From an uncultured Thalassolituus sp. (GTDB taxonomy: Bacteria > Pseudomonadota > Gammaproteobacteria > Pseudomonadales > Oceanobacteraceae), in assembly GCF_950066645.1 (NCBI RefSeq), contig NZ_CATMFB010000009.1, positions 1-64,000 on the forward strand: a DNA stretch of 64,000 nt, read 5' to 3'. Within the stretch, counting starts at the first letter, position 1. Each line of letters starts with the position of its first letter. Both the position numbers and the translations under genes were made by a program. Below the pieces are notes generated by a model that was not told the origin of the DNA, did not search any database, and worked only from the letters and a program-made list of their open reading frames with translations. Shown in pieces: positions 1-64,000 of this stretch.

Positions 1-4
1 AAAT

Positions 5-80
5 TGGAGCGGGAAACGAGATTCGAACTCGCGACCCCAACCTTGGCAAGGTTGTGCTCTACCAACTGAGCTATTCCCGC
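5..80 (-). tRNA. tRNA-Gly (anticodon GCC)
   Basis: Read on the minus strand, this 76-base segment folds as a tRNA with acceptor stem GCGGGAA, a D-loop AGCTCAGTTGGTAGAGC, anticodon GCC and a T-arm GTTCGAATC. The 3' CCA is encoded in the DNA. A tRNA-Gly downstream of pgsA is also seen in pseudomonads. Other tRNAs may follow beyond the left edge. Confidence 0.97.
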
Positions 81-93
81 TTAAGTGCTGCGC

Positions 94-121
94 ATTTTAA
101 GGCTCCGCAGCGTGTAGTCAA
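94..121 (-). promoter_or_regulatory. Sigma-70 type promoter of tRNA-Gly
   Basis: On the minus strand a TTGACT -35 box (116-121) is followed after 16 bases by a TAAAAT -10 box (94-99). This ends about 13 bases before the mature tRNA. It suggests the tRNA can be transcribed on its own as well as by read-through from pgsA. Confidence 0.55.
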
Positions 122-159
122 GCTTTTTTCTTTAATTTTAAGAACTTAGCACGCCATCA

Positions 160-705
160 TCAGGAATCACGAAGGTCTGGCCATGCAGCTTTCAGGTAGA
201 TGAGCATCGACCACAAAGTCAGGACAGCTGCCGCGTAAAGGGCATAGATACCCGCAGTTTCCAGCAATCCGCCGGCTGGCGCCCCGAGCAGTACTGCTAT
301 CGAAATCATCTGCAGTGCCGTTTTTACCTTACCGATATAACTGACCGCGACGTTTGCCCGCTTACCCAGCTCTGCCATCCACTCGCGAAGCGCAGAAATA
401 ACGATCTCCCGCCCAACGATTACCATCGCCGGAATCGTCAGCCATACATCATTGAAATGCTCAACCAGCAACACCAGAGCCACCGACACAATCAACTTAT
501 CAGCCACAGGGTCAAGAAACGCCCCCAGTGCTGTCTGCTGATCAAGTTTGCGGGCAAGATATCCATCAAACCAGTCCGTTACCGCAGCTGCCGCAAACAA
601 CAGCGAAGCCCACAACCTCCCGCTCTCACCCAACCAATAAAAGCAGACCACCATCAGCGGAATCATAAAAATCCGGCCGAGCGTGAGGATATTTGGAAGG
701 TTCAT
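160..705 (-). CDS. pgsA: CDP-diacylglycerol--glycerol-3-phosphate 3-phosphatidyltransferase
   Basis: PgsA makes phosphatidylglycerol phosphate from CDP-diacylglycerol and glycerol-3-phosphate, the committed step to the acidic phospholipids, in the inner membrane. The 181-residue protein has the usual length. It carries the CDP-alcohol phosphotransferase signature near residues 44-67 (DG..AR, then G...D...D in GAFLDPVADK), and the remainder is mostly hydrophobic helices. It lies 8 bases downstream of uvrC on the same strand, so the two are probably one transcript with gacA, the order gacA-uvrC-pgsA known from pseudomonads. Confidence 0.97.
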   Translation of the reverse strand: MNLPNILTLGRIFMIPLMVVCFYWLGESGRLWASLLFAAAAVTDWFDGYLARKLDQQTALGAFLDPVADKLIVSVALVLLVEHFNDVWLTIPAMVIVGREIVISALREWMAELGKRANVAVSYIGKVKTALQMISIAVLLGAPAGGLLETAGIYALYAAAVLTLWSMLIYLKAAWPDLRDS

Positions 706-713
706 GTAACGTA

Positions 714-2543
714 CTACTCCTGTTCTTCACCGTGCAATGTCGCAAAAATCTTAGCGGCGAGTGATTTACTGATACCCGGGACTTTCTCAAACTCCTCCCG
801 GGGAGCACCGCGCATATTACGCAGACTCCCGAAATGAAGCAAAAGCTCCCGTCTGCGTTTTGGCCCAACCCCGGGAAGCGCTTCAAGATCCGACTGCCCA
901 CGCTTCTTCGCTCTGGCCTTACGATGCCCGGTAATCGCGAACCGGTGGGCTTCATCCCGGACAAACTGTAACAAACGGAATCCTTCGTCGTGGGCGTCGG
1001 GCGTGACCGGGCGATCCGCCCCGGCTCTCCACAGGAACTCCCAACCACTTTTTCGTGTTGTCCCTTTTGATATCCCCCAGATTTCAAGATGCGGAATACC
1101 CAGTTCTTCAGTCACCTGAGCCACCCGCGACACCTGCCCCTTCCCCCCATCAATAAGGAGGAGCCCGGGTAAATCCTGCTTCTCCTGCATTTTCGTCAGA
1201 TGCCGCCTGACCGAATCTTCCAGCGCCGCATAATCGTCTCCAGCGGTAACGTGCCGCACAGAGAAGCGCCTGTAGCGGCTTTTATCCAACCCTTCGCCGC
1301 CGTAAACCACGCAGGAGGCGTAAGCCTCTTCTCCCTGAGAGTGACTGATATCAAAGCACTCAATGCGCCCTGGCGCCTCTGACATGCCTAACAGGTCTGC
1401 CACCCGTGCAAGCTTACCTGAAGCGGCCTGATGCCCCGACAACCGCCCCTGAATCCCTGCCCGGGCATTCTCCCCAGCCATAGCAAGCCATTGCCGGGAT
1501 TCTCCACGCACACCCCGCTGATGCCTCAGTCTCTGACCACGTTGCTGTAGCACACTGATCAGGGGGGCAAACCGATCTCCATCAACATCAACAACAAGAG
1601 TTTCAGGAGGTGATTCACCTCCATACTCGCCGATGTAGAACTGCTCCAGATAAGAAACGAGCACTTCTTCCACGTCATCACCCGCGGGATTTTCAGGAAA
1701 GAAACTCTGTGAATTGGTCAGGCGACCACCACGAAATGTCAGCCGTTGCACACAAAGCATGGACTGCCAGTCCAGCGCCACCCAAACGTCCGCATTCGCA
1801 TCACCCGAGTCGACACTCTGTTTCTCCTGAATACGCCGCAGAAGATCTACCCTGTCTCTGTATTCCGCCGCCTTCTCGAACTGAAGATCCTCTGCTGCCT
1901 CAGCCATCGCAGCCTGGAGGTCTTTCACCAACTCAAGAGACTTACCTTCCAGGAACATTCTGGCCCGCTGAATATCCCGCGCATACTCATCCTGGGTCAC
2001 CATTCCCACACAAGGCGCCGAACAACGCTTGATCTCATACTGAAGGCATGGCCGACTGCGGTGGTTAAAGTAACTGTCTTCACAGTTGCGCAACAGGAAC
2101 AATCGCTGGAGGTAGTTCTGCGCTTCTTTGACGGCAGCCCCGTTGGGGTAAGGCCCGAAGTACTGACCAGACCGACGACGCTTCCCCCGTCGATACGCCA
2201 GCAATGGATATGCATGATCAGACAGGTGCAGGTAGGGGTATGACTTATCGTCTTTGAGGAGGATGTTGTACTGAGGCCGATGTTTTTTAATCAGCGTCTG
2301 CTCCAGCAGAAGGGCTTCAGCCTCGCTGCCTGTCACAGTCACTTCAATTTTTGCGATCCGGGCGACAAGAGCGACCGTTTTTGTATTCAGCCCACGCGCC
2401 CTGAAGTAACTGGACACCCGGTTTTTAAGGTTTTTGGCCTTGCCGACATAAAGCAGTTCTTCATCGTCAGCATACATGCGGTAGACACCCGCACGCTGCG
2501 TCAGAGAGCGAAGAAAGCCGGGTATATCAAAATCCGTCATCAA
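714..2543 (-). CDS. uvrC: Excinuclease ABC subunit C
   Basis: UvrC makes the two incisions around a DNA lesion in UvrABC nucleotide excision repair. The 609-residue protein has an N-terminal GIY-YIG nuclease domain (GVYRMY near residue 19 and LYVGKAKNLKNR near 30-41), a Cys-containing region, a UvrB-binding UVR segment near 205-235, an RNase H-like C-terminal nuclease region (ECFDISHSQGEEA near 395) and a helix-hairpin-helix end (LPGVGPKRRRELL). Its start overlaps the end of gacA by 4 bases, which points to translational coupling. Confidence 0.98.
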   Translation of the reverse strand: MMTDFDIPGFLRSLTQRAGVYRMYADDEELLYVGKAKNLKNRVSSYFRARGLNTKTVALVARIAKIEVTVTGSEAEALLLEQTLIKKHRPQYNILLKDDKSYPYLHLSDHAYPLLAYRRGKRRRSGQYFGPYPNGAAVKEAQNYLQRLFLLRNCEDSYFNHRSRPCLQYEIKRCSAPCVGMVTQDEYARDIQRARMFLEGKSLELVKDLQAAMAEAAEDLQFEKAAEYRDRVDLLRRIQEKQSVDSGDANADVWVALDWQSMLCVQRLTFRGGRLTNSQSFFPENPAGDDVEEVLVSYLEQFYIGEYGGESPPETLVVDVDGDRFAPLISVLQQRGQRLRHQRGVRGESRQWLAMAGENARAGIQGRLSGHQAASGKLARVADLLGMSEAPGRIECFDISHSQGEEAYASCVVYGGEGLDKSRYRRFSVRHVTAGDDYAALEDSVRRHLTKMQEKQDLPGLLLIDGGKGQVSRVAQVTEELGIPHLEIWGISKGTTRKSGWEFLWRAGADRPVTPDAHDEGFRLLQFVRDEAHRFAITGHRKARAKKRGQSDLEALPGVGPKRRRELLLHFGSLRNMRGAPREEFEKVPGISKSLAAKIFATLHGEEQE

Positions 2544-3187
2544 CCGCCTTCGTTCGGATCAATCAACCCATACCTCAGAGCCATATGCGTGAGCTCAACA
2601 TCGCTGTCGATCCCCAGCTTCTCAAAAATGCGGTAGCGGTAGCTATTCACAGTTTTAGGGCTGAGGAACAGAGCCTCACTGATCGCAGCGACTTTCTGGC
2701 AGTTAACAATCATCAAAGCGATCTGTAATTCACGCTCAGATAAAGTGTCAAACGGGGATTCGCTCTCACTCTGAAACGGACGCAGAGCCATTTTCTGCGC
2801 GATATCCGGGCTGATGTACTTCTGGCCTGACTTCACTTTGACGATCGCACGGACCATCTCGTCAACATCCGCCCCTTTTGTCAGGTAACCAGAGGCTCCC
2901 ATCTTGAGCAATCTGGATGCGTACGGATTATCGTCATAAACGGTGACCGCGATCACCTGAGTTTCGGGCTGATGGTGAAGAATCTTACGGGTAGCAGCCA
3001 TGCCTCCGATGCCCGGCATATTAATATCCATAAGAATAACGTCAGGTTCCAGCTCACGGGACAGTCGCACAGCCTCTTCTCCGCTATTCGCCTCACCTAC
3101 AACATCAATCTGATCAGTATCCGAAAGAAGCCGGCTGATGCCGGACCTCACCAGATCATGATCATCCACTACCAATACTCGAATCAA
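2540..3187 (-). CDS. gacA: Response regulator of the GacS/GacA (BarA/UvrY) system
   Basis: GacA/UvrY is a global regulator that, when phosphorylated by GacS/BarA, activates small RNAs that titrate the RsmA/CsrA translational repressor. The protein has a receiver domain with the acidic pair D8-D9 and phosphoacceptor D54 (in LMDINMPG), followed by a LuxR-type helix-turn-helix ([12 protein letters not shown] and [17 protein letters not shown]). I chose a TTG start at 3185-3187, which gives [10 protein letters not shown], the usual GacA N-terminus; another TTG lies three codons upstream. No ATG is available near the start. The gene is followed by uvrC with a 4-base overlap, as in many gammaproteobacteria. 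Confidence 0.95.
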
Positions 3188-3233
3188 AGCCTGCAATCCG
3201 CTGAAAATTTTTTCTGACTATATACCAAAGGCT

Positions 3234-5948
3234 TCAAACAGAATACATGCGCCGCCGTTGCCAGGCGTGTTTCATTGTATTCAGTGTCATGGCCACCTCA
3301 ACCACGCCATCAGCACTGTTCAGCTTCTGACTGAAGCCAAGCCGTTCGGCGAGTCGCAACATAGGCCCATTCTCAGGAAGGACAGTTCCGTATATCTGCA
3401 GAACGCCCCTTTCTTTCAGATAGCCAATGATGCGACTCATCAGATGATGCCCAAGATGCTCCCCCCGGCAATTATCATCAACGATCACCGAGAATTCGGC
3501 GGCGACGTCATCCGGGTCTACCCAAACGCGCACCACGCCGTACAGGCGATCATTACTTATCGCCACCAAAGCCATTTCGCGGTCGTAATCTATCTGCGTA
3601 AGCCGGGCCAACTCGTTATGATCAAATCGCCGACGGGCATTGAAGAACCTCAACCTCAGAGATTCAGCACTCAACCCTTCGTAAAACTGGCGCAGTAGCG
3701 GCTCGTCTTCTCCGCGAATGGGCCGGACATGGTACTGAGTGCCACGAGGACTGGAGAAACCAGCCTCCAGCTCAGTCGGATAAGGCAGAATCGCGCAGCG
3801 CATGTGGCGCCCTACCTCGGCCGCCACACCAATAACGCGATAGCGACCGACCTGCTGACGAATGGCGTTAACCTCGAGACCCGCAAGCCACGGATGATTC
3901 AGCGCCATATGCGACAACGCAACCAGCCAGCGTTCGAGGGTCAGGAGATCGCGTTCAGGATCTTCAGAGCGCTCCTGAAGTACCTCATAGAAATGCGACC
4001 TGCGGATGAGTTTCTCTGCCAGATTCGCATTCAGTGGCGGCAAAGCCACCTGACGATCTACCAGAATATCCGCGGTACTGCCGCCACCTCCGAAAAACAG
4101 GAATGGGCCAATCTCGTTGTCCCGGCCAATCCCAAATGAAAACTGCAGATTATCCAGTGCGCGATGCATAGTCTGCAGGGTATAACCAAGCACAGGACTT
4201 CCGGGGAATCGCTCGCGTATCAGGCTTTTCAGAGAATCAGCAGCCGGTCTCAGATCACCCGGCTGCTCCAGATCCCTGACAACACTGCGGATACGCTCCC
4301 TGGGGTTATTGCCATAAGCAAACGGGTAGAGATAATCCCGGTGATGAACACGGAGCACCCAGGGCCCCGGAACCTTTGATGAATCACGAACCAGTGCATC
4401 GAGAGAGCTCCGGTAAATATTATCAGCACAGGCAAAACCATAAGAGTTCAACAGGCGGTATGCTTCCTGCGGAGGTAAAAAATCTCCGGAGCTGTAATTA
4501 TCCTGAAACTCCCGATCGAGCTTAGAGTGCTGAGCAGACACCGGTATTTCAATACTCTCAGGCGTTTCACGGAGCAGATCCTGTGTTCGCTGATGCTGCA
4601 CCATATACATGTATGACTTGATGGCATTATCCGGGGTATCAAAGGTCGGAATCAACGCCCGGTCAAAGCCTGCCCGAGCTTCCTCGACGGAGTACTCACC
4701 CAGCCAGCTTGTCAGCACTGTTTTCTGCGTCCGCGCCGCCACTTCAATCAAAGCATCTGCGTTTTCCTTCGGATCAGAGCCCAGGCTTGGCGTGTAAACC
4801 ACCAACAATGCGTCGACCTGGCGATCCGCAAGGACGGCAGATGCCACCGCACTTAACTGCTCAGGCTTAAGCTCGGGATTCAGCAGCACCGGGTTGGTTG
4901 CCTTGATGTAATCAGGGAGTATTTCTCTGAGCTTCGCCTGACAGTCGCCACTCAGGTCCGCCAGCGTCCCACGATCGTGCAGAAGGCGATCCATCGCGAG
5001 AATTGCAGGCCCACGGCCGTTAGCAATGATTGCCAGGCGCGGACCAAATCGCTCCCTGCGATTCCCCAGCACATCAACACAGTCAAAAAGTTCGTCAGTG
5101 GCATTTACCCGCAGAACCCCTGCCCGCGCGAAAATCTCATCAATCAGAAGATCCCTCCGCGCGAGCCCTTTGGGAGCATCAATGGTATTGAGGGGACTCT
5201 CAGGAAAGCGGTTATTCTTCACGGCCAGAACCAGTTTCTGACGCGAGGCCGCGCGCAGTGAACGGACCAACTCCCGCCCCGACCGTATCTCGTCAAGCTG
5301 GACCAGCATGGTCCTTACCTTCGGCTGCTGAGCGATGTAGTCAATCAGGTCAGGGAGCGTCACATCCTCACTGCGCCCCAGGGTTACCACATGAGAAAAA
5401 CCGATTTTGCGACTGTAGGCCCAGTCCATCACACCGGACGCGAGGGTCCCGGACTGACCAATATACGCGACATGCCCCGGATGCACCGGCACATGGAGGA
5501 AGCTGGCATTAATATGTCGATGAGGAATGAGCAGCCCCAGACAATCCGGGCCGAGAATACGCATGCGCGTCTGCAGCACGACCTTATCCATGCGTTCGGA
5601 GCTGGGGCGGAACTGCCACGAGCGGGCACGGGCTATCCCGCCAGTCAGCACCATCGCAGCCTCCACCCCCAGTGAGTGCAGCTGCTTTATGATTTTTGGC
5701 ACAGTGTCGGCGGGGGTACAGATAATCGCAAGATCAGGCGTGACTTTGAGCTGCCCCAGCCGGCTGTAGGCCTTCACGCCCTGAATACTGGCGTACCCCT
5801 TCGAGTTCACTGGCAGGATATCGCCTTCGTACCCTCCCGCAAGGAGATTGCGGAGAACCGCACCCCCTAAGCTACCTTTTCGCTCAGAGGCGCCTATGAC
5901 AGCGATGGTTTCCGGATGAAAAAAACGCTCGAGCGACCGGGTGCCCAT
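3234..5948 (-). CDS. Pat/YfiQ-type protein lysine acetyltransferase with acyl-CoA synthetase-like domains
   Basis: Enzymes of this architecture (Salmonella Pat, E. coli YfiQ) acetylate lysines of metabolic enzymes such as acetyl-CoA synthetase. The 904-residue protein begins with a CoA-binding Rossmann domain (FFHPETIAVIGASERKGSLG), continues with succinyl-CoA-ligase-like and ATP-grasp-like regions and ends with a GNAT domain (about residues 740-890; acetyl-CoA loop CRGEHLGHHLM). I do not see the catalytic His of active ADP-forming synthetases in the region around KNNRFPESPLN, as expected for the acetyltransferase family. I chose the ATG at 5948, preceded by AGGGGAA, over an upstream TTG at 6005. 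It is divergent from a deacetylase-family gene 77 bases away. Confidence 0.88.
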   Translation of the reverse strand: MGTRSLERFFHPETIAVIGASERKGSLGGAVLRNLLAGGYEGDILPVNSKGYASIQGVKAYSRLGQLKVTPDLAIICTPADTVPKIIKQLHSLGVEAAMVLTGGIARARSWQFRPSSERMDKVVLQTRMRILGPDCLGLLIPHRHINASFLHVPVHPGHVAYIGQSGTLASGVMDWAYSRKIGFSHVVTLGRSEDVTLPDLIDYIAQQPKVRTMLVQLDEIRSGRELVRSLRAASRQKLVLAVKNNRFPESPLNTIDAPKGLARRDLLIDEIFARAGVLRVNATDELFDCVDVLGNRRERFGPRLAIIANGRGPAILAMDRLLHDRGTLADLSGDCQAKLREILPDYIKATNPVLLNPELKPEQLSAVASAVLADRQVDALLVVYTPSLGSDPKENADALIEVAARTQKTVLTSWLGEYSVEEARAGFDRALIPTFDTPDNAIKSYMYMVQHQRTQDLLRETPESIEIPVSAQHSKLDREFQDNYSSGDFLPPQEAYRLLNSYGFACADNIYRSSLDALVRDSSKVPGPWVLRVHHRDYLYPFAYGNNPRERIRSVVRDLEQPGDLRPAADSLKSLIRERFPGSPVLGYTLQTMHRALDNLQFSFGIGRDNEIGPFLFFGGGGSTADILVDRQVALPPLNANLAEKLIRRSHFYEVLQERSEDPERDLLTLERWLVALSHMALNHPWLAGLEVNAIRQQVGRYRVIGVAAEVGRHMRCAILPYPTELEAGFSSPRGTQYHVRPIRGEDEPLLRQFYEGLSAESLRLRFFNARRRFDHNELARLTQIDYDREMALVAISNDRLYGVVRVWVDPDDVAAEFSVIVDDNCRGEHLGHHLMSRIIGYLKERGVLQIYGTVLPENGPMLRLAERLGFSQKLNSADGVVEVAMTLNTMKHAWQRRRMYSV

Positions 5949-6025
5949 TTCAACAATTCCCCTGAGAAAGCTGGTGTTTTTAGTTGCCAGAGTTAAACTG
6001 GGCAAAAAAACGGACAGCAGCCAGT

Positions 6026-6955
6026 ATGAGTGTCGCCTACTTCACATCAGAAGAGCACTTCTCTCATTTTACGGATGAAGAGCACCCTGAGCATGCCATG
6101 CGAATTCTCGCCATAGAGCAGGAGCTTAAAGCCCGACACCTGTGGGATCAACTGATTCATATCAAGGGAGAAGAAGCGACGATACCGGACATACTCCGTG
6201 CACACAGCAAGGGCTACGTCGATCAACTTCATCTCATACAGCCCGAACATGGTCACATCTACGTCGATGAAGACACTCAGATGTCACCGGGTTCTCTTCG
6301 CGCCGCTCTCTGGTCAGCAGGATCATGCACCTCGGCACTCGACGCACTTATGCGCAATGACTACCAACATGCATTTGTCGCAACACGCCCTCCGGGACAC
6401 CATGCCGAACACAAAAAAGCGATGGGGTTCTGCTTTCTCAATAATGTAGCAATCTCTGCACTGCGCGCGGCAGACCAACACCACCTTCAGCGGATCGCTA
6501 TTCTGGATTTTGATGCGCATCAGGGCAATGGAACGATCGATATCCTGGGCAACGATCATCGCTTTATGATTTGCTCCAGCTTCCAGCATCCCTTCTATCC
6601 CTACAGCCATTACCAGGAAGGCCGCTATAACAACCTTATCAATACCCCGCTGGAAGCAGGCACAGGGAGTGCAACCTTTCGCGCGGAAATTGAGTCCGCA
6701 TGGCTACCCGCTGTTCGCAGCTTTGCACCCGAGTTGATTATTGTTTCCGCTGGGTTTGATGCACACAGAGATGACCCAATGGCAGAACTCTGCCTGCTGG
6801 ATGACGATTACCACTGGCTGGCAGACCAGATAATCAGTCTCGCTACCCCCCGGTCAACGCCAGTCCTCAGCATCCTCGAAGGCGGCTACCATCTCGGCGC
6901 ACTCGGGCGATGCGTTGCTGAATATCTGCAACCCTTTGTAAAGCACAAAGCGTAA
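6026..6955 (+). CDS. Histone deacetylase family protein (zinc amidohydrolase)
   Basis: Members of this family hydrolyse acetyl groups from lysines or acetylpolyamines with a single zinc ion. The 309-residue protein holds the full active site: the His pair H125-H126 in RPPGHHAE, the zinc ligands D163 and H165 in DFDAHQGNGT, and D245 in SAGFDAHRDDP. The start at ATG 6026 gives MSVAYFTSEEHF, typical of the bacterial class II-like branch. It is transcribed away from the Pat-type acetyltransferase with a 77-base shared promoter region. The true substrate (protein lysine, polyamine or acetoin-related) cannot be told from sequence. Confidence 0.9.
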   Translation: MSVAYFTSEEHFSHFTDEEHPEHAMRILAIEQELKARHLWDQLIHIKGEEATIPDILRAHSKGYVDQLHLIQPEHGHIYVDEDTQMSPGSLRAALWSAGSCTSALDALMRNDYQHAFVATRPPGHHAEHKKAMGFCFLNNVAISALRAADQHHLQRIAILDFDAHQGNGTIDILGNDHRFMICSSFQHPFYPYSHYQEGRYNNLINTPLEAGTGSATFRAEIESAWLPAVRSFAPELIIVSAGFDAHRDDPMAELCLLDDDYHWLADQIISLATPRSTPVLSILEGGYHLGALGRCVAEYLQPFVKHKA

Positions 6956-7057
6956 AACTCGGTTACTCAGCGTCACACCAAGACAACGCAATGCCTGCGG
7001 AAGCAAATAGAGAGACGGGTATTCTGGTAAAACCTAACTCACCATAGGCTTCCAGAT

Positions 7058-7213
7058 ATGACAAAAAGAACTCTGACCCCGGGTATGATTCACCAGGCAG
7101 TAGCAGACCCACAAACTCTTAATCGTCTTACACGCTTCGAATGGACCATCATCACCGCGCTGGCCACCTGGAGCGGCTCTGTACTGATCGTGGCACTGAA
7201 GCATATATTCTGA
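7058..7213 (+). CDS. Small single-pass membrane protein (hypothetical)
   Basis: This 51-codon ORF starts MTKRTLTPGMIHQAV and has one clear hydrophobic segment at residues 29-47 (WTIITALATWSGSVLIVAL) behind a charged N-terminal half. The C-terminus is KHIF. It ends 37 bases before a strong bidirectional terminator, which fits a real transcript. The ribosome binding site is weak. I do not recognise the family. Together with this ORF, the 335 bases between the deacetylase gene and tRNA-Ser hold only the terminator; I see nothing else there. Confidence 0.5.
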   Translation: MTKRTLTPGMIHQAVADPQTLNRLTRFEWTIITALATWSGSVLIVALKHIF

Positions 7214-7250
7214 CCGGGGCAGCCCGACGAAACTCAGGTGCACAGAAAAG

Positions 7251-7280
7251 AAAAAAGCCAGCATAAATGCTGGCTTTTTT
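7251..7280. terminator. Bidirectional rho-independent terminator
   Basis: The stem AAAAAAGCCAGCA / TGCTGGCTTTTTT encloses the loop TAAA. It has a T-run on both strands, so it can stop the small membrane ORF on the plus strand and tRNA-Ser on the minus strand. Confidence 0.92.
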
Positions 7281-7290
7281 GCGAAATAAG

Positions 7291-7381
7291 TGGCGGAGGG
7301 ATAGGGATTTGAACCCTAGATACGCTATTAACGTATGCCGGTTTTCAAGACCGGTGCTTTCAACCGCTCAGCCATCCCTCC
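7291..7381 (-). tRNA. tRNA-Ser (anticodon UGA)
   Basis: On the minus strand this 91-base segment has the acceptor stem GGAGGGA, anticodon TGA, the long variable arm expected of a serine tRNA (CATACGTTAATAGCGTATC region), a GGTTCAAATCC T-arm and an encoded CCA end. Confidence 0.97.
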
Positions 7382-7392
7382 GAACGCCGCTT

Positions 7393-7420
7393 ATATTACT
7401 GTCTAAAATTTTGCTGTCAA
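7393..7420 (-). promoter_or_regulatory. Strong sigma-70 promoter of tRNA-Ser
   Basis: On the minus strand a perfect TTGACA -35 box (7415-7420) is followed after 16 bases by TAATAT (7393-7398). A GC-rich discriminator (GCGGCG) lies before the tRNA, a pattern typical of stringently controlled stable RNA promoters. Confidence 0.75.
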
Positions 7421-7517
7421 CTTCTTTTTTAAAATCAATTGATTAGAGAAACAACCGCAGCAACATTCCCATTTCGGCCGTCGACACATATCATAGCTTT
7501 TTTAACTGGAGTGTCTG

Positions 7518-7904
7518 ATGGCGACCTACACCCTGCTACTGACCCATTCCCCGTTTAATGATTCGCGGCACCAGCTGGCGCAGCGTTTTGTTGAGGCTCT
7601 GCCAGAGGGAAACAGCATCCGCCAGGTGTTCCTGTACAGTGAAGCCGTCATGGTAGCCAACGGCAGCCAGCAACCTCCACAAGGACAGGAAAGCACCATT
7701 GACCGATGGCTACAACTCGCCGGGCAATTCAACTTTTCACTGCACGCCTGCATCGCCAACAGCCTGCGCAGAGGCATAACGAACAGTAGCGAACAGGCAC
7801 GATACGGCTTGCCAGTAGCGACCATTGACGAACGCATTTCACTGGTTGGCCTCGGCGACATTGCTGAAGCCTACATTAACGGCGACAAGGTCCTGCAGTT
7901 CTGA
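7518..7904 (+). CDS. tusD: Sulfurtransferase complex subunit TusD
   Basis: TusD is the sulfur-carrying subunit of the TusBCD complex, which takes persulfide sulfur from TusA and hands it to TusE on the way to the 2-thio group of tRNA U34. The 128-residue protein has the DsrE fold and the catalytic cysteine C78 in LHACIANS, followed by a conserved RRG. It opens a tight tusDCBE operon with a good ribosome binding site (TGGAGTG). Upstream, 7433-7444 is a 12-base palindrome AATCAATTGATT that may lie in its promoter. Confidence 0.96.
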   Translation: MATYTLLLTHSPFNDSRHQLAQRFVEALPEGNSIRQVFLYSEAVMVANGSQQPPQGQESTIDRWLQLAGQFNFSLHACIANSLRRGITNSSEQARYGLPVATIDERISLVGLGDIAEAYINGDKVLQF

Positions 7905-8230
7905 TGAGTAAACAGCTTCTTATAATCATCACTACGCCCCCCACACCAGATTGTGAAGCACTGGAGTTTGCACTGGCAATGGCGGCATTTGATCATGACG
8001 TGAATATTGTTTTCTGCGGCGATGGGCTTTTCTGGTTGCAGCCTGGCCAGACCGCTCGCAAACCCGGAGGAAAGAATCCTCAGAAGCTGATCAAGGCGCT
8101 GCCAATGTACGGGATTGAAAGCATCTCTGCACTGAACCCCGGCCCTATTGCGCTGCCCGACAACACGACAGAAGTCAGCCAGCCCGATATTCAGCACTGG
8201 CTGGACAACTATGATACGGTAACGTTCTGA
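7904..8230 (+). CDS. tusC: Sulfurtransferase complex subunit TusC
   Basis: TusC is a structural DsrF-like subunit of the TusBCD sulfur relay. The 108-residue protein begins MSKQLLIIITTPP and has a DsrE-family core (LEFALAMAAFDHDVNIVFCGDG). Its ATG overlaps the tusD stop by one base. The position between tusD and tusB makes the assignment firm although the sequence is less conserved. Confidence 0.93.
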   Translation: MSKQLLIIITTPPTPDCEALEFALAMAAFDHDVNIVFCGDGLFWLQPGQTARKPGGKNPQKLIKALPMYGIESISALNPGPIALPDNTTEVSQPDIQHWLDNYDTVTF

Positions 8231-8231
8231 C

Positions 8232-8498
8232 ATGGCACTTCACATCATAATGAGTCGCAGCCCGGCACTCCTCCGGGACCTGGATGCCGTCACCAGCAGC
8301 AAGGATCAGCTTCTGTTTCTGGGGGATGGCTGCTATCAGATTCACCGCTGGAGCGGCAAAGGCGAAGTGTTTGCCAGCAGCGATGATCTCAACACCCGGG
8401 GACTGACTCTCAGAGAAGGCAGTGACCACGTCACCCCCCTCAATGATCAGCAGTGGGCAACGTTAATCACATCCGCAGAAAAGACAGTGAGCTGGTAA
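8232..8498 (+). CDS. tusB: Sulfurtransferase complex subunit TusB
   Basis: TusB (DsrH-like) is the smallest structural subunit of TusBCD. The 88-residue protein begins MALHIIMSRSP and has the DsrH-type LLFLGDGCYQ stretch near residues 27-36. It starts one base after tusC and its TAA overlaps the ATG of tusE (TAATG). The C-terminal W is a common end for this short family. Confidence 0.92.
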   Translation: MALHIIMSRSPALLRDLDAVTSSKDQLLFLGDGCYQIHRWSGKGEVFASSDDLNTRGLTLREGSDHVTPLNDQQWATLITSAEKTVSW

Positions 8499-8812
8499 TG
8501 GCACCTCCAGAAACAGACAAAGATGGCTTCCTGCTCAATCTTGACGACTGGTCAGCCTCTGTCGCAACCGAGTTGGCTCTGACCGAAGGCATTACCCTGA
8601 CCAACGCCCACTGGGAAATAATTCATGCGCTGCGCGAATTTTACTCAGAATTTGATCTGTCTCCTGCCATGCGCCCACTAACGAGATACCTGAAGCAGAC
8701 TCTCGGTGCCGACAAAAGTACCAGCATCTACCTTCTCACTTTATTTCCCGGCAGTCCTGCGAAAGTCGCTGCACGCATTGCCGGCCTTCCCCGTCCGGAG
8801 AACTGCCTGTGA
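8498..8812 (+). CDS. tusE: Sulfur relay protein TusE (DsrC family)
   Basis: TusE receives sulfur from TusBCD and presents it to MnmA on tRNA. The 104-residue protein has the DsrC fold and the essential penultimate cysteine C103 (PRPENCL at the end). The chosen start ATG 8498 overlaps the tusB stop; an in-frame ATG 45 bases upstream lies inside tusB and is unlikely. It is followed by ybiB with a stop/start overlap, so the cluster is probably one transcript. MnmA is encoded about 19 kb away in this window; TusA is not seen. Confidence 0.95.
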   Translation: MAPPETDKDGFLLNLDDWSASVATELALTEGITLTNAHWEIIHALREFYSEFDLSPAMRPLTRYLKQTLGADKSTSIYLLTLFPGSPAKVAARIAGLPRPENCL

Positions 8813-9774
8813 ACAAACACCCGCTTGCTGAATATGTACGAATTCTGGCCCGGGGGAAAAACGCCAGCCGGAACATGACCCTTGATGAAGCCAGCTTCAC
8901 CATGACTCATTTTCTCAGCGGAGACGCCGAACCAGAACAGATCGGAGCTGTTTTTATGCTGCTCCGGGTACTGGAAGAGAGTCCGGACGAAATCGCTGGC
9001 TTCGCGCGAGCGATCAATCATTACTGGCCGACAGCCGCCTGTGAGTATGACCTTATCTGGTCAAGCTATGCGGGCAAACGCCGCCAACCCATGTGGTGGG
9101 TACTATCCGCGCTTCTGCTACGGGAAATGGGATATCGGATACTGGTTCACGGTACACTTGCTCATACCGAAGGGCGTGTTTATGCCCATGAGGTATTCAA
9201 AGATCTGGGACTCCCCGAGGTTACCGCCGAGGAGCTGAACGCAACGACACATCCTCTTGCGTACCTTCCCTGTTCAGAAATACATCCGGTATTGCAGAAA
9301 TGGCTCGGGCTTAAGAGCGTCCTTGGCGTCCGCTCACCAATCAACACGGTACTTAAAACCATATCTCCCGCAGGAGTACCTTCGGTTCAGGGGATTTTTC
9401 ACCCCAACTACCGCAAGGTCCACACATCTGCCGCGCTGATGAACGGCGAGGCCTGCGCCGTGATTAAGGGAGAAGGCGGAGAGTTTGAGGTCAACCCCGA
9501 GCGTTCGTGCATTGCCGGCCTCTGCCTCAACAACGAAGAAAGTGAGCTGACCATACCGAACCGACAAAGCCATTACAGCGACAAGCCGGACTCACCCGAC
9601 ACCGCTCACCTGATCGCGTTCTGGCGAGATCAGCTCACATCGGAATACGCCACAGAAGCAGTATTGAACACCGCAGCACTGGCACTGCGCACTATCCGCC
9701 CGGAACTGACATACGAAAACGCCCTGGCGGAATGCACCAGGGCGTTTTCAGCGAGAGACAAAAGCCTGCTCTGA
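8809..9774 (+). CDS. ybiB: YbiB/TrpD2-family protein (anthranilate phosphoribosyltransferase fold)
   Basis: YbiB (TrpD2) proteins have the nucleoside phosphorylase/TrpD fold but bind nucleic acid and lack the TrpD reaction. The 321-residue protein shows the family N-terminus (LAEYVRILARGKNASRNMTLDEA) and the equivalents of the glycine-rich loop are degenerate. It starts with GTG overlapping the tusE stop (GTGA). A bidirectional terminator sits inside its last 60 bases. Its biological role in bacteria is poorly defined; a link to LexA or DNA damage is known for E. coli. Confidence 0.85.
   Translation: MNKHPLAEYVRILARGKNASRNMTLDEASFTMTHFLSGDAEPEQIGAVFMLLRVLEESPDEIAGFARAINHYWPTAACEYDLIWSSYAGKRRQPMWWVLSALLLREMGYRILVHGTLAHTEGRVYAHEVFKDLGLPEVTAEELNATTHPLAYLPCSEIHPVLQKWLGLKSVLGVRSPINTVLKTISPAGVPSVQGIFHPNYRKVHTSAALMNGEACAVIKGEGGEFEVNPERSCIAGLCLNNEESELTIPNRQSHYSDKPDSPDTAHLIAFWRDQLTSEYATEAVLNTAALALRTIRPELTYENALAECTRAFSARDKSLL
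9716..9748. terminator. Bidirectional terminator inside the 3' end of ybiB
   Basis: AAAACGCCCTGG, a 9-base loop and CCAGGGCGTTTT form an 8-base-pair GC-rich stem with a T-run on both strands. For the plus strand it lies 26 bases before the ybiB stop. For the minus strand it is 27 bases after the stop of the convergent chemoreceptor gene, so it most likely serves that gene. Confidence 0.65.
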
Positions 9775-11391
9775 TCAGACCCGGAACTGCCCGGTAACCC
9801 GCTTAAGAACAGCGGAAACCTCTGACAGGGCGCCTGCAGCCTCATCCACCTGGCGCACACTTTCCAGTGCGCCTTCCGAATGCTCACGCATAGACCCCAC
9901 ATCGGTCCGAATGGTATTGGCGGACGTTTCCTGCTGATCTGTCGCCTGGGCTATCTGGGAGTTCATCGCAGTAATCGACTCAACCTTCTGAGTGATCTCG
10001 CGCAGCGACTCACCCGTTCTCGCGGCATGATCAACACTACTCTGCGCCCGGTCCTTGCTGCTGCTCATGGCACTCACCGCCTGCCCCGCCGCACTCTGAA
10101 GCTGCTCAATAACTTTCTGGATTTCCTGAGTAGAATCCTGCGTCCGCGATGCGAGAGTACGGACCTCATCGGCCACAACCGCAAACCCACGCCCCTGCTC
10201 CCCGGCACGCGCTGCCTCAATAGCGGCGTTCAGAGCAAGCAGGTTGGTCTGCTCGGCTATTCCCCGGATCACATCAAGAATAGAGCCAACGTTCTCTGTA
10301 TCCTGCTCAAGCTGACGAATTACATCAGAGGCGCGCTCCACCTCTGACGCCAACAGGTTAATACTCTCAACCGTATCGTTAACGATCAGTCGTCCCTGCT
10401 TGGCAGCAGAATCCGCTTCACCTGCAGCTTTCGCCGCGCTCGCTGCATTCTCTGATACAGAGCGAACGCTGGTTACCATATCCTGAACCACATCAGAAAC
10501 ACGCTCTGCCGCCTGCGTCTGACGGGCAGACATATCACGACTCTCACGGGTCAGCCCACTCAGCTCATCAGAGATACGCCCGAGAGGTGTGGACGAACGG
10601 ACCAGCTCACCAATACTGCCATGCAGCTTTTCAACAAAGCTGTTGAATGAATCGACCACCTGACCAATCTCGTCCTCAGTGCGGCGCTGAATCCGGAGAG
10701 TCAGATCGCCGTCGCCACTGGCGATATCCCGCATAGATTTGAGAAGACTGCCCAGGGCGTACGAGATCGAATTGGTAATACTCCAGGAAACGAACATCAG
10801 GATCGCGAGGGTGCCCAATGCGATCACAACCCCCGCGGTCAGGGCCTGATCTGTGGCGACATCGGAGGCCACGACCACCTCATTAAAAGTTTCCAGCGCA
10901 TAATCGTGGAAGCTCTGCATCGCCGCCTTAGACTGAGCAAGCTGCTGATTCATTTTTTCGATTTTGTCAGGCAACTGGGCGTCTATATTGCCACTGATCA
11001 TATCGCTGGATATACCCGCCGCCGTGCTGAAATAGGCTTCGAACTGCGCCCGGTCTTTATCGAGACGGGCTTTCTGCTCAGGCCAGTGAGATGTCAGATC
11101 TTCGTACCCTTTGATTAACTCAGCACGTGTTCTTTTTGCAGATTCAATAAAATCAGAGTCGTTCACCACCACCGCCGACGAAAGCGACTCCTCGATTCTG
11201 GATAACCGGACGAGATTTGACCGCGCTTCCTGGACAGCAGGAAACAACTGGCTCTGTATCAGATTCAGTCGCTCCGAATTGGCGTTATTCACAACTGAAT
11301 TAGAAATAAGCGTCACTATCAGACCCAGGCCAGCAATCGCTGTCAGAACTGATATCTTGGTTTTGATGGTGAGTTTATTGAGTATGCTCAT
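9775..11391 (-). CDS. Methyl-accepting chemotaxis protein
   Basis: This chemoreceptor has a transmembrane helix at about residues 10-30, a roughly 155-residue helical periplasmic sensor domain (4HB-like), a second helix near 190-210, a HAMP linker and a long cytoplasmic coiled coil. The CheA/CheW-binding tip is visible as [20 protein letters not shown] with nearby [12 protein letters not shown] prefer the ATG at 11391 ([16 protein letters not shown]); upstream in-frame starts at 11433 and 11466 would add an untypical N-terminus. The ligand is unknown and no che genes are nearby. The stop is back to back with that of ybiB. Confidence 0.93.
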
Positions 11392-11474
11392 GGGATAAAT
11401 CTGATCCAATGCATTATTGTCAGATTTAAGCATAGAAGATACCCGGCGCTTTGCACGCCGGGCCACTTACACGG

Positions 11475-14134
<2,660 letters not shown>

Positions 14135-14509
14135 TTAAACCAGAGATTTTGTTAACCAGATTCCTGCCGCCGTCGCCGTCAGACAACCAGCAAGACTCGC
14201 CAGAATATAAAATGCAAATGCCTCGTAACGGGCCTCTTGCAGCAGGGTGATACTTTCCAGAGAAAAGGTGGAAAATGTAGTGAAAGCACCCAGGAAACCA
14301 ATCATGGCCAACTGCTTGTGTTGATCCCCACCAAACTGATGCTCCACTAACCAGACATAGGCCACACCGATGGCGAAGGAGCCTAACAGGTTCACCGAAA
14401 GCGTGCCATAGGGGAAAGGTCTGTCCATCCACTTAAACACCGCCGTTGCCATAGAGTAACGGGCCACGGCTCCCAGAGCGCCACCGATGGCAATCCAGAG
14501 ATACATCAT
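14135..14509 (-). CDS. crcB: Fluoride ion channel CrcB/FluC
   Basis: Fluc channels export toxic fluoride as dual-topology dimers. The 124-residue protein has four membrane helices and the family motifs GGALGAVARY (residues 8-17), NLLGSFAIG and GFLGAFTTFSTFS. Its start overlaps the end of rarA by 4 bases. I see no fluoride riboswitch, since the gene has no leader of its own and depends on the ftsK-lolA-rarA transcript or an internal promoter. Confidence 0.96.
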   Translation of the reverse strand: MMYLWIAIGGALGAVARYSMATAVFKWMDRPFPYGTLSVNLLGSFAIGVAYVWLVEHQFGGDQHKQLAMIGFLGAFTTFSTFSLESITLLQEARYEAFAFYILASLAGCLTATAAGIWLTKSLV

Positions 14510-15837
14510 AAATCTTCATCCTCAGCAGAACCGGAGTAACGCTGCAGTGAACTTGCTTCATTCAGGCCCCGGTAATGCTCAAGCTTTGCACCAATCTTCT
14601 GCTCAAGTCCACGTTCGGTCGGGTGATAAAAGCGTGTTCCTTTCAGTGCTTCCGGAAGATACACCTCCCCCGCTGCAAACGCTCCGGGCTCATCATGCGC
14701 GTAGCGATATTCAGCACCATAATCCAATGAGGCCATCAGTTTAGTCGGGGCGTTGCGAAGGTGTAATGGTACCTCATAGCCGGGCGTGCTCTGCACCAGT
14801 TTTCTCGCCGCTTTGTAGGCAGTGTAAACCGCATTACTTTTAGGGGCTGAGGCAAGATAGACGACCGCCTGCGCGAGGGTTAGCTCACCCTCCGGCGACC
14901 CAAGACGTTCCTGGGTTTCCCAGGCAGAGGTGCAGAGGGTAAGCGCTCTCGGATCTGCATTACCGATATCTTCACTGGCCATTCTCACGAGGCGCCGGGC
15001 AATGTACAGAGGATCACATCCACCATCCAACATACGGCAGAACCAATACAAAGCGCCGTCGGGGTCTGACCCCCGGACGGACTTGTGGAGTGCCGATATC
15101 TGGTCGTAAAACGCATCCCCACCCTTATCGAACCGGCGGAAGCTACTGACCAGAACTGCGCGGGCATCTTCTTCAGTCAGAGGGGTTCCCGAATTAAGCT
15201 GCAACGCCTGTTCGAGAAGATTGATACAGCGACGCGCATCGCCATCACTGGCACCTGCCAGCAGATGAAGCGGGCCTTCGTCCTCCTGCCTGACGCCGAG
15301 ACTGTCGAGACCACGCCGTAAAACACTGAGCAGATCGTCTTCATTCAACGATCTGAGAACATACACCTGCGCTCGGGAAAGCAGCGCATTGTTGAGTTCG
15401 AACGAGGGGTTCTCTGTTGTAGCGCCAACAAAGATAAACGTGCCGTCTTCTACGTATGGCAGGAACGCATCCTGCTGCGATTTATTGAATCTGTGCACTT
15501 CATCAATAAACAGAAGTGCTTTGCGTCCTTCCGCCCGGGCCTGACGCGCTCGCTCAACCGCTTCACGAATCTCCTTTACGCCCGCCATTACCGCACTGAT
15601 AGACAGAAAGACGGCATCGACATGCCCTGCGATTAATCTGGCAAGCGTTGTTTTACCAACCCCGGGAGGGCCCCAGAGAATGAGCGAATGTATTTCGCCA
15701 GCGTCGAGTGCCTTACGCAGAGGGGCATCAACACCAACAATATGCCGCTGCCCGACGTATTCATTGAGACTGGCCGGGCGCAATCGAGAGGCGAGAGGCT
15801 CGTACGGGCTCTTTGTAGAAAACAGATCAGAGTGCAT
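14506..15837 (-). CDS. rarA: Replication-associated recombination protein A (MgsA/RarA AAA+ ATPase)
   Basis: RarA is a clamp-loader-like AAA+ ATPase that acts at stalled replication forks and binds SSB. The 443-residue protein has a Walker A site (WGPPGVGKTTLAR), Walker B (LFIDEVHRF), a sensor 1 region (GATTENPSFE) and the C-terminal tetramerisation domain. I chose the ATG at 15837 (MHSDLFSTKSPYEPLASRLRP), which overlaps the end of lolA by 11 bases; an upstream in-frame start would add 20 untypical residues. It sits in the conserved ftsK-lolA-rarA-crcB-serS order. Confidence 0.96.
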   Translation of the reverse strand: MHSDLFSTKSPYEPLASRLRPASLNEYVGQRHIVGVDAPLRKALDAGEIHSLILWGPPGVGKTTLARLIAGHVDAVFLSISAVMAGVKEIREAVERARQARAEGRKALLFIDEVHRFNKSQQDAFLPYVEDGTFIFVGATTENPSFELNNALLSRAQVYVLRSLNEDDLLSVLRRGLDSLGVRQEDEGPLHLLAGASDGDARRCINLLEQALQLNSGTPLTEEDARAVLVSSFRRFDKGGDAFYDQISALHKSVRGSDPDGALYWFCRMLDGGCDPLYIARRLVRMASEDIGNADPRALTLCTSAWETQERLGSPEGELTLAQAVVYLASAPKSNAVYTAYKAARKLVQSTPGYEVPLHLRNAPTKLMASLDYGAEYRYAHDEPGAFAAGEVYLPEALKGTRFYHPTERGLEQKIGAKLEHYRGLNEASSLQRYSGSAEDEDL

Positions 15838-16456
15838 GACGCCCGTCGATGACATCCACCCCTTCAGGGAGATCAAACCAGAACGCCTGCGGATCAAGGT
15901 CTGTATTCAGTTGCAGATCCGTAAAACGGATTTCCGTAACCTGCCCGGCAGCATCGAAGATTCGCATCATAGTTAACCGACTTTTTTCATAGTCGAACTC
16001 GAGCGCTTCAAACAACTGACTGGAGTCTCTGGGGGTCAGTGTAAAGCGGGTCAGTCCCTGCTGTTCAGCCATCGCCACCGTGTAATTAGCACCGATCTCT
16101 GACGTGTTACCACTGAGAAGCAGGGCCGGGGTATCCTGCAGCTTCTGCTCAAGCTCCCGGATAGTGACCTGCTCGAGATCCATATCGTAAATCCACACCA
16201 GCTCACCATCAGAGACGACCAGTTGCTCGTATGGCGGTTGAGTTTCCCAGCGCATTTTTCCGGGGCGAGCCACCGTCAACAAGCCACTGATTGACTGCAG
16301 CACACTGCCCGACTGATCCACCGTCACCTGCTCGAAATGGGTTTCCATAGAGGAAACGCTGTCGAGCCGCTTGATAAAGGCGTTAAGCGCATCGTCCGCC
16401 AGTGCAGAAAACGATACGAACCAGAAAGAAAACACCAGAGTGAAAAACTTCATCAA
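15827..16456 (-). CDS. lolA: Outer-membrane lipoprotein carrier protein LolA
   Basis: LolA ferries lipoproteins across the periplasm from LolCDE to LolB. The 209-residue precursor has a Sec signal peptide (MMKFFTLVFSFWFVSFSALA, cleaved before DDALNAF) and the LolA beta-sheet half-barrel with KMRWETQPPYEQLVVSDG near residues 66-84. A second ATG follows directly, so the start may be one codon later. It lies 20 bases after ftsK. Confidence 0.95.
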   Translation of the reverse strand: MMKFFTLVFSFWFVSFSALADDALNAFIKRLDSVSSMETHFEQVTVDQSGSVLQSISGLLTVARPGKMRWETQPPYEQLVVSDGELVWIYDMDLEQVTIRELEQKLQDTPALLLSGNTSEIGANYTVAMAEQQGLTRFTLTPRDSSQLFEALEFDYEKSRLTMMRIFDAAGQVTEIRFTDLQLNTDLDPQAFWFDLPEGVDVIDGRHAL

Positions 16457-16476
16457 CTTCCCTTAATTACAAAACA

Positions 16477-19107
16477 TCAGTTCATACCCGGGGGTGGTCC
16501 TGCGAGCACCTCACGGCTGCCATTATGTGATGGCGGTGATACCACTCCCGCCGACTCCATGGTTTCGACCAGTCGGGCGGCACGGTTATAGCCAATTCTT
16601 AACTTACGCTGCACGGACGATATCGAACACTTTCCGGATTCGGTAACAAAAGCAACGGCCTGGTCATACAGGTCATCCTGCTCACCATCCACATCACCAC
16701 CGCCGCCCCCCGGAGCGGCCCCATCTTCGCCCAGCTGTGTGATCTCTTCGAGATAGTTAGGTTCACCGCGGAGTTTCCATTCAGCAACCACCCGGTGAAC
16801 TTCATCGTCGTCGACAAATGCGCCATGCACCCGTTCAGGAAGCGCGAGGCCGGGCGGCATATAGAGCATGTCACCATGCCCCAACAGCTGTTCGGCCCCC
16901 CCCTGATCGAGAATGGTGCGGGAATCTATCTTGGATGACACCTGAAAAGCGATACGGGTTGGCACGTTTGCCTTAATAAGCCCCGTGATAACGTCCACCG
17001 ACGGGCGCTGCGTCGCCAGCACCATATGAATACCCGCTGCCCGGGCCTTTTGAGCGATCCGGGCAATCAGTTCTTCAACTTTTTTGCCGACCATCATCAT
17101 CATGTCGGCAAATTCGTCGATGACGATCACGATATACGGAAGAGGCTCAAGGATCGGAGGCGTAGTTTCAAAAGACTGGTCGATCTGCCAGGTAGGATCC
17201 ACAATGGGCTGGCCCGCATCGAGTGCATCCTTCACCTTTTTGTTGAATCCCGCGATATTCCTCACACCCATGGCCGCCATCAACTGGTAACGACGTTCCA
17301 TCTCTGCGACAGACCAGCGCAAGCCACTGGCAGCCTCTTTCATATCGGTGATGACCGGCGTCAGCAGGTGGGGAATCCCCTCATACACAGAGAGCTCGAG
17401 CATTTTAGGGTCAACAAGAATCAGGCGAAGCTCTTCTGGTGTGCTTTTGAACAACAGAGAAAGAAGCATGGCGTTCACGCCAACAGACTTACCCGAGCCC
17501 GTAGTACCCGCAACGAGCAGGTGCGGCATTTTCGCAAGATCGGTAATCACCGGATTGCCGGCAATATCATGCCCGAGCGCCAGAGTCAGTGGCGACTTGC
17601 TGCGATCATAATCCTCTGACGAAAGGACCTCTGAGAGGGAAACTACCGCCCGGTCTTCGTTCGGTACCTCAATACCCATCACAGACTTGCCTGGGATGAC
17701 CTCAACAACACGAACGCTTACCATCGCCATGGAGCGGGCCAGATCTTTCGCCAGATTCGAAATCTTACTGGCCTTGACCCCGGGAGCTGGCTGAATTTCA
17801 AACCGCGTAATCACGGGACCTGGTGCAACCGCAGTCACTTCAATTTTGACGCCAAAATCAGCGAGCTTCTGAACCAGCAGATGGGAAAGCTCACGCAGCC
17901 TCTCAGGCGAGAAGCCGCCTTTGTTTTCTGATTTAGGTGAATCGAGCAGCGCGATTGAAGGTAACGGGGTGTCCGCCTTAAACAGAGTTCCCTGCAGATC
18001 CCGCTTGGCACGATCACTGGGCTTACTTTCACGTTTTTCCAGCGGTTCAATTCGCAGTTCTTTCTCTTCAGCCTGCGGTTGTACTTTCGCTACTGGTGTA
18101 TTTACCGGTTTTGCAGGAGCCGGAGCGTCTTCCCAAGGAAGGATCTCATCATCGTCATCCGCTGAAAAACCCGAGATAGGAATAAGTTCGTCGTCATCCA
18201 CAGGTGCAGACGCTACAGGCGCTGCGACACCTGCATCAGGAGCATCCGCCGTCAATTGTTGCTTACCGGCCTGCTTGCGCTCATGTTTACGATCCGGCGC
18301 AACGGAGCGGAGCCGGGACTTGAGGCCAGCCAGTAAACCCGAGGATTCTTTTTCCTCTGGTGCATCATCCTCAGGAGTCCCCTTTTTACTGGTAACGGCA
18401 CGCCCAACGTCAGCAGGCGCAGGTTGGTTTGCTTTGGCGCGCGCATGAGCATGGCCTTCCACATTGCGCTCCTGACTGACAGCCCCCTCTCGCTGCCCCC
18501 CTGTTGCCTGACGACGATCAGCCAGCCAGGATGCAGCAGAGAATAGTCGTCCACCCAGTTTTTCGAAAAAGAGGAGCCATGAAAACTCAAGAAACAGGAC
18601 CAGGCCTGCCGCCAACCCAATAACGTATATTGCGGATGTCCCGACAAAGCCAAACAAGGGGGTCAGAAGGTCTGAGAATACGCCACCGAGTATACCCCCA
18701 GCGCCGGCGGGCAATTGCTCTCCACTCCAGATGCTGAAGTCTGCCAATCCACACGAGGCAGTCAGTGTGAGCAGAAGCCCTGACAGCCGCTGCAGCCAGA
18801 CGCGCCCGCTGACTGATGGTGCTTTTCTGAACAGCATCCACATTTTTGCGAGAATCAGCGCAGGAAGGGCAAACGCGAGATAGCCAAGACTATGCAACAG
18901 AAAATCGGCCAGATACGCGCCGACCTTCCCTGCCGAATTGCCGGCAGCACCTTGACCGATGACCGACCAGGAAACGTCGGCAGGGTCATACGTAAAGAGC
19001 GCAACAAACAACAGAAGGCACCCCAACGTCAGGAGCAGAAACAGGATATCGTGTTTCTTGTGCCACTGCGGGGTTTGGCCTGTGTGCTGAGGTGAGTCCT
19101 TTGACAA
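16477..19107 (-). CDS. ftsK: DNA translocase FtsK
   Basis: FtsK is a septum-bound motor that pumps chromosome ends apart and activates XerCD at dif. The 876-residue protein has four to five N-terminal membrane helices (about 20-195), a proline- and acid-rich linker (~200-400), the RecA-like motor with Walker A ([12 protein letters not shown]) and Walker B ([13 protein letters not shown]), and the C-terminal gamma domain (from about 805) that reads KOPS sequences. The linker is short compared with that of E. coli. The 156 bases upstream, shared with divergent aat, hold no box I can name with confidence. Confidence 0.97.
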
Positions 19108-19263
19108 AATACCTTCCTGAATTCAATAACTTCGGCGATTCAGTCTAACATGCTCGCGCACTGAGACTGCAGGATAAAAAAAGCATCTGCCATGCTACCG
19201 CATATCGCATTAACCGCAACGAAAAGGTATCGTTGCAAAAGATAGCCTGGGGTTAGTAACTGA

Positions 19264-19959
19264 ATGATAGATTGGTTAAACGAGTACGAAGTTCCGGACT
19301 TCCCCCCGACTAACAAGGCGTTGTCGGATCCTCAGGGACTTCTGGCTGCCGGGGGATTGATCTCACCACTCTGGCTGGATACCGCGTACCGACGTGGGAT
19401 ATTTCCATGGAATGACCCCGAAGAAGCCAGACTGTGGTGGACCCCGACGCCACGCGCGGTTATTACCCCGGATTCTTTTCACATCCCGCGCAAGATCGCC
19501 AAAGAACTCCGGAAATCCCGGATGAGAGTAACGAGCAACCTCGCATTCGAACGAGTCATGACTGGCTGCACTGAACCGCGCGATGGTCAGAACGGTACCT
19601 GGATCGACAGCGAAATTACAGCCGTATACCCCACCCTTCAGCACAGTGGCAGAGCACTCAGCATCGAATGCTGGGCGTCCGACGGCACATTGGCTGGTGG
19701 CTTCTATGGACTGATCATTGGTCGCGCCCTGTTTGGCGAATCCATGTTCTCGGCCCAGAGCGGCGCATCAAAAATAGCATTCGCTGCAGCAGTCCCTGTG
19801 TTGTTTGAGTGCGGCATTACACTGATTGATTGCCAGATGAGAACAGAGCATCTGGCGCGGTTCGGCCTGATCGACCTGCCCCGGGATGAATTTGAAGCAA
19901 GACTTGCGCGTGCAGTAAACTCTGAAGAAATACGCCCCGTCCCCGGAGTTATTAAGTGA
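19264..19959 (+). CDS. aat: Leucyl/phenylalanyl-tRNA--protein transferase
   Basis: Aat adds Leu or Phe from charged tRNA to proteins with N-terminal Lys or Arg, creating N-degrons for ClpS/ClpAP. The 231-residue protein has the family signature FPPTNKALSDPQGLLAAGG near residues 13-31, RRGIFPWND near 40, and the catalytic-region motif GGFYGLIIGRALFGESMFS near 140-158. The following gene starts inside its stop codon region (GTGA). Confidence 0.97.
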   Translation: MIDWLNEYEVPDFPPTNKALSDPQGLLAAGGLISPLWLDTAYRRGIFPWNDPEEARLWWTPTPRAVITPDSFHIPRKIAKELRKSRMRVTSNLAFERVMTGCTEPRDGQNGTWIDSEITAVYPTLQHSGRALSIECWASDGTLAGGFYGLIIGRALFGESMFSAQSGASKIAFAAAVPVLFECGITLIDCQMRTEHLARFGLIDLPRDEFEARLARAVNSEEIRPVPGVIK

Positions 19960-20663
19960 AAACACTGGTGCTGTTCAGCCCATCAGAGTTATCCCCCTGC
20001 AGTTACCTGCCAGATCGTCAAAGTCGCAGCCAGTATGTTGACCCACGACTCTGGCTGGTACCAGAAGAGCTGAACACTCTGAACCGGATGGGCTTCCGGC
20101 GCAGTGGGCGTCTGGTCTATCGGCCACAATGCCCGGGCTGTATGGAGTGCATTCCCGTTCGCCTTTACACAAAGGCATTTCGCCCGGGGCGAACCACCCG
20201 CAGGCTGTTAAAACGCGCCTCCAGCTGGCAGCTCTCCGTCACCCCTGCAGACTTCAGCGCAGAGCATTACAGCTTATACGAGCGCTACATATCGCTCAGA
20301 CACTCCGACGGAGATATGTTTCCTCCGACAGAAAAGACGTTCAGAGAGTTTTTAACCGAAGACTTCGGCACCACCCGATTTCTTAACGCACATCATCAGG
20401 GCAGACTTATTGGTACTCTCGTGTTTGACACCTTCGATGATGGGTTGTCGTCGGTGTACTGTTTTTACGATCCGGACTACGAACAATATTCTGTCGGCAC
20501 CCTGTTAATCACCCACCTCACGCACCTGGCGAGCGCGCTCAACCTCCCGTTCAACTACCTCGGTTTCTGGGTAAAAGGATGCCGTAAAATGGAATATAAA
20601 ACGCGATTTTCGCCACTGGAGTGGTTCCGCGACGGCGTCTGGCAGCCAATAAACCCGGAATGA
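19956..20663 (+). CDS. bpt: Aspartate/glutamate leucyltransferase (Bpt; arginyltransferase family)
   Basis: Bacterial Bpt-type ATE proteins attach Leu to N-terminal Asp or Glu, a second entry to the N-degron pathway. The 235-residue protein has the N-terminal Cys cluster (PCSYL at the start and YRPQCPGCMECIPVR near 52-66) and the C-terminal acyltransferase part (FDTFDDGLSSVYCFYDP and YLGFWVKGCRKMEYK). It starts with GTG overlapping the aat stop, with GGAG upstream. Confidence 0.95.
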   Translation: MKTLVLFSPSELSPCSYLPDRQSRSQYVDPRLWLVPEELNTLNRMGFRRSGRLVYRPQCPGCMECIPVRLYTKAFRPGRTTRRLLKRASSWQLSVTPADFSAEHYSLYERYISLRHSDGDMFPPTEKTFREFLTEDFGTTRFLNAHHQGRLIGTLVFDTFDDGLSSVYCFYDPDYEQYSVGTLLITHLTHLASALNLPFNYLGFWVKGCRKMEYKTRFSPLEWFRDGVWQPINPE

Positions 20664-20730
20664 CCTTTGCTATAGGCGTCTTTTTAGTGCAGAATGCGCG
20701 CGCGTTGAACAAGTTTCAGACAGGTGACGA

Positions 20731-20949
20731 ATGGCAAAAGATGATCACATTGAAATGGAAGGCGAAGTCATCGACACGCTTCCAAACACAATGTTCCGGG
20801 TAAAATTAGAGAACGGCCACGTGGTGACCGCTCATATTTCAGGCAAAATGCGTAAGAACTACATCCGTATTCTGACTGGAGACAAGGTGAAGGTTGAGCT
20901 CACTCCATACGATCTGAGCAAAGGACGCATCACCTACCGCGCCCGTTAA
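20731..20949 (+). CDS. infA: Translation initiation factor IF-1
   Basis: IF-1 occupies the ribosomal A site during initiation. The 72-residue protein matches the family over its whole length, with the OB-fold segments [22 protein letters not shown] and [14 protein letters not shown] good ribosome binding site (AGGTGA) precedes the ATG. The 67 bases after bpt probably contain a promoter of its own, since infA needs higher expression than aat or bpt. Confidence 0.98.
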
Positions 20950-20969
20950 TCTTCGAGCCAAAGGTGGAT

Positions 20970-20990
20970 GGTGCCGGTTACGCCGGCACC
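20970..20990. terminator. GC-rich hairpin at the infA/clpA convergent junction
   Basis: GGTGCCGG, loop TTACG and CCGGCACC form a perfect 8-base-pair stem that overlaps the last codons of clpA. There is no T-run on either strand, so classical intrinsic termination is doubtful; it may be a 3'-end stabiliser. Confidence 0.4.
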
Positions 20991-23236
20991 GCCTCTGGCA
21001 CTTCGAGCGCAAGCTCGCCCTCAGTAACAACCACATCCACATCACCGCCCTTCGACAGATCTCCAAACAGAATTTTCTCTGCCAGTGGTTTCTTGATCTT
21101 ATCCTGAACGAGACGCGCCATTGGACGTGCACCCATTTTCTCATCGTAACCGTGCTCAGCCAGCCAGGAACGGGCTTCCTCAGTAACGTTCAGCAGCACA
21201 CCCTTGTCATCAAGCTGCCCCTGAAGTTCCGCCAGGAACTTATCGACAACATGCATGATAGTGTCGCGCTGCAGGGCGCCGAACTGAATAACAGCGTCCA
21301 GACGGTTACGGAACTCTGGGGTAAACAACCGCTTCAGCTCCTCAGCACCATCACTTGAGTGATCCTGCTGCGTAAAGCCAATGCTCGCGCGGGTCATCAC
21401 CGAGGCCCCGGCATTGGTTGTCATAATCAGAATCACATTACGGAAGTCCGTTTTGCGTCCGTTGTTATCCGTCAGCGTGCCGTGATCCATGACCTGCAAC
21501 AGAATATTGAAGACTTCCGGATGCGCTTTCTCGATCTCATCAAGCAGAAGCACACAATGCGGGGTCTTGTTCACTGCCTCGGTCAGCAGACCACCCTGGT
21601 CATAGCCAACATACCCCGGAGGCGCACCAATGAGGCGCGACACGGTATGGCGTTCCATGTACTCAGACATATCAAAACGCACCAGCTCCATACCCATCAC
21701 AGACGCGAGCTGACGGGTAACCTCCGTTTTGCCCACCCCGGTCGGTCCAGCAAACAGGAACGAGCCGATTGGCTTCTGCGGGTTACTGAGGCCAGCGCGG
21801 GACATCTTGATAGCAGTTGAGAGCGTCTGAATTGCCTCATTCTGGCCAAAGACAACCATGCCGAGCTTATCTTCAAGACCAAACAGCAACTCTTTGTCTG
21901 ATGCAGAGACAGATTTAGGTGGAATACGGGCAATCGCCGCAACCACTTCCTCAATCTCGGTCACCCCAATCGTCTTTTTACGACGACTTGGCGGAACCAT
22001 CTGCTGCAGAGCACCCACCTCATCAATCACGTCGATTGCCTTATCTGGCATATTGCGATCATTAATGTAGCGTTCAGCCAACTCAGCGGCTGCCTTGAGC
22101 GCCTTGTCGGTATAACGGACGTTGTGGTGTTCCTCAAAGCGGGGCTTCAGACCCTTGAGAATTTTGTAAGTATCCTCAACTGACGGTTCAGCCACATCAA
22201 TTTTCTGGAAGCGACGCGTAAGCGCACTGTCTTTCTCGAAAATGCCACGGAATTCTGTAAAGGTCGTTGAGCCAACACAGCGAATTTCGCCCGAACTGAG
22301 CAAGGGTTTAAGCAGATTACTGGCGTCCATCACCCCACCTGACGCCGCACCAGCACCAATAATGGTGTGAATTTCGTCAATAAAGAGAATGCCATGCGGT
22401 TGGCGCTTCAACTCCGCAAGCAAAGCCTTAAAGCGCTTCTCAAAATCACCCCGGTATTTGGTACCCGCAAGCAGTGCACCCATGTCCAGGCTATATACGA
22501 CCGCATCTGAAATCACATCCGGCACATCACCATCAATGATTCGCTTGGCGAGGCCCTCGACGATGGCGGTTTTACCCACCCCTGAGTCACCAACCAGCAG
22601 CGGGTTGTTCTTACGTCGACGTGCCAGAATCTGTACCAGCCGGCCAACTTCAAAATCCCGTCCGATGAGAGGGTCAATTTTCCCATCCCGGGCCAGCTTA
22701 TTCAGGTTAGTCGCATAGCCTTCAAGCGCAGACTTAGAGCCGCTCTCGGCTTCTTCATCCATCGATTCTGACATCTGGTCGCTACCCTCTTCCGGGCCAG
22801 CGACTTTGGAAATTCCGTGAGAGATGTAGTTAACAACATCGATGCGGGCAATGTTCTGCTGTTTCAGGAAATAGACCGCCTGGCTCTCCTGCTCGCTGAA
22901 AATGGCCACCAGGACGTTGGCGCCTGTCACTTCGCTTTTGCCGGAGGACTGTACGTGGAACACCGCCCTCTGGAGTACGCGCTGAAAGCCAAGTGTTGGT
23001 TGAGTTTCCCGGTCGGCATCAGCTTCCGGAATCAATGGCGTTGTAGCATCTACGAACTCGTCGAGTTCTTTACGCAGTCTGAGCATGTCGGCACCGCAGG
23101 CCTGCAATACCGCTGACGCTGCTTCATTGTCCAGCAGTGCCAATAGCAGGTGTTCCACGGTCATAAACTCATGACGCTTGGTACGAGCCTCCTTAAACGC
23201 ATCGTTCAGGGTTTGCTCGAGTTCTTTATTCAGCAT
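20978..23236 (-). CDS. clpA: ATP-dependent Clp protease ATP-binding subunit ClpA
   Basis: ClpA unfolds substrates and feeds them to ClpP; with ClpS it degrades N-degron proteins. The 752-residue protein has the N-domain that binds ClpS (residues 1-~145), an AAA+ module 1 with GDSGVGKTAIVEG, and module 2 with GPTGVGKTEVTRQ. The ClpP-docking loop reads IGF in ASIGFTQQDHSSD rather than the E. coli IGL. The C-terminus is slightly extended. clpS lies directly upstream on the same strand, 15 bases from its stop, so the pair is co-transcribed. Confidence 0.98.
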   Translation of the reverse strand: MLNKELEQTLNDAFKEARTKRHEFMTVEHLLLALLDNEAASAVLQACGADMLRLRKELDEFVDATTPLIPEADADRETQPTLGFQRVLQRAVFHVQSSGKSEVTGANVLVAIFSEQESQAVYFLKQQNIARIDVVNYISHGISKVAGPEEGSDQMSESMDEEAESGSKSALEGYATNLNKLARDGKIDPLIGRDFEVGRLVQILARRRKNNPLLVGDSGVGKTAIVEGLAKRIIDGDVPDVISDAVVYSLDMGALLAGTKYRGDFEKRFKALLAELKRQPHGILFIDEIHTIIGAGAASGGVMDASNLLKPLLSSGEIRCVGSTTFTEFRGIFEKDSALTRRFQKIDVAEPSVEDTYKILKGLKPRFEEHHNVRYTDKALKAAAELAERYINDRNMPDKAIDVIDEVGALQQMVPPSRRKKTIGVTEIEEVVAAIARIPPKSVSASDKELLFGLEDKLGMVVFGQNEAIQTLSTAIKMSRAGLSNPQKPIGSFLFAGPTGVGKTEVTRQLASVMGMELVRFDMSEYMERHTVSRLIGAPPGYVGYDQGGLLTEAVNKTPHCVLLLDEIEKAHPEVFNILLQVMDHGTLTDNNGRKTDFRNVILIMTTNAGASVMTRASIGFTQQDHSSDGAEELKRLFTPEFRNRLDAVIQFGALQRDTIMHVVDKFLAELQGQLDDKGVLLNVTEEARSWLAEHGYDEKMGARPMARLVQDKIKKPLAEKILFGDLSKGGDVDVVVTEGELALEVPEAVPA

Positions 23237-23251
23237 AACGCCTCCTGGTTA

Positions 23252-23602
23252 TCAGTCTTCTGCCGGGGCGATTTCACACATCAACGGATGCTGACAGTCC
23301 CTGGAGTATTGATTCACTATCGCCGCTTTAGTTTCCGCAATATCTTTTGTATAGATTGCGCAGACCGCACTGCCTTTAGTGTGAACTGTCAACATTATCT
23401 GCGTTGCCTGTTCAGAGGTTTTGTCGAAAAACTTCTGCAAAACCTCAACCACGAACTCCATCGGTGTGTAATCGTCATTCATCATCACAACGCTGTACAT
23501 TGAAGGCCGTTTCAGTTCCGGCAGAGACTCCTGAACGGCTGTATTCCCGTCTTCGTCGTGATGAGTGTCTTCACTACTTAATGTTAGTTGAGATTTGAAC
23601 AT
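23252..23602 (-). CDS. clpS: ATP-dependent Clp protease adaptor ClpS
   Basis: ClpS recognises N-terminal Leu, Phe, Tyr and Trp and delivers the protein to ClpA. The 116-residue protein has a flexible N-terminal tail and then the core [20 protein letters not shown], which carries the N-degron-binding Asn and Asp residues, and ends with a helical part. I chose the ATG at 23602 ([10 protein letters not shown]); the ORF extends 23 codons further upstream without family similarity. It is divergent from cspD, as in pseudomonads. Confidence 0.95.
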
Positions 23603-23690
23603 GTTGCGCCTGAAGGAGTATGAGTTTGCAAAATTAGTCACATGATAACGCCCCTGCCTTCGTATAACCAATAAGTCGTATATGAGAGGC

Positions 23691-23719
23691 TTGACTGCCG
23701 AAAAGCCTGGGCGTAGTGT
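23691..23719 (+). promoter_or_regulatory. Probable cspD promoter
   Basis: TTGACT (23691-23696) and TAGTGT (23714-23719) are separated by 17 bases, about 70 bases upstream of the cspD start codon. This leaves a leader of roughly 65 bases, in which no clear cold-box is visible. Confidence 0.45.
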
Positions 23720-23790
23720 GGGTTTTCAGCCAGGATGGCGGGAGCCAAGAATTTCGCCATCGTTCATCGGGCTCTGTTAGGGAGGTGACT

Positions 23791-24042
23791 ATGAAAACAG
23801 GGAAAGTGAAATGGTTTAACAACGCAAAGGGGTATGGCTTTATTCTCGCCGATGACACGGCAGAAGACCTGTTTGCACACTACTCAATGATCGAAATGGA
23901 CGGTTACCGGACGCTCAAGGCCGGACAGACAGTTCAGTTTGACGTGAAACCCAGCGATAAGGGGCTCCACGCCATCAACATCAGATCCGTTGATGAACCG
24001 GTGCAGCAGACCTCTCGCAGCTCAGAGCTTGAAACAGCCTGA
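23791..24042 (+). CDS. cspD: Cold shock domain protein CspD
   Basis: CspD-type proteins bind single-stranded nucleic acids and, in E. coli, inhibit replication in stationary phase. The 83-residue protein has RNP1 (KGYGFI) and an RNP2 variant (DLFAHY in place of VFVHF). ATG 23791 is preceded by a strong AGGGAGGT. The position next to clpS and the length with a polar tail (QQTSRSSELETA) fit CspD rather than a general CspA. Confidence 0.92.
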   Translation: MKTGKVKWFNNAKGYGFILADDTAEDLFAHYSMIEMDGYRTLKAGQTVQFDVKPSDKGLHAINIRSVDEPVQQTSRSSELETA

Positions 24043-24052
24043 AGCGCCCATA

Positions 24053-24079
24053 AAAAAACCGCCACAAGGCGGTTTTTTT
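24053..24079. terminator. Bidirectional terminator between cspD and icd
   Basis: AAAAAACCGCC, loop ACAA and GGCGGTTTTTT give a strong stem with T-runs on both strands, serving cspD on the plus strand and icd on the minus strand. Confidence 0.92.
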
Positions 24080-24104
24080 ATTCAGAATTACTCTGACGCC
24101 CAAA

Positions 24105-26348
<2,244 letters not shown>

Positions 26349-26395
26349 CTATTGCTGTGTCGCTTGGGTCGGGGGCGTGAGGCTTTTGGCCAATC

Positions 26396-26443
26396 ACCGG
26401 GTCCGACACCGGTACCTGTGCACACTGTCTGTAAACAGTGCAC
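26396..26443. repeat. Inverted repeats upstream of icd
   Basis: ACCGG-N8-CCGGT (26396-26413) is followed by an imperfect dyad GTGCACACTGT / ACAGTGCAC (26418-26443). Both lie 70-115 bases upstream of the icd start codon, in the 222-base region shared with divergent rluE. They may be operator or leader structures; no known regulator site is recognised. Confidence 0.35.
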
Positions 26444-26487
26444 AATGTTACCGACGTTCAGTCGCGCCTTTTTGAATGGGCGCTAAT

Positions 26488-26504
26488 TTGTAGTTTTTCT
26501 ACAA
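26488..26504. promoter_or_regulatory. Perfect inverted repeat TTGTAG-N5-CTACAA upstream of rluE
   Basis: The dyad TTGTAGTTTTTCTACAA lies 46 bases before the rluE start. A degenerate copy (GTAGTTTTCTTAC, 26531-26543) follows immediately before the start codon. The shape resembles operators of GntR-family regulators, but which of icd or rluE it controls is not evident. Confidence 0.4.
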
Positions 26505-26549
26505 AAATTGCAAGCTAGACAAAAGAATAAGTAGTTTTCTTACAGGAAT

Positions 26550-27185
26550 ATGGCAAACCTCATCCTGCTCAACAAACCCTTTAATGTCCTCTGTCAGTTC
26601 ACCGACAACGAGGGACGTGACACGCTTGCTAACTATGTTACTACGCCTGGCTTTTATCCCGCCGGGCGCCTCGACTACGACTCGGAAGGCTTGTTGTTGC
26701 TGACCGATTCAGGCGAGCTTCAGACAAGGATAGCTGATCCTCAACATAAGATGGTCAAGACTTACTGGGTACAGGTAGAAGGATGCCCCTCCGAGGATGC
26801 ACTGCGCCAGCTTACGAACGGTGTCGTACTGAAAGACGGCCCGACCAGACCCGCCAAAGTTGCCATTATCGGACAGCCCGAGGTCTGGGAGCGCCATCCT
26901 CCGATACGCCAGCGCAAAAACGATGTAACGACATGGCTCGAAATCAGTATCAGTGAGGGGCGTAACCGACAGGTCCGCAGAATGACTGCACACATCGGAC
27001 ACCCAACATTGCGACTTATCCGAGCTGCAATAGGTAACTGGAAAATAAGCGATGTCCCGCAGCCCGGCGACCTCGTTCAGCTTTCAGTCAACCTTCCCGC
27101 GTCCACCCCAAAGTCCAGTCGTGGCCGCAGACCTCCTCACTCGCATAAACGCAAACCCCGGGGAAGCGCACACAGGCGGCGCTGA
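26550..27185 (+). CDS. rluE: 23S rRNA pseudouridine synthase RluE
   Basis: RluE converts U2457 of 23S rRNA to pseudouridine. The 211-residue protein is of the RsuA/RluB/E/F family with catalytic Asp D42 in PAGRLDYDSEGLLLLT and the RNRQVRRMTAHIGHPTLRLIR motif near 138-158. It lacks an N-terminal S4 domain, as expected for RluE. The C-terminal tail is rich in Arg, Lys and Pro. It lies divergent to icd, as in E. coli and pseudomonads. Confidence 0.94.
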   Translation: MANLILLNKPFNVLCQFTDNEGRDTLANYVTTPGFYPAGRLDYDSEGLLLLTDSGELQTRIADPQHKMVKTYWVQVEGCPSEDALRQLTNGVVLKDGPTRPAKVAIIGQPEVWERHPPIRQRKNDVTTWLEISISEGRNRQVRRMTAHIGHPTLRLIRAAIGNWKISDVPQPGDLVQLSVNLPASTPKSSRGRRPPHSHKRKPRGSAHRRR

Positions 27186-27243
27186 TTTGAGTCGGTATAA
27201 GCACTTCGGGTAAACTGCGCACCAATTTCAGGCAGGCTTATTT

Positions 27244-27693
27244 ATGACCGAACGTTGGACTCCACATGCGACTGTTGCCACCATCGTTTTCCAGAACGGG
27301 AAGTTTCTGATGGTTGAAGAACTGAGCGACGGCAACCCCGTGTTCAACCAGCCTGCTGGTCATATAGAAGCAGGCGAAACCGTCGAGCAGGCTGCCGTCA
27401 GAGAGACCCTTGAAGAAACCGGCTGGGAAGTCAGACCGACCGGCGTCCTGGGGCTCTATACGTATACCGCGCCATCGAACGGTATCACTTATCACCGCTA
27501 TTGCCTGGTTGCGGAGCCGATAAGGCACCGCCCAGATGCGCCACTGGATGAAGGCATTATCGGCCCGGCATGGATGTCTATCGAAGAGTTGCAAGCCTGC
27601 AACCGACTGCGAAGCGCGATGGTTCTCACTTGCGCACAAGACTTTCTCAGCAAGCAACATTATCCGCTTGAGCTGATAACCGAGCATCCCTAA
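27244..27693 (+). CDS. nudJ: Nudix hydrolase NudJ-like
   Basis: NudJ hydrolyses nucleoside di- and triphosphates and HMP-pyrophosphate. The 149-residue protein contains a complete Nudix box (GHIEAGETVEQAAVRETLEE followed by TGW) near residues 39-61. Its stop codon TAA touches the ATG of mnmA, the same nudJ-mnmA-hflD order as in E. coli. Confidence 0.93.
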   Translation: MTERWTPHATVATIVFQNGKFLMVEELSDGNPVFNQPAGHIEAGETVEQAAVRETLEETGWEVRPTGVLGLYTYTAPSNGITYHRYCLVAEPIRHRPDAPLDEGIIGPAWMSIEELQACNRLRSAMVLTCAQDFLSKQHYPLELITEHP

Positions 27694-28791
27694 ATGAAAG
27701 ACCCAGCAAACACCAAAGTAATCGTCGGCATGTCCGGCGGTGTCGATTCTTCAGTATCTGCGTATCTGCTGATGCAGCAGGGGTATCAGGTTGAAGGCCT
27801 GTTTATGAAGAACTGGGACGAAGACGACGGCACAGAATACTGTACCGCCAAAGAGGATCTGGCTGACGCCCAGCAGGTCTGCGACACCCTGGGAATCCAC
27901 CTGCACCAGGCAAACTTTGCTGCAGAGTACTGGGATAACGTCTTCGAGCACTTTCTGGAAGAGTATAAGGCCGGCCGCACGCCCAACCCGGATATCCTGT
28001 GTAACCGGGAGATTAAGTTCAAGGCCTTCCTGGAATACGCAAAGATCCTCGGAGCCGACCTGATCGCCACCGGGCATTATGTCCGCCGTGGCGAGCGGGA
28101 AGGCAAAACAGTGCTGCTCAAGGGTCTGGACGCAAACAAGGATCAGAGCTACTTCCTACACGCCGTGGGCAGCGATGAAATTGCGATGACTCTCTTTCCG
28201 GTCGGTGAGCTGGAAAAACCGGAGGTCCGCCGCATCGCAGAAGCCAACAATCTGGTGACAGCCGACAAAAAAGATTCAACCGGAATCTGCTTTATCGGCG
28301 AGCGTCGCTTTAAAGACTTCCTCCAGCAGTATCTGCCCGCGCAGCCCGGAAGGATTGAAACCCCGGAAGGCGTGGATATCGGCGAGCACAGCGGCCTTAT
28401 GTACCACACCCTTGGGCAGCGGCAGGGGTTAGGCATCGGCGGCCTGAAAGATTATCCGGACGCGCCGTGGTTCGTTGCAGATAAAGACCTGGAAAGGAAT
28501 GTATTGATTGCCGTTCAGGGCAAGAACCACCCTCTCCTGTTCCGGGACTGGCTGACCACCTCTCAGGTGTTCTGGGTTAACGAAGAGCCTGAACTGCCCT
28601 TGAAAGCAAAAGCCAAAGTCAGATACCGCCAGGACGACCAGGCGTGCACCATTGAAAAAAGCGGGGACGGATACCGGGTGGTATTCGACAATCCGCAAAG
28701 AGCAGTCACTCCGGGACAGTCCGTTGTTTTTTACAGCGATGACCTGTGCCTGGGCGGCGGCGTGATCGAAACAACAGGTAATAACAAATGA
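27694..28791 (+). CDS. mnmA: tRNA 2-thiouridylase MnmA
   Basis: MnmA puts sulfur on C2 of U34 in tRNA-Lys, -Glu and -Gln, using ATP and sulfur delivered by TusE. The 365-residue protein has the PP-loop SGGVDSS near residue 14 and the two catalytic cysteines C103 ([11 protein letters not shown]) and C199 ([11 protein letters not shown]). Its stop overlaps the hflD start (ATGA). Its sulfur donors TusBCD and TusE are encoded in the same window. Confidence 0.98.
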
Positions 28792-29414
28792 GACCACGCG
28801 CAGAACAGCAGGCCATCGCATTAGCGGCCCTGTTTCAGGCAGCCACGCTCGTTGAAGAGCTGGCACGCACAGGCGAGTTACGCCAGGAAATGAGCACCCC
28901 CCTTATCAAGAGTCTGTTTGAGCAGGACCCGTCCTCCTTTGATGACATCTACGGCCCTCCTGCAGACAATCTGCGACTGGGACTCGAGCAGCTGCTGCTG
29001 GCCTGCCACCGCACCCCACGTGGCATTAACCCGGACGTTACCCGTTATGCACTGAGCCTCCTTCACCTTGAGCGCAAGCTGCAACGCTCGCCGGGGATGA
29101 TGGATGCCCTTGGCACTGGCATCAATCAGGCCTCGCGCCAGGCGATGCATTTCTCAGAGAATCATGAAAATACCCTGGCTGCGCTCGCCGATCTGTATAA
29201 ACAGACCCTGAGCCAGCTAAGCTTCCGCATCCGCGTGACCGGCAATCCTACCCATCTGCAGAGCAATAAGACCGCAGACAAAGTCAGGACCCTGCTGCTG
29301 GCTGGCATCCGCGCAGCAATACTCTGGCGTCAGGTCGGCGGACGACGGTGGCAATTGCTGATCAGCCGTAAACGCTATGGACAGGTCTGCGACCACCTGC
29401 TGAGCCAGCGCTGA
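28788..29414 (+). CDS. hflD: High frequency lysogenization protein HflD
   Basis: HflD is a peripheral membrane protein known in E. coli to bind the lambda CII protein; its normal role is unclear. The 208-residue, largely helical protein has family stretches such as [21 protein letters not shown] near the start and [13 protein letters not shown] near 85. It is translationally coupled to mnmA. In E. coli purB follows; here dusA follows after 3 bases. Confidence 0.94.
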
Positions 29415-29417
29415 TCT

Positions 29418-30389
29418 ATGAAGACAATCAACCGCACCTTCTCGACCGCCCCCATGATGGACTGGAGCGACCGCCACTGCCGCTATTTCTGGCGACAGCT
29501 GACGCGCGACAGCCTTCTATACACAGAGATGGTCACCACCGGCGCCCTGATCCACGGTGATCGCGAGCGATTCCTCGCTTATCACGACGCAGAACACCCG
29601 ATAGCCCTGCAACTGGGGGGAAGCAACCCTGACGAGCTGGCGCAGTGCGCAAAATTTGCCGAAGAGTGGCACTACGACGAGGTAAATCTGAACGTCGGCT
29701 GCCCCAGCGACCGGGTACAGAACAATATGATCGGCGCCTGTCTGATGGCGCACCCTCAACTGGTCGCTGACTGCGTCAAGGCCATGCAGGATGCGACCTC
29801 GCTCGATGTCACGGTAAAACACCGGATTGGAATCGACGATCAGGACAGCTACGAAGAAATGCGCGATTTCGTTGGGACCGTCGCCGATACTGGCTGCAAA
29901 ACGTTTATTGTGCACGCCCGCAAAGCGATACTTTCGGGGCTTTCCCCGAAGGAAAACCGCGAAATTCCCCCACTTCGCTACGAGGATGTATTCCGCCTTA
30001 AGCGCGAGTTCCCCGGGTTGGAAATCATCATTAATGGAGGCATCACCACGCATGATCAGATTGCAGAACTGCTCACACAGGTCGACGGTGTCATGCTGGG
30101 ACGCGAGGCCTACCACAACCCCAGCATACTGATGGAAGCTGACCAGCGTTACTTCTCCAGTGACGCTCCCATTACTGGTAAGGGAGACGCCATCCGGTCA
30201 CTCTACCCGTACATTGAAACCCTCCTGGCAGAGGGTGCACCACTGCATTACGTCAGCCGTCACACACTGGGACTGTTTAATGGGGAAAGGGGCTCGCGCC
30301 TGTATCGCCGCCATCTGAGTGAAAATGCGTACAAGCGCGAATCGGGGACTGAGGTGATGGAGCAGGCCCTGGCTTACGTGGGGTACTGA
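29418..30389 (+). CDS. dusA: tRNA-dihydrouridine(20/20a) synthase DusA
   Basis: DusA is a flavoenzyme that reduces U20 and U20a in the tRNA D-loop. The 323-residue protein is a TIM barrel with the start FSTAPMMDWSDRHCRYFWR, the catalytic cysteine C95 in NVGCPSDRVQ, and the FMN phosphate-binding stretch INGGITTHDQ. The wing-region lysine and the HARKAILSGLSPKENREIPPL segment are typical of DusA rather than DusB or DusC. Confidence 0.96.
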   Translation: MKTINRTFSTAPMMDWSDRHCRYFWRQLTRDSLLYTEMVTTGALIHGDRERFLAYHDAEHPIALQLGGSNPDELAQCAKFAEEWHYDEVNLNVGCPSDRVQNNMIGACLMAHPQLVADCVKAMQDATSLDVTVKHRIGIDDQDSYEEMRDFVGTVADTGCKTFIVHARKAILSGLSPKENREIPPLRYEDVFRLKREFPGLEIIINGGITTHDQIAELLTQVDGVMLGREAYHNPSILMEADQRYFSSDAPITGKGDAIRSLYPYIETLLAEGAPLHYVSRHTLGLFNGERGSRLYRRHLSENAYKRESGTEVMEQALAYVGY

Positions 30390-30399
30390 TCACCCCACG
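30377..30399. terminator. GC-rich hairpin at the dusA/rhodanese convergent junction
   Basis: CGTGGGGT, loop ACTGATC and ACCCCACG form a perfect 8-base-pair stem covering the last codons of dusA. There is no T-run on either strand. Confidence 0.4.
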
Positions 30400-30403
30400 A
30401 TGA

Positions 30404-30727
30404 TTACATCGGCTGAGTGTTGGCGTACTTAGTTTCGGCCTCAGCCAGACTTCCCAGATTAGAGACATGGCTGTAGCCCAGGGACTCCAGAGCTGCCTTT
30501 GCTTTTCCTGCACGATTCCCCGAACGACAATAGAGATAAATCGGCGTCGATTTGTCTGCCACAATCGCCGGTACCTTATCGCCAACTTCACCGTGCGGAA
30601 TGTTCAGGGCCCCTTCGACGTGACCTCCTGAAAACTCCTGGGCGGTCCGCACATCGATCCAGACCGGTTCTGCGGCATAAACAACTGCCGCAAAAGCCCA
30701 CAGCAGAATTGCAGTAATCGCTTTCAT
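30404..30727 (-). CDS. Periplasmic rhodanese-like sulfurtransferase (PspE-like)
   Basis: Single-domain rhodaneses transfer sulfane sulfur through an active-site cysteine. This 107-residue protein has a Sec signal peptide (MKAITAILLWAFAAVVYA, cleaved before AEPVWIDVR), so it works in the periplasm, and the active-site loop C67-RSGNR in YLYCRSGNRAG. I prefer the ATG at 30727; an in-frame ATG lies four codons upstream. It resembles E. coli PspE and GlpE. It is divergent from tal. Confidence 0.9.
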   Translation of the reverse strand: MKAITAILLWAFAAVVYAAEPVWIDVRTAQEFSGGHVEGALNIPHGEVGDKVPAIVADKSTPIYLYCRSGNRAGKAKAALESLGYSHVSNLGSLAEAETKYANTQPM

Positions 30728-30783
30728 TATTTTCTCCAACTATTTGTTGTGTATGAAAATTTAAATGCCGGAGAGCCACGACT

Positions 30784-30829
30784 GTCAATTGACCTTAATA
30801 CCGACATGCGAGACTCTAACATAGTAGAG
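30784..30829. promoter_or_regulatory. Two short dyads upstream of tal
   Basis: GTCAATTGAC (30784-30793, perfect palindrome) and CTCTA-N6-TAGAG (30814-30829) lie in the 133-base region between the rhodanese gene and tal, 30-75 bases before the tal start. They could be operator sites, but no regulator is recognised. Confidence 0.3.
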
Positions 30830-30860
30830 ATTCATGATATATCTGAACTGGAATATAGCA

Positions 30861-31811
30861 ATGAGCAAACTGGAAGCACTCCGGAAAATGACGATTGTTG
30901 TCGCAGATACCGGAGACATTGAGGCGATACGCGCCCACAAGCCCGTTGACGCAACGACGAACCCCTCTCTCATACTCAAGGCAGCGTCACTGGAATCCAG
31001 CAGACCTTTGCTGGAAAAGGCCGCAGAGTGGGCACGCTCTGCAGACAATGGCGATGACCTCATCACCAACGCCTGTGACTATCTGGCAGTAAGCATCGGG
31101 CGGGAAATTCTGCAGATCATTCCCGGGCTGATCTCAACTGAAGTCGACGCCCGGCTCTCCTTTGATACGCAGGCGACGATCAGCAAAGCAAAGAAAATCA
31201 TTGCCATGTATGAAGACGCTGGTGTCAGTCGTGACCGTGTTCTTATTAAGATCGCCTCCACCTGGGAAGGCATTCAAGCAGCACGGATGCTCGAGCAGGA
31301 AGGCATCCATTGTAACCTGACACTGCTGTTTAATTTCCATCAGGCCGTCGCCTGTGCAGAAGCCGGGGCAACCCTGATTTCCCCTTTTGTTGGGCGCATT
31401 CTCGATTGGTACAAAGCCAACCAGCCGGGTGAAGACTTCACCGGCGCGAACGATCCGGGCGTGCAGTCGGTCAGCCGCATATACAACTACTACAAGACCT
31501 ATGGTTACAAAACCGTGGTCATGGGCGCCAGTTTCCGCAGCACGGATGAGGTTGAGCACCTTGCTGGTTGCGATAAGCTCACCATCAGCCCTGACATCCT
31601 TGCAAAGCTTGACAGTGATGCAGCGGAACTTCCGCAGCGATTGGCAGCCTCAGAAGCTCATACCAATGACGAACGGATTACTGTGAACGAAGCAAGCTTC
31701 CGCTGGGCAATGAATGAAGATCCGATGGCTACCGAAAAACTGGCCGACGGTATACGTCGGTTTGCGGCTGACCAGCGCCTGCTCGAACAACAGCTCGGAG
31801 AGCTGCTTTGA
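30861..31811 (+). CDS. tal: Transaldolase
   Basis: Transaldolase moves a dihydroxyacetone unit between sugar phosphates in the non-oxidative pentose phosphate pathway. The 316-residue protein belongs to the classical TalA/TalB type, with the start [19 protein letters not shown], the Schiff-base lysine K130 in [12 protein letters not shown] and the [11 protein letters not shown] strand. I chose the ATG at 30861 over one 27 bases upstream. The next gene starts with TTG overlapping its stop (TTGA). Confidence 0.97.
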
Positions 31812-32245
31812 TCCGTCAGTTTCTCGAACGCTTGATGGCGCCCGCAGAGGCGCCCCGCCCGGCGCCTGACGTTAATCTGGCAGCCGCGGTGTTGCTGATC
31901 GAGGTGATGAAATCAGATCACGACATTGCTCCGGTTGAGCAGGAAGCGCTCAGCAGCGCTATTACTGAACTTACCGGAATGACAACTACCGAGGCTGCCG
32001 GGCTCGTGGCTGATGCAATGACGCAATCTGCCGCTGCGAACGACCTGTTCCGCTTTACTGAAGCGATACACGCAAGCTGGAGCGACAAAGAAAAGTCTCA
32101 GTTACTGATCTCGCTCTGGCGGGTTGCATACGCTGATAACAACCTTGATAAATACGAAGAGCATCTGATCCGCCGCATCTCAGACCTGCTCTACGTTCCG
32201 CACAGTGAGTTTATCCGTACGAAGCTGATTGCCCGTGATCAGTGA
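31808..32245 (+). CDS. TerB-family protein
   Basis: The 145-residue helical protein has the TerB-like fold pattern: an N-terminal [22 protein letters not shown], a central acidic helix, and [29 protein letters not shown] near residues 100-130, where the D.. and E..+ residues match the metal-binding half of TerB proteins. Such small TerB-like proteins are widespread in gammaproteobacteria and are not by themselves evidence of tellurite resistance. It is translationally coupled to tal (TTG start) and overlaps tus. Confidence 0.8.
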
Positions 32246-33083
32246 GCTTAAGCACACTTACGAAGCTCTGAAGGGCTCGTTACAGGCCCTCTGCAATCAC
32301 CTGAACGCCGAACAACCTGCACATCACATCCCGCTCACAGACAGCGAGGCGTCGTTGGCAACACCATTGCAATGGAGCTGTGAGCTACTGAGCGATCTGA
32401 CGTACCAGTCTGGGGCTGATGGGCGCCTGACCCGAAGCCGTCACGGGATCATCATTGCGACACCGCGGACACAATCTATGGTGCAATATGTAAACGCCCA
32501 GAAAGATGCCTTTGCGCATCAGGTCAGACAGATCAGACTCGAATCCGAGCAACTCTGGAAAGAAGCCAGCAGTGAGCTGGCCGCTCAGCCCCTGCCTTTC
32601 AGACAAGGCCTGTCGCAGTCGGGGCTGAATCGCCTGCACCTGAAACAATGCACACGAAAGATTCCACTCCTTGCGGAAAAGCCCGTAAAGGTTGGATTTT
32701 CATGGTATAGCCACGGGCGCAGTATTACGCGCATCAGCCATCAGGATGCGGAGCGCCTGCTTCTTGAGCTGGGTGAACACAAAACCCACATTCAGGTTCA
32801 ACTTGCTACTCTCAGCACCCTGAAAACAGCGACACCGCTTGCCCGGGTGCAGACTCTGGCTCCGGTTGTCCGTGCCAACATCGTCTTTGAGCACGGCCGC
32901 AGGGCCATGAATTGCCCACTGCCGCTCTTTGTTCCTGATACGAATGCTCATGGTGAGCTGCCACACATACGGGATGTATCGCTGGAAGCCCCGGAAGGGC
33001 GCAGAAGAAAAATGCGGGAAGATGACAGGATATCACCCGAACCTCTGTTGCCGAGCATTCGGGTTCACACCTACCGGAGCTGA
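32235..33083 (+). CDS. tus: DNA replication terminus site-binding protein (Tus family, divergent)
   Basis: Tus binds Ter sites and blocks the replisome in one direction. The 282-residue protein matches Tus in several blocks: a helical N-terminus, the central KVGFSWYSHGRSITRISHQDAERLLLEL-type region (positions ~155-180, compare the FGW...I.....D..L..L block of E. coli Tus) and the C-terminal half with TPLARVQTLAPVVRANIVF, CPLPLFVP and PLLPSIRVHTY at the end. I could not place an equivalent of the His that forms the C6 pocket in E. coli Tus. The start is GTG 32235 (or TTG 32229), overlapping the TerB-like gene. No Ter consensus is recognised nearby. Confidence 0.82.
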   Translation: MISELKHTYEALKGSLQALCNHLNAEQPAHHIPLTDSEASLATPLQWSCELLSDLTYQSGADGRLTRSRHGIIIATPRTQSMVQYVNAQKDAFAHQVRQIRLESEQLWKEASSELAAQPLPFRQGLSQSGLNRLHLKQCTRKIPLLAEKPVKVGFSWYSHGRSITRISHQDAERLLLELGEHKTHIQVQLATLSTLKTATPLARVQTLAPVVRANIVFEHGRRAMNCPLPLFVPDTNAHGELPHIRDVSLEAPEGRRRKMREDDRISPEPLLPSIRVHTYRS

Positions 33084-33098
33084 CGTCCGGCAGGTGTG
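33066..33098. terminator. Long hairpin at the tus/sthA convergent junction
   Basis: CACACCT-A-CCGGA, a 7-base loop and TCCGG-C-AGGTGTG form a 12-base-pair stem with one mismatch, spanning the tus stop codon. There is no T-run on either strand. Confidence 0.45.
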
Positions 33099-33106
33099 GA
33101 CACGTA

Positions 33107-34498
33107 TCAGATACGGTTCAGACCGTTGAGCGCTGCCACGCGATAGGCTTCTGCCATGGTCGGATAGTTGAAAGTGGTATTCACAAAATAACGGATGCTA
33201 TTACCTTCACCCTTCTGATTCATGATGGCCTGGCCGATATGCACAATCTCGGCCGCCTGGTCACCAAAGCAGTGGATGCCCAGTAATTCCATCGTCTGGC
33301 GATGGAACAGGATTTTTAACATCCCAACGCCTTCGCCTGTAATCTGTGCCCGGGCGATATTCTTGAAAAACGCCTGACCCACCTCATACGGGACTTTTTC
33401 TTCAGTCAGTTCTTTCTCTGTTTTGCCCACCGAGGAAATCTCAGGAATCGTGTAGATACCGGTTGGCACCTCATCAACAAAACGGAATTCTTCTGGTGAA
33501 GCAATAATGGCGGCAGCTGCCCTGCCCTGGTCATATGCGGCTGACGCCAGTGCTGGCCAGCCGATCACATCACCAATGGCATAAATGTGTGGAATCGATG
33601 TGCGATATTCCTTGTCGACTTCCACCTGCCCCCGGCTATTGGTCTCCAGTCCGATATTATCCAGCCCCAGGCCATTCGTGTTGCCATTACGACCAGCTGC
33701 CCAGAGAAACGCATCGGCTTTCACTTTCTTGCCCGATACCATGGTCATGGTGACATGACGATCGTTGGCTTCAACCGAGCTGAATTGCTCGCTGTGACGA
33801 ATCAACGCTCCTTTGTCCCTGAGGTGATAGCTCAGAGCGTCTGAGATCTCATCATCGAGGAAGTTCAGCAGACGATCACCCGGGTGGATCAGATCGACCT
33901 TCACACCCAGACCCGAGAAAATAGATGCGTATTCGCAACCAATGACACCGGCGCCATAAATAATCAGGGTGCGTGGCGTGTGCTCCAGCTGCAGGATGGT
34001 ATCTGAGTCATAGATGCGCGGATGATCAAAATCAATACCTTTCGGACGCCATGGGCTCGAACCGGTTGCGATCACCACTTCATCAGCATGCAGACGAGTG
34101 TTCGTCTGTTCGCCATGAATGACGTCAATCGTATGGTCATCTACAAAGCACGCCTTACCGGTATAAACACTGACACGATTGCGGCCATAGAATTCAGTAC
34201 GCAGCTTGACCTGTTTGCCCATCACCTTCTCAGCACTTTTCAGCACCTGAGGGAAAGAGAACCAGCGCGGCTCACCAATCTCACGGAACATGGTGTTGGT
34301 GTTGAACTGAATAATCTGCTTTACGGCGTGACGAAGCGCTTTCGACGGAATAGTGCCCAGGTGAGTACAGTTACCACCCACCATTTTTTTGTCTTCTACG
34401 ACAGCGACCTTCTTTCCTTTTTTGGCAGCATTCATTGCCGCCCCTTCGCCCGCAGGGCCAGCACCTATGATGACGACGTCGTAGTGGTAATCCGCCAT
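33107..34498 (-). CDS. sthA: Soluble pyridine nucleotide transhydrogenase
   Basis: SthA is an FAD enzyme that oxidises NADPH with NAD+, balancing reducing power in the cytosol. The 463-residue protein has the FAD motif [21 protein letters not shown] near residues 8-28 and the NAD motif [17 protein letters not shown] near 180. The region [16 protein letters not shown] keeps one Cys and has Thr in place of the second redox cysteine, the mark of SthA versus lipoamide dehydrogenase. NADPH-producing icd is in the same window. Confidence 0.96.
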
Positions 34499-34563
34499 GA
34501 AATCACTCCGTTATATAGCGTTGAGTTATGATTATTGTAGGCAATTATTGCCAGACTGCCCTA

Positions 34564-34797
34564 TCAGCGTTTGGTCGCATCGTAAAAACTGGCGTCAGCA
34601 GAGGCATCTGCGGCTGTTTTGCTCTCTTTTTCGCACTTTTTCTTATCACCACCACAGACATCACACGCGGTCTCCATGCCGATGGCACTCATGCCACCAC
34701 AGGAGCCGGATATCGGTTTGCGTCCCATGATAACGCCGATGGCCATGGCTGCTACGATAAACAACATGACGCCAAACGCGACCAGAATTGTCGACAT
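34564..34797 (-). CDS. nqrM: (Na+)-NQR maturation protein NqrM
   Basis: NqrM delivers or builds the iron centre of the sodium-pumping NADH:quinone reductase. The 77-residue protein has one N-terminal membrane helix (residues 3-23) and the four conserved cysteines C33, C45, C48 and C55 in SCGGMSAIG, CDVCGG and KKKC. It lies 24 bases after apbE, the usual nqrF-apbE-nqrM order, but the nqrABCDEF genes are not in this window. Confidence 0.95.
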   Translation of the reverse strand: MSTILVAFGVMLFIVAAMAIGVIMGRKPISGSCGGMSAIGMETACDVCGGDKKKCEKESKTAADASADASFYDATKR

Positions 34798-34821
34798 AAT
34801 CAGAATTCCTCAAAAGTAAGC

Positions 34822-35868
34822 TTATTGTTCAGCCAACGGACCGAATAACTTAATAAAGGCGGACGAGGCCTCCTCCCGGTAGCCCTCGCCATCCCGGATA
34901 ATCATATAAGCCGCCAGATCGTTTGCTTCCGCCAGGGCGATCCCGGCATCTGGACCGGCGACATTAATGGCCGTTGCCCAGGCATCCGCCATAGAGCAAG
35001 TCGGCATCACCAGCGTCACTGACGCGAGCCTGTGATTGATAGGATAGCCATTCGTGGGATCTATGGTATGAGAATAACGGCGACCATCCTTCTCAAAATA
35101 ATTCCGGTAATCCCCGGATGTAGCGACGGCCATATCTCCCGGTGCAATGATTTTCTGCACTGACTGACCCACTTCCATTACAGGGCGTTCAATAGCAATG
35201 CGCCAGTCGCCCCCGGGCTTTCGACCGCGAATACGCACCTCACCGCCGATCTCCACCAGATAATTCTCGATTCCCATTGCCTCAAGCAGCAGACCGATGT
35301 CATCGACAGCCCACCCTTTAGCCACGGCAGAGAGATCCAGGTACAGAGGCTGATCCATACGAATCTCATTTGTTTCCGGACGCAAAGTAAGATGACGCAT
35401 ACCGACGCCTGCAAGCAGTGCCTGTACCTGATCTTCTGGCGGCACCGTATCGTGAGCCTCAGGCCCGAAGCCCCACAGGTTCACCAGCGGACCAACAGTG
35501 ATATCCATCCGGCCAATGCTGTATCTGTGAACTTTCTCAGCATCACGGAGCACCGACATCAGATCACCGCTCACGGGCACCCACTGCCCGGTAATGCTGG
35601 CTGCTCTGGCGTTAAGTTGCGACAACTCAGAGGTGGTTTCGTAGGTCGAAAATACAGAAATAAGATGTGCCAGGCGCTGCTCTACTGTCTCGTAAACTTC
35701 GGATGGCTGCTTGTCTCCGCCGACCCAGCTGATGTGATACATCGAGCCCATCGTCTGACCCGCGATCTTAGTCACTCCGGAAGCTGCTTTGCCGGGCGCG
35801 TCCTGTTGACTGCAGGCCAATAAAAACAGAGACAGTACTACAAGCAATAAAGTTCGGCTGTGGACCAC
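34822..35868 (-). CDS. apbE: FAD:protein FMN transferase (lipoprotein ApbE)
   Basis: ApbE attaches FMN covalently to threonines of NqrB and NqrC. The protein has a lipoprotein signal with lipobox LLAC (residues ~16-19 from the chosen start), then the ApbE core: GQTMGSMYHISW, the flavin-binding LVEIGGEVRIRG, the IDPTNGYP loop and the metal-binding MADAWATAI. I prefer a GTG start at 35868 with AAGGG eight bases upstream; an ATG at 35961 is in frame but adds 31 residues before the signal peptide. It is followed by nqrM. Confidence 0.92.
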   Translation of the reverse strand: MVHSRTLLLVVLSLFLLACSQQDAPGKAASGVTKIAGQTMGSMYHISWVGGDKQPSEVYETVEQRLAHLISVFSTYETTSELSQLNARAASITGQWVPVSGDLMSVLRDAEKVHRYSIGRMDITVGPLVNLWGFGPEAHDTVPPEDQVQALLAGVGMRHLTLRPETNEIRMDQPLYLDLSAVAKGWAVDDIGLLLEAMGIENYLVEIGGEVRIRGRKPGGDWRIAIERPVMEVGQSVQKIIAPGDMAVATSGDYRNYFEKDGRRYSHTIDPTNGYPINHRLASVTLVMPTCSMADAWATAINVAGPDAGIALAEANDLAAYMIIRDGEGYREEASSAFIKLFGPLAEQ

Positions 35869-35989
35869 GCGCAACACCCTTTCGGAACATCTCAGAAGGC
35901 GCTCAGTATACAGAAGGCACACGGCCTTAACACCCGACGTATAACCAACGAATATATGCACTGAACAAAATTTTATGATGAAATAAATA

Positions 35990-36020
35990 CTCAGTTATAT
36001 TTCTGAGATGGAATTCAGAA
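35990..36020. promoter_or_regulatory. Overlapping inverted repeats upstream of the ArsR gene
   Basis: CTCAG-N8-CTGAG (35990-36007) overlaps TTCTGA-N8-TCAGAA (36001-36020). Both lie 38-68 bases before the start of the ArsR-family gene, in the AT-rich region shared with divergent apbE. ArsR proteins usually bind such dyads at their own promoter, so self-control is likely. Confidence 0.45.
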
Positions 36021-36057
36021 TAGAATACGCGAATAGTTCTCAATATTAGGATTGTAG

Positions 36058-36393
36058 ATGGCCAACACCGACAAGCCCATGTCAGACGAAATGCTTGAAC
36101 TCATCGCTCAGCGCTTCCGTCTGCTTTCTGATCCGATGCGGCTGAAGATACTCCATCAGCTTCAGGCAGGAGAAAAGTCTGTGACCGAACTGGTAGAAAA
36201 TACCGGCGCTTCCCAGCCAAACGTCTCCAAGCATCTGTCGACGCTTCGCACCCATGGTCTGGTAAAGCGCAGACAGGAAGGCAATATGGCCTATTTCAGT
36301 ATCGCAGCACCCTTTATTTTCGATGTCTGCAATATTGTCTGTGATGGTATGAAATCAGAGTGGGAGCAGCGCTCAACCCTGCTCGGCGGCTGA
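36058..36393 (+). CDS. ArsR-family winged-helix transcriptional regulator
   Basis: The 111-residue protein has the ArsR fold: LSDPMRLKILHQLQAGEKSVTELV, recognition helix ASQPNVSKHLSTLRTHGLV (51-69) and wing RRQEGNMAYFSI. The alpha-3 metal motif ELCVCDL of arsenic sensors is absent (TELVENTG instead). The only cysteines, C91 and C95 in DVCNIVC, lie in the last helix, so it may sense thiols or redox state or another signal at the dimer interface. It is divergent from apbE. Confidence 0.88.
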   Translation: MANTDKPMSDEMLELIAQRFRLLSDPMRLKILHQLQAGEKSVTELVENTGASQPNVSKHLSTLRTHGLVKRRQEGNMAYFSIAAPFIFDVCNIVCDGMKSEWEQRSTLLGG

Positions 36394-36399
36394 TCCGTC

Positions 36400-37326
36400 T
36401 TACACACCTTTCAGCGACCAGCGCGTCCTTGCTCCATCACGCTGGTCAGTCACTAAACCATCGCGGGCCCAGCGGGACAGAAGCTGGCGAAACTGATTCC
36501 GTTCGATACGCACGTCATCAACCGCGTGACTGCCTTTGTGCTCTTCCAGCAGTAACCTGCTCGCCTCACTGGTAACCGACTGCTCTACAATTGAGCGCAG
36601 GCGATCTTCGCTCGAACCCAACCGCAGCAATGGCTCCAGATCGCGCCAGATCCGATCGGTACGACTGTTAATTTTCACGAGATGACGGGTAAGAGTGCCA
36701 CCACGATATACGTTTGCCTGAACCGTCAGAGTAATCGCCTCACGGGCCGGACCGCCTCGCACCCTCTTCACCGGAGATACCACTGACGGTTCGGGCATCA
36801 GTCTGAAGCTCTCGGGCAAGGTAACTTCCCCAGGCTGCAAGGCCGCGGACTCCGCTGCCAGACTGCCAAGGCCCTTACGCTGCCAGCCCTGAATCGTCGC
36901 TTTCACATGAACGCTGAGTTCATCTCCGAGATGCCAGACTTTGTGTGGCACCTGAGCCATCAACTGACGCCTGAAGTCTTCAAGCTTTAACTGATCAGGC
37001 GTCGCACCGGTGGCTGCAGCATTTTCTATGAGGACATATACGGGCTTATTCAGTGACTGAGCATGCACCAGCTCGCGGTGCTGGAGGCTTAGTCCAGTCG
37101 GCGTGACCGGGCCATACTCTCTGCCGCACAAAAGTATGAACGCATCCGCCTCTTCGATCTGGCGACGTACCAGAACCCAGTCATAATCGGCGCTGTCATT
37201 CGGCCAGACCAGCCCACAGGTCAGTGCCTGCTTCATCGCCGCCTGGCGCTCAGTTTCGAAACGGGCTTCTGCAGCAGACGGCAGGCTGGAGATGTAAATA
37301 AGCAGGCGTTTTTCGACTTTCGTCAT
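36400..37326 (-). CDS. DUF4062 domain protein of unknown function
   Basis: The N-terminal ~120 residues (LLIYISSLPSAAEARFETERQAA, DYDWVLVRRQIEEADAFILLCGREYG, ELVHAQSLNKPVYVLIE) match the DUF4062 fold, a TIR-like Rossmann domain often joined to other modules in signalling or defence proteins. The middle is unrecognised. The last ~110 residues look like a winged-helix or DNA-binding end (FRQLLSRWARDGLVTDQRDGARTRWSL). It stands alone between an ArsR gene and an AEC transporter. Function unknown. Confidence 0.75.
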   Translation of the reverse strand: MTKVEKRLLIYISSLPSAAEARFETERQAAMKQALTCGLVWPNDSADYDWVLVRRQIEEADAFILLCGREYGPVTPTGLSLQHRELVHAQSLNKPVYVLIENAAATGATPDQLKLEDFRRQLMAQVPHKVWHLGDELSVHVKATIQGWQRKGLGSLAAESAALQPGEVTLPESFRLMPEPSVVSPVKRVRGGPAREAITLTVQANVYRGGTLTRHLVKINSRTDRIWRDLEPLLRLGSSEDRLRSIVEQSVTSEASRLLLEEHKGSHAVDDVRIERNQFRQLLSRWARDGLVTDQRDGARTRWSLKGV

Positions 37327-37377
37327 CAGAGTCTAACAATCCGGATGTCAGGGTTCGTCACAAAGATAAGCCGCACA

Positions 37378-38319
37378 CTATACCAGTCCGGCCAGGGTCA
37401 GAACATAAATCATAGCACTGACCGAAAAAGCCGCCCCAAGCGTCGACAGTGCAATAACATTGGCTGTCAGCTGACCATCCGCTTTCATAGACACGGCCAT
37501 CACAAAAGCTGCAGCCGCGGTGGGCGACGAGAACATGAGTGCAAGCACCATCAGCTCTGCCCCACGAAAGCCCATTCCGATGGCTGCAGCAACAATCAGA
37601 ACCGGCAGAATCACCAGTTTCAGCATGACAGCAAGCAGAGTTCCGCGCCGGCTGGCGCGCACCGCTGAGGCGCTGAGAGAACCGCCTATACCTATAAGAG
37701 CCAATGGCAGGGTCATCGCCCCCAGGGCAGTCCCCGTTTTCTGTATCACAGGCCCCGGCTGGTAACCCGTCCAGCGGACCACGGCCGCGGCGACAATCGC
37801 TATGATCAGTGGATTCTTCAACACCTCCACCAGCTGGTCGCGCCAGCGGACGTTGCCAGAGGTGGAAGCCAGCACCCAGACTGACAGAAGATTATACAAA
37901 GGTGTGACGACGGCCAGTACGATGGCGCCAAGTACAGCGCCCTCCAGCGGGTAGGCATTGAGACACAGGGCCAGTCCGACAATACCGAGATTAGAACGGA
38001 AAGACGCCTGAACAAAGGCTCCGCGACTGACAACTGGAATAGCAAATACGCGCGCGGCGACGGCCGCCACAGCAAACGCCCCCGCTCCGGCACCCAACGA
38101 GAACATAATCAGTGCAGAGTGCCCTTTGCCGTCGTTCTCCGCGTTTACAATCGCCATAAACATCAGAACGGGCAGCGATACATTGAAGACCAGGCGCGAC
38201 GCCATACTGATAAACGATGCATCAATCGCACCGCTGCGGCGCAGCCACACCCCCAGAAGAACCAGAAGCACAACCGGCGAGGTGATTTCCAGTGTTCGTA
38301 TCAGGGTATCGATGTACAT
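37378..38319 (-). CDS. AEC-family transporter (auxin efflux carrier-like permease)
   Basis: AEC permeases export organic acids or related small molecules across the inner membrane. The 313-residue protein has ten predicted membrane helices in two five-helix halves, with the typical LVFNVSLPVLMFMAI helix 2 and the second-half GIGGSLSA and FSSPTAAAAFVMA motifs that carry conserved small residues. The substrate cannot be told. Confidence 0.9.
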   Translation of the reverse strand: MYIDTLIRTLEITSPVVLLVLLGVWLRRSGAIDASFISMASRLVFNVSLPVLMFMAIVNAENDGKGHSALIMFSLGAGAGAFAVAAVAARVFAIPVVSRGAFVQASFRSNLGIVGLALCLNAYPLEGAVLGAIVLAVVTPLYNLLSVWVLASTSGNVRWRDQLVEVLKNPLIIAIVAAAVVRWTGYQPGPVIQKTGTALGAMTLPLALIGIGGSLSASAVRASRRGTLLAVMLKLVILPVLIVAAAIGMGFRGAELMVLALMFSSPTAAAAFVMAVSMKADGQLTANVIALSTLGAAFSVSAMIYVLTLAGLV

Positions 38320-38422
38320 GGATCAATCTCAGAAATTAAGCCGGCCATTATACACATGCCCCATGCATGATCCCGGCACCTGAGGTAAAATCGCCCCATA
38401 TTTCCAGCATCAGACCTTTGTC

Positions 38423-38773
38423 ATGACCCGTAAAAAGAAAACCCGCTCACTGAAGCGGATCCACCAGGTGAAAACCGGCAACATCCAGAAACTGAAGCGT
38501 GCTGCCAATCACGACAGGCAGACAGGCAAGCGGGTTGATAAGAACAAAAAAGTGAAGTCTGTGTATCAGAAGTTTCTTGATGAGAATCCGGAAGCGAAGA
38601 AAATTGCTGATGACGACCAGCGCAAAGCGGCCGAGCTGAAAGCCAAAGAAGCCGAAAAACGTCGGATTAAAGAGCAGGAAGCGCAGAAAGCTGAAGAAAA
38701 GCGGCCCGATCGCGAGCGGGAAGAAGATATCTTTGACCGGTTTGAGCGTGGTGGCCAGGACGACTATTACTGA
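38423..38773 (+). CDS. Basic coiled-coil protein of unknown function
   Basis: The 116-residue protein is extremely charged: a Lys/Arg-rich N-terminus (MTRKKKTRSLKRIHQVKTGN), a middle with NKKVKSVYQKFLDENPEAKK, a long Glu/Lys/Ala helix likely to form a coiled coil (residues ~65-100) and an acidic tail EEDIFDRFERGGQDDYY. I do not recognise a named family. Its TGA overlaps the ATG of rlmG (TGATG), so the two are translated together; a role near RNA or ribosomes is only an inference. Confidence 0.75.
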   Translation: MTRKKKTRSLKRIHQVKTGNIQKLKRAANHDRQTGKRVDKNKKVKSVYQKFLDENPEAKKIADDDQRKAAELKAKEAEKRRIKEQEAQKAEEKRPDREREEDIFDRFERGGQDDYY

Positions 38774-39846
38774 TGCCATTCTGGGCCGACACAGACCTTG
38801 AGTTGCAATGTTTTCCTCCTGTCCCTGAACATGTCAGCATGCCATGGGACAGCGCGGACACCTACCTGCTTTCCAGTGCCGAAAACAGTGCCTCGACACT
38901 GATCCTGAACGACCGGCACGGCGCCCTGTCCTGCGCACTGCCAGACGCCCATTCATGGACCGAGAGTTACTGCGGCCAGCAGGCCTTAATCAGTAACCGC
39001 GCCCGGAATCAGCTGCCGCCCGTAACACCCTCAGCCTGGTCAGATATTGAAGCGCTCACGGACATCCGTCAGGTATTGATCCGCATTCCCAAAAATAATG
39101 ATCAGCTGACCCACCAACTCGCGACCATTGCAGAGAGATGGCCCGAGGCGACTGTATACCTGAGCGGCATGGCCAAGCACATTCCGGTGGCACTTCTTAA
39201 CTGGCTTGAAGCGCATTCCGAAGATTACATCCAACACCCGATCACCAGGAAAGCCCGCCTAATGACCCTCAGGGGCCTGAGCCGGTTTACTGGTCTGGTC
39301 GATATCTGGCAGGGTTATCAGTATCAGGGGATGAGCGTAGAGGCCCTTCCCGGTGTTTTCGGACGCCAACAACTCGACCCGGGGGCCGCAGTACTGCTTG
39401 ACCATTTGCCGGCTGACGCTGAAGGCACAATCTGCGACCTAGGATGTGGAAATGGCATTCTGAGCCTGGCCCTGAGTCACCAGATACCCGGCGCCCGTAT
39501 CATTGCCACCGACGACTCGGAGCTGGCAGTTCTCTCCGCCCGAAGAAACGCAACGGCCAATGCGTTGAAAAACATTGAGGTGCGCCAGGGCAATGCCCTC
39601 TCCGGAGTCACCGAGACTCTCGACTGGATTCTATGCAATCCGCCATTTCATGATGGCCATAAAGAACTGACGAACATTGCCCAACTGATGTTCCGCGATG
39701 CAGCCCGCCAGCTCAGCCCCACCGGTACCCTTCTGGTGATTGCCAACCGCCATCTGCCCTACCAGCCCATGCTGAAGCGGCTGTTCCGCTCAGTCCGGGT
39801 CATTTCAGGCGACAAGCGTTTCAGCCTCTACCGGTGCCAGAAATAG
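38773..39846 (+). CDS. rlmG: 23S rRNA guanine-N2 methyltransferase RlmG-like
   Basis: RlmG methylates G1835 of 23S rRNA. The 357-residue protein has a degenerate N-terminal methyltransferase-like domain and a C-terminal catalytic one with the SAM motif CDLGCGNGILSLAL, DDSELAVLSARRNATAN, NALSGV and the catalytic CNPPFHDGH. The late stretch IANRHLPYQPMLKRLF fits RlmG better than RsmC, which has a different sequence there. It overlaps the preceding basic protein and is followed after 4 bases by an IMPACT-family gene. Confidence 0.85.
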   Translation: MPFWADTDLELQCFPPVPEHVSMPWDSADTYLLSSAENSASTLILNDRHGALSCALPDAHSWTESYCGQQALISNRARNQLPPVTPSAWSDIEALTDIRQVLIRIPKNNDQLTHQLATIAERWPEATVYLSGMAKHIPVALLNWLEAHSEDYIQHPITRKARLMTLRGLSRFTGLVDIWQGYQYQGMSVEALPGVFGRQQLDPGAAVLLDHLPADAEGTICDLGCGNGILSLALSHQIPGARIIATDDSELAVLSARRNATANALKNIEVRQGNALSGVTETLDWILCNPPFHDGHKELTNIAQLMFRDAARQLSPTGTLLVIANRHLPYQPMLKRLFRSVRVISGDKRFSLYRCQK

Positions 39847-39850
39847 CAAC

Positions 39851-40456
39851 ATGCTTGAACCCGTCAACTCTGTTTTCATCGAAACTGAAGAGAAGCGCAG
39901 CCGTTTTCTTAACGAGCTTATTCCTGTGTCGGATGAAACAGCCCTGAAACAACGACAGGCAGAACTGAGGTTACAACACCCCAAAGCGAGCCACGTCTGC
40001 TATGGCTTCCGATACTTCAACGAACACAATCAGGTTGTCGAAGGCTTCTCTGACGACGGAGAACCCGGTGGCACCGCAGGCCAGCCAATCCTAAAGGTGC
40101 TTCAACACCACGGCGTTGTGAATGCCGCTGTTCTGATTACGCGATACTTTGGTGGGACTAAGCTGGGAACGGGCGGACTCCAGCGGGCCTACGCCCAGGG
40201 GGCTGGAGCGATCTGCGCGCAGGCAGAACCAACCTTGAGGGAATATCGACAACTGCTGACCCAAACCGCTCAGTGCGATTTTGCACAGGAGTCGACACTG
40301 AGGCGCCTCATCGCGCAGGCAGGACTCTGTGTAATCAAAGAAGAATATGTAGCAGACGGCCCAGTACTGGCACTGGAAGGAACTCAGGAGGCGTTTGAAC
40401 AGCTTATCAATGCACCGGAGGGAAGACTGATCCGCTTTTCAGACGATCAGGCATGA
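39851..40456 (+). CDS. YigZ/IMPACT family protein
   Basis: The YigZ/IMPACT family has an unknown biochemical role in bacteria; the eukaryotic relative regulates Gcn2. The 201-residue protein has the family core: KRSRFLNELIPVSDE, the motif FSDDGEPGGTAGQPILKVL (near 63-81) and TRYFGGTKLGTGGLQRAYA (near 97-115). The C-terminal half is the ferredoxin-like DUF1949 part. Its 3' end overlaps that of the convergent PilZ-like gene by 10 bases. Confidence 0.93.
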   Translation: MLEPVNSVFIETEEKRSRFLNELIPVSDETALKQRQAELRLQHPKASHVCYGFRYFNEHNQVVEGFSDDGEPGGTAGQPILKVLQHHGVVNAAVLITRYFGGTKLGTGGLQRAYAQGAGAICAQAEPTLREYRQLLTQTAQCDFAQESTLRRLIAQAGLCVIKEEYVADGPVLALEGTQEAFEQLINAPEGRLIRFSDDQA

Positions 40457-40884
40457 CGAAGAACCGGAGCCCTCTCTCTCATCGAAGTAAAATCGCCTTC
40501 TGATTCATAAAGACTACGATACACCTCAGCACTGACGTTTTCATATCGCACACATATGATGCTTTTGTCTGCTGATACCCGCCGCATTGAGTGCACCCGG
40601 CACTGACCGATAACGTCGCAATGATCATTTGTTTCAGCCGGCATACAGATATCGAACACACGGAATCGACCGCTCTCATCACGAATATCGGGGATCAGTT
40701 CATGGCTTATTTCACTTTGAAAACCCAGGGGCGTAATCTGTTCCGCAGAGACATATATTTCTGTCCCTTCGTTGTTTCTGAGTCTGATACTAGTGTTCAT
40801 AGGCATTGCCGGCAAATCTGTACACATATTAGACAATAGCGAAACCTCTGGAATATGCAAAGTCAAGGCAATAATTCGTGCCAT
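40447..40884 (-). CDS. PilZ-like domain protein (weakly supported)
   Basis: The 145-residue reading (start uncertain; internal ATGs at 40827, 40806 and 40800) gives a mostly beta protein ending SADKSIICVRYENVSAEVYRSLYE, a pattern typical of the last strand and helix of PilZ domains. The c-di-GMP binding motifs RxxxR and (D/N)xSxxG are not evident, so it may be a non-binding PilZ variant. No strong ribosome binding site is seen. It overlaps the IMPACT gene and sits in an AT-rich stretch. Confidence 0.55.
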   Translation of the reverse strand: MARIIALTLHIPEVSLLSNMCTDLPAMPMNTSIRLRNNEGTEIYVSAEQITPLGFQSEISHELIPDIRDESGRFRVFDICMPAETNDHCDVIGQCRVHSMRRVSADKSIICVRYENVSAEVYRSLYESEGDFTSMRERAPVLRHA

Positions 40885-40985
40885 TTATAGGCATGTGACC
40901 CGGTTAACAGGTTTTGCGGATATATCACGACCCTATGCGTTTTATATCTTATCCGAAGACCATCAGAGACTTCTGTGGATCTTCA

Positions 40986-41010
40986 TATTCGAATAATATG
41001 GCGCCATATT
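40986..41010. promoter_or_regulatory. Tandem perfect palindromes before the 41027 gene
   Basis: TATTCGAATA (40986-40995) runs directly into AATATGGCGCCATATT (40995-41010), both perfect palindromes. The second ends 16 bases before the ATG of the following gene. Such placement suits an operator that blocks transcription or lies in the leader. Confidence 0.45.
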
Positions 41011-41026
41011 TTAAGAGTATTCACCC

Positions 41027-41551
41027 ATGCCATCCGACCTTTCTCATATCGCACGCTCCTGCTGGTGCCTGGCGCTCATTCAATGCTGCAAGCCTCATAT
41101 TGAACTGCAGAAAGCAGAAGATAATCATGATTTCACGCCCTGGGATAAACTGCTGACTAAACTCAACAGCTGGGTCTCCGGCGAGCTGAAATCCGCACAG
41201 AATCTGGAGCGCTTCTACCAGGAGTTCCTTACCTGGCAGGAAAACTACGAAGCGGCCGACTCACTGAACGGCCGCATCACTGACCTGTGCATTGCTGCCA
41301 CCAGTGCAGCCATGGATATGCTCAATGATCCCGAATGCGACGACCTGCCTCTTATCCGGGACACCATAGGAGACCTGTACAGTGAGCTGGACCAGCTCGG
41401 CGGCGATGCGGAGGGCCTTAGCAGCTATGCAGCGGATGTTTTCAGTGAATGGGAATCCACGCTGAGAGAAGTGGCGCAGCGGCCGGTGTCGCGCACAGCC
41501 CTGAGGCAGATTTCAGAGACCGAGGTCTCTCTTTTCGGCCTGTCATCGTAA
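41027..41551 (+). CDS. Conserved-looking helical protein of unknown function
   Basis: The 174-residue protein is almost entirely alpha-helical and acidic, with several Trp residues (WDKLLTKLNSW, FLTWQENYE, FSEWESTLRE). There is no signal peptide or membrane segment. An AAGAG ribosome binding site lies 9 bases before the ATG. I do not recognise the family. It stands between a PilZ-like gene and trhP, preceded by two tandem palindromes. Confidence 0.7.
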   Translation: MPSDLSHIARSCWCLALIQCCKPHIELQKAEDNHDFTPWDKLLTKLNSWVSGELKSAQNLERFYQEFLTWQENYEAADSLNGRITDLCIAATSAAMDMLNDPECDDLPLIRDTIGDLYSELDQLGGDAEGLSSYAADVFSEWESTLREVAQRPVSRTALRQISETEVSLFGLSS

Positions 41552-41640
41552 ACAAATAACACGCCTTAAGTGCCCCGGGATTCAGCCACGGGGCGCTCTG
41601 TGGTACCCTCCGCGCACTTTTCGTGAGGAGTCCTGTCGCT

Positions 41641-43032
41641 ATGTCGTCTGCTGGCAAATTCACCCCAGAGCTGCTGTCCCCTGCGGGTACCCTGAACAAT
41701 ATGAAATACGCGTTTGCCTACGGTGCCGACGCCGTGTATGCAGGACAGCCGCGTTACAGCCTTCGCGTACGCAACAACGATTTCAACATGGAAAATCTGG
41801 CTACAGGCATTGAGTACGCTCACAATCTGGGCAAGCAATTCTATGTGGCGAGCAACATCGCGCCACACAACTCGAAAATCGCGACCTATATGCGCGACAT
41901 CGAGCCCGTCATTGAGATGAAACCGGACGCCCTGATCATGTCTGATCCAGGCCTGATCATGATGGTCAAAGACAAATGGCCCGACCAGGTCATTCATCTC
42001 TCGGTCCAGGCCAACGTTGTCAACTACGCCAGTGTCGAGTTCTGGCGCCGTCAGGGCGTCAGCCGCATCATTCTCTCACGCGAACTTTCAATTGAAGAAA
42101 TCGCTGAAATCCGGGAAAAGTGCCCGGAAATGGAAATCGAAGTCTTCGTGCATGGCGCGCTGTGCATCGCCTATTCAGGACGTTGCCTGCTGTCAGGCTA
42201 TATGAATCATCGCGATCCGAACCAGGGCACCTGCACCAATGCCTGCCGATGGAAATACGACGCGCACGAAGCCGAAGAAACCGCCGGTGGCGATGTCATT
42301 CCGAAAGGCGTTAACGAATTTGACCCGACGCTCGGACGCGGCGCGACTTCCGACAAGATCTTCCTGCTACAGGAAGGTAACCGCCCTAACGAATACATGC
42401 CTGCGTTCGAAGACGAGCACGGCACCTACATCATGAACTCGAAGGATCTGAGAGCCATCCAGCACATCGAGAAGCTGGTTGAGTTGGGTGTACATTCGCT
42501 CAAAATCGAAGGCCGGACAAAATCGCACTACTACGTTGCTCGCACCGCGCAGGCTTACCGCAAAGCGATTGATGATGCCGTAGCAGGAAAAGGGTTCGAT
42601 AAAGGCCTGATGGACACACTGGAGAACATGTCGAACCGGGGTTACACCGAAGGCTTCTTCCGGCGCCATGTTCACGATGAATATCAGAACTATGAACGTG
42701 GTAATTCAGCGTCCGTACACCAGCAGTTTGTGGGTCAGATCACCCATGTGCGCGACGGTCGTCTGACCGTTGAAGTGAAAAACCGCTTTCAGAATGGCGA
42801 TACCGTTGAACTGATGACCACCGCAGGTAACGTCACCTACCAGCTCAACGACATCCGGGACACCGGCGGCAACCCACGCGATGACGCTCCCGGTTCCGGG
42901 TTTATTGTCACCATCCCCGCTGAGGGCCTCGATCACCTGCCTCTGGAACGGGCCATGCTGATCCGCAATTTACCGGATGCGCCAGACCAGAGCGCGGTAA
43001 TCGCTGCTGAACACGCGCAGGATAAAGCATGA
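41641..43032 (+). CDS. trhP: tRNA 5-hydroxyuridine modification protein TrhP (YegQ, peptidase U32 family)
   Basis: TrhP is needed for prephenate-dependent hydroxylation of U34 in several tRNAs. The 463-residue protein follows E. coli YegQ closely: FTPELLSPAGTLNNMKYAFA, ADAVYAGQPRYSLRVRNND, the Cys motif SGRCLLSGYMNHRDPNQGTCTNACRW split over two parts (near 185-210), and EDEHGTYIMNSKDLRAI. I chose ATG 41641 with GGAG upstream over an in-frame ATG 18 bases earlier. The next gene, rluA, overlaps it by 4 bases. Confidence 0.95.
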   Translation: MSSAGKFTPELLSPAGTLNNMKYAFAYGADAVYAGQPRYSLRVRNNDFNMENLATGIEYAHNLGKQFYVASNIAPHNSKIATYMRDIEPVIEMKPDALIMSDPGLIMMVKDKWPDQVIHLSVQANVVNYASVEFWRRQGVSRIILSRELSIEEIAEIREKCPEMEIEVFVHGALCIAYSGRCLLSGYMNHRDPNQGTCTNACRWKYDAHEAEETAGGDVIPKGVNEFDPTLGRGATSDKIFLLQEGNRPNEYMPAFEDEHGTYIMNSKDLRAIQHIEKLVELGVHSLKIEGRTKSHYYVARTAQAYRKAIDDAVAGKGFDKGLMDTLENMSNRGYTEGFFRRHVHDEYQNYERGNSASVHQQFVGQITHVRDGRLTVEVKNRFQNGDTVELMTTAGNVTYQLNDIRDTGGNPRDDAPGSGFIVTIPAEGLDHLPLERAMLIRNLPDAPDQSAVIAAEHAQDKA

Positions 43033-43697
43033 GCGACAACCGTCACAGCTCGCCACGCGATACAAGTCACATCAGCAATGAAGGCCTGATTCCGCCGCTC
43101 TACATTGACGACGACATCATCGTCGTCAATAAGCCTGCGGGCCTGCTGAGTGTACCGGGCCGCTATCTGAAGGACTCCTGTGTCGCCCGCCTGCAGGAAC
43201 GTTACGGCGAGATTCTGGTCATTCACCGGCTCGATCAGGACACCTCAGGCATTCTGGTGTTCGCCCGGGATAAGAAAGCGCTCAACACGGTACAGCGCCA
43301 GTTTGAAGCTCAGACCACCCGCAAGGTGTACGAAGCAGTAGTGATGGGCGAGATCAGCGCTAACGGTGGCTGCATCAATCTGCCGATCATCGTTGACTGG
43401 CCGAACCGCCCTCTGCAGATGATCAGCCATTGTGATGGACGCTATGCGCTGACGCGCTGGAAGAAGCTTTCCGTCGAGAATGGCAACACCCGCGTGGCGT
43501 TATTTCCGAAGACCGGGCGTTCGCACCAGTTACGCCTGCATATGCAGCAGATTGGCCATCCGATTGTGGGCGACACCCTGTACGCAGGGGACGCTGCTCA
43601 GTCGGAACCGCGCCTGTGCCTGCACGCAAAAGAACTGGAGTTTGACCACCCGACAACAGGGAAGCGCATGGAGTTCAGATTGGAGCCCGGCTTTTAA
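43029..43697 (+). CDS. rluA: Dual-specificity pseudouridine synthase RluA
   Basis: RluA isomerises U746 of 23S rRNA and U32 of tRNA. The 222-residue protein has VNKPAGLLSVPGR near 33-45, catalytic D69 in HRLDQDTSGI, PLIVDW-type IVDWPNRPLQ and TGRSHQLRLHM. Its last nine codons (MEFRLEPGF and stop, from 43668) are repeated 2.8 kb downstream beyond the helicase gene, so this C-terminus may have come with that segment. ATGA overlap with trhP indicates coupling. Confidence 0.95.
   Translation: MSDNRHSSPRDTSHISNEGLIPPLYIDDDIIVVNKPAGLLSVPGRYLKDSCVARLQERYGEILVIHRLDQDTSGILVFARDKKALNTVQRQFEAQTTRKVYEAVVMGEISANGGCINLPIIVDWPNRPLQMISHCDGRYALTRWKKLSVENGNTRVALFPKTGRSHQLRLHMQQIGHPIVGDTLYAGDAAQSEPRLCLHAKELEFDHPTTGKRMEFRLEPGF
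43667..43697 (+). repeat. Direct repeat, copy 1 (3' end of rluA)
   Basis: This 31-base segment encodes MEFRLEPGF and the TAA stop of rluA. It matches 46504-46534 at 26 of 31 positions. An octamer GACAACAG precedes both copies (43652-43659 and 46487-46494), with spacing that differs by two bases. Confidence 0.8.
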
Positions 43698-43710
43698 TCA
43701 AAACCAGCAA

Positions 43711-46389
43711 TCAAAGCCACTGATCCTCCCGGCGAACCTCCCGAGCAAATGCCGATGAAAATGCCTTGAGGCGCGACTTCGCCAGAATATTCCGCCCCTC
43801 TGCAGTTCGGGTATAGATCAACTCTGCCGGCCCGACATAGTGCACCCAATTTTTGAGAAATACCTCTGCACTGCCTTTATTCAGCGCCAGTTTAAGCGGC
43901 ACTGCATGATAATCAGAACGGCCATGACTCCCCTTTCGCCTGATCAGATACCTTGGTGAATCAATCGGACTGACGACCTCAGCCAGAGCATCAGAAAACA
44001 TGGACGATTCGTAAAAGGTACCGCCCAACATCCCAACGAAGCAGGTGCCATCGGCGTGCTTTATCCGGTCTACGAACAGTTGTTTTCTTGGGGTTTCAAT
44101 GTACCCCACCTCACAGAGACTGGAAGCAGTCGCCTCACCAATCTGTTTCAGAGATCCCCCAACAGGAAGATGAAACAGCCCTATCCGAAGTAATTTCATC
44201 GTTTCAGGCAAACGCCACAGCAAAGTGACCAACACAGCCACTCCAAGCAAAAACAGCAAAACACCTACACTATGCACTCGCACAGATAGCACCCAACTCA
44301 CAGAAATCGCCAATGTGTGAGCCAACAGGAAAAGCAAAGAGCGAACGGTGTTTTTTACATGCAACCAGCGGATATCAGGTGCAAGGTCAGTCGCTACCAC
44401 TGGCCGCAATATTTCTTTTGTCCCTTTATTAAGGGCTCTTTTCCAACGTTCCCGCACACTGTCGATCTTTCGGAAGCGCTCATGCATCGTGTCATTGTTA
44501 TGCTTTACAGGATCAAACGGAGCTGTATGCCGCTGCCATAATTTTTTAAGTGGAAATGTCTCGATTCGCGTAAAATCACTGAAGATCTCATCCGCGCGCT
44601 CTGACAATCCGGCAAACAGATTAAATCGACGCATCAGCGAGAAATAATCAAAAAAAGCCAGCTCATCGTCAGTCTGATTCACCGCTACCACATGCCATAT
44701 CGAGCTGACTTTTTCAGGATTCTCCCGATCGATACGGATTGCCCGGCCACGCATCTGATTGGTGAGAACAAAAGAATTAATCCCTGTCGCAAGAATCAAT
44801 GAATTGACACAAGGCGCATCCCACCCCTCACCAAGCAAAGCACGAGTCCCAACAAGACACTGAATCAACCCCTGCTCCAATGCCTCAGTAACCACTTCGG
44901 TAATGCGATTCAGCTTGCCTGATATTTTCACATAACCAGGGAATGCCTCGGGCCGCTCCAGAAGCAGGTCATCTATCTTCCCTGCACTAGCCAGCTGGGT
45001 TATTACTGCGGCGTGAAGAAAACTAACCCGACCACTGATCAGGCCAACCTTCGCTGCAATGGGCGAACTGGCGATCAACGCCTCAAAGACCGGTAAAGCA
45101 CCAAGCCGTAGTTGCCCTAACTGCTTTCCTGAAACCATTTCATCATCGCGGATATAGTCGAGCATAATTACCTGACGCAGCCCGTCCTGACGCGCGAACC
45201 ATTCTTTACCATGAATATCGACACAAGCCCCGATTTTTGACGAACTCATCGACAGCGAGCGCTCGATAAAATGGGAACGATCAATGGTCACAGACCGACC
45301 GGCCATCAGGCCGACCGAGCGCAGATGCTTGCGCAGGCGGATCAGATATTCTGAATGTTCCGCGGCTTCGTATTTTATATCGTTGCTTGTAAGCAGCTCC
45401 TCAAGCAGCACCTGCCACCAGCGCCTGGTCAGCTCAGGAATATCGTCATTCGTCAGGTCAAACTGGGCGAGATCGTAAGACGTATCCAGCAAGGCTTTTT
45501 CGTTAAGAAACGACAGCAGTGCAATAAGACTCTCGGGGCGCTTTGAGATTCTTTGCAGCAAAGATGGATCAGTCAGCAGAGGATGCTCCCGCACAAGCAG
45601 GATAAAATCGTCGTCGTCAAATAACGTACGGCAGACAAGTGCAACGCCATCCATAAACTGAGAAATACGCTGTTGTTCGGTACGGTCGATATTGACCATC
45701 CAGACATAATCCTGATGAGGACATAGCGTTCCAGCCTTGACCAGCTCAGGAATAGAAATTTCTTCATCGATAGGGCCGCACAATTCGGTGTAGCGCTCCC
45801 AGGAGGCATCCAGAGAATCATAGGGAGGCGTAGCCGTAAGTGACACAAGAATGAGGTCCGGAACCGAGGCCGTAACGGCTTTCAGTGCTTTCCACCACTC
45901 GGCGGTTAGATGATGAGCCTCATCGAGGATGACGACTTTTATGCCGCCTTGAGCAATCACTTCCAGCAACGCCTCAGCATCGGGAATCGCCTTCTTACCG
46001 TCACCTTCAGATGGTTCGTCTTCTTCATCTGATTGTACCTGAGCGCCATTTTTCATGGCTTTCACGTGTACAGCCTGATAGGTCACAGACGTCAGCAAAG
46101 CAGGTCGGGATAGATGAGAACTTATCCAGGGAAGATCATACGGATCACCTTCCACCCCGAAATCTGTGAGACGCCGTATCCACTGATCCCTGATGATACG
46201 GGTGGGCGAGAGCACCAGAGTCGGGCGACGCAATTTCCGGAACACTTCCAGACCCAGGACGGTTTTACCGGCGCCCGGGGCGGCAACAATATGCAGCCGG
46301 TTATCATCCAGGTGATCATCAATTGCTTGCAGAACACGCTGCTGATAAGGACGCCACGAAAATCTGAACTGCATCGTATCGAAAACCAC
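43711..46389 (-). CDS. SF2 DEAD/DEAH-type helicase with two C-terminal membrane segments
   Basis: The 892-residue protein starts with RecA-like domain 1: RPYQQRVLQAI, Walker A APGAGKT (about 36-43), DEAH (156-159) and TATP (185-188). After a ~250-residue insert comes domain 2, with GTRALLGEGWDAP and motif VI QMRGRAIR (about 545-552). Two hydrophobic helices follow (about 684-703 and 708-727) and then a 160-residue tail of unknown fold. This resembles restriction- or defence-linked helicases, but no nuclease motif is seen. I prefer GTG 46389, five bases after AGGGAG; an ATG at 46374 is in frame. It is the only gene between the two rluA repeats. Confidence 0.88.
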   Translation of the reverse strand: MVFDTMQFRFSWRPYQQRVLQAIDDHLDDNRLHIVAAPGAGKTVLGLEVFRKLRRPTLVLSPTRIIRDQWIRRLTDFGVEGDPYDLPWISSHLSRPALLTSVTYQAVHVKAMKNGAQVQSDEEDEPSEGDGKKAIPDAEALLEVIAQGGIKVVILDEAHHLTAEWWKALKAVTASVPDLILVSLTATPPYDSLDASWERYTELCGPIDEEISIPELVKAGTLCPHQDYVWMVNIDRTEQQRISQFMDGVALVCRTLFDDDDFILLVREHPLLTDPSLLQRISKRPESLIALLSFLNEKALLDTSYDLAQFDLTNDDIPELTRRWWQVLLEELLTSNDIKYEAAEHSEYLIRLRKHLRSVGLMAGRSVTIDRSHFIERSLSMSSSKIGACVDIHGKEWFARQDGLRQVIMLDYIRDDEMVSGKQLGQLRLGALPVFEALIASSPIAAKVGLISGRVSFLHAAVITQLASAGKIDDLLLERPEAFPGYVKISGKLNRITEVVTEALEQGLIQCLVGTRALLGEGWDAPCVNSLILATGINSFVLTNQMRGRAIRIDRENPEKVSSIWHVVAVNQTDDELAFFDYFSLMRRFNLFAGLSERADEIFSDFTRIETFPLKKLWQRHTAPFDPVKHNNDTMHERFRKIDSVRERWKRALNKGTKEILRPVVATDLAPDIRWLHVKNTVRSLLFLLAHTLAISVSWVLSVRVHSVGVLLFLLGVAVLVTLLWRLPETMKLLRIGLFHLPVGGSLKQIGEATASSLCEVGYIETPRKQLFVDRIKHADGTCFVGMLGGTFYESSMFSDALAEVVSPIDSPRYLIRRKGSHGRSDYHAVPLKLALNKGSAEVFLKNWVHYVGPAELIYTRTAEGRNILAKSRLKAFSSAFAREVRREDQWL

Positions 46390-46472
46390 CACAACTCCCT
46401 TTTTGGTAAAACATTCGAGCCGGGAACTATAGCAAATACAAAAGATCGAGCCCGCCTACTTTGCGCGAATTA

Positions 46473-46499
46473 TTAGGCTGGACTAAGACAACAGCCTAA
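46473..46499. repeat. Inverted repeat TTAGGCT-N13-AGCCTAA beside the distal direct repeat
   Basis: This 7-base-pair dyad lies four bases from the distal rluA repeat and 13 bases past the stop of the minus-strand membrane gene. It could be a weak terminator for that operon or part of a recombination site. Confidence 0.4.
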
Positions 46500-46503
46500 A
46501 TCA

Positions 46504-46534
46504 CATGGAGTTTATGTTGGAGCCGGGGTTTTAA
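46504..46534 (+). repeat. Direct repeat, copy 2 (remnant RluA C-terminus)
   Basis: On the plus strand it reads MEFMLEPGF and TAA, in phase with the rluA end at 43668. The differences from copy 1 are two synonymous third positions in Pro and Gly codons, one in Phe, and an Arg-to-Met change of two bases. On the minus strand it also encodes the last residues (KTPAPT) of the adjacent membrane protein. Confidence 0.8.
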
Positions 46535-46979
46535 AGTCTGGAGATTTCGCGAGAGCCCAAGCGGAAACCTGCGTGTACCAGAGAGCGCTGAGAGCTATCC
46601 AAACGGGGCTCAGAAGTACCTCAGCAACACCCGCAAAATAGACAGTTGCACCTGCGATACCATCTGGATCATCAGCACTCAATGCAAAATAAAAAAGCAG
46701 ATGATAGGAAGTCATCGAAAGCAGCAGCGCAAGACCCCAGGGTTTAAGCCACTGTCGAAAACTACGATACGGCCTGACATCCATCCACCTCAGATAGCTC
46801 GCAATTGCGAGTAAAACTGAAGGTAGTATTAATACGGGCACGACAATTACAGAAAACGCAATGAAAGCGCCCGCAATCTCTTTAAGAAAATCCGAGAAAG
46901 CAAAGCACAGGCAAAGAACAAGCAAGAAAATCCCACCCGGCACACACAACATACCAGCGACTTTACGTTGCACAATCAT
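46512..46979 (-). CDS. Membrane protein of unknown function (four helices)
   Basis: The 155-residue protein has four predicted membrane helices (about 8-28, 33-60, 80-100 and 110-140), with an Arg-rich cytoplasmic loop RWMDVRPYRSFRQW between the second and third. I do not recognise a family. Its start overlaps the end of the DUF1461 gene by 4 bases, and its last codons overlap the distal rluA repeat. Confidence 0.75.
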   Translation of the reverse strand: MIVQRKVAGMLCVPGGIFLLVLCLCFAFSDFLKEIAGAFIAFSVIVVPVLILPSVLLAIASYLRWMDVRPYRSFRQWLKPWGLALLLSMTSYHLLFYFALSADDPDGIAGATVYFAGVAEVLLSPVWIALSALWYTQVSAWALAKSPDFKTPAPT

Positions 46980-47689
46980 TGCGGTCGATTAACCAGACGA
47001 CCAATCAAGAGCAGGTATAAGCTGAAGAGTAAGATACCGACTACCCCAATCGTCGCCCCTATCCCACCAAACAGATCTGGCGCTTTCATCATGGTGCTCA
47101 TCAGAGACTCCTGATAGTAAAAGAACCACTGATGATCATCGGGAAAGATCCAGACATGCAGTTGATAGAAGACGGCAGTAGGGCCAGCGACCACCAGCAC
47201 CAACCCGAGCCCCCCTAACAGGCCTCCCAGAAGCAGACCCTGCTGCTTCCAGCGAATAGCTATCCGGCGCCGCGCCAGAACGAAAGAACCAACCGCGGCG
47301 ACAAGCAGGCTGATCGCGCCTGCAACGGACAGCACATCGATCAGGTTGGCGACATCCTGAAGATGAACAACTTCAGGCTCGCGTAGCAGTGGCTTTGTCC
47401 GGCCATACCGGTCAGTAAACTCCAGTTCGCGTAATCCTTGCCCCTGGCTGTGTACGGCATCAACAATTCCTCCAAACAGCGCCAGATGATCGTCACGCGT
47501 CAGATGGTTAAACCCACGGATATAACGATTTTTGGGGCCATAACGCTCAATATGCTGGTCAATTTCCATCTGGTCGTACCAGAAGCCATAACCATAATCG
47601 ACCGGTTTATGCAGCATCCAGCCAGTGGCCAGTGAGGCAAGAAGGCCTGCCAACAGGACAACGCCCCACATACCATCCGTTAACTTCAC
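46976..47689 (-). CDS. DUF1461-like membrane protein
   Basis: The 237-residue protein has an N-terminal membrane helix, a soluble loop of about 110 residues and three more helices. The loop motifs YIRGFNHLTRDDHLALF and EVVHLQDVANLIDVL, and the late HVWIFPDDHQWFF, resemble the DUF1461 family of integral membrane proteins, whose function is unknown. It overlaps its neighbours on both sides by 4 bases, so it belongs to one operon with the two hydrolases and the four-helix protein. Confidence 0.78.
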   Translation of the reverse strand: MKLTDGMWGVVLLAGLLASLATGWMLHKPVDYGYGFWYDQMEIDQHIERYGPKNRYIRGFNHLTRDDHLALFGGIVDAVHSQGQGLRELEFTDRYGRTKPLLREPEVVHLQDVANLIDVLSVAGAISLLVAAVGSFVLARRRIAIRWKQQGLLLGGLLGGLGLVLVVAGPTAVFYQLHVWIFPDDHQWFFYYQESLMSTMMKAPDLFGGIGATIGVVGILLFSLYLLLIGRLVNRPQ

Positions 47690-48531
47690 AGCGTCTCCTG
47701 AAACTCCTGAATCATACTGGCAAGTGGCCCAGCCACGTCATCCTCGGTGTGGAGATGATGATAACCTGCGAGGTCAACCGCCTTTGCCTGCTTAAGATAC
47801 GCCACGCGCTGCTCAAACAATCCGGTGGGTATCATGCCATTGATTGCCCGGATTGCCAGCACAGGGCACTCAACTGACCCCATAAGTCCTGCCACCTGTG
47901 ATTCAGTCAGCCGCAGCTTGGACGCAAGCTTCAGACGCGGATCTGTGCGCCAGACAAACCCATCTCCAGCCGGTTTGATGTTACGCAAAACCAGCGCTTC
48001 AAGCACAGCATCACCCACCCGGGGTGTTGCTTTCTTTCGTACAGCAACCGCGTCTTCAGTCGCTGCCATCCTTCTCGGTTCTTTCTCTTCATAACTGGCT
48101 TCAACCCCCTGCCGGAGCTGCTTCGCCATCATGTTTTCAGGCGTAATAATTGGCCCGGGGGAATCTATCAACACCAGAGAACGAACGAGTTCCGGAAACG
48201 CTGCCGCCAGACACAGCGCAGCGGAGCCGCCCATGGAATGCGCGATCAGGTGCACAGGGGCTGCGTAAGTTGAGAGGTGGCGACTCAGTTCGCCCGTATA
48301 ATTCCAGATCGCGTAATCCGCGCCCGCAGGTTTCCAGGGTGAGGCACCGTGCCCTGGCAGGTCCAGCGCGACAAAGGTATCCCAGCCGGGCTGCTGCGCA
48401 AGCAGACGGAAGCTGTCGCTGTTATCCAGCCAACCATGCAGGGCAACCACAGGAAGACTGTCCTCAGCAGAGTTAGCCCCCCACTTCTGCCCGGCAAGCC
48501 CCGAAGCCTCGCAATAGAAATCAGCGACCAT
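47686..48531 (-). CDS. Alpha/beta hydrolase
   Basis: The 281-residue protein has the alpha/beta hydrolase fold: LPVVALHGWLDNSDSF (oxyanion strand HGWLDN), FVALDLPGHGASPW, nucleophile serine in IAHSMGGSAAL, a later acid region and catalytic His in YHHLHTEDDVAG. There is no signal peptide. It probably is an esterase or related enzyme; the substrate is unknown. It overlaps the preceding hydrolase gene by 11 bases and the DUF1461 gene by 4. Confidence 0.88.
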   Translation of the reverse strand: MVADFYCEASGLAGQKWGANSAEDSLPVVALHGWLDNSDSFRLLAQQPGWDTFVALDLPGHGASPWKPAGADYAIWNYTGELSRHLSTYAAPVHLIAHSMGGSAALCLAAAFPELVRSLVLIDSPGPIITPENMMAKQLRQGVEASYEEKEPRRMAATEDAVAVRKKATPRVGDAVLEALVLRNIKPAGDGFVWRTDPRLKLASKLRLTESQVAGLMGSVECPVLAIRAINGMIPTGLFEQRVAYLKQAKAVDLAGYHHLHTEDDVAGPLASMIQEFQETL

Positions 48532-49312
48532 GAATCAGCTCGCCGACGACCTGATGAATAAGATCTGCCGTCTCGTCCGGGCGCTCGAGTGGGTACATAT
48601 GACCTCCTTCGGTCCATTTCAGTTTCATTCCAAGACGACTTTTCATGTAAGCACCGTTGAGGCGCTTAAAATACTCGCTGCTACGACCACCAATGACCGC
48701 ACCAGAAACCTTCAGGCGCCCCAGGGTGTGAATATTGTGTGGAATGGTACGCCAGATATTAGCTTCAAGCATCGGCACATAGCGGAGAATCAGGCGCCCG
48801 CCCTCTTCATCCGTACCGCTGGTGATGTAGTCATCCAGACAACGCGGATCAAAATCGCGCATCAGTGACTTGCCACGGAAGTAATCACGCGCCTCATCGA
48901 GGTTTTGCCACTCTGTCTGACGTTCCTCGATCCGGCGGATAGGAAAAACCCGCTCATTCAGACCGGTAAATTTCATAAAGCGCATACCGTGCGCCTGCAC
49001 CGGGGTCATGACCGGCGAATCCAGCATCACAACGGCCTTAACCAGATCCGGGCGTCTCAGGGCCGTCAGCAGACTCAGAACCCCGCCCAGTGAGTGGCCG
49101 ACGGCAATCACTGGCTGGTGAAAACTGGTTTCGAAATGATGAATCATCTCATCTACCAGAAACCCCCAGTTGTCCGTCACAGGAAAGCGAGGGTTGTGTG
49201 CAACCCTGTCGATGGCGTGAACCTGATAATGCTCACTCAGACGATCGGTCAACACGCGATAGGTGCCACCGGTAAAGCCATTGGCATGGGCAAAATGCAG
49301 AATGTCTTTCAT
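48521..49312 (-). CDS. Alpha/beta hydrolase
   Basis: The 263-residue protein starts MKDILHFAHANGFTGGTYRVL and has nucleophile serine in AVGHSLGGVLSLL and a late His in TEGGHMYPLERPDETA. I chose ATG 49312; an in-frame start six codons upstream is less likely. It is the first gene of a tight run with another hydrolase and two membrane proteins. The two hydrolases differ enough that they are not a recent duplication. Confidence 0.88.
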   Translation of the reverse strand: MKDILHFAHANGFTGGTYRVLTDRLSEHYQVHAIDRVAHNPRFPVTDNWGFLVDEMIHHFETSFHQPVIAVGHSLGGVLSLLTALRRPDLVKAVVMLDSPVMTPVQAHGMRFMKFTGLNERVFPIRRIEERQTEWQNLDEARDYFRGKSLMRDFDPRCLDDYITSGTDEEGGRLILRYVPMLEANIWRTIPHNIHTLGRLKVSGAVIGGRSSEYFKRLNGAYMKSRLGMKLKWTEGGHMYPLERPDETADLIHQVVGELIHGR

Positions 49313-49416
49313 AAACCACTGAAAACACAAAAGAAAACACGGTACCCCCGAGTTTTAATCAACTCAAGGTAAAAAGTTTCCGATATCAGTGATGGGCTGT
49401 CAGATTATTTCCGGAC

Positions 49417-49881
49417 TCAGTACTCAAGACCGGGATACCAGACAGAAACAACCTGCATACAGCCCGGGGCAATCAGATCGCCCTCTAACAACCAGCACTC
49501 TGCCGTTGACCAGGGCTGATCATAGATCTGGCCGTCGGTCAGCAAGGCAGCAAGTCGACCGACCAGCGGCAGGTGTGATACCAACACCACGTCGTGCTGA
49601 CAGTCGAGCAGCGAGTCGACAATCTGTGAAGGAGCTTTATCCGGGGTTAGGTCGGTCGTCTCATGTATGCGGGAGTCCTGTGCACGGGCAACCTCCATTG
49701 CCGTCTGTACAGCGCGACGGTATGGACTGGACAGAATTCTTGCACCAGGTAAGCGCCCTGCGACCCAGGCCGCCGCATGAGCTGCCTGAACCTCCCCTTC
49801 AGGCGTCAGGCGACGCTCTGAGTCGTGATCTGCGCCAGCAACTGCTGCGCCATGACGGATGATGATCAGTTTTACCGACAT
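49417..49881 (-). CDS. sixA: Phosphohistidine phosphatase SixA
   Basis: SixA removes phosphate from histidine of phosphotransfer proteins (ArcB in E. coli, nitrogen PTS proteins more recently). The 154-residue histidine-phosphatase-family protein has the R9-H10-G11 motif in IIIRHGAAV, ILSSPYRRAVQTA and the second catalytic His in VLVSHLPLVGRL. It lies 16 bases after gpsA, so the two are probably co-transcribed. Confidence 0.93.
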   Translation of the reverse strand: MSVKLIIIRHGAAVAGADHDSERRLTPEGEVQAAHAAAWVAGRLPGARILSSPYRRAVQTAMEVARAQDSRIHETTDLTPDKAPSQIVDSLLDCQHDVVLVSHLPLVGRLAALLTDGQIYDQPWSTAECWLLEGDLIAPGCMQVVSVWYPGLEY

Positions 49882-49897
49882 CTCGATTGCCCGCTTT

Positions 49898-50923
49898 TCA
49901 GATTTCGTGCTTAGGCAATGCGAACTCTACATCGGATGCAAACGCTCCTGTCATCAGGCCTTTGGCGACCTGCTTAGGATCAGCTGCATTGAAGAGAATT
50001 TCGTACGCCCCCATAACAAGGGGCATATATATACCAAGTTCGCGCGCTTTTTCCCTGACATAGCGCAGGGTATTCACCCCTTCAGCAACTTCACCCAGTT
50101 CATCGACGGATTCTTCCAGAGACTGCCCTGACCCGATGGCGTAGCCGACACGATAGTTGCGGCTCAATGGAGACATACAGGTCACCACCAGGTCACCGAC
50201 ACCGGCAAGACCGAGGAACGTCAGAGGGTTCGCCCCCAGCGCTTCCGCAAACCGGCTCATTTCAGCCAGCGAGCGCGTGATGATCATCGCCTTTGTGTTC
50301 TCCCCCATCCCCAGGGCTGCAACAAAGCCTGACACGATGGCGTAGATATTTTTCAGCGCACCGCCCAGTTCAACGCCATACAGGTCGTCGGAGGCGTAAA
50401 CCCGAAAGTAACTACAGCTCAAAGATTCTTGAAGATTACGTCGCAACTCACTGTTTTTACTGGCAATAACCGTTGCCGCCAACTCTCGCTTCGCAATTTC
50501 CTTGGCAAGGTTAGGCCCGCTGATCACGGCAACAGGATTCTGCGGGCAAAGCTCCTGCAACACCTGACTCATCAGCAGAAAACGATCGGGCTCAATCCCC
50601 TTGGTGGTGCTGACCAGGGCCTGGTGCGGCTTAAGCGTAGCGGCAAAGGATGAGACAACCTGACGCACGAACTTACTGGGCACAGAGACGAAAATCACAT
50701 CCGCATCGGCTACCGCAGCTTCCAGATCGGTGGTGGCAGTCAGAGTGTCATTAAGCGTGACACCGGGCAGGTAATCCGGATTGCAATGATCCTGATTAAT
50801 GGCATCAGCAACCTCACGGTTACGCATATACTGAACAGTTGAGACGTTATTATCGGCGAGAATATTGGCAACAACAGTACCAAAACTACCACCGCCTATG
50901 ACGGCAGCGCGCTTGATTGCCAC
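49898..50923 (-). CDS. gpsA: Glycerol-3-phosphate dehydrogenase [NAD(P)+]
   Basis: GpsA reduces dihydroxyacetone phosphate to glycerol-3-phosphate for phospholipid synthesis. The 341-residue protein has the nucleotide-binding GGGSFGTVVAN near residues 10-20, STTKGIEPD, ISGPNLAKEI and the substrate-binding ELGGALKNIYAI near 185-196. It lies 36 bases downstream of hsbA. Confidence 0.97.
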   Translation of the reverse strand: MAIKRAAVIGGGSFGTVVANILADNNVSTVQYMRNREVADAINQDHCNPDYLPGVTLNDTLTATTDLEAAVADADVIFVSVPSKFVRQVVSSFAATLKPHQALVSTTKGIEPDRFLLMSQVLQELCPQNPVAVISGPNLAKEIAKRELAATVIASKNSELRRNLQESLSCSYFRVYASDDLYGVELGGALKNIYAIVSGFVAALGMGENTKAMIITRSLAEMSRFAEALGANPLTFLGLAGVGDLVVTCMSPLSRNYRVGYAIGSGQSLEESVDELGEVAEGVNTLRYVREKARELGIYMPLVMGAYEILFNAADPKQVAKGLMTGAFASDVEFALPKHEI

Positions 50924-50959
50924 ATGAACCCCCTGAATTCTTTGTAGCCGGCTCCGTAA

Positions 50960-51448
50960 TCAGCGACGACCAGCCTCGAGGGTATCGACGAGCTCACGGA
51001 AGGTTTCTTTATTTTTGTCGTTCAGGCTCATCAATACTTTATGCGCATCGATAACCTGATCCCGGGCGCACTCTTCGTCAACGGAGTCCACCACCCACCG
51101 ACGGAAGGTAGCGTCATCGTTGATTTCGGTGTCCACGATATGAAATACCTGATCAAAGCCCATGCTGAGAAGGATGCGGGTGATCCCCTCATTCGGGCTG
51201 CTGATCGTAGGCGTGATGTCGAATTCTTCACGACACAGAATTGAAATTTTTGCGAGCTGACCAAGGGTTGTGCTGTCCACGCCTTCTGCGGCCGACAGGT
51301 CAATCACTATGTTTTCGAAACCACCCTTGCGCAGAATGTCATCGACGTAAGTCTCGAGCGCCGAACACAGATTCAGCCTCACATCCCCAACCAGCCGGAT
51401 TACATGGGTGCTCTGCTCGTAAGCTACTTCAACGCTGCCTGATGTCAT
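50960..51448 (-). CDS. STAS-domain anti-sigma factor antagonist (HsbA-like)
   Basis: In Pseudomonas, HsbA is a STAS protein whose phosphorylation state, set by HsbR, chooses between swimming and biofilm pathways. The 162-residue protein has the STAS fold with the conserved phosphorylation region IDLSAAEGVDSTTLGQLAKI near residues 50-68, and a C-terminal extension of about 50 charged residues. It overlaps the upstream phosphatase gene by 4 bases. Assignment to HsbA rests on this pairing. Confidence 0.87.
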   Translation of the reverse strand: MTSGSVEVAYEQSTHVIRLVGDVRLNLCSALETYVDDILRKGGFENIVIDLSAAEGVDSTTLGQLAKISILCREEFDITPTISSPNEGITRILLSMGFDQVFHIVDTEINDDATFRRWVVDSVDEECARDQVIDAHKVLMSLNDKNKETFRELVDTLEAGRR

Positions 51449-52617
51449 ATTTTGCCCCGACTCACTGTTGCCACCGCTATGTCGTCAGGCACCTCATCAT
51501 GATTCTGAACACCCGCAAGTGACCAGAAGGTGGTGAGGTCGCCACGACTTTCCCGGGCTAGTGAGAGCAATATTGTCTCTTTATCATTCAAGGACGATTC
51601 GTCGATGATTTCCAGTATTCCGTCAGAAAACAACATAAGACGAAAGTTCTCCGGCAGGGCCATCGTATATTCTTTGTACACAGCATCGCGGAAAAGTCCC
51701 GCGGGCATCCCCCGCCCCTCAAGAAAACGGGTGTCATCCCCATCGACCAGCACAGGCATCGGGTAATGGCCACCAACGCTGTAAAACAGCGTATTGGTCC
51801 GCAGACAGAGTACCGCATAAAACATCGTAAGATGCTTATCCAGCTCGGATGCCAGCAGCTCCTTGTTAACCCGCTCAAGCACCATTGCCGGGTTCAGCAG
51901 GTCATCACTGGAGCCACGATGAAAATTACGACGCAGGCGATAAGTGAGGTTTTTCAGCAGCACGGTCACGAACGCAGAGGATGCCCCGTGGCCTGAAACA
52001 TCGGCGATGTAAAAAACAAGCCGGTCTTCGCCGAGTTCAAAGTAATCGAGAAAATCGCCACTGAGCAGCAATGAAGGGTGAATCTGGTGCTCACATGAGA
52101 CATCGCTCATGGTCAGGGGGTCAGGCAGCATGCGCAGCTGCGCCTGTCGGCCCGCCAGCTGGTCTGCGCGCAGCTCTTCCAGGCCGAGCCTCAACTCGCG
52201 GTTAGTCACTTCGAGGTGTTCGCGGTAAGCCGTGTTTTCCTGCTCCAGCCTGACCCTGTCGAGCGCTTTGCGCAGCGAATGAACCAGTACTTCCAGGTCA
52301 ATAATCGGCTTCACCAGAAAATCGTCGGCACCCAGTCGCAGGGCCCGGACGACATCGTCCATTACACCTGCGCCTGAAACAACGATGACCGGGAGATCCG
52401 GGTACTGCTGCTTAATTTTCTCAAGCAGCTCAATACCGTACATGCCCGGCATCTTAAGATCACAGATCACTGCGTCGGGACGGTTTTCCGACAATACAGA
52501 CAGAGCCTCAGCAGCATTAGCCGCCGCAAGCATCTGGTAATCACAATCATCCAGATAAGCAACGATGCTGTCGCGCACCGTCGAATCATCGTCAATGACC
52601 AGCACAGTTGCGGCCAT
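51445..52617 (-). CDS. Response regulator with PP2C-type phosphatase output (HsbR-like)
   Basis: The 390-residue protein has a receiver domain (acidic residues in VIDDDS, phosphoacceptor D53 in CDLKMPGMYG), a coiled-coil linker (about 130-165) and a SpoIIE/PP2C phosphatase domain with the metal-binding motifs FYIADVSGHGASSAFV and LFSDGILEIIDE. HsbR proteins dephosphorylate the adjacent STAS partner. I chose ATG 52617 with GGGGAGA upstream; the ORF extends nine codons further. It is divergent from a PilZ gene. Confidence 0.9.
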   Translation of the reverse strand: MAATVLVIDDDSTVRDSIVAYLDDCDYQMLAAANAAEALSVLSENRPDAVICDLKMPGMYGIELLEKIKQQYPDLPVIVVSGAGVMDDVVRALRLGADDFLVKPIIDLEVLVHSLRKALDRVRLEQENTAYREHLEVTNRELRLGLEELRADQLAGRQAQLRMLPDPLTMSDVSCEHQIHPSLLLSGDFLDYFELGEDRLVFYIADVSGHGASSAFVTVLLKNLTYRLRRNFHRGSSDDLLNPAMVLERVNKELLASELDKHLTMFYAVLCLRTNTLFYSVGGHYPMPVLVDGDDTRFLEGRGMPAGLFRDAVYKEYTMALPENFRLMLFSDGILEIIDESSLNDKETILLSLARESRGDLTTFWSLAGVQNHDEVPDDIAVATVSRGKI

Positions 52618-52816
52618 CAGCGTCTCCCCGGGGACCTGAAACATGGGCGAACGTTACCCTCATCTTCGCCAAGGTGCAACGGAAAACAGACAAGCCTGCC
52701 ATTCAAAGCTGACATGCCGCCAGATGGCACGAACCCTGCAATCACCAAAGACAAGAACAAAAAACCGACAGGTAGCTGTACTGGCCTGTCTCCCCGGACC
52801 CGGAGGACAACGAGCA

Positions 52817-53119
52817 ATGCGAACAACCGCCCGCCGGTATGAAGAGAAACGCCGCTACATCCGTATGCAGGTCGATGCACCTGCCCGCCTGACACTCGAC
52901 GACGGAGCCTCAGTTGCGGTCACCTGCATAGATCTGAGCAGTCACGGAGTTCAGTTTGAGACACACGAAGCACCGTTCGATGGAATGGAGGCCGAGTTTC
53001 TCCTGGAGCCAGGTGGCGGGCCGGTGACCCCACTCATGGCAAGAATAAAGGTCTGCCGGATCACCGAATTGGGCGCCAATACGTATCGCGCTGGCGCCAC
53101 CATTGAAATGCTTTGCTAG
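52817..53119 (+). CDS. PilZ domain protein, predicted c-di-GMP binder
   Basis: The 100-residue single-domain protein has both c-di-GMP binding motifs: R12-x3-R16 in KRRYIRMQVD and D39-L-S-S-H-G44 in IDLSSHGVQF. GGAGG lies about 11 bases before the ATG. An earlier in-frame ATG at 52643 has no support. It is transcribed away from hsbR, with a 199-base shared region in which I see no named site. It may be part of the same motility/attachment circuit. Confidence 0.9.
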   Translation: MRTTARRYEEKRRYIRMQVDAPARLTLDDGASVAVTCIDLSSHGVQFETHEAPFDGMEAEFLLEPGGGPVTPLMARIKVCRITELGANTYRAGATIEMLC

Positions 53120-53167
53120 ACAGGAGTCCCACACACGCGGGATGCGCTGTTACGGTTGGTAGCGGCT

Positions 53168-53190
53168 CCGGGGTGACGCCATCACCCCGG
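53168..53190. terminator. GC-rich hairpin at the pilZ/nfuA convergent junction
   Basis: CCGGGGTGA, loop CGCCA and TCACCCCGG form a perfect 9-base-pair stem, 48 bases after the PilZ stop and 9 bases past the nfuA stop. There is no T-run on either strand. Confidence 0.45.
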
Positions 53191-53199
53191 GTAAGCCAA

Positions 53200-53790
53200 T
53201 CATTTGATGTAGGCGTTTTCAGTCTGAGAGTGATCAGTAATATCCCGGACGCCAGACAGCTCTGGAATTTTCGAGATCAGCGTCGCCTCAACGCCGTCTT
53301 TGAGTGTCATATCAACCGCGCTGCAACCCTGGCAGCCGCCACCGAATTTCAGTACCGCCACACCCTCTTCTGTCACCTCGACCAGGCTTACCTCGCCACC
53401 GTGGGACGCAAGTCCCGGGTTAATCTCGGTGTACAGAATATAATTGATCCGTTCTTCGACCGGACTGTCAGAAGTCACCTTCGGCATTTTCGCGTTCGGC
53501 GCCTTAATCGTCAGCTGTCCGCCCATACGGTCTTTGGCAAAGTCAATTTTTGACTCTTCGAGGTAAGGAACGCTCATGGCCTCAACATACACTCGCAGCT
53601 TTTCCATCTGCTGCAGCTCGTCTGTCGGGTTCACTTCGTCCGGACGACAGTACGCCAGACAGGTCTCAGCATAGCGAGTCCCGGGCTGGGTAATGAAAAT
53701 GCGTACTGACATACCCTCAACAGTCTGCTTGGAAAGAAGCTCTGCGAGATACTCTTCAGCATCCGGAGTGATTTCGACGTAAGTGCTCAT
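53200..53790 (-). CDS. nfuA: Fe-S biogenesis protein NfuA
   Basis: NfuA carries [4Fe-4S] clusters to target enzymes under stress. The 196-residue protein has a degenerate A-type carrier domain (residues 1-~100) and a C-terminal Nfu domain with the cluster-binding CxxC, C153 and C156, in [12 protein letters not shown] chose ATG 53790 ([15 protein letters not shown]); the ORF continues upstream without similarity. It is divergent from metH. Confidence 0.95.
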
Positions 53791-53941
53791 AGCGATACCT
53801 TTGGAAAACTGGGGCCTATTGTAGCGAAATGGGGGCAAGTCCGGAATACCCAAGTAAAACGCTCAGGTTCCTCCAGAAAGACAACCCAATCCACCTCTGG
53901 TACAATCCGTCGCCATTTTTCTGTCAGTTACCAGAAGTGTT

Positions 53942-56900
53942 ATGAGTCAGCAAAACCAGAATTTAACCGAGATCCGTCAGCAGCGAATTGCCACCCTGAA
54001 AAAGAATATGCAGGAGCGTATTCACATTCTTGATGGCGGCATGGGTACCCTGATCCAGAGCCACCAGCTGGAAGAGAAGGATTACCGCGGAGAGCGCTTT
54101 GCCGACATCCCTCAGGAGGTCAAAGGCAACAACGACCTGCTGGTGCTGACTCAGCCTGACATCATCGCTGGCATACATCGCCAGTATTACAACGCCGGTG
54201 CCGACATCGTCGAAACCAACAGTTTCAACTCGACCCGCGTTTCCCAGGCCGACTACGACATGGAAGACCTGGTGCCCGAGCTGAACCGCGCTGCGGCAGC
54301 CGTTGCCCGGAAGGTCGCTGACGAAGTCGAAGCTGAGACCGGTATTCCGCGCTATGTTGCTGGTGTTCTCGGCCCTACCAGTAAGACCTGCTCTATCTCA
54401 CCTGACGTAAACGACCCAGGTTACCGTGCCATTACGTTTGACCAGCTGGTCGAAGAATACATCGAGGCCACCGAAGGTCTGATGGACGGCGGCGCAGACA
54501 TCATTCTGATCGAAACCGTATTTGATACCCTGAACGCTAAAGCCGCCGTATTTGCTGTCCAGGAAGTCTTCGAGCAACGCGGCGAAGAGCTGCCGATCAT
54601 GATCTCGGGTACGATTACCGATGCCTCTGGTCGTACCCTATCTGGCCAGACCGCAGAAGCTTTCTACAACTCACTGGCCCACGCCAAGCCGCTGACCATC
54701 GGTCTGAACTGCGCCTTAGGTGCAGAAGAACTGCGCCCGCACGTCGAAGAGCTGTCAAACAAAGCTAACTGCTACGTGTCAGCCCACCCGAACGCAGGAC
54801 TGCCCAACGAGTTTGGTGAATACGATCAGTCACCAGCAGAAATGGCGGTCATCGTAGAAGAATTCGCAGCCAGTGGCTTCCTGAACATCATTGGCGGTTG
54901 CTGCGGTACGTCTCCGGCACACATCAAGGCGATTGCCGATGCGGTGAAGAAGCACAAGCCTCGCACCATTCCTGAGATCAAGCCAGCGTGTCGCCTGTCT
55001 GGCCTTGAGCCGTTCAACTTCGACGAAACCAGCCTGTTTGTTAACGTCGGCGAGCGCGCCAACGTTACTGGTTCGGCGAAGTTCAAGCGCCTGATAAAAG
55101 AAGAAAACTACGACGAGGCGCTGGAAATCGCCCGCCAGCAGGTTGAGAACGGCGCCCAGATCATCGACATCAACATGGACGAAGGCATGTTGGATTCCGA
55201 AGCGGCCATGGTTCGTTACCTGAACCTGATCGCCTCTGAACCTGACATCGCACGTGTTCCTGTGATGGTTGACTCGTCCAAGTGGGAAATCATTGAAGCC
55301 GGCCTGAAGTGCATTCAGGGTAAGCCGGTCGTTAACTCTATCTCGCTGAAAGAAGGCGAAGAAGAGTTCATCGAAAAAGCCAAGCGCTGTAAGCGTTATG
55401 GCGCTGCCGTTGTAGTGATGGCGTTTGATGAAACCGGTCAGGCCGATACTGAACAGCGTAAGAATGAAATCTGTGAGCGCTCGTACCGCGTACTGGTCGA
55501 CAAAGTGGGGTTCGCGCCCGAGGACATCATCTTCGACCCGAACATTTTTGCCGTGGCCACAGGTATCGAAGAACACAACAACTACGCTGTCGATTTCATC
55601 AATAGCTGTAAGTACATCACTGACAACCTGCCACACGCCAAGATCTCTGGTGGTGTGAGTAACGTATCCTTCTCGTTCCGTGGTAACGAGCCGGTACGTG
55701 AAGCAATTCACTCGGTCTTCCTCTACCACGCCATTCAGAACGGCCTGAGCATGGGTATCGTGAACGCCGGTCAGCTGGCGGTATACGACGACCTGCCAGC
55801 AGAACTGAAAGAACGCGTTGAAGACGTGATTCTGAACAAGCGCGAAGACGGCACTGACCGTTTATTGGAAATCGCAGAAAAATACCGTGGTGACGGTTCT
55901 GTTCAGGAGAAAGAAACCGAAGAGTGGCGTTCGCTGCCCGTCGCCGAGCGCCTGACTCACGCCCTCGTAAAAGGTATTAACTCCTTCGTGGAGGAAGATA
56001 CCGAAGAAGCGCGCCAGATGTTCGACCGCCCGATTGAGGTGATCGAGGGCCCGCTGATGGACGGCATGAACGTGGTCGGCGACCTGTTTGGCTCGGGTAA
56101 GATGTTCCTGCCTCAGGTGGTAAAAAGCGCCCGCGTAATGAAGCAGGCCGTGGCGTATCTGTTGCCTTATATCGAAGCTGAAAAAGACGGCAAGTCTGAG
56201 TCTCAGGGCAAGATCCTGATGGCAACCGTAAAAGGTGACGTACACGATATCGGTAAGAACATCGTGGGCGTGGTGCTGCAGTGCAACAACTTTGAAGTGG
56301 TCGATCTGGGCGTGATGGTACCTGCCGACAAGATTCTGAAGGTCGCGAAAGAAGAAAACTGCGACATCATCGGCCTGTCGGGCCTGATCACACCGTCGCT
56401 GGATGAGATGGTTCACGTTGCCCGTGAAATGCAGCGTCTCGACTTCCACCTGCCGCTGATGATCGGTGGTGCGACGACCTCTAAAGCACACACGGCAGTG
56501 AAAATTGAACCGCAGTTCAAAAACGATATTGCCGTATACGTTCCGGATGCCTCCCGTGCGGTGGGCGTTGCTCAGAAGCTGGTAAACCCGGAAGCAAAGG
56601 CTGCGTTTATCTCAGAACGCCGCGAAGAGTATGTAGCAGTGCGTGAGCGTAACGCTAACCGCAAAGCCAAGGCGCTGCTGCCGTACGAAAAAGCCTGCGA
56701 GAATGCCTTCAAAGGTGACTGGGATAACTATGTACCACCGGTACCGGCAAAAACCGGCATTTCTGTCTACGAGAATTTCGATCTGGCAGACCTGGCGAAG
56801 TACATCGACTGGACACCGTTCTTTATGTCCTGGGAACTTGCCGGCAAATTCCCGCGCATCCTTGAAGACGAAGTCGTCGGCGAAGCCGCGACCAACCTCT

Positions 56901-57652
56901 ACAAAGACGCTCAGGCCATGCTGCAACGCATCATTGACGAGAAATTATTTAACGCCCGTGGCGTTGTCGGCATCTGGCCGGCGAACCGTCGTGGCACAGA
57001 CGATATCGTCGTATTTAACGACGACCAATCAGAAGAGATTGCCGTTCTGCACCACCTGCGCCAGCAGACGGATAAGCCAAACGATCAGCCAAACTACTCT
57101 CTGGCTGACTTCGTGGCACCAGAGGGCACTCAGCAAGATTACGTCGGTGGCTTTATCGTGACCGCAGGTATCGAAGCAGAGAAGCTGGCGAAGGAATACG
57201 ACGCTAACCATGATGATTACAACAGCATCATGATGAAAGCACTGGCTGACCGTCTGGCCGAGGCCTTTGCCGAGCGCATGCACGAAATCGTCCGTAAAGA
57301 GATCTGGGGCTACGCCAACGATGAGAGCTTTACTAACGAAGAACTCATCAAAGAAGCCTATAACGGCATCCGCCCGGCACCGGGCTACCCTGCATGTCCG
57401 GATCACACTGAGAAGACCACCCTGTTTGCTCTGCTCGAGGGCGAAGCCAACACCGGCGTGTCTCTGACTGAAAACTTCGCCATGACGCCAGCAGCATCTG
57501 TCAGCGGCTGGTACTTCTCTCACCCGGACTCGAAATACTTCGGCCTCGGTAAAATCGACAAAGATCAGGTAACTGACATTGCCGCCCGCAAAGGCATGGA
57601 TCTGGAGCAGATGGAGCGCTGGCTGGCGCCTAACCTCTCCTACGACCGCTGA
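53942..57652 (+). CDS. metH: Cobalamin-dependent methionine synthase
   Basis: MetH transfers a methyl group from 5-methyltetrahydrofolate to homocysteine through cobalamin. The 1236-residue protein has all four modules: the homocysteine domain with zinc cysteines in [12 protein letters not shown] and GGCCGTSP, the pterin domain ([11 protein letters not shown] on), the B12 domain with H768 in [11 protein letters not shown] and the [13 protein letters not shown] loop, and the AdoMet reactivation domain ([12 protein letters not shown]). A TACAAT -10 box lies at 53901-53906 with only a weak -35. I see no B12 riboswitch in the 150-base upstream region. Confidence 0.98.
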
Positions 57653-57668
57653 GAGGGCCTGAGCGGAT

Positions 57669-59042
57669 ATGCAGTTCAGTCGCCTGATGCTGTCCAGGTT
57701 AAGCCGCGTCGAACTGGCGCGGCTTAATCGTATTCTGGTGATCGGCATTCCGATCATAGGCAGCATGCTGTCTCAGAGCATCACCAACCTGATCGATGCC
57801 GCCATGGTAGGCCAGCTCAATGACGTCGCCCTCGCGGGCGTTGGCATCGGCAGCTACGCCAACTTTCTTTGTGTTTCCGTCATGATGGGGCTGTCTGCAG
57901 CCGTGCAGGCGATTGTATCGCGCCATTACGGCGCGAAACGCCACACCAGAACCACGGAGCCTCTGTTCGCGGGTCTGCTCCTTACCCTGCTGATCGGCAT
58001 TCCGTCGACCCTGCTCTTCGTAGCCTTCGCACCGCAGTACATCGGACTGTATACGGACGATGCCGCAGTGATCGCCGTCGCTTCAGATTATTTCTCATGG
58101 CGGACGGCGGCGTTAACCTTCGTCGGTATGACCTTTGTGTTCCGTGGCTTCTGGAGCGGTATTGGTGAAAGTGGTGTGTATCTGCGCATCGCCCTGATCA
58201 TGCACCTGAGCAACATCGTATTCAGCTACTTCCTGATCTTTGGTCTGACCCTGTTCGGCACAACGTACTGGGAAGGCTTCGGCGCCGTAGGCTCCGGTAT
58301 GGGGTCCGCAGCTTCGCTGCTGCTGGCGGCTACCCTGTTTTTCTGGCGCACCTTCGTCCGCGACGACCGTTTCCATACCCTGTTTCATCTGAGCAGAAAA
58401 ACCATCCGCCAACTCGTGCGCCTGGCGATTCCAAACTCAGTCAGCCAGACACTCTTTGCTCTGGGGCTCAGCGTACTGTTCTGGATCATCGGTTTAATCG
58501 GCACGCAGGAACAGGCCATTGGCCATATCCTTACCCAGCTATCGCTGATGTTAATCATGCCCGCCGTTGGGCTTGGTATCGCCGGCGCCAGCCTGGTCGG
58601 TCATGCACTGGGGGCCGAAGAAAAAGAAAACGCACATCGCTGGGGCTGGGACGTGTTGCGTGTTTCAGTGGTGATCATGGCCGTCCTCGGCCTGCCGATG
58701 TGGATTGCCCCCCACGCCGTGCTCGATATTTTCACCAATGACCCAGTGCTTATTGATCTTGGCACCTGGCCATTGCGTATCCTCGGGTTCGCCATCGCCT
58801 TTGAAGTCGCCTCCATTATATTCAACCAGACGCTTCTGGGAGCCGGTGCCAGCAAACAGGTACTTAAAATCAATCTGGTGATGCAGTGGATCGTTTTCCT
58901 GCCGCTCGCCTGGCTGATTGGCCCGTATCTGGGCTTCGGCCTGACCGGCATCTGGATTCTTCAGGCGGTTCAGCGGGTATCTCTGGCAGTAATCTACGGC
59001 ACTATATGGAGCCGCAGACACTGGGCGCATATCAAGGTGTAG
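57669..59042 (+). CDS. MATE-family efflux transporter
   Basis: MATE transporters export cationic drugs, dyes or metabolites in exchange for Na+ or H+. The 457-residue protein has twelve predicted membrane helices, with the family start IVIGIPIIGSMLSQSITNLIDAAMVGQLND split around residues 23-53 and the internal-repeat counterpart near 245-275. It starts 17 bases after metH and may be read from the same transcript. The substrate is unknown. Confidence 0.93.
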   Translation: MQFSRLMLSRLSRVELARLNRILVIGIPIIGSMLSQSITNLIDAAMVGQLNDVALAGVGIGSYANFLCVSVMMGLSAAVQAIVSRHYGAKRHTRTTEPLFAGLLLTLLIGIPSTLLFVAFAPQYIGLYTDDAAVIAVASDYFSWRTAALTFVGMTFVFRGFWSGIGESGVYLRIALIMHLSNIVFSYFLIFGLTLFGTTYWEGFGAVGSGMGSAASLLLAATLFFWRTFVRDDRFHTLFHLSRKTIRQLVRLAIPNSVSQTLFALGLSVLFWIIGLIGTQEQAIGHILTQLSLMLIMPAVGLGIAGASLVGHALGAEEKENAHRWGWDVLRVSVVIMAVLGLPMWIAPHAVLDIFTNDPVLIDLGTWPLRILGFAIAFEVASIIFNQTLLGAGASKQVLKINLVMQWIVFLPLAWLIGPYLGFGLTGIWILQAVQRVSLAVIYGTIWSRRHWAHIKV

Positions 59043-59122
59043 GTACAGGTCCGCAAAACTTCTTGCTGCATCATCGCACCCGTATTAGCGTATTGTTAAT
59101 CGCCCCTCATCGGAACCACATA

Positions 59123-59896
59123 ATGTCCGGAAGCCAGAATCTGACCGCAACAGCCTATGACCAGCTATCACCAGTCATTGCACACCGCGGTGCCAGTGGT
59201 CACTCGCCTGAAAATACGGCGGCGTCGCTGCGAAAAGGGGCCGAACTTGGCGCAACGTGGGCGGAAGTCGATGTCGCGATCAGCTCCGACAACGTGGCAG
59301 TTGTCTTCCACGACTCTGACGTTAATCGCTGCACCGATGGTCGTGGGCTGCTGATTCAGAAAACGGCCCGGGAACTGGCCGGTCTGGATGCGGGCAGCTG
59401 GTACTCGCCTTTTTATGCGGGTGAGCGGATTCTCACGATGACGGATCTGCTGACGCTTGCGAATGAACTCTGCCTGAATCTCAATATCGAGATAAAACCC
59501 ACCATCGGTCGGGAAACTGAGACGGTATGGGCGATGCGGGAGGCTCTGAAGCAGGTGCCCTTTAGTCACACCCTGTTATTGTCGAGCTTTAACGTACACG
59601 CACTCTATGCCGCGCGTGAGTTCCTTCCGGATTTCACCCGGGCTCTGAACGTCGAGGCCATTCCACGTGACTGGCGCAACCGCCTTGATGAAACAGGGGC
59701 AACAGGTCTGCATTTCGCGGCTGACTTCTTTGAGGAAGCGATCATCCGGGACATCCATGCCGCTGGCACGCCGATGGCCTGCTACACAGTGAATGATTTT
59801 GAAACCGCTCAGAAGCTTTATCGCAGTGGCGTGAAAGCGGTGTTCACAGATTACCCGGAGCGCCTCATTCTGAACGCAACGCCTGTTGCCAGATAG
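59123..59896 (+). CDS. Glycerophosphodiester phosphodiesterase
   Basis: GDPD enzymes cleave glycerophosphodiesters to glycerol-3-phosphate and an alcohol. The 257-residue TIM-barrel protein has the catalytic HR in AHRGASGHSPENT (H21, R22, E30), metal ligands E48 and D50 in AEVDVAI, H63 in VFHDSDVNR, and E in LNIEIKP. There is no signal peptide, so it resembles cytosolic UgpQ. I chose ATG 59123; a longer reading frame runs back into the MATE gene. Confidence 0.93.
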   Translation: MSGSQNLTATAYDQLSPVIAHRGASGHSPENTAASLRKGAELGATWAEVDVAISSDNVAVVFHDSDVNRCTDGRGLLIQKTARELAGLDAGSWYSPFYAGERILTMTDLLTLANELCLNLNIEIKPTIGRETETVWAMREALKQVPFSHTLLLSSFNVHALYAAREFLPDFTRALNVEAIPRDWRNRLDETGATGLHFAADFFEEAIIRDIHAAGTPMACYTVNDFETAQKLYRSGVKAVFTDYPERLILNATPVAR

Positions 59897-59904
59897 CGGT
59901 TGTG

Positions 59905-59924
59905 GCGGGGCCGGAAAGCCCCGC
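59905..59924. terminator. GC-rich hairpin at the GDPD/oxidoreductase convergent junction
   Basis: GCGGGGC, loop CGGAAA and GCCCCGC form a perfect 7-base-pair stem between the two stop codons. Only a short GGATTTCTT follows on the plus strand, so termination strength is uncertain. Confidence 0.5.
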
Positions 59925-59931
59925 GGATTTC

Positions 59932-61629
59932 TTAGCTGAGTCCGAGGTCTTCGCGGATAACCGTCGCGATATTTCTCTCGGCGAGTGCAGTAATCGTAAT
60001 AAAGGGGTTCACACCCACATTACCGGGTAGCAGCGACCCATCGACCGCATACAGGTTCTGATATCCCTTCAGGCGCCCATAGTAGTCAGTCGCCTCTCCC
60101 AGAATGCACCCTCCGAGCGGATGATAAGTAAAGAAATCGGCATAGGGCTGATTGCCCTTAAACAAGCCCCGGCGGTACCGGCTGTAGTTCGCCTTGTTAT
60201 AACGGTCGAAAACTTTCTTGGCAGCGTCGAAGGAAGGCTGTGTCTGGTCCGCTCTCCAGTTCAGCTCCACCCGGTCAGCGTCCGGGTTATACGTCAGATA
60301 GCCACGTTCAGGGTTGTTAGTAATCGCCAGAAACAGGCTGGTGAAGGTTTCAATCCCGGCCGGAAACGGCGCTATTTCGGCAAACACCTGAGCGTCTTCA
60401 TCATCCCAGTTATCAATCCCTTTGACGGGCATTCCGGACTGGCGGGCCCCCGTGGTGTTCCAGACCGGGTTAGCAATCGACACCATAAAGTTGCCGTTAT
60501 TCCCCCAGCCCTGACCGATGCGATCACTCAGGTCGGGTAAGGTGCCAGTATCCCGGGCCCGCATCAGAAGCTCGGTGGTCCCCATCGTCCCTGCCCCGAG
60601 GAACAGATACTGACAGCTGACCTCCAGACGCTCAGTGACAGTGCCTGAGGCATCAATAGTCTCAAGATTCAGCAGGTAGATACCATTCGCATCCTGGCGG
60701 ATACCCACCACCCGCGTCATGGTTCTGAGAGTCACGTGCCCAGTCCCCAGAGCTTCCGGTATGTAGTTTTTATCCAGACTCTGCTTACCGAAGTTGTTGC
60801 CGTAGATCACCTCGCCCGCCGTAGCCGAAGGCTCTGCATTCCCTGCAATTTCGGCTTCCATATACTCAAAGTCATACACATTCGGAACATCTGCCGTCCG
60901 GAATCCGGCCTTATGCGCACAGGCTTCCGCTCTGCGGCTGAACTGGTAGTAATCTGAGTTGTAAACCGCGTCACTTACTGAGTTTACGCGCAGCATGCGG
61001 TTAGCGAGAGGAAACCAGCTGTCGTACATTTCATCAGCGTTGATATCCGGCAGTATTTCCTCGAAGAATTCCCGCTTCGGCACGACGGCCATACCACCAT
61101 TGACCAATGAGCCCCCACCAACGCCGCGGCCGACATAGACCGACATATTGTCGTAGTTGAGGGTGTCCAGCACGCCCGGATACTGGTCAATATTCCGATC
61201 CACCAGAGGAAGACCCATGATGTTCGCCACAGGCGCTTCGGTTCTGTCTTTGAACCACATGGCCCGCGCATCGGGAGAAACCATGTCGCAATGCACTTTG
61301 CCGTCAGACGCGGCCTGATCCCAGAGCTGCCCCATCTCTATCATCAGGGTGCTCACACCCGCCTCACCAAGACGCAGGGCCGTGACAGCCGAACCGTAGC
61401 CACTGCCAACCGTGATGGCGGTGTAAAAAGAGGCAATCTGAGTCGGTTCGTGAGGAGTCGCAGGCACAGTTTTATCGAACCAGCCCGCGCGGGCCGAAGG
61501 CGAAAACGCGGACAGACTGACCGTCGTCGCCCCCGCCGCAGCAGCCGCTGTCATTGCGGAACGGCCAAGGAATGCACGCCGGCTGCACACCGGCCCCTGT
61601 GGTGATTTCGAACGGTTCGATTCAGACAT
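59932..61629 (-). CDS. Tat-exported GMC oxidoreductase, cholesterol oxidase-like
   Basis: Class I cholesterol oxidases use FAD to oxidise and isomerise 3-beta-hydroxysterols. The 565-residue protein has a twin-arginine signal (SRRAFLGRS, then an Ala-rich stretch ending ARA near 48), the FAD motif VGSGYGSAV (74-82), and long stretches close to actinobacterial ChoA, such as VYVGRGVGGGSLVNGGMAV. The catalytic residues have equivalents: E418 in VFAEIAP, H503 in TYHPLGGC and N541 in GVNPFITI, with spacing close to that of the Streptomyces enzyme. The natural substrate could be another sterol or alcohol. AGGAAG precedes the ATG. Confidence 0.9.
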   Translation of the reverse strand: MSESNRSKSPQGPVCSRRAFLGRSAMTAAAAAGATTVSLSAFSPSARAGWFDKTVPATPHEPTQIASFYTAITVGSGYGSAVTALRLGEAGVSTLMIEMGQLWDQAASDGKVHCDMVSPDARAMWFKDRTEAPVANIMGLPLVDRNIDQYPGVLDTLNYDNMSVYVGRGVGGGSLVNGGMAVVPKREFFEEILPDINADEMYDSWFPLANRMLRVNSVSDAVYNSDYYQFSRRAEACAHKAGFRTADVPNVYDFEYMEAEIAGNAEPSATAGEVIYGNNFGKQSLDKNYIPEALGTGHVTLRTMTRVVGIRQDANGIYLLNLETIDASGTVTERLEVSCQYLFLGAGTMGTTELLMRARDTGTLPDLSDRIGQGWGNNGNFMVSIANPVWNTTGARQSGMPVKGIDNWDDEDAQVFAEIAPFPAGIETFTSLFLAITNNPERGYLTYNPDADRVELNWRADQTQPSFDAAKKVFDRYNKANYSRYRRGLFKGNQPYADFFTYHPLGGCILGEATDYYGRLKGYQNLYAVDGSLLPGNVGVNPFITITALAERNIATVIREDLGLS

Positions 61630-61871
61630 AATCTACTTCCTGTTATTTTTATTGCTGTCGTTGTTGCTCACCACTTTACCCTCCTCCAGGACAAGATGGG
61701 TGGCCTTTATCCCTGATCGGATAAGAACTGGCTCATCACGCGCTAAACACGCAGTAAACCATCAGGAAAACCGATAAGAGTAATAGATATTTTCTGATTT
61801 TCGGGATTAGAAAGTTCCGGTAGAGTGCTGCCTGACAATCTATAACTCTAATTTTTAGCAACCGGATCACT
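61630..61871. promoter_or_regulatory. Divergent promoter region of the oxidoreductase and sulfite reductase genes
   Basis: This 242-base stretch holds no ORF I can support. It becomes AT-rich towards the sulfite reductase, where control by a CysB-type activator would be expected from the gene's role, but I cannot mark a definite site. Confidence 0.4.
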
Positions 61872-63545
61872 ATGTACGTATACGATCAGTACGATCAGCA
61901 ACTGCTGAACGAGCGTGTTGCCCAGTTTAAAGGGCAGATGGAGCGCTATCTGGATGGCAAAATTTCTGAAGAAGAATTTCTGCCATTGCGACTTCAGAAC
62001 GGCATTTATGTACAGCGCTATGCCCCTATGCTGCGGGTCGCTGTACCATACGGTGCCCTGAACTCTGCGCAGGTACGCAAGCTGGCCTATGTCGCCCGCA
62101 CCTACGACAAAGGTTATGCGCACTTCTCAACACGTCAGAACGTCCAGTTCAACTGGCCAGAACTGTCGCAATGCCCGCAGATCCTCGCTGATCTTGCTGA
62201 AGTTGAGATGCACGCAGTGCAGACCAGTGGTAACTGTATCCGCAACACGACGACTGACGAATACGCCGGTGTCATTGCTGAAGAAGTTGTCGATCCGCGC
62301 CCTTACTGCGAAATCATCCGTCAGTGGTCTACTTTCCACCCGGAATTTGCTTTCCTGCCGCGTAAGTTCAAAATTGCGGTTAACTCAGTTCCTGGTGAAG
62401 ACCGCGCATCTATCGCGATGCACGACATCGGCATCAATATCGTTAAAAACGATGCTGGCGAGGTTGGCTATCGCGTTCTTGTCGGTGGTGGTCTGGGTCG
62501 TACCCCAATTCTGGGCGAAGAAATCTGTGCTTTCCTGCCGGAAGAAGATCTGCTGACCTACCTGGACGCCACCATCCGTGTGTACAACCAGTTTGGTCGC
62601 CGTGACAACAAGTACAAAGCCCGCATTAAAATCCTGGTGAAAGCACTGGGTATTGATCGTATGCGTGAGCTGGTTGAAGAAGAGTTCAACCGCATCAAAG
62701 AAGGCGAAGGCAAGCTGACTCAGGCTGAGCTTGAGCGAGTTAAGCAATACTTCACCGACCCTGCGTACAAGGCGCTTGAAAATGAGCCCGCGGCACTGGT
62801 CGAAGCCCGCAGCGACAATAAAGCGTTTGCCCGCTGGCTGGAGCGCAACGTCCGTGCTCACAAAAAATCCGGGTACGCAGTTGTCACTCTGACCCTGAAA
62901 CAGATTGGTACCCCACCGGGTGACGTAACCGCAGAACAACTGGATGCAGTTGCCGACCTCGCGGACGAATACAGCTTCGGTGAGCTGCGCTCTACTCATC
63001 AGCAGAACCTGGTTCTGGCCGATGTTGAACAGGCTGAACTGTTTGCACTGTGGCAGAAACTCAAAGCTCTGGGCATGGCAACCCCCACACTGGGCCTGCT
63101 GACCGATATGATCTGCTGTCCGGGCGGTGATTTCTGTGCACTGGCGAACGCGAAATCGATCCCCGTCGCTGAAGACATTCAGGCGCGCTTCGAAGATCTG
63201 GATTACCTATGGGATCTCGGCGACATCGACCTGAACATTTCCGGCTGCATGAATGCCTGTGGTCACCACCACATTGGTAACATCGGTGTTCTTGGTGTCG
63301 ATAAGAAAGGTGAAGAGTTCTACCAGGTGTCTCTCGGGGGCAACTCTGGTGGCAACAAGGCCGACGACGCCTCATTGGGTAAAATTCTCGGTCCGTCATT
63401 TGCCCGTGATGCGATGCCTGACGTGATCGCTAAGATTCTCGACTTCTATGTTACCAGTCGCCATGAGGGAGAAACCTTCCTTGAGGCATACCGCCGTATT
63501 GGCCACACCCCATTCAAGGAGGCCGTATATGGCAAAGCTGATTAA
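61872..63545 (+). CDS. Nitrite/sulfite reductase hemoprotein (assimilatory sulfite reductase, CysI-like)
   Basis: This siroheme and [4Fe-4S] enzyme reduces sulfite to sulfide for cysteine synthesis. The 557-residue protein has the two ferredoxin-like repeats (RLQNGIYVQRYAPMLRV, and HFSTRQNVQFNW near 78-89) and the cofactor-binding cysteines in CCPGGDFCALANAKS and ISGCMNACGHHHIGNIG. The pairing with a DUF934 gene is the pseudomonad arrangement and argues for sulfite rather than nitrite. Siroheme comes from CysG, encoded in this window. Confidence 0.93.
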   Translation: MYVYDQYDQQLLNERVAQFKGQMERYLDGKISEEEFLPLRLQNGIYVQRYAPMLRVAVPYGALNSAQVRKLAYVARTYDKGYAHFSTRQNVQFNWPELSQCPQILADLAEVEMHAVQTSGNCIRNTTTDEYAGVIAEEVVDPRPYCEIIRQWSTFHPEFAFLPRKFKIAVNSVPGEDRASIAMHDIGINIVKNDAGEVGYRVLVGGGLGRTPILGEEICAFLPEEDLLTYLDATIRVYNQFGRRDNKYKARIKILVKALGIDRMRELVEEEFNRIKEGEGKLTQAELERVKQYFTDPAYKALENEPAALVEARSDNKAFARWLERNVRAHKKSGYAVVTLTLKQIGTPPGDVTAEQLDAVADLADEYSFGELRSTHQQNLVLADVEQAELFALWQKLKALGMATPTLGLLTDMICCPGGDFCALANAKSIPVAEDIQARFEDLDYLWDLGDIDLNISGCMNACGHHHIGNIGVLGVDKKGEEFYQVSLGGNSGGNKADDASLGKILGPSFARDAMPDVIAKILDFYVTSRHEGETFLEAYRRIGHTPFKEAVYGKAD

Positions 63546-63975
63546 TACCACAGGCCTGATCCAGGACACCGAACTGACCCAGGTGACTCTGAGTGAGTGG
63601 CAGGAAAACTCTGCGTCACTGAAAGGACAGTCACTGGAACTGGTGCTGACCAGCGACCAGACGGCCGATCTCTTCGGTGAAGATGCAGACAACTTCGCCC
63701 GCATCAGCATTGAATTTCCTAAGTTCACTGATGGGCGTGGCTACTCTGCTGCGCGCCTGCTGCGTGAGCGCTATGGCTACAAAGGTGAACTGCGTGCGAT
63801 TGGCGACGTTCTGATCGATCAGCTTTTCTTTATGAAGCGTTGCGGTTTTGACACTTACGCGCTCCGTGAAGATCAGGTTCTCGAGGATGCGATTGCTGCA
63901 TTCTCCACCTTTACTGCTCCTTATCAGAATGACGCGAATGATCAGCGTCCTCTGTTCCGCCGTCGCCTGAACTGA
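63529..63975 (+). CDS. DUF934 domain protein linked to sulfite reductase
   Basis: The 148-residue protein matches the DUF934 family found directly after this type of sulfite reductase, with the core IEFPKFTDGRGYSAARLLRERYGYKGELRAIGDVLIDQLFFMKRCGFD split over residues ~63-110. It has AAGGAGG before ATG 63529 and overlaps the reductase by 17 bases, so the two are translated together. Its exact role in sulfite reduction is unknown. Confidence 0.93.
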   Translation: MAKLINTTGLIQDTELTQVTLSEWQENSASLKGQSLELVLTSDQTADLFGEDADNFARISIEFPKFTDGRGYSAARLLRERYGYKGELRAIGDVLIDQLFFMKRCGFDTYALREDQVLEDAIAAFSTFTAPYQNDANDQRPLFRRRLN

Positions 63976-63982
63976 TGTTCTG

Positions 63983-64000
63983 ATGGCGCAATCCCCTTCT
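63983..64000 (+). CDS. Possible start of a further gene (cut by the window edge)
   Basis: An ATG 8 bases after the DUF934 stop opens a frame (MAQSPS) that runs off the window. In related bacteria a PAPS/APS reductase gene can follow here. Six codons are too few to identify it. Confidence 0.25.

Follow-up and report, generated by a model that had tools for sequence, protein, structure and literature searches.

The closest described process to the one considered here is homology-facilitated illegitimate recombination (HFIR), reported in Streptococcus pneumoniae, Acinetobacter baylyi and Pseudomonas stutzeri (PMC3240628). As far as the cited part of that source goes, the locus studied here is like HFIR in having a homologous anchor on one side, an illegitimate joint on the other, some loss of recipient DNA and no integrase (PMC3240628). 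In Vibrio cholerae, T6SS effector genes have been displaced while immunity genes were retained, Rhs loci carry orphaned 3′ regions, and a mechanism akin to HFIR has been proposed (PMC5361080); our locus repeats this arrangement, with an upstream anchor that is conserved, new cargo, and an old 3′ part behind the cargo. Natural transformation of Bacillus subtilis leaves mosaic donor tracts, and we likewise see several discontinuous donor segments close together in one congener; the B. subtilis case concerns laboratory transformants, and the portion of the report cited here describes no displaced gene end (PMC13344027). Lastly, islands at dusA also place foreign DNA at an RNA-modifying gene, and in the section cited these have an integrase and a site at the 5′ end (PMC4482086), whereas the locus described below has neither an integrase, nor constant ends, nor an identical core.

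In this study, we examined the tail of rluA in an uncultured Thalassolituus sp. (G000), within a window comprising the 64,000 nucleotides at positions 1 to 64,000 of contig NZ_CATMFB010000009.1. The intact gene, an rluA-family pseudouridine synthase (43029–43697, + strand; PseudoU_synth_2, E = 6.1e-29), has relatives in 55 of 55 genomes. Its final 31 bases (43667–43697, the proximal copy) recur at 46504–46534 on the same strand with 26 of 31 matches. Dinucleotide shuffling of the downstream 4 kb, repeated 2000 times, gave at best 21/31, a score reached by 7 of the shuffles, and the next-best site on the + strand of the window scored 20/31; the duplicated end proposed in an earlier, sequence-only reading is thus real. 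The distal copy reads in phase as MEFMLEPGF-stop, also as proposed, and we take it to be a displaced native rluA 3′ end. Between the copies lies a single recognisable gene, an SF2 helicase of 893 aa with ResIII/DEAD domains and a hydrophobic hairpin near residues 683–731 (43711–46392, − strand). By alignment, the DNA upstream of it (46393–46494, −) is homologous to the congener G001 up to about 46494. The distal copy overlaps by 23 bp the 3′ end of the next convergent gene, a 155-aa membrane-protein ORF (46512–46979, −), in keeping with the overlap claimed earlier. This ORF is followed by a Lit/TIGR01906-like membrane protein of 237 aa (46976–47689, −), which is the gene usually found next to and convergent with rluA across the family.

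Judged from gene order and distribution, the helicase is an insertion at the rluA locus, because 24 of the 28 family genomes that have rluA beside the same neighbour show a closed site and only 4 of 44 family genomes, G000 included, encode the helicase. It is missing from six of nine congeners, and in a class sample of 369 genomes the only match at E up to 1e-30 was in its own genome. At E up to 0.001, five matches were obtained among 55 relatives; those in G034 and G052 were set aside as weak, partial and restricted to generic helicase parts. A scan of named genomes gave six relatives, in Bacilli and one Verrucomicrobium, and mobile-element collections gave three matches among 72,556 plasmid records (E limit 1e-20) and two among 50,697 phage records (E limit 1e-10), each below 60% identity. 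The exact empty site that had been predicted, rluA overlapping the 155-aa gene with no helicase, occurred in none of the genomes examined; at the 24 closed loci rluA adjoins the 237-aa gene, not the 155-aa gene. G007 does have different cargo at this place, as was also foreseen: it encodes an acyltransferase and a LytTR protein there, and no rluA remnant is detectable.

The suggestion that the insert is a minimal defence cassette is unsupported. The best PADLOC match was PbeA (E = 7.1e-10, residues 10–246), other matches were weaker and all lay in helicase parts, and every NCBIfam match fell far below its cut-off, so that neither collection gave a defence-family match beyond generic helicase motifs. 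In a profile search against solved structures, the matches, to RAD25/XPB and UvrB, were confined to the N-terminal helicase part, and by eye the helicase neighbourhoods in relatives were ordinary. The 155-aa gene was considered as a second piece of cargo, its relatives being found in three of nine congeners, exactly the helicase carriers. G001's match to it has only 27% identity (E = 2.9e-4), and G008's copy 54% identity to that of G000. Because the G008 copy was not derived from a G001-like donor and overlaps a native rluA remnant, we rejected this candidate and treat the gene as native, as a working assumption and not as proven.

The congeners G001 and G008 have the same helicase behind rluA, and the rluA-side junction is common to all three carriers. 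The far junction differs in each: the rluA remnant there is 31 bp in G000, 185 bp in G008, where it is fused to about codon 38 of the helicase, and absent in G001. In G000 and G008 alike, the distal copy runs 23 bp into the 155-aa gene, and the ancestral tail-to-tail overlap of about 23 bases guessed for this locus is exactly 23 bp in G008's displaced native rluA end. Of the five positions at which G000's proximal and distal copies differ, four differ in the same direction between the two copies of G008, which indicates old allele differences and not drift from an identical core. The proximal copies thus look donor-type and the distal copies native, and G000's rluA would, by this allele comparison with G008, carry a donor-type 3′ end; with 31 bp, the G000 remnant offers too few sites for a tree. 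When each genome's own rluA end was used to search 15 of 18 loci (L054, L055 and L057, with imprecisely set rluA ends, were left out), only G008 (24/31) beat its 200 shuffles.

In G000 itself, the bases at the joint (46495–46504, ten) match neither parent well in the alignment. Just before them, GACAACAG at 46487–46494, where G001 has GACAAAAG, is a candidate microhomology of the far joint and is also found in rluA at 43652–43659. As a separate observation, the similarity to rluA may start earlier than the 31 bases, since this recurring GACAACAG precedes the shared ATGGAG by 10 bases in the distal copy and by 8 in rluA. No mosaic breakpoint is visible inside G000's own rluA, which is about equally distant from the congeners compared.

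The clearest record of the event is in G008 (locus L041). Between L041 positions 1559 and 1562 its sequence switches abruptly to G001-like DNA, and 137 consecutive G001-like informative sites follow. In the rluA block 692/692 bases match G001, and over the aligned island 11991/12112 do, against 80.9% identity in the left flank and 84.6% in the right. Towards the far end, the G001-like identity stops inside the helicase gene at a joint to rluA sequence, where CCGG or CCGGG (4–5 bp) is common to helicase and rluA, a weak microhomology if taken alone. The remnant behind the joint is G003-like (140/155 aligned bases). It differs from G003 rluA at 27 of 180 bases, 20 of them third codon positions, and from G008's own rluA at 37 of 180; the predominance of third-position differences suggests that the remnant belonged to a functional gene until recently. 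Native rluA upstream of its last 185 bp has been lost, with donor rluA in its place. Beyond a native patch, a second G001-like tract (L041 16407–17417; 230 consecutive informative sites) indicates that homologous recombination with the donor took place on either outer side of the event. The island common to G001 and G008 encodes what we take, by eye, to be a MerR-type regulator, a DsbA-like protein, an outer-membrane efflux protein and an adaptor, and possibly a recombinase fragment; the 157-aa ORF tried as that fragment had no Pfam match.

From these comparisons we conclude, with a probability of about 0.75, that the duplicated rluA end is the scar of transformation-like recombination between related species, a reading that is direct for G008 and inferred for G000. 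Incoming DNA would have carried rluA followed by the helicase and would have been anchored by homologous recombination within or just upstream of rluA, as seen in G008 and presumed in G000. At its other end, the foreign DNA would then have been joined within native rluA by short microhomology (CCGG or CCGGG in G008, a candidate joint in G000), the donor's rluA end completing a functional gene and the native end being pushed behind the cargo, where overlap with the next gene probably retained it. Such a course would require neither an integrase nor a fixed attachment site, and its cargo would be a rare stand-alone SF2 helicase, as predicted from sequence. ComEC scored above its cut-off in nine of nine congeners; this is little guide to natural competence, since the same model has matches in 12 of 14 control genomes (E. 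coli included), five of them above the cut-off.

A single, ancient insertion in the ancestor of G000, G001 and G008, with far ends later reshaped by deletion and exchange and with the helicase lost from the closed relatives, is the alternative that survives best, although we think it improbable. The helicases of G000 and of G001/G008 have 81–88% protein identity, which resembles the 90–91% of rluA and is compatible with vertical descent, and the proximal copies group together, as do the distal ones. Against this, G008 acquired its tract recently from a donor resembling G001, its remnant appears, from the third-position differences to G003, to have been functional until recently, and helicase loss would be needed in the six congeners without it.

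The interpretation first put forward, in which an integrase acting in trans inserted the unit site-specifically at the 3′ end of rluA and the repeat is the attL/attR core, is now close to refuted and less probable than an ancient insertion. The repeat does lie at a conserved gene's 3′ end and restores the reading frame there, and dusA, likewise an RNA-modifying gene, is used by islands (PMC4482086, as far as cited). Yet the ends are not constant across the three carriers, the G008 joint falls inside the helicase gene, and five of 31 core positions differ, four of them being the allele differences common with G008. As had been noted, no recombinase gene is seen in the 2.8 kb unit, the helicase being the only ORF recognised. 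Of that first interpretation as a whole, the insertion, the closed sites and the tail-to-tail overlap are supported, and integration at a specific site and the defence role are not.

That G008 reflects faulty assembly or a mixed culture, which would leave its mosaic silent on the G000 locus, is very unlikely: these are draft genomes and G008 is in about 30 contigs, but the switch is sharp, stated contamination is 1%, the donor-like DNA is interior to a 192,842-base contig and only 95–96% identical to G001 in 2 kb over the efflux-pump gene, and the G000 remnant is independent of G008. The 31 bp and five mismatches of the distal copy might suggest a coincidental match or a short local duplication unrelated to the helicase. 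This is scarcely credible given the shuffle maximum of 21/31 and given G008, in which a far longer, independent remnant occupies the same position and likewise has the 23-bp overlap.

Transformation-like recombination on rluA homology is best classed as an HFIR-like event in a two-sided variant, and we do not claim strict membership. An anchor-side homologous crossover is found in G008 only, a microhomology joint on the other side in G008 with GACAACAG a candidate in G000, and insertion coupled to loss of recipient DNA in G008. Homology is not confined to one end, since the outer right end of the G008 event is homologous too, and the event is therefore not textbook one-sided HFIR. Unlike the HFIR reports, in the part of that work cited, the rluA case is natural and between species, its anchor is a housekeeping gene, and a second donor tract follows a native patch so that both outer ends are homologous (PMC3240628). 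The displaced parts in V. cholerae are effector and immunity genes that, in the account cited, are kept by competition (PMC5361080), whereas here it is the tail of a housekeeping gene, probably retained solely through its overlap with the next gene. A limited search of the literature on rluA as an island site and on illegitimate recombination found no description of this locus. The mechanism is already known; what G008 adds is an unusually detailed view of it.

When a gene end is duplicated around a small island, the copies are easily mistaken for attachment sites. At rluA, such a picture probably arose without an integrase, and G008 shows the anchor, the joint and the displaced native end base by base. 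Displaced 3′ ends with donor- and native-type alleles could reveal such events in genome collections, and could gauge how frequent additive, integrase-free gene gain is in nature. More speculatively, the rluA tail may be an integrase-free acquisition hotspot in the genus, a reusable anchor at which cargo is added and not swapped, the joint lying inside the native gene, and at which overlap with the neighbour keeps a readable scar. We regard this as possible and still doubtful; if true, gene gain of the transformation type would leave a genome-wide signature in the form of displaced 3′ ends.

The helicase gene next to rluA is an insertion, as the sequence-only reading had proposed. rluA and a 237-aa membrane-protein gene stand in convergent synteny in 28 family genomes, of which 24 are closed up (matches at most about 150 bp apart) and four carry cargo: this genome (G000), its congeners G001 and G008, and G007. 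The count uses the coordinates of the matches to both genes and leaves aside 16 of the 44 family genomes, namely G010, G021, G025 and G033 (genes about 19 kb apart), G029 (genes on different contigs), G030 (no neighbour match) and the ten genomes G055-G064, which the rluA search did not cover. In G007 the cargo is a different one (8278-10472 of its locus L046): what lies between rluA and the 237-aa gene encodes a LytTR protein and an acyltransferase, and a search of this locus found no rluA remnant above chance. Relatives of the helicase are encoded in 4/44 family genomes (G000, G001, G008 and G063) and in 1 of 369 genomes of the class sample, the source's own (E up to 1e-30). The G063 helicase, 47% identical, lies at a different place (L062 1342-5166); the ORF behind it, of 113 aa, includes a hydrophobic stretch and matches nothing in Pfam.

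The helicase is the sole recognisable gene between the two copies of the rluA end and is encoded on the minus strand (893 aa, ResIII and DEAD helicase domains); the profile match of its N-terminal helicase part is RAD25/XPB. Its family, of about 890 aa, occurs in Bacilli, a Verrucomicrobium and a few Gammaproteobacteria, and is 35-47% identical to it, its two congeners excepted. The protein has a hydrophobic hairpin near residues 683-731, which some relatives lack or show in weaker form. The suggestion of a defence cassette is not borne out, as its matches to defence and restriction-type proteins are weak and fall only in the helicase parts, and neighbours elsewhere look ordinary (seven loci by eye, one plasmid by annotation). 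From its domain family the protein would be an ATP-driven nucleic-acid translocase, and we claim nothing further.

The duplicated gene end itself is well founded: the 31 bases at the 3' end of rluA (43667-43697) are found again, 26 of them matching, at 46504-46534. The 4 kb downstream, dinucleotide-shuffled 2000 times, gave at most 21/31, and the runner-up site in the window (+ strand) 20/31. Site-specific integration, with the repeat as attachment core, had been the explanation first considered. The rluA-side junction is common to G000, G001 and G008. Constant ends would be expected of a site-specific element, but the three carriers have three different far junctions, which argues against it. 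In G000 the whole helicase and upstream DNA precede a 31-bp rluA remnant; in G001 the helicase start is kept, with no rluA remnant above chance at that end; in G008 the helicase breaks off at codon ~38 and a 185-bp remnant follows. Nor do the copies look like a freshly duplicated core. The proximal copy (the end of intact rluA) and the distal copy (the remnant beyond the helicase) differ at 5 bases in G000, 4 of these differences recur in the same direction between the two copies of G008, and across species proximal copies group together, as do distal copies. Donor-type and native-type alleles would account for this pattern, G000 included, while part of the distal likeness could come from constraint where these copies overlap a shared 155-aa gene.

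In G001 and G008 the same helicase C-terminus adjoins rluA (88% protein identity), and the gene is interrupted by about 12 kb (L041 2709-15125 in the G008 locus; the matching part of L042 in G001) with a heavy-metal-type RND pump, cation-efflux proteins and other genes, including an IS-type transposase in G008; the segment is 99.0% identical over its aligned part. Near its end in G008 a 27-bp repeat occurs twice in perfect tandem (L041 14751-14804), and one copy set is matched in G001 too.

The mosaic of G008 records the event most fully. Over the left flank (about 17 kb) its identity is 93.5% to the congener G003 (15412/16478 aligned bases) and 80.9% to G001 (13620/16838); over the right flank, the two values are 93.9% and 84.6%. 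At L041 1559-1562, just over 20 bp upstream of the rluA start, G008 switches to G001-like DNA: 137 informative sites in a row are G001-like, to L041 2248, and 692 of 692 bases in the rluA block are those of G001. The aligned island agrees with G001 at 11991/12112 bases (99.0%), most differences falling in about 2 kb over an efflux-pump gene, and identity stops exactly where helicase and rluA meet, with CCGG or CCGGG in both. The rluA remnant beyond is G003-like (140/155 aligned bases; 27 differences in 180 bases, 20 at third codon positions) and differs from G008's own rluA at 37 of 180 bases. With the remnant G003-like and the functional rluA G001-like, the former is therefore the native rluA end, recently displaced, and the latter arrived together with the cargo. 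To the right of this native patch of remnant and 155-aa gene, a second G001-like tract (L041 16407-17417; 230 informative sites in a row) spans the 237-aa gene and runs into the one after it; the donor thus recombined homologously at its two outer sides, and a single illegitimate joint lies between them. Elsewhere in the right flank (about L041 24501-26500 and 28501-32500), several kilobases of G008 are 99-100% identical to G003, against an average of about 94%, a sign that congeners have probably exchanged other DNA recently as well.

In G000, homology to G001 stops at about 46487-46494, and the joint may lie there, at GACAACAG, whose G001 counterpart is GACAAAAG and which is also found in rluA at nearly the matching place; this candidate leaves ten bases, 46495-46504, unaccounted for. 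The distal copy shares exactly 23 bp with the 3' end of the 155-aa membrane-protein ORF (46512-46979), beyond which lies the 237-aa gene; the overlap in G008 has the same length, in keeping with the earlier guess of an ancestral overlap between rluA and a membrane gene. This overlap may be why the remnant persists. The ORF, without a match in Pfam and NCBIfam searches, is present in 3/9 congeners, exactly the helicase carriers, and diverges fast (counterparts in G008 and G001 at 54% and 27% identity).

Best supported, then, is homologous anchoring in rluA with an illegitimate joint: incoming DNA would anchor through homology in rluA, and its far end would join, in a microhomology-type manner, inside native rluA. 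For G008, base-level comparison identifies anchor, joint, donor and native parts; for G000 we infer the same course. The route would be uptake of free DNA. ComEC exceeds the cut-off in 9/9 congeners, but host competence is only plausible, because the same model matches 12/14 control genomes (5 over cut-off); conjugation can also give such events, at low efficiency (PMC3240628). Textbook homology-facilitated illegitimate recombination (HFIR) is one-sided, whereas in G008 recombination was homologous on both outer sides; we therefore propose that the event works like HFIR and do not claim strict membership. Natural transformation has been described as yielding discontinuous donor tracts (PMC13344027). 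In Vibrio cholerae, incoming modules displace T6SS effector genes and old 3' parts stay behind, which PMC5361080 tentatively ascribes to an HFIR-like mechanism, citing Rhs loci as a parallel case. The rluA case belongs to the same kind; here a housekeeping gene is the anchor. Its value lies in the base-level record of the event, and it warns that attachment sites are not the only source of duplicated gene ends.
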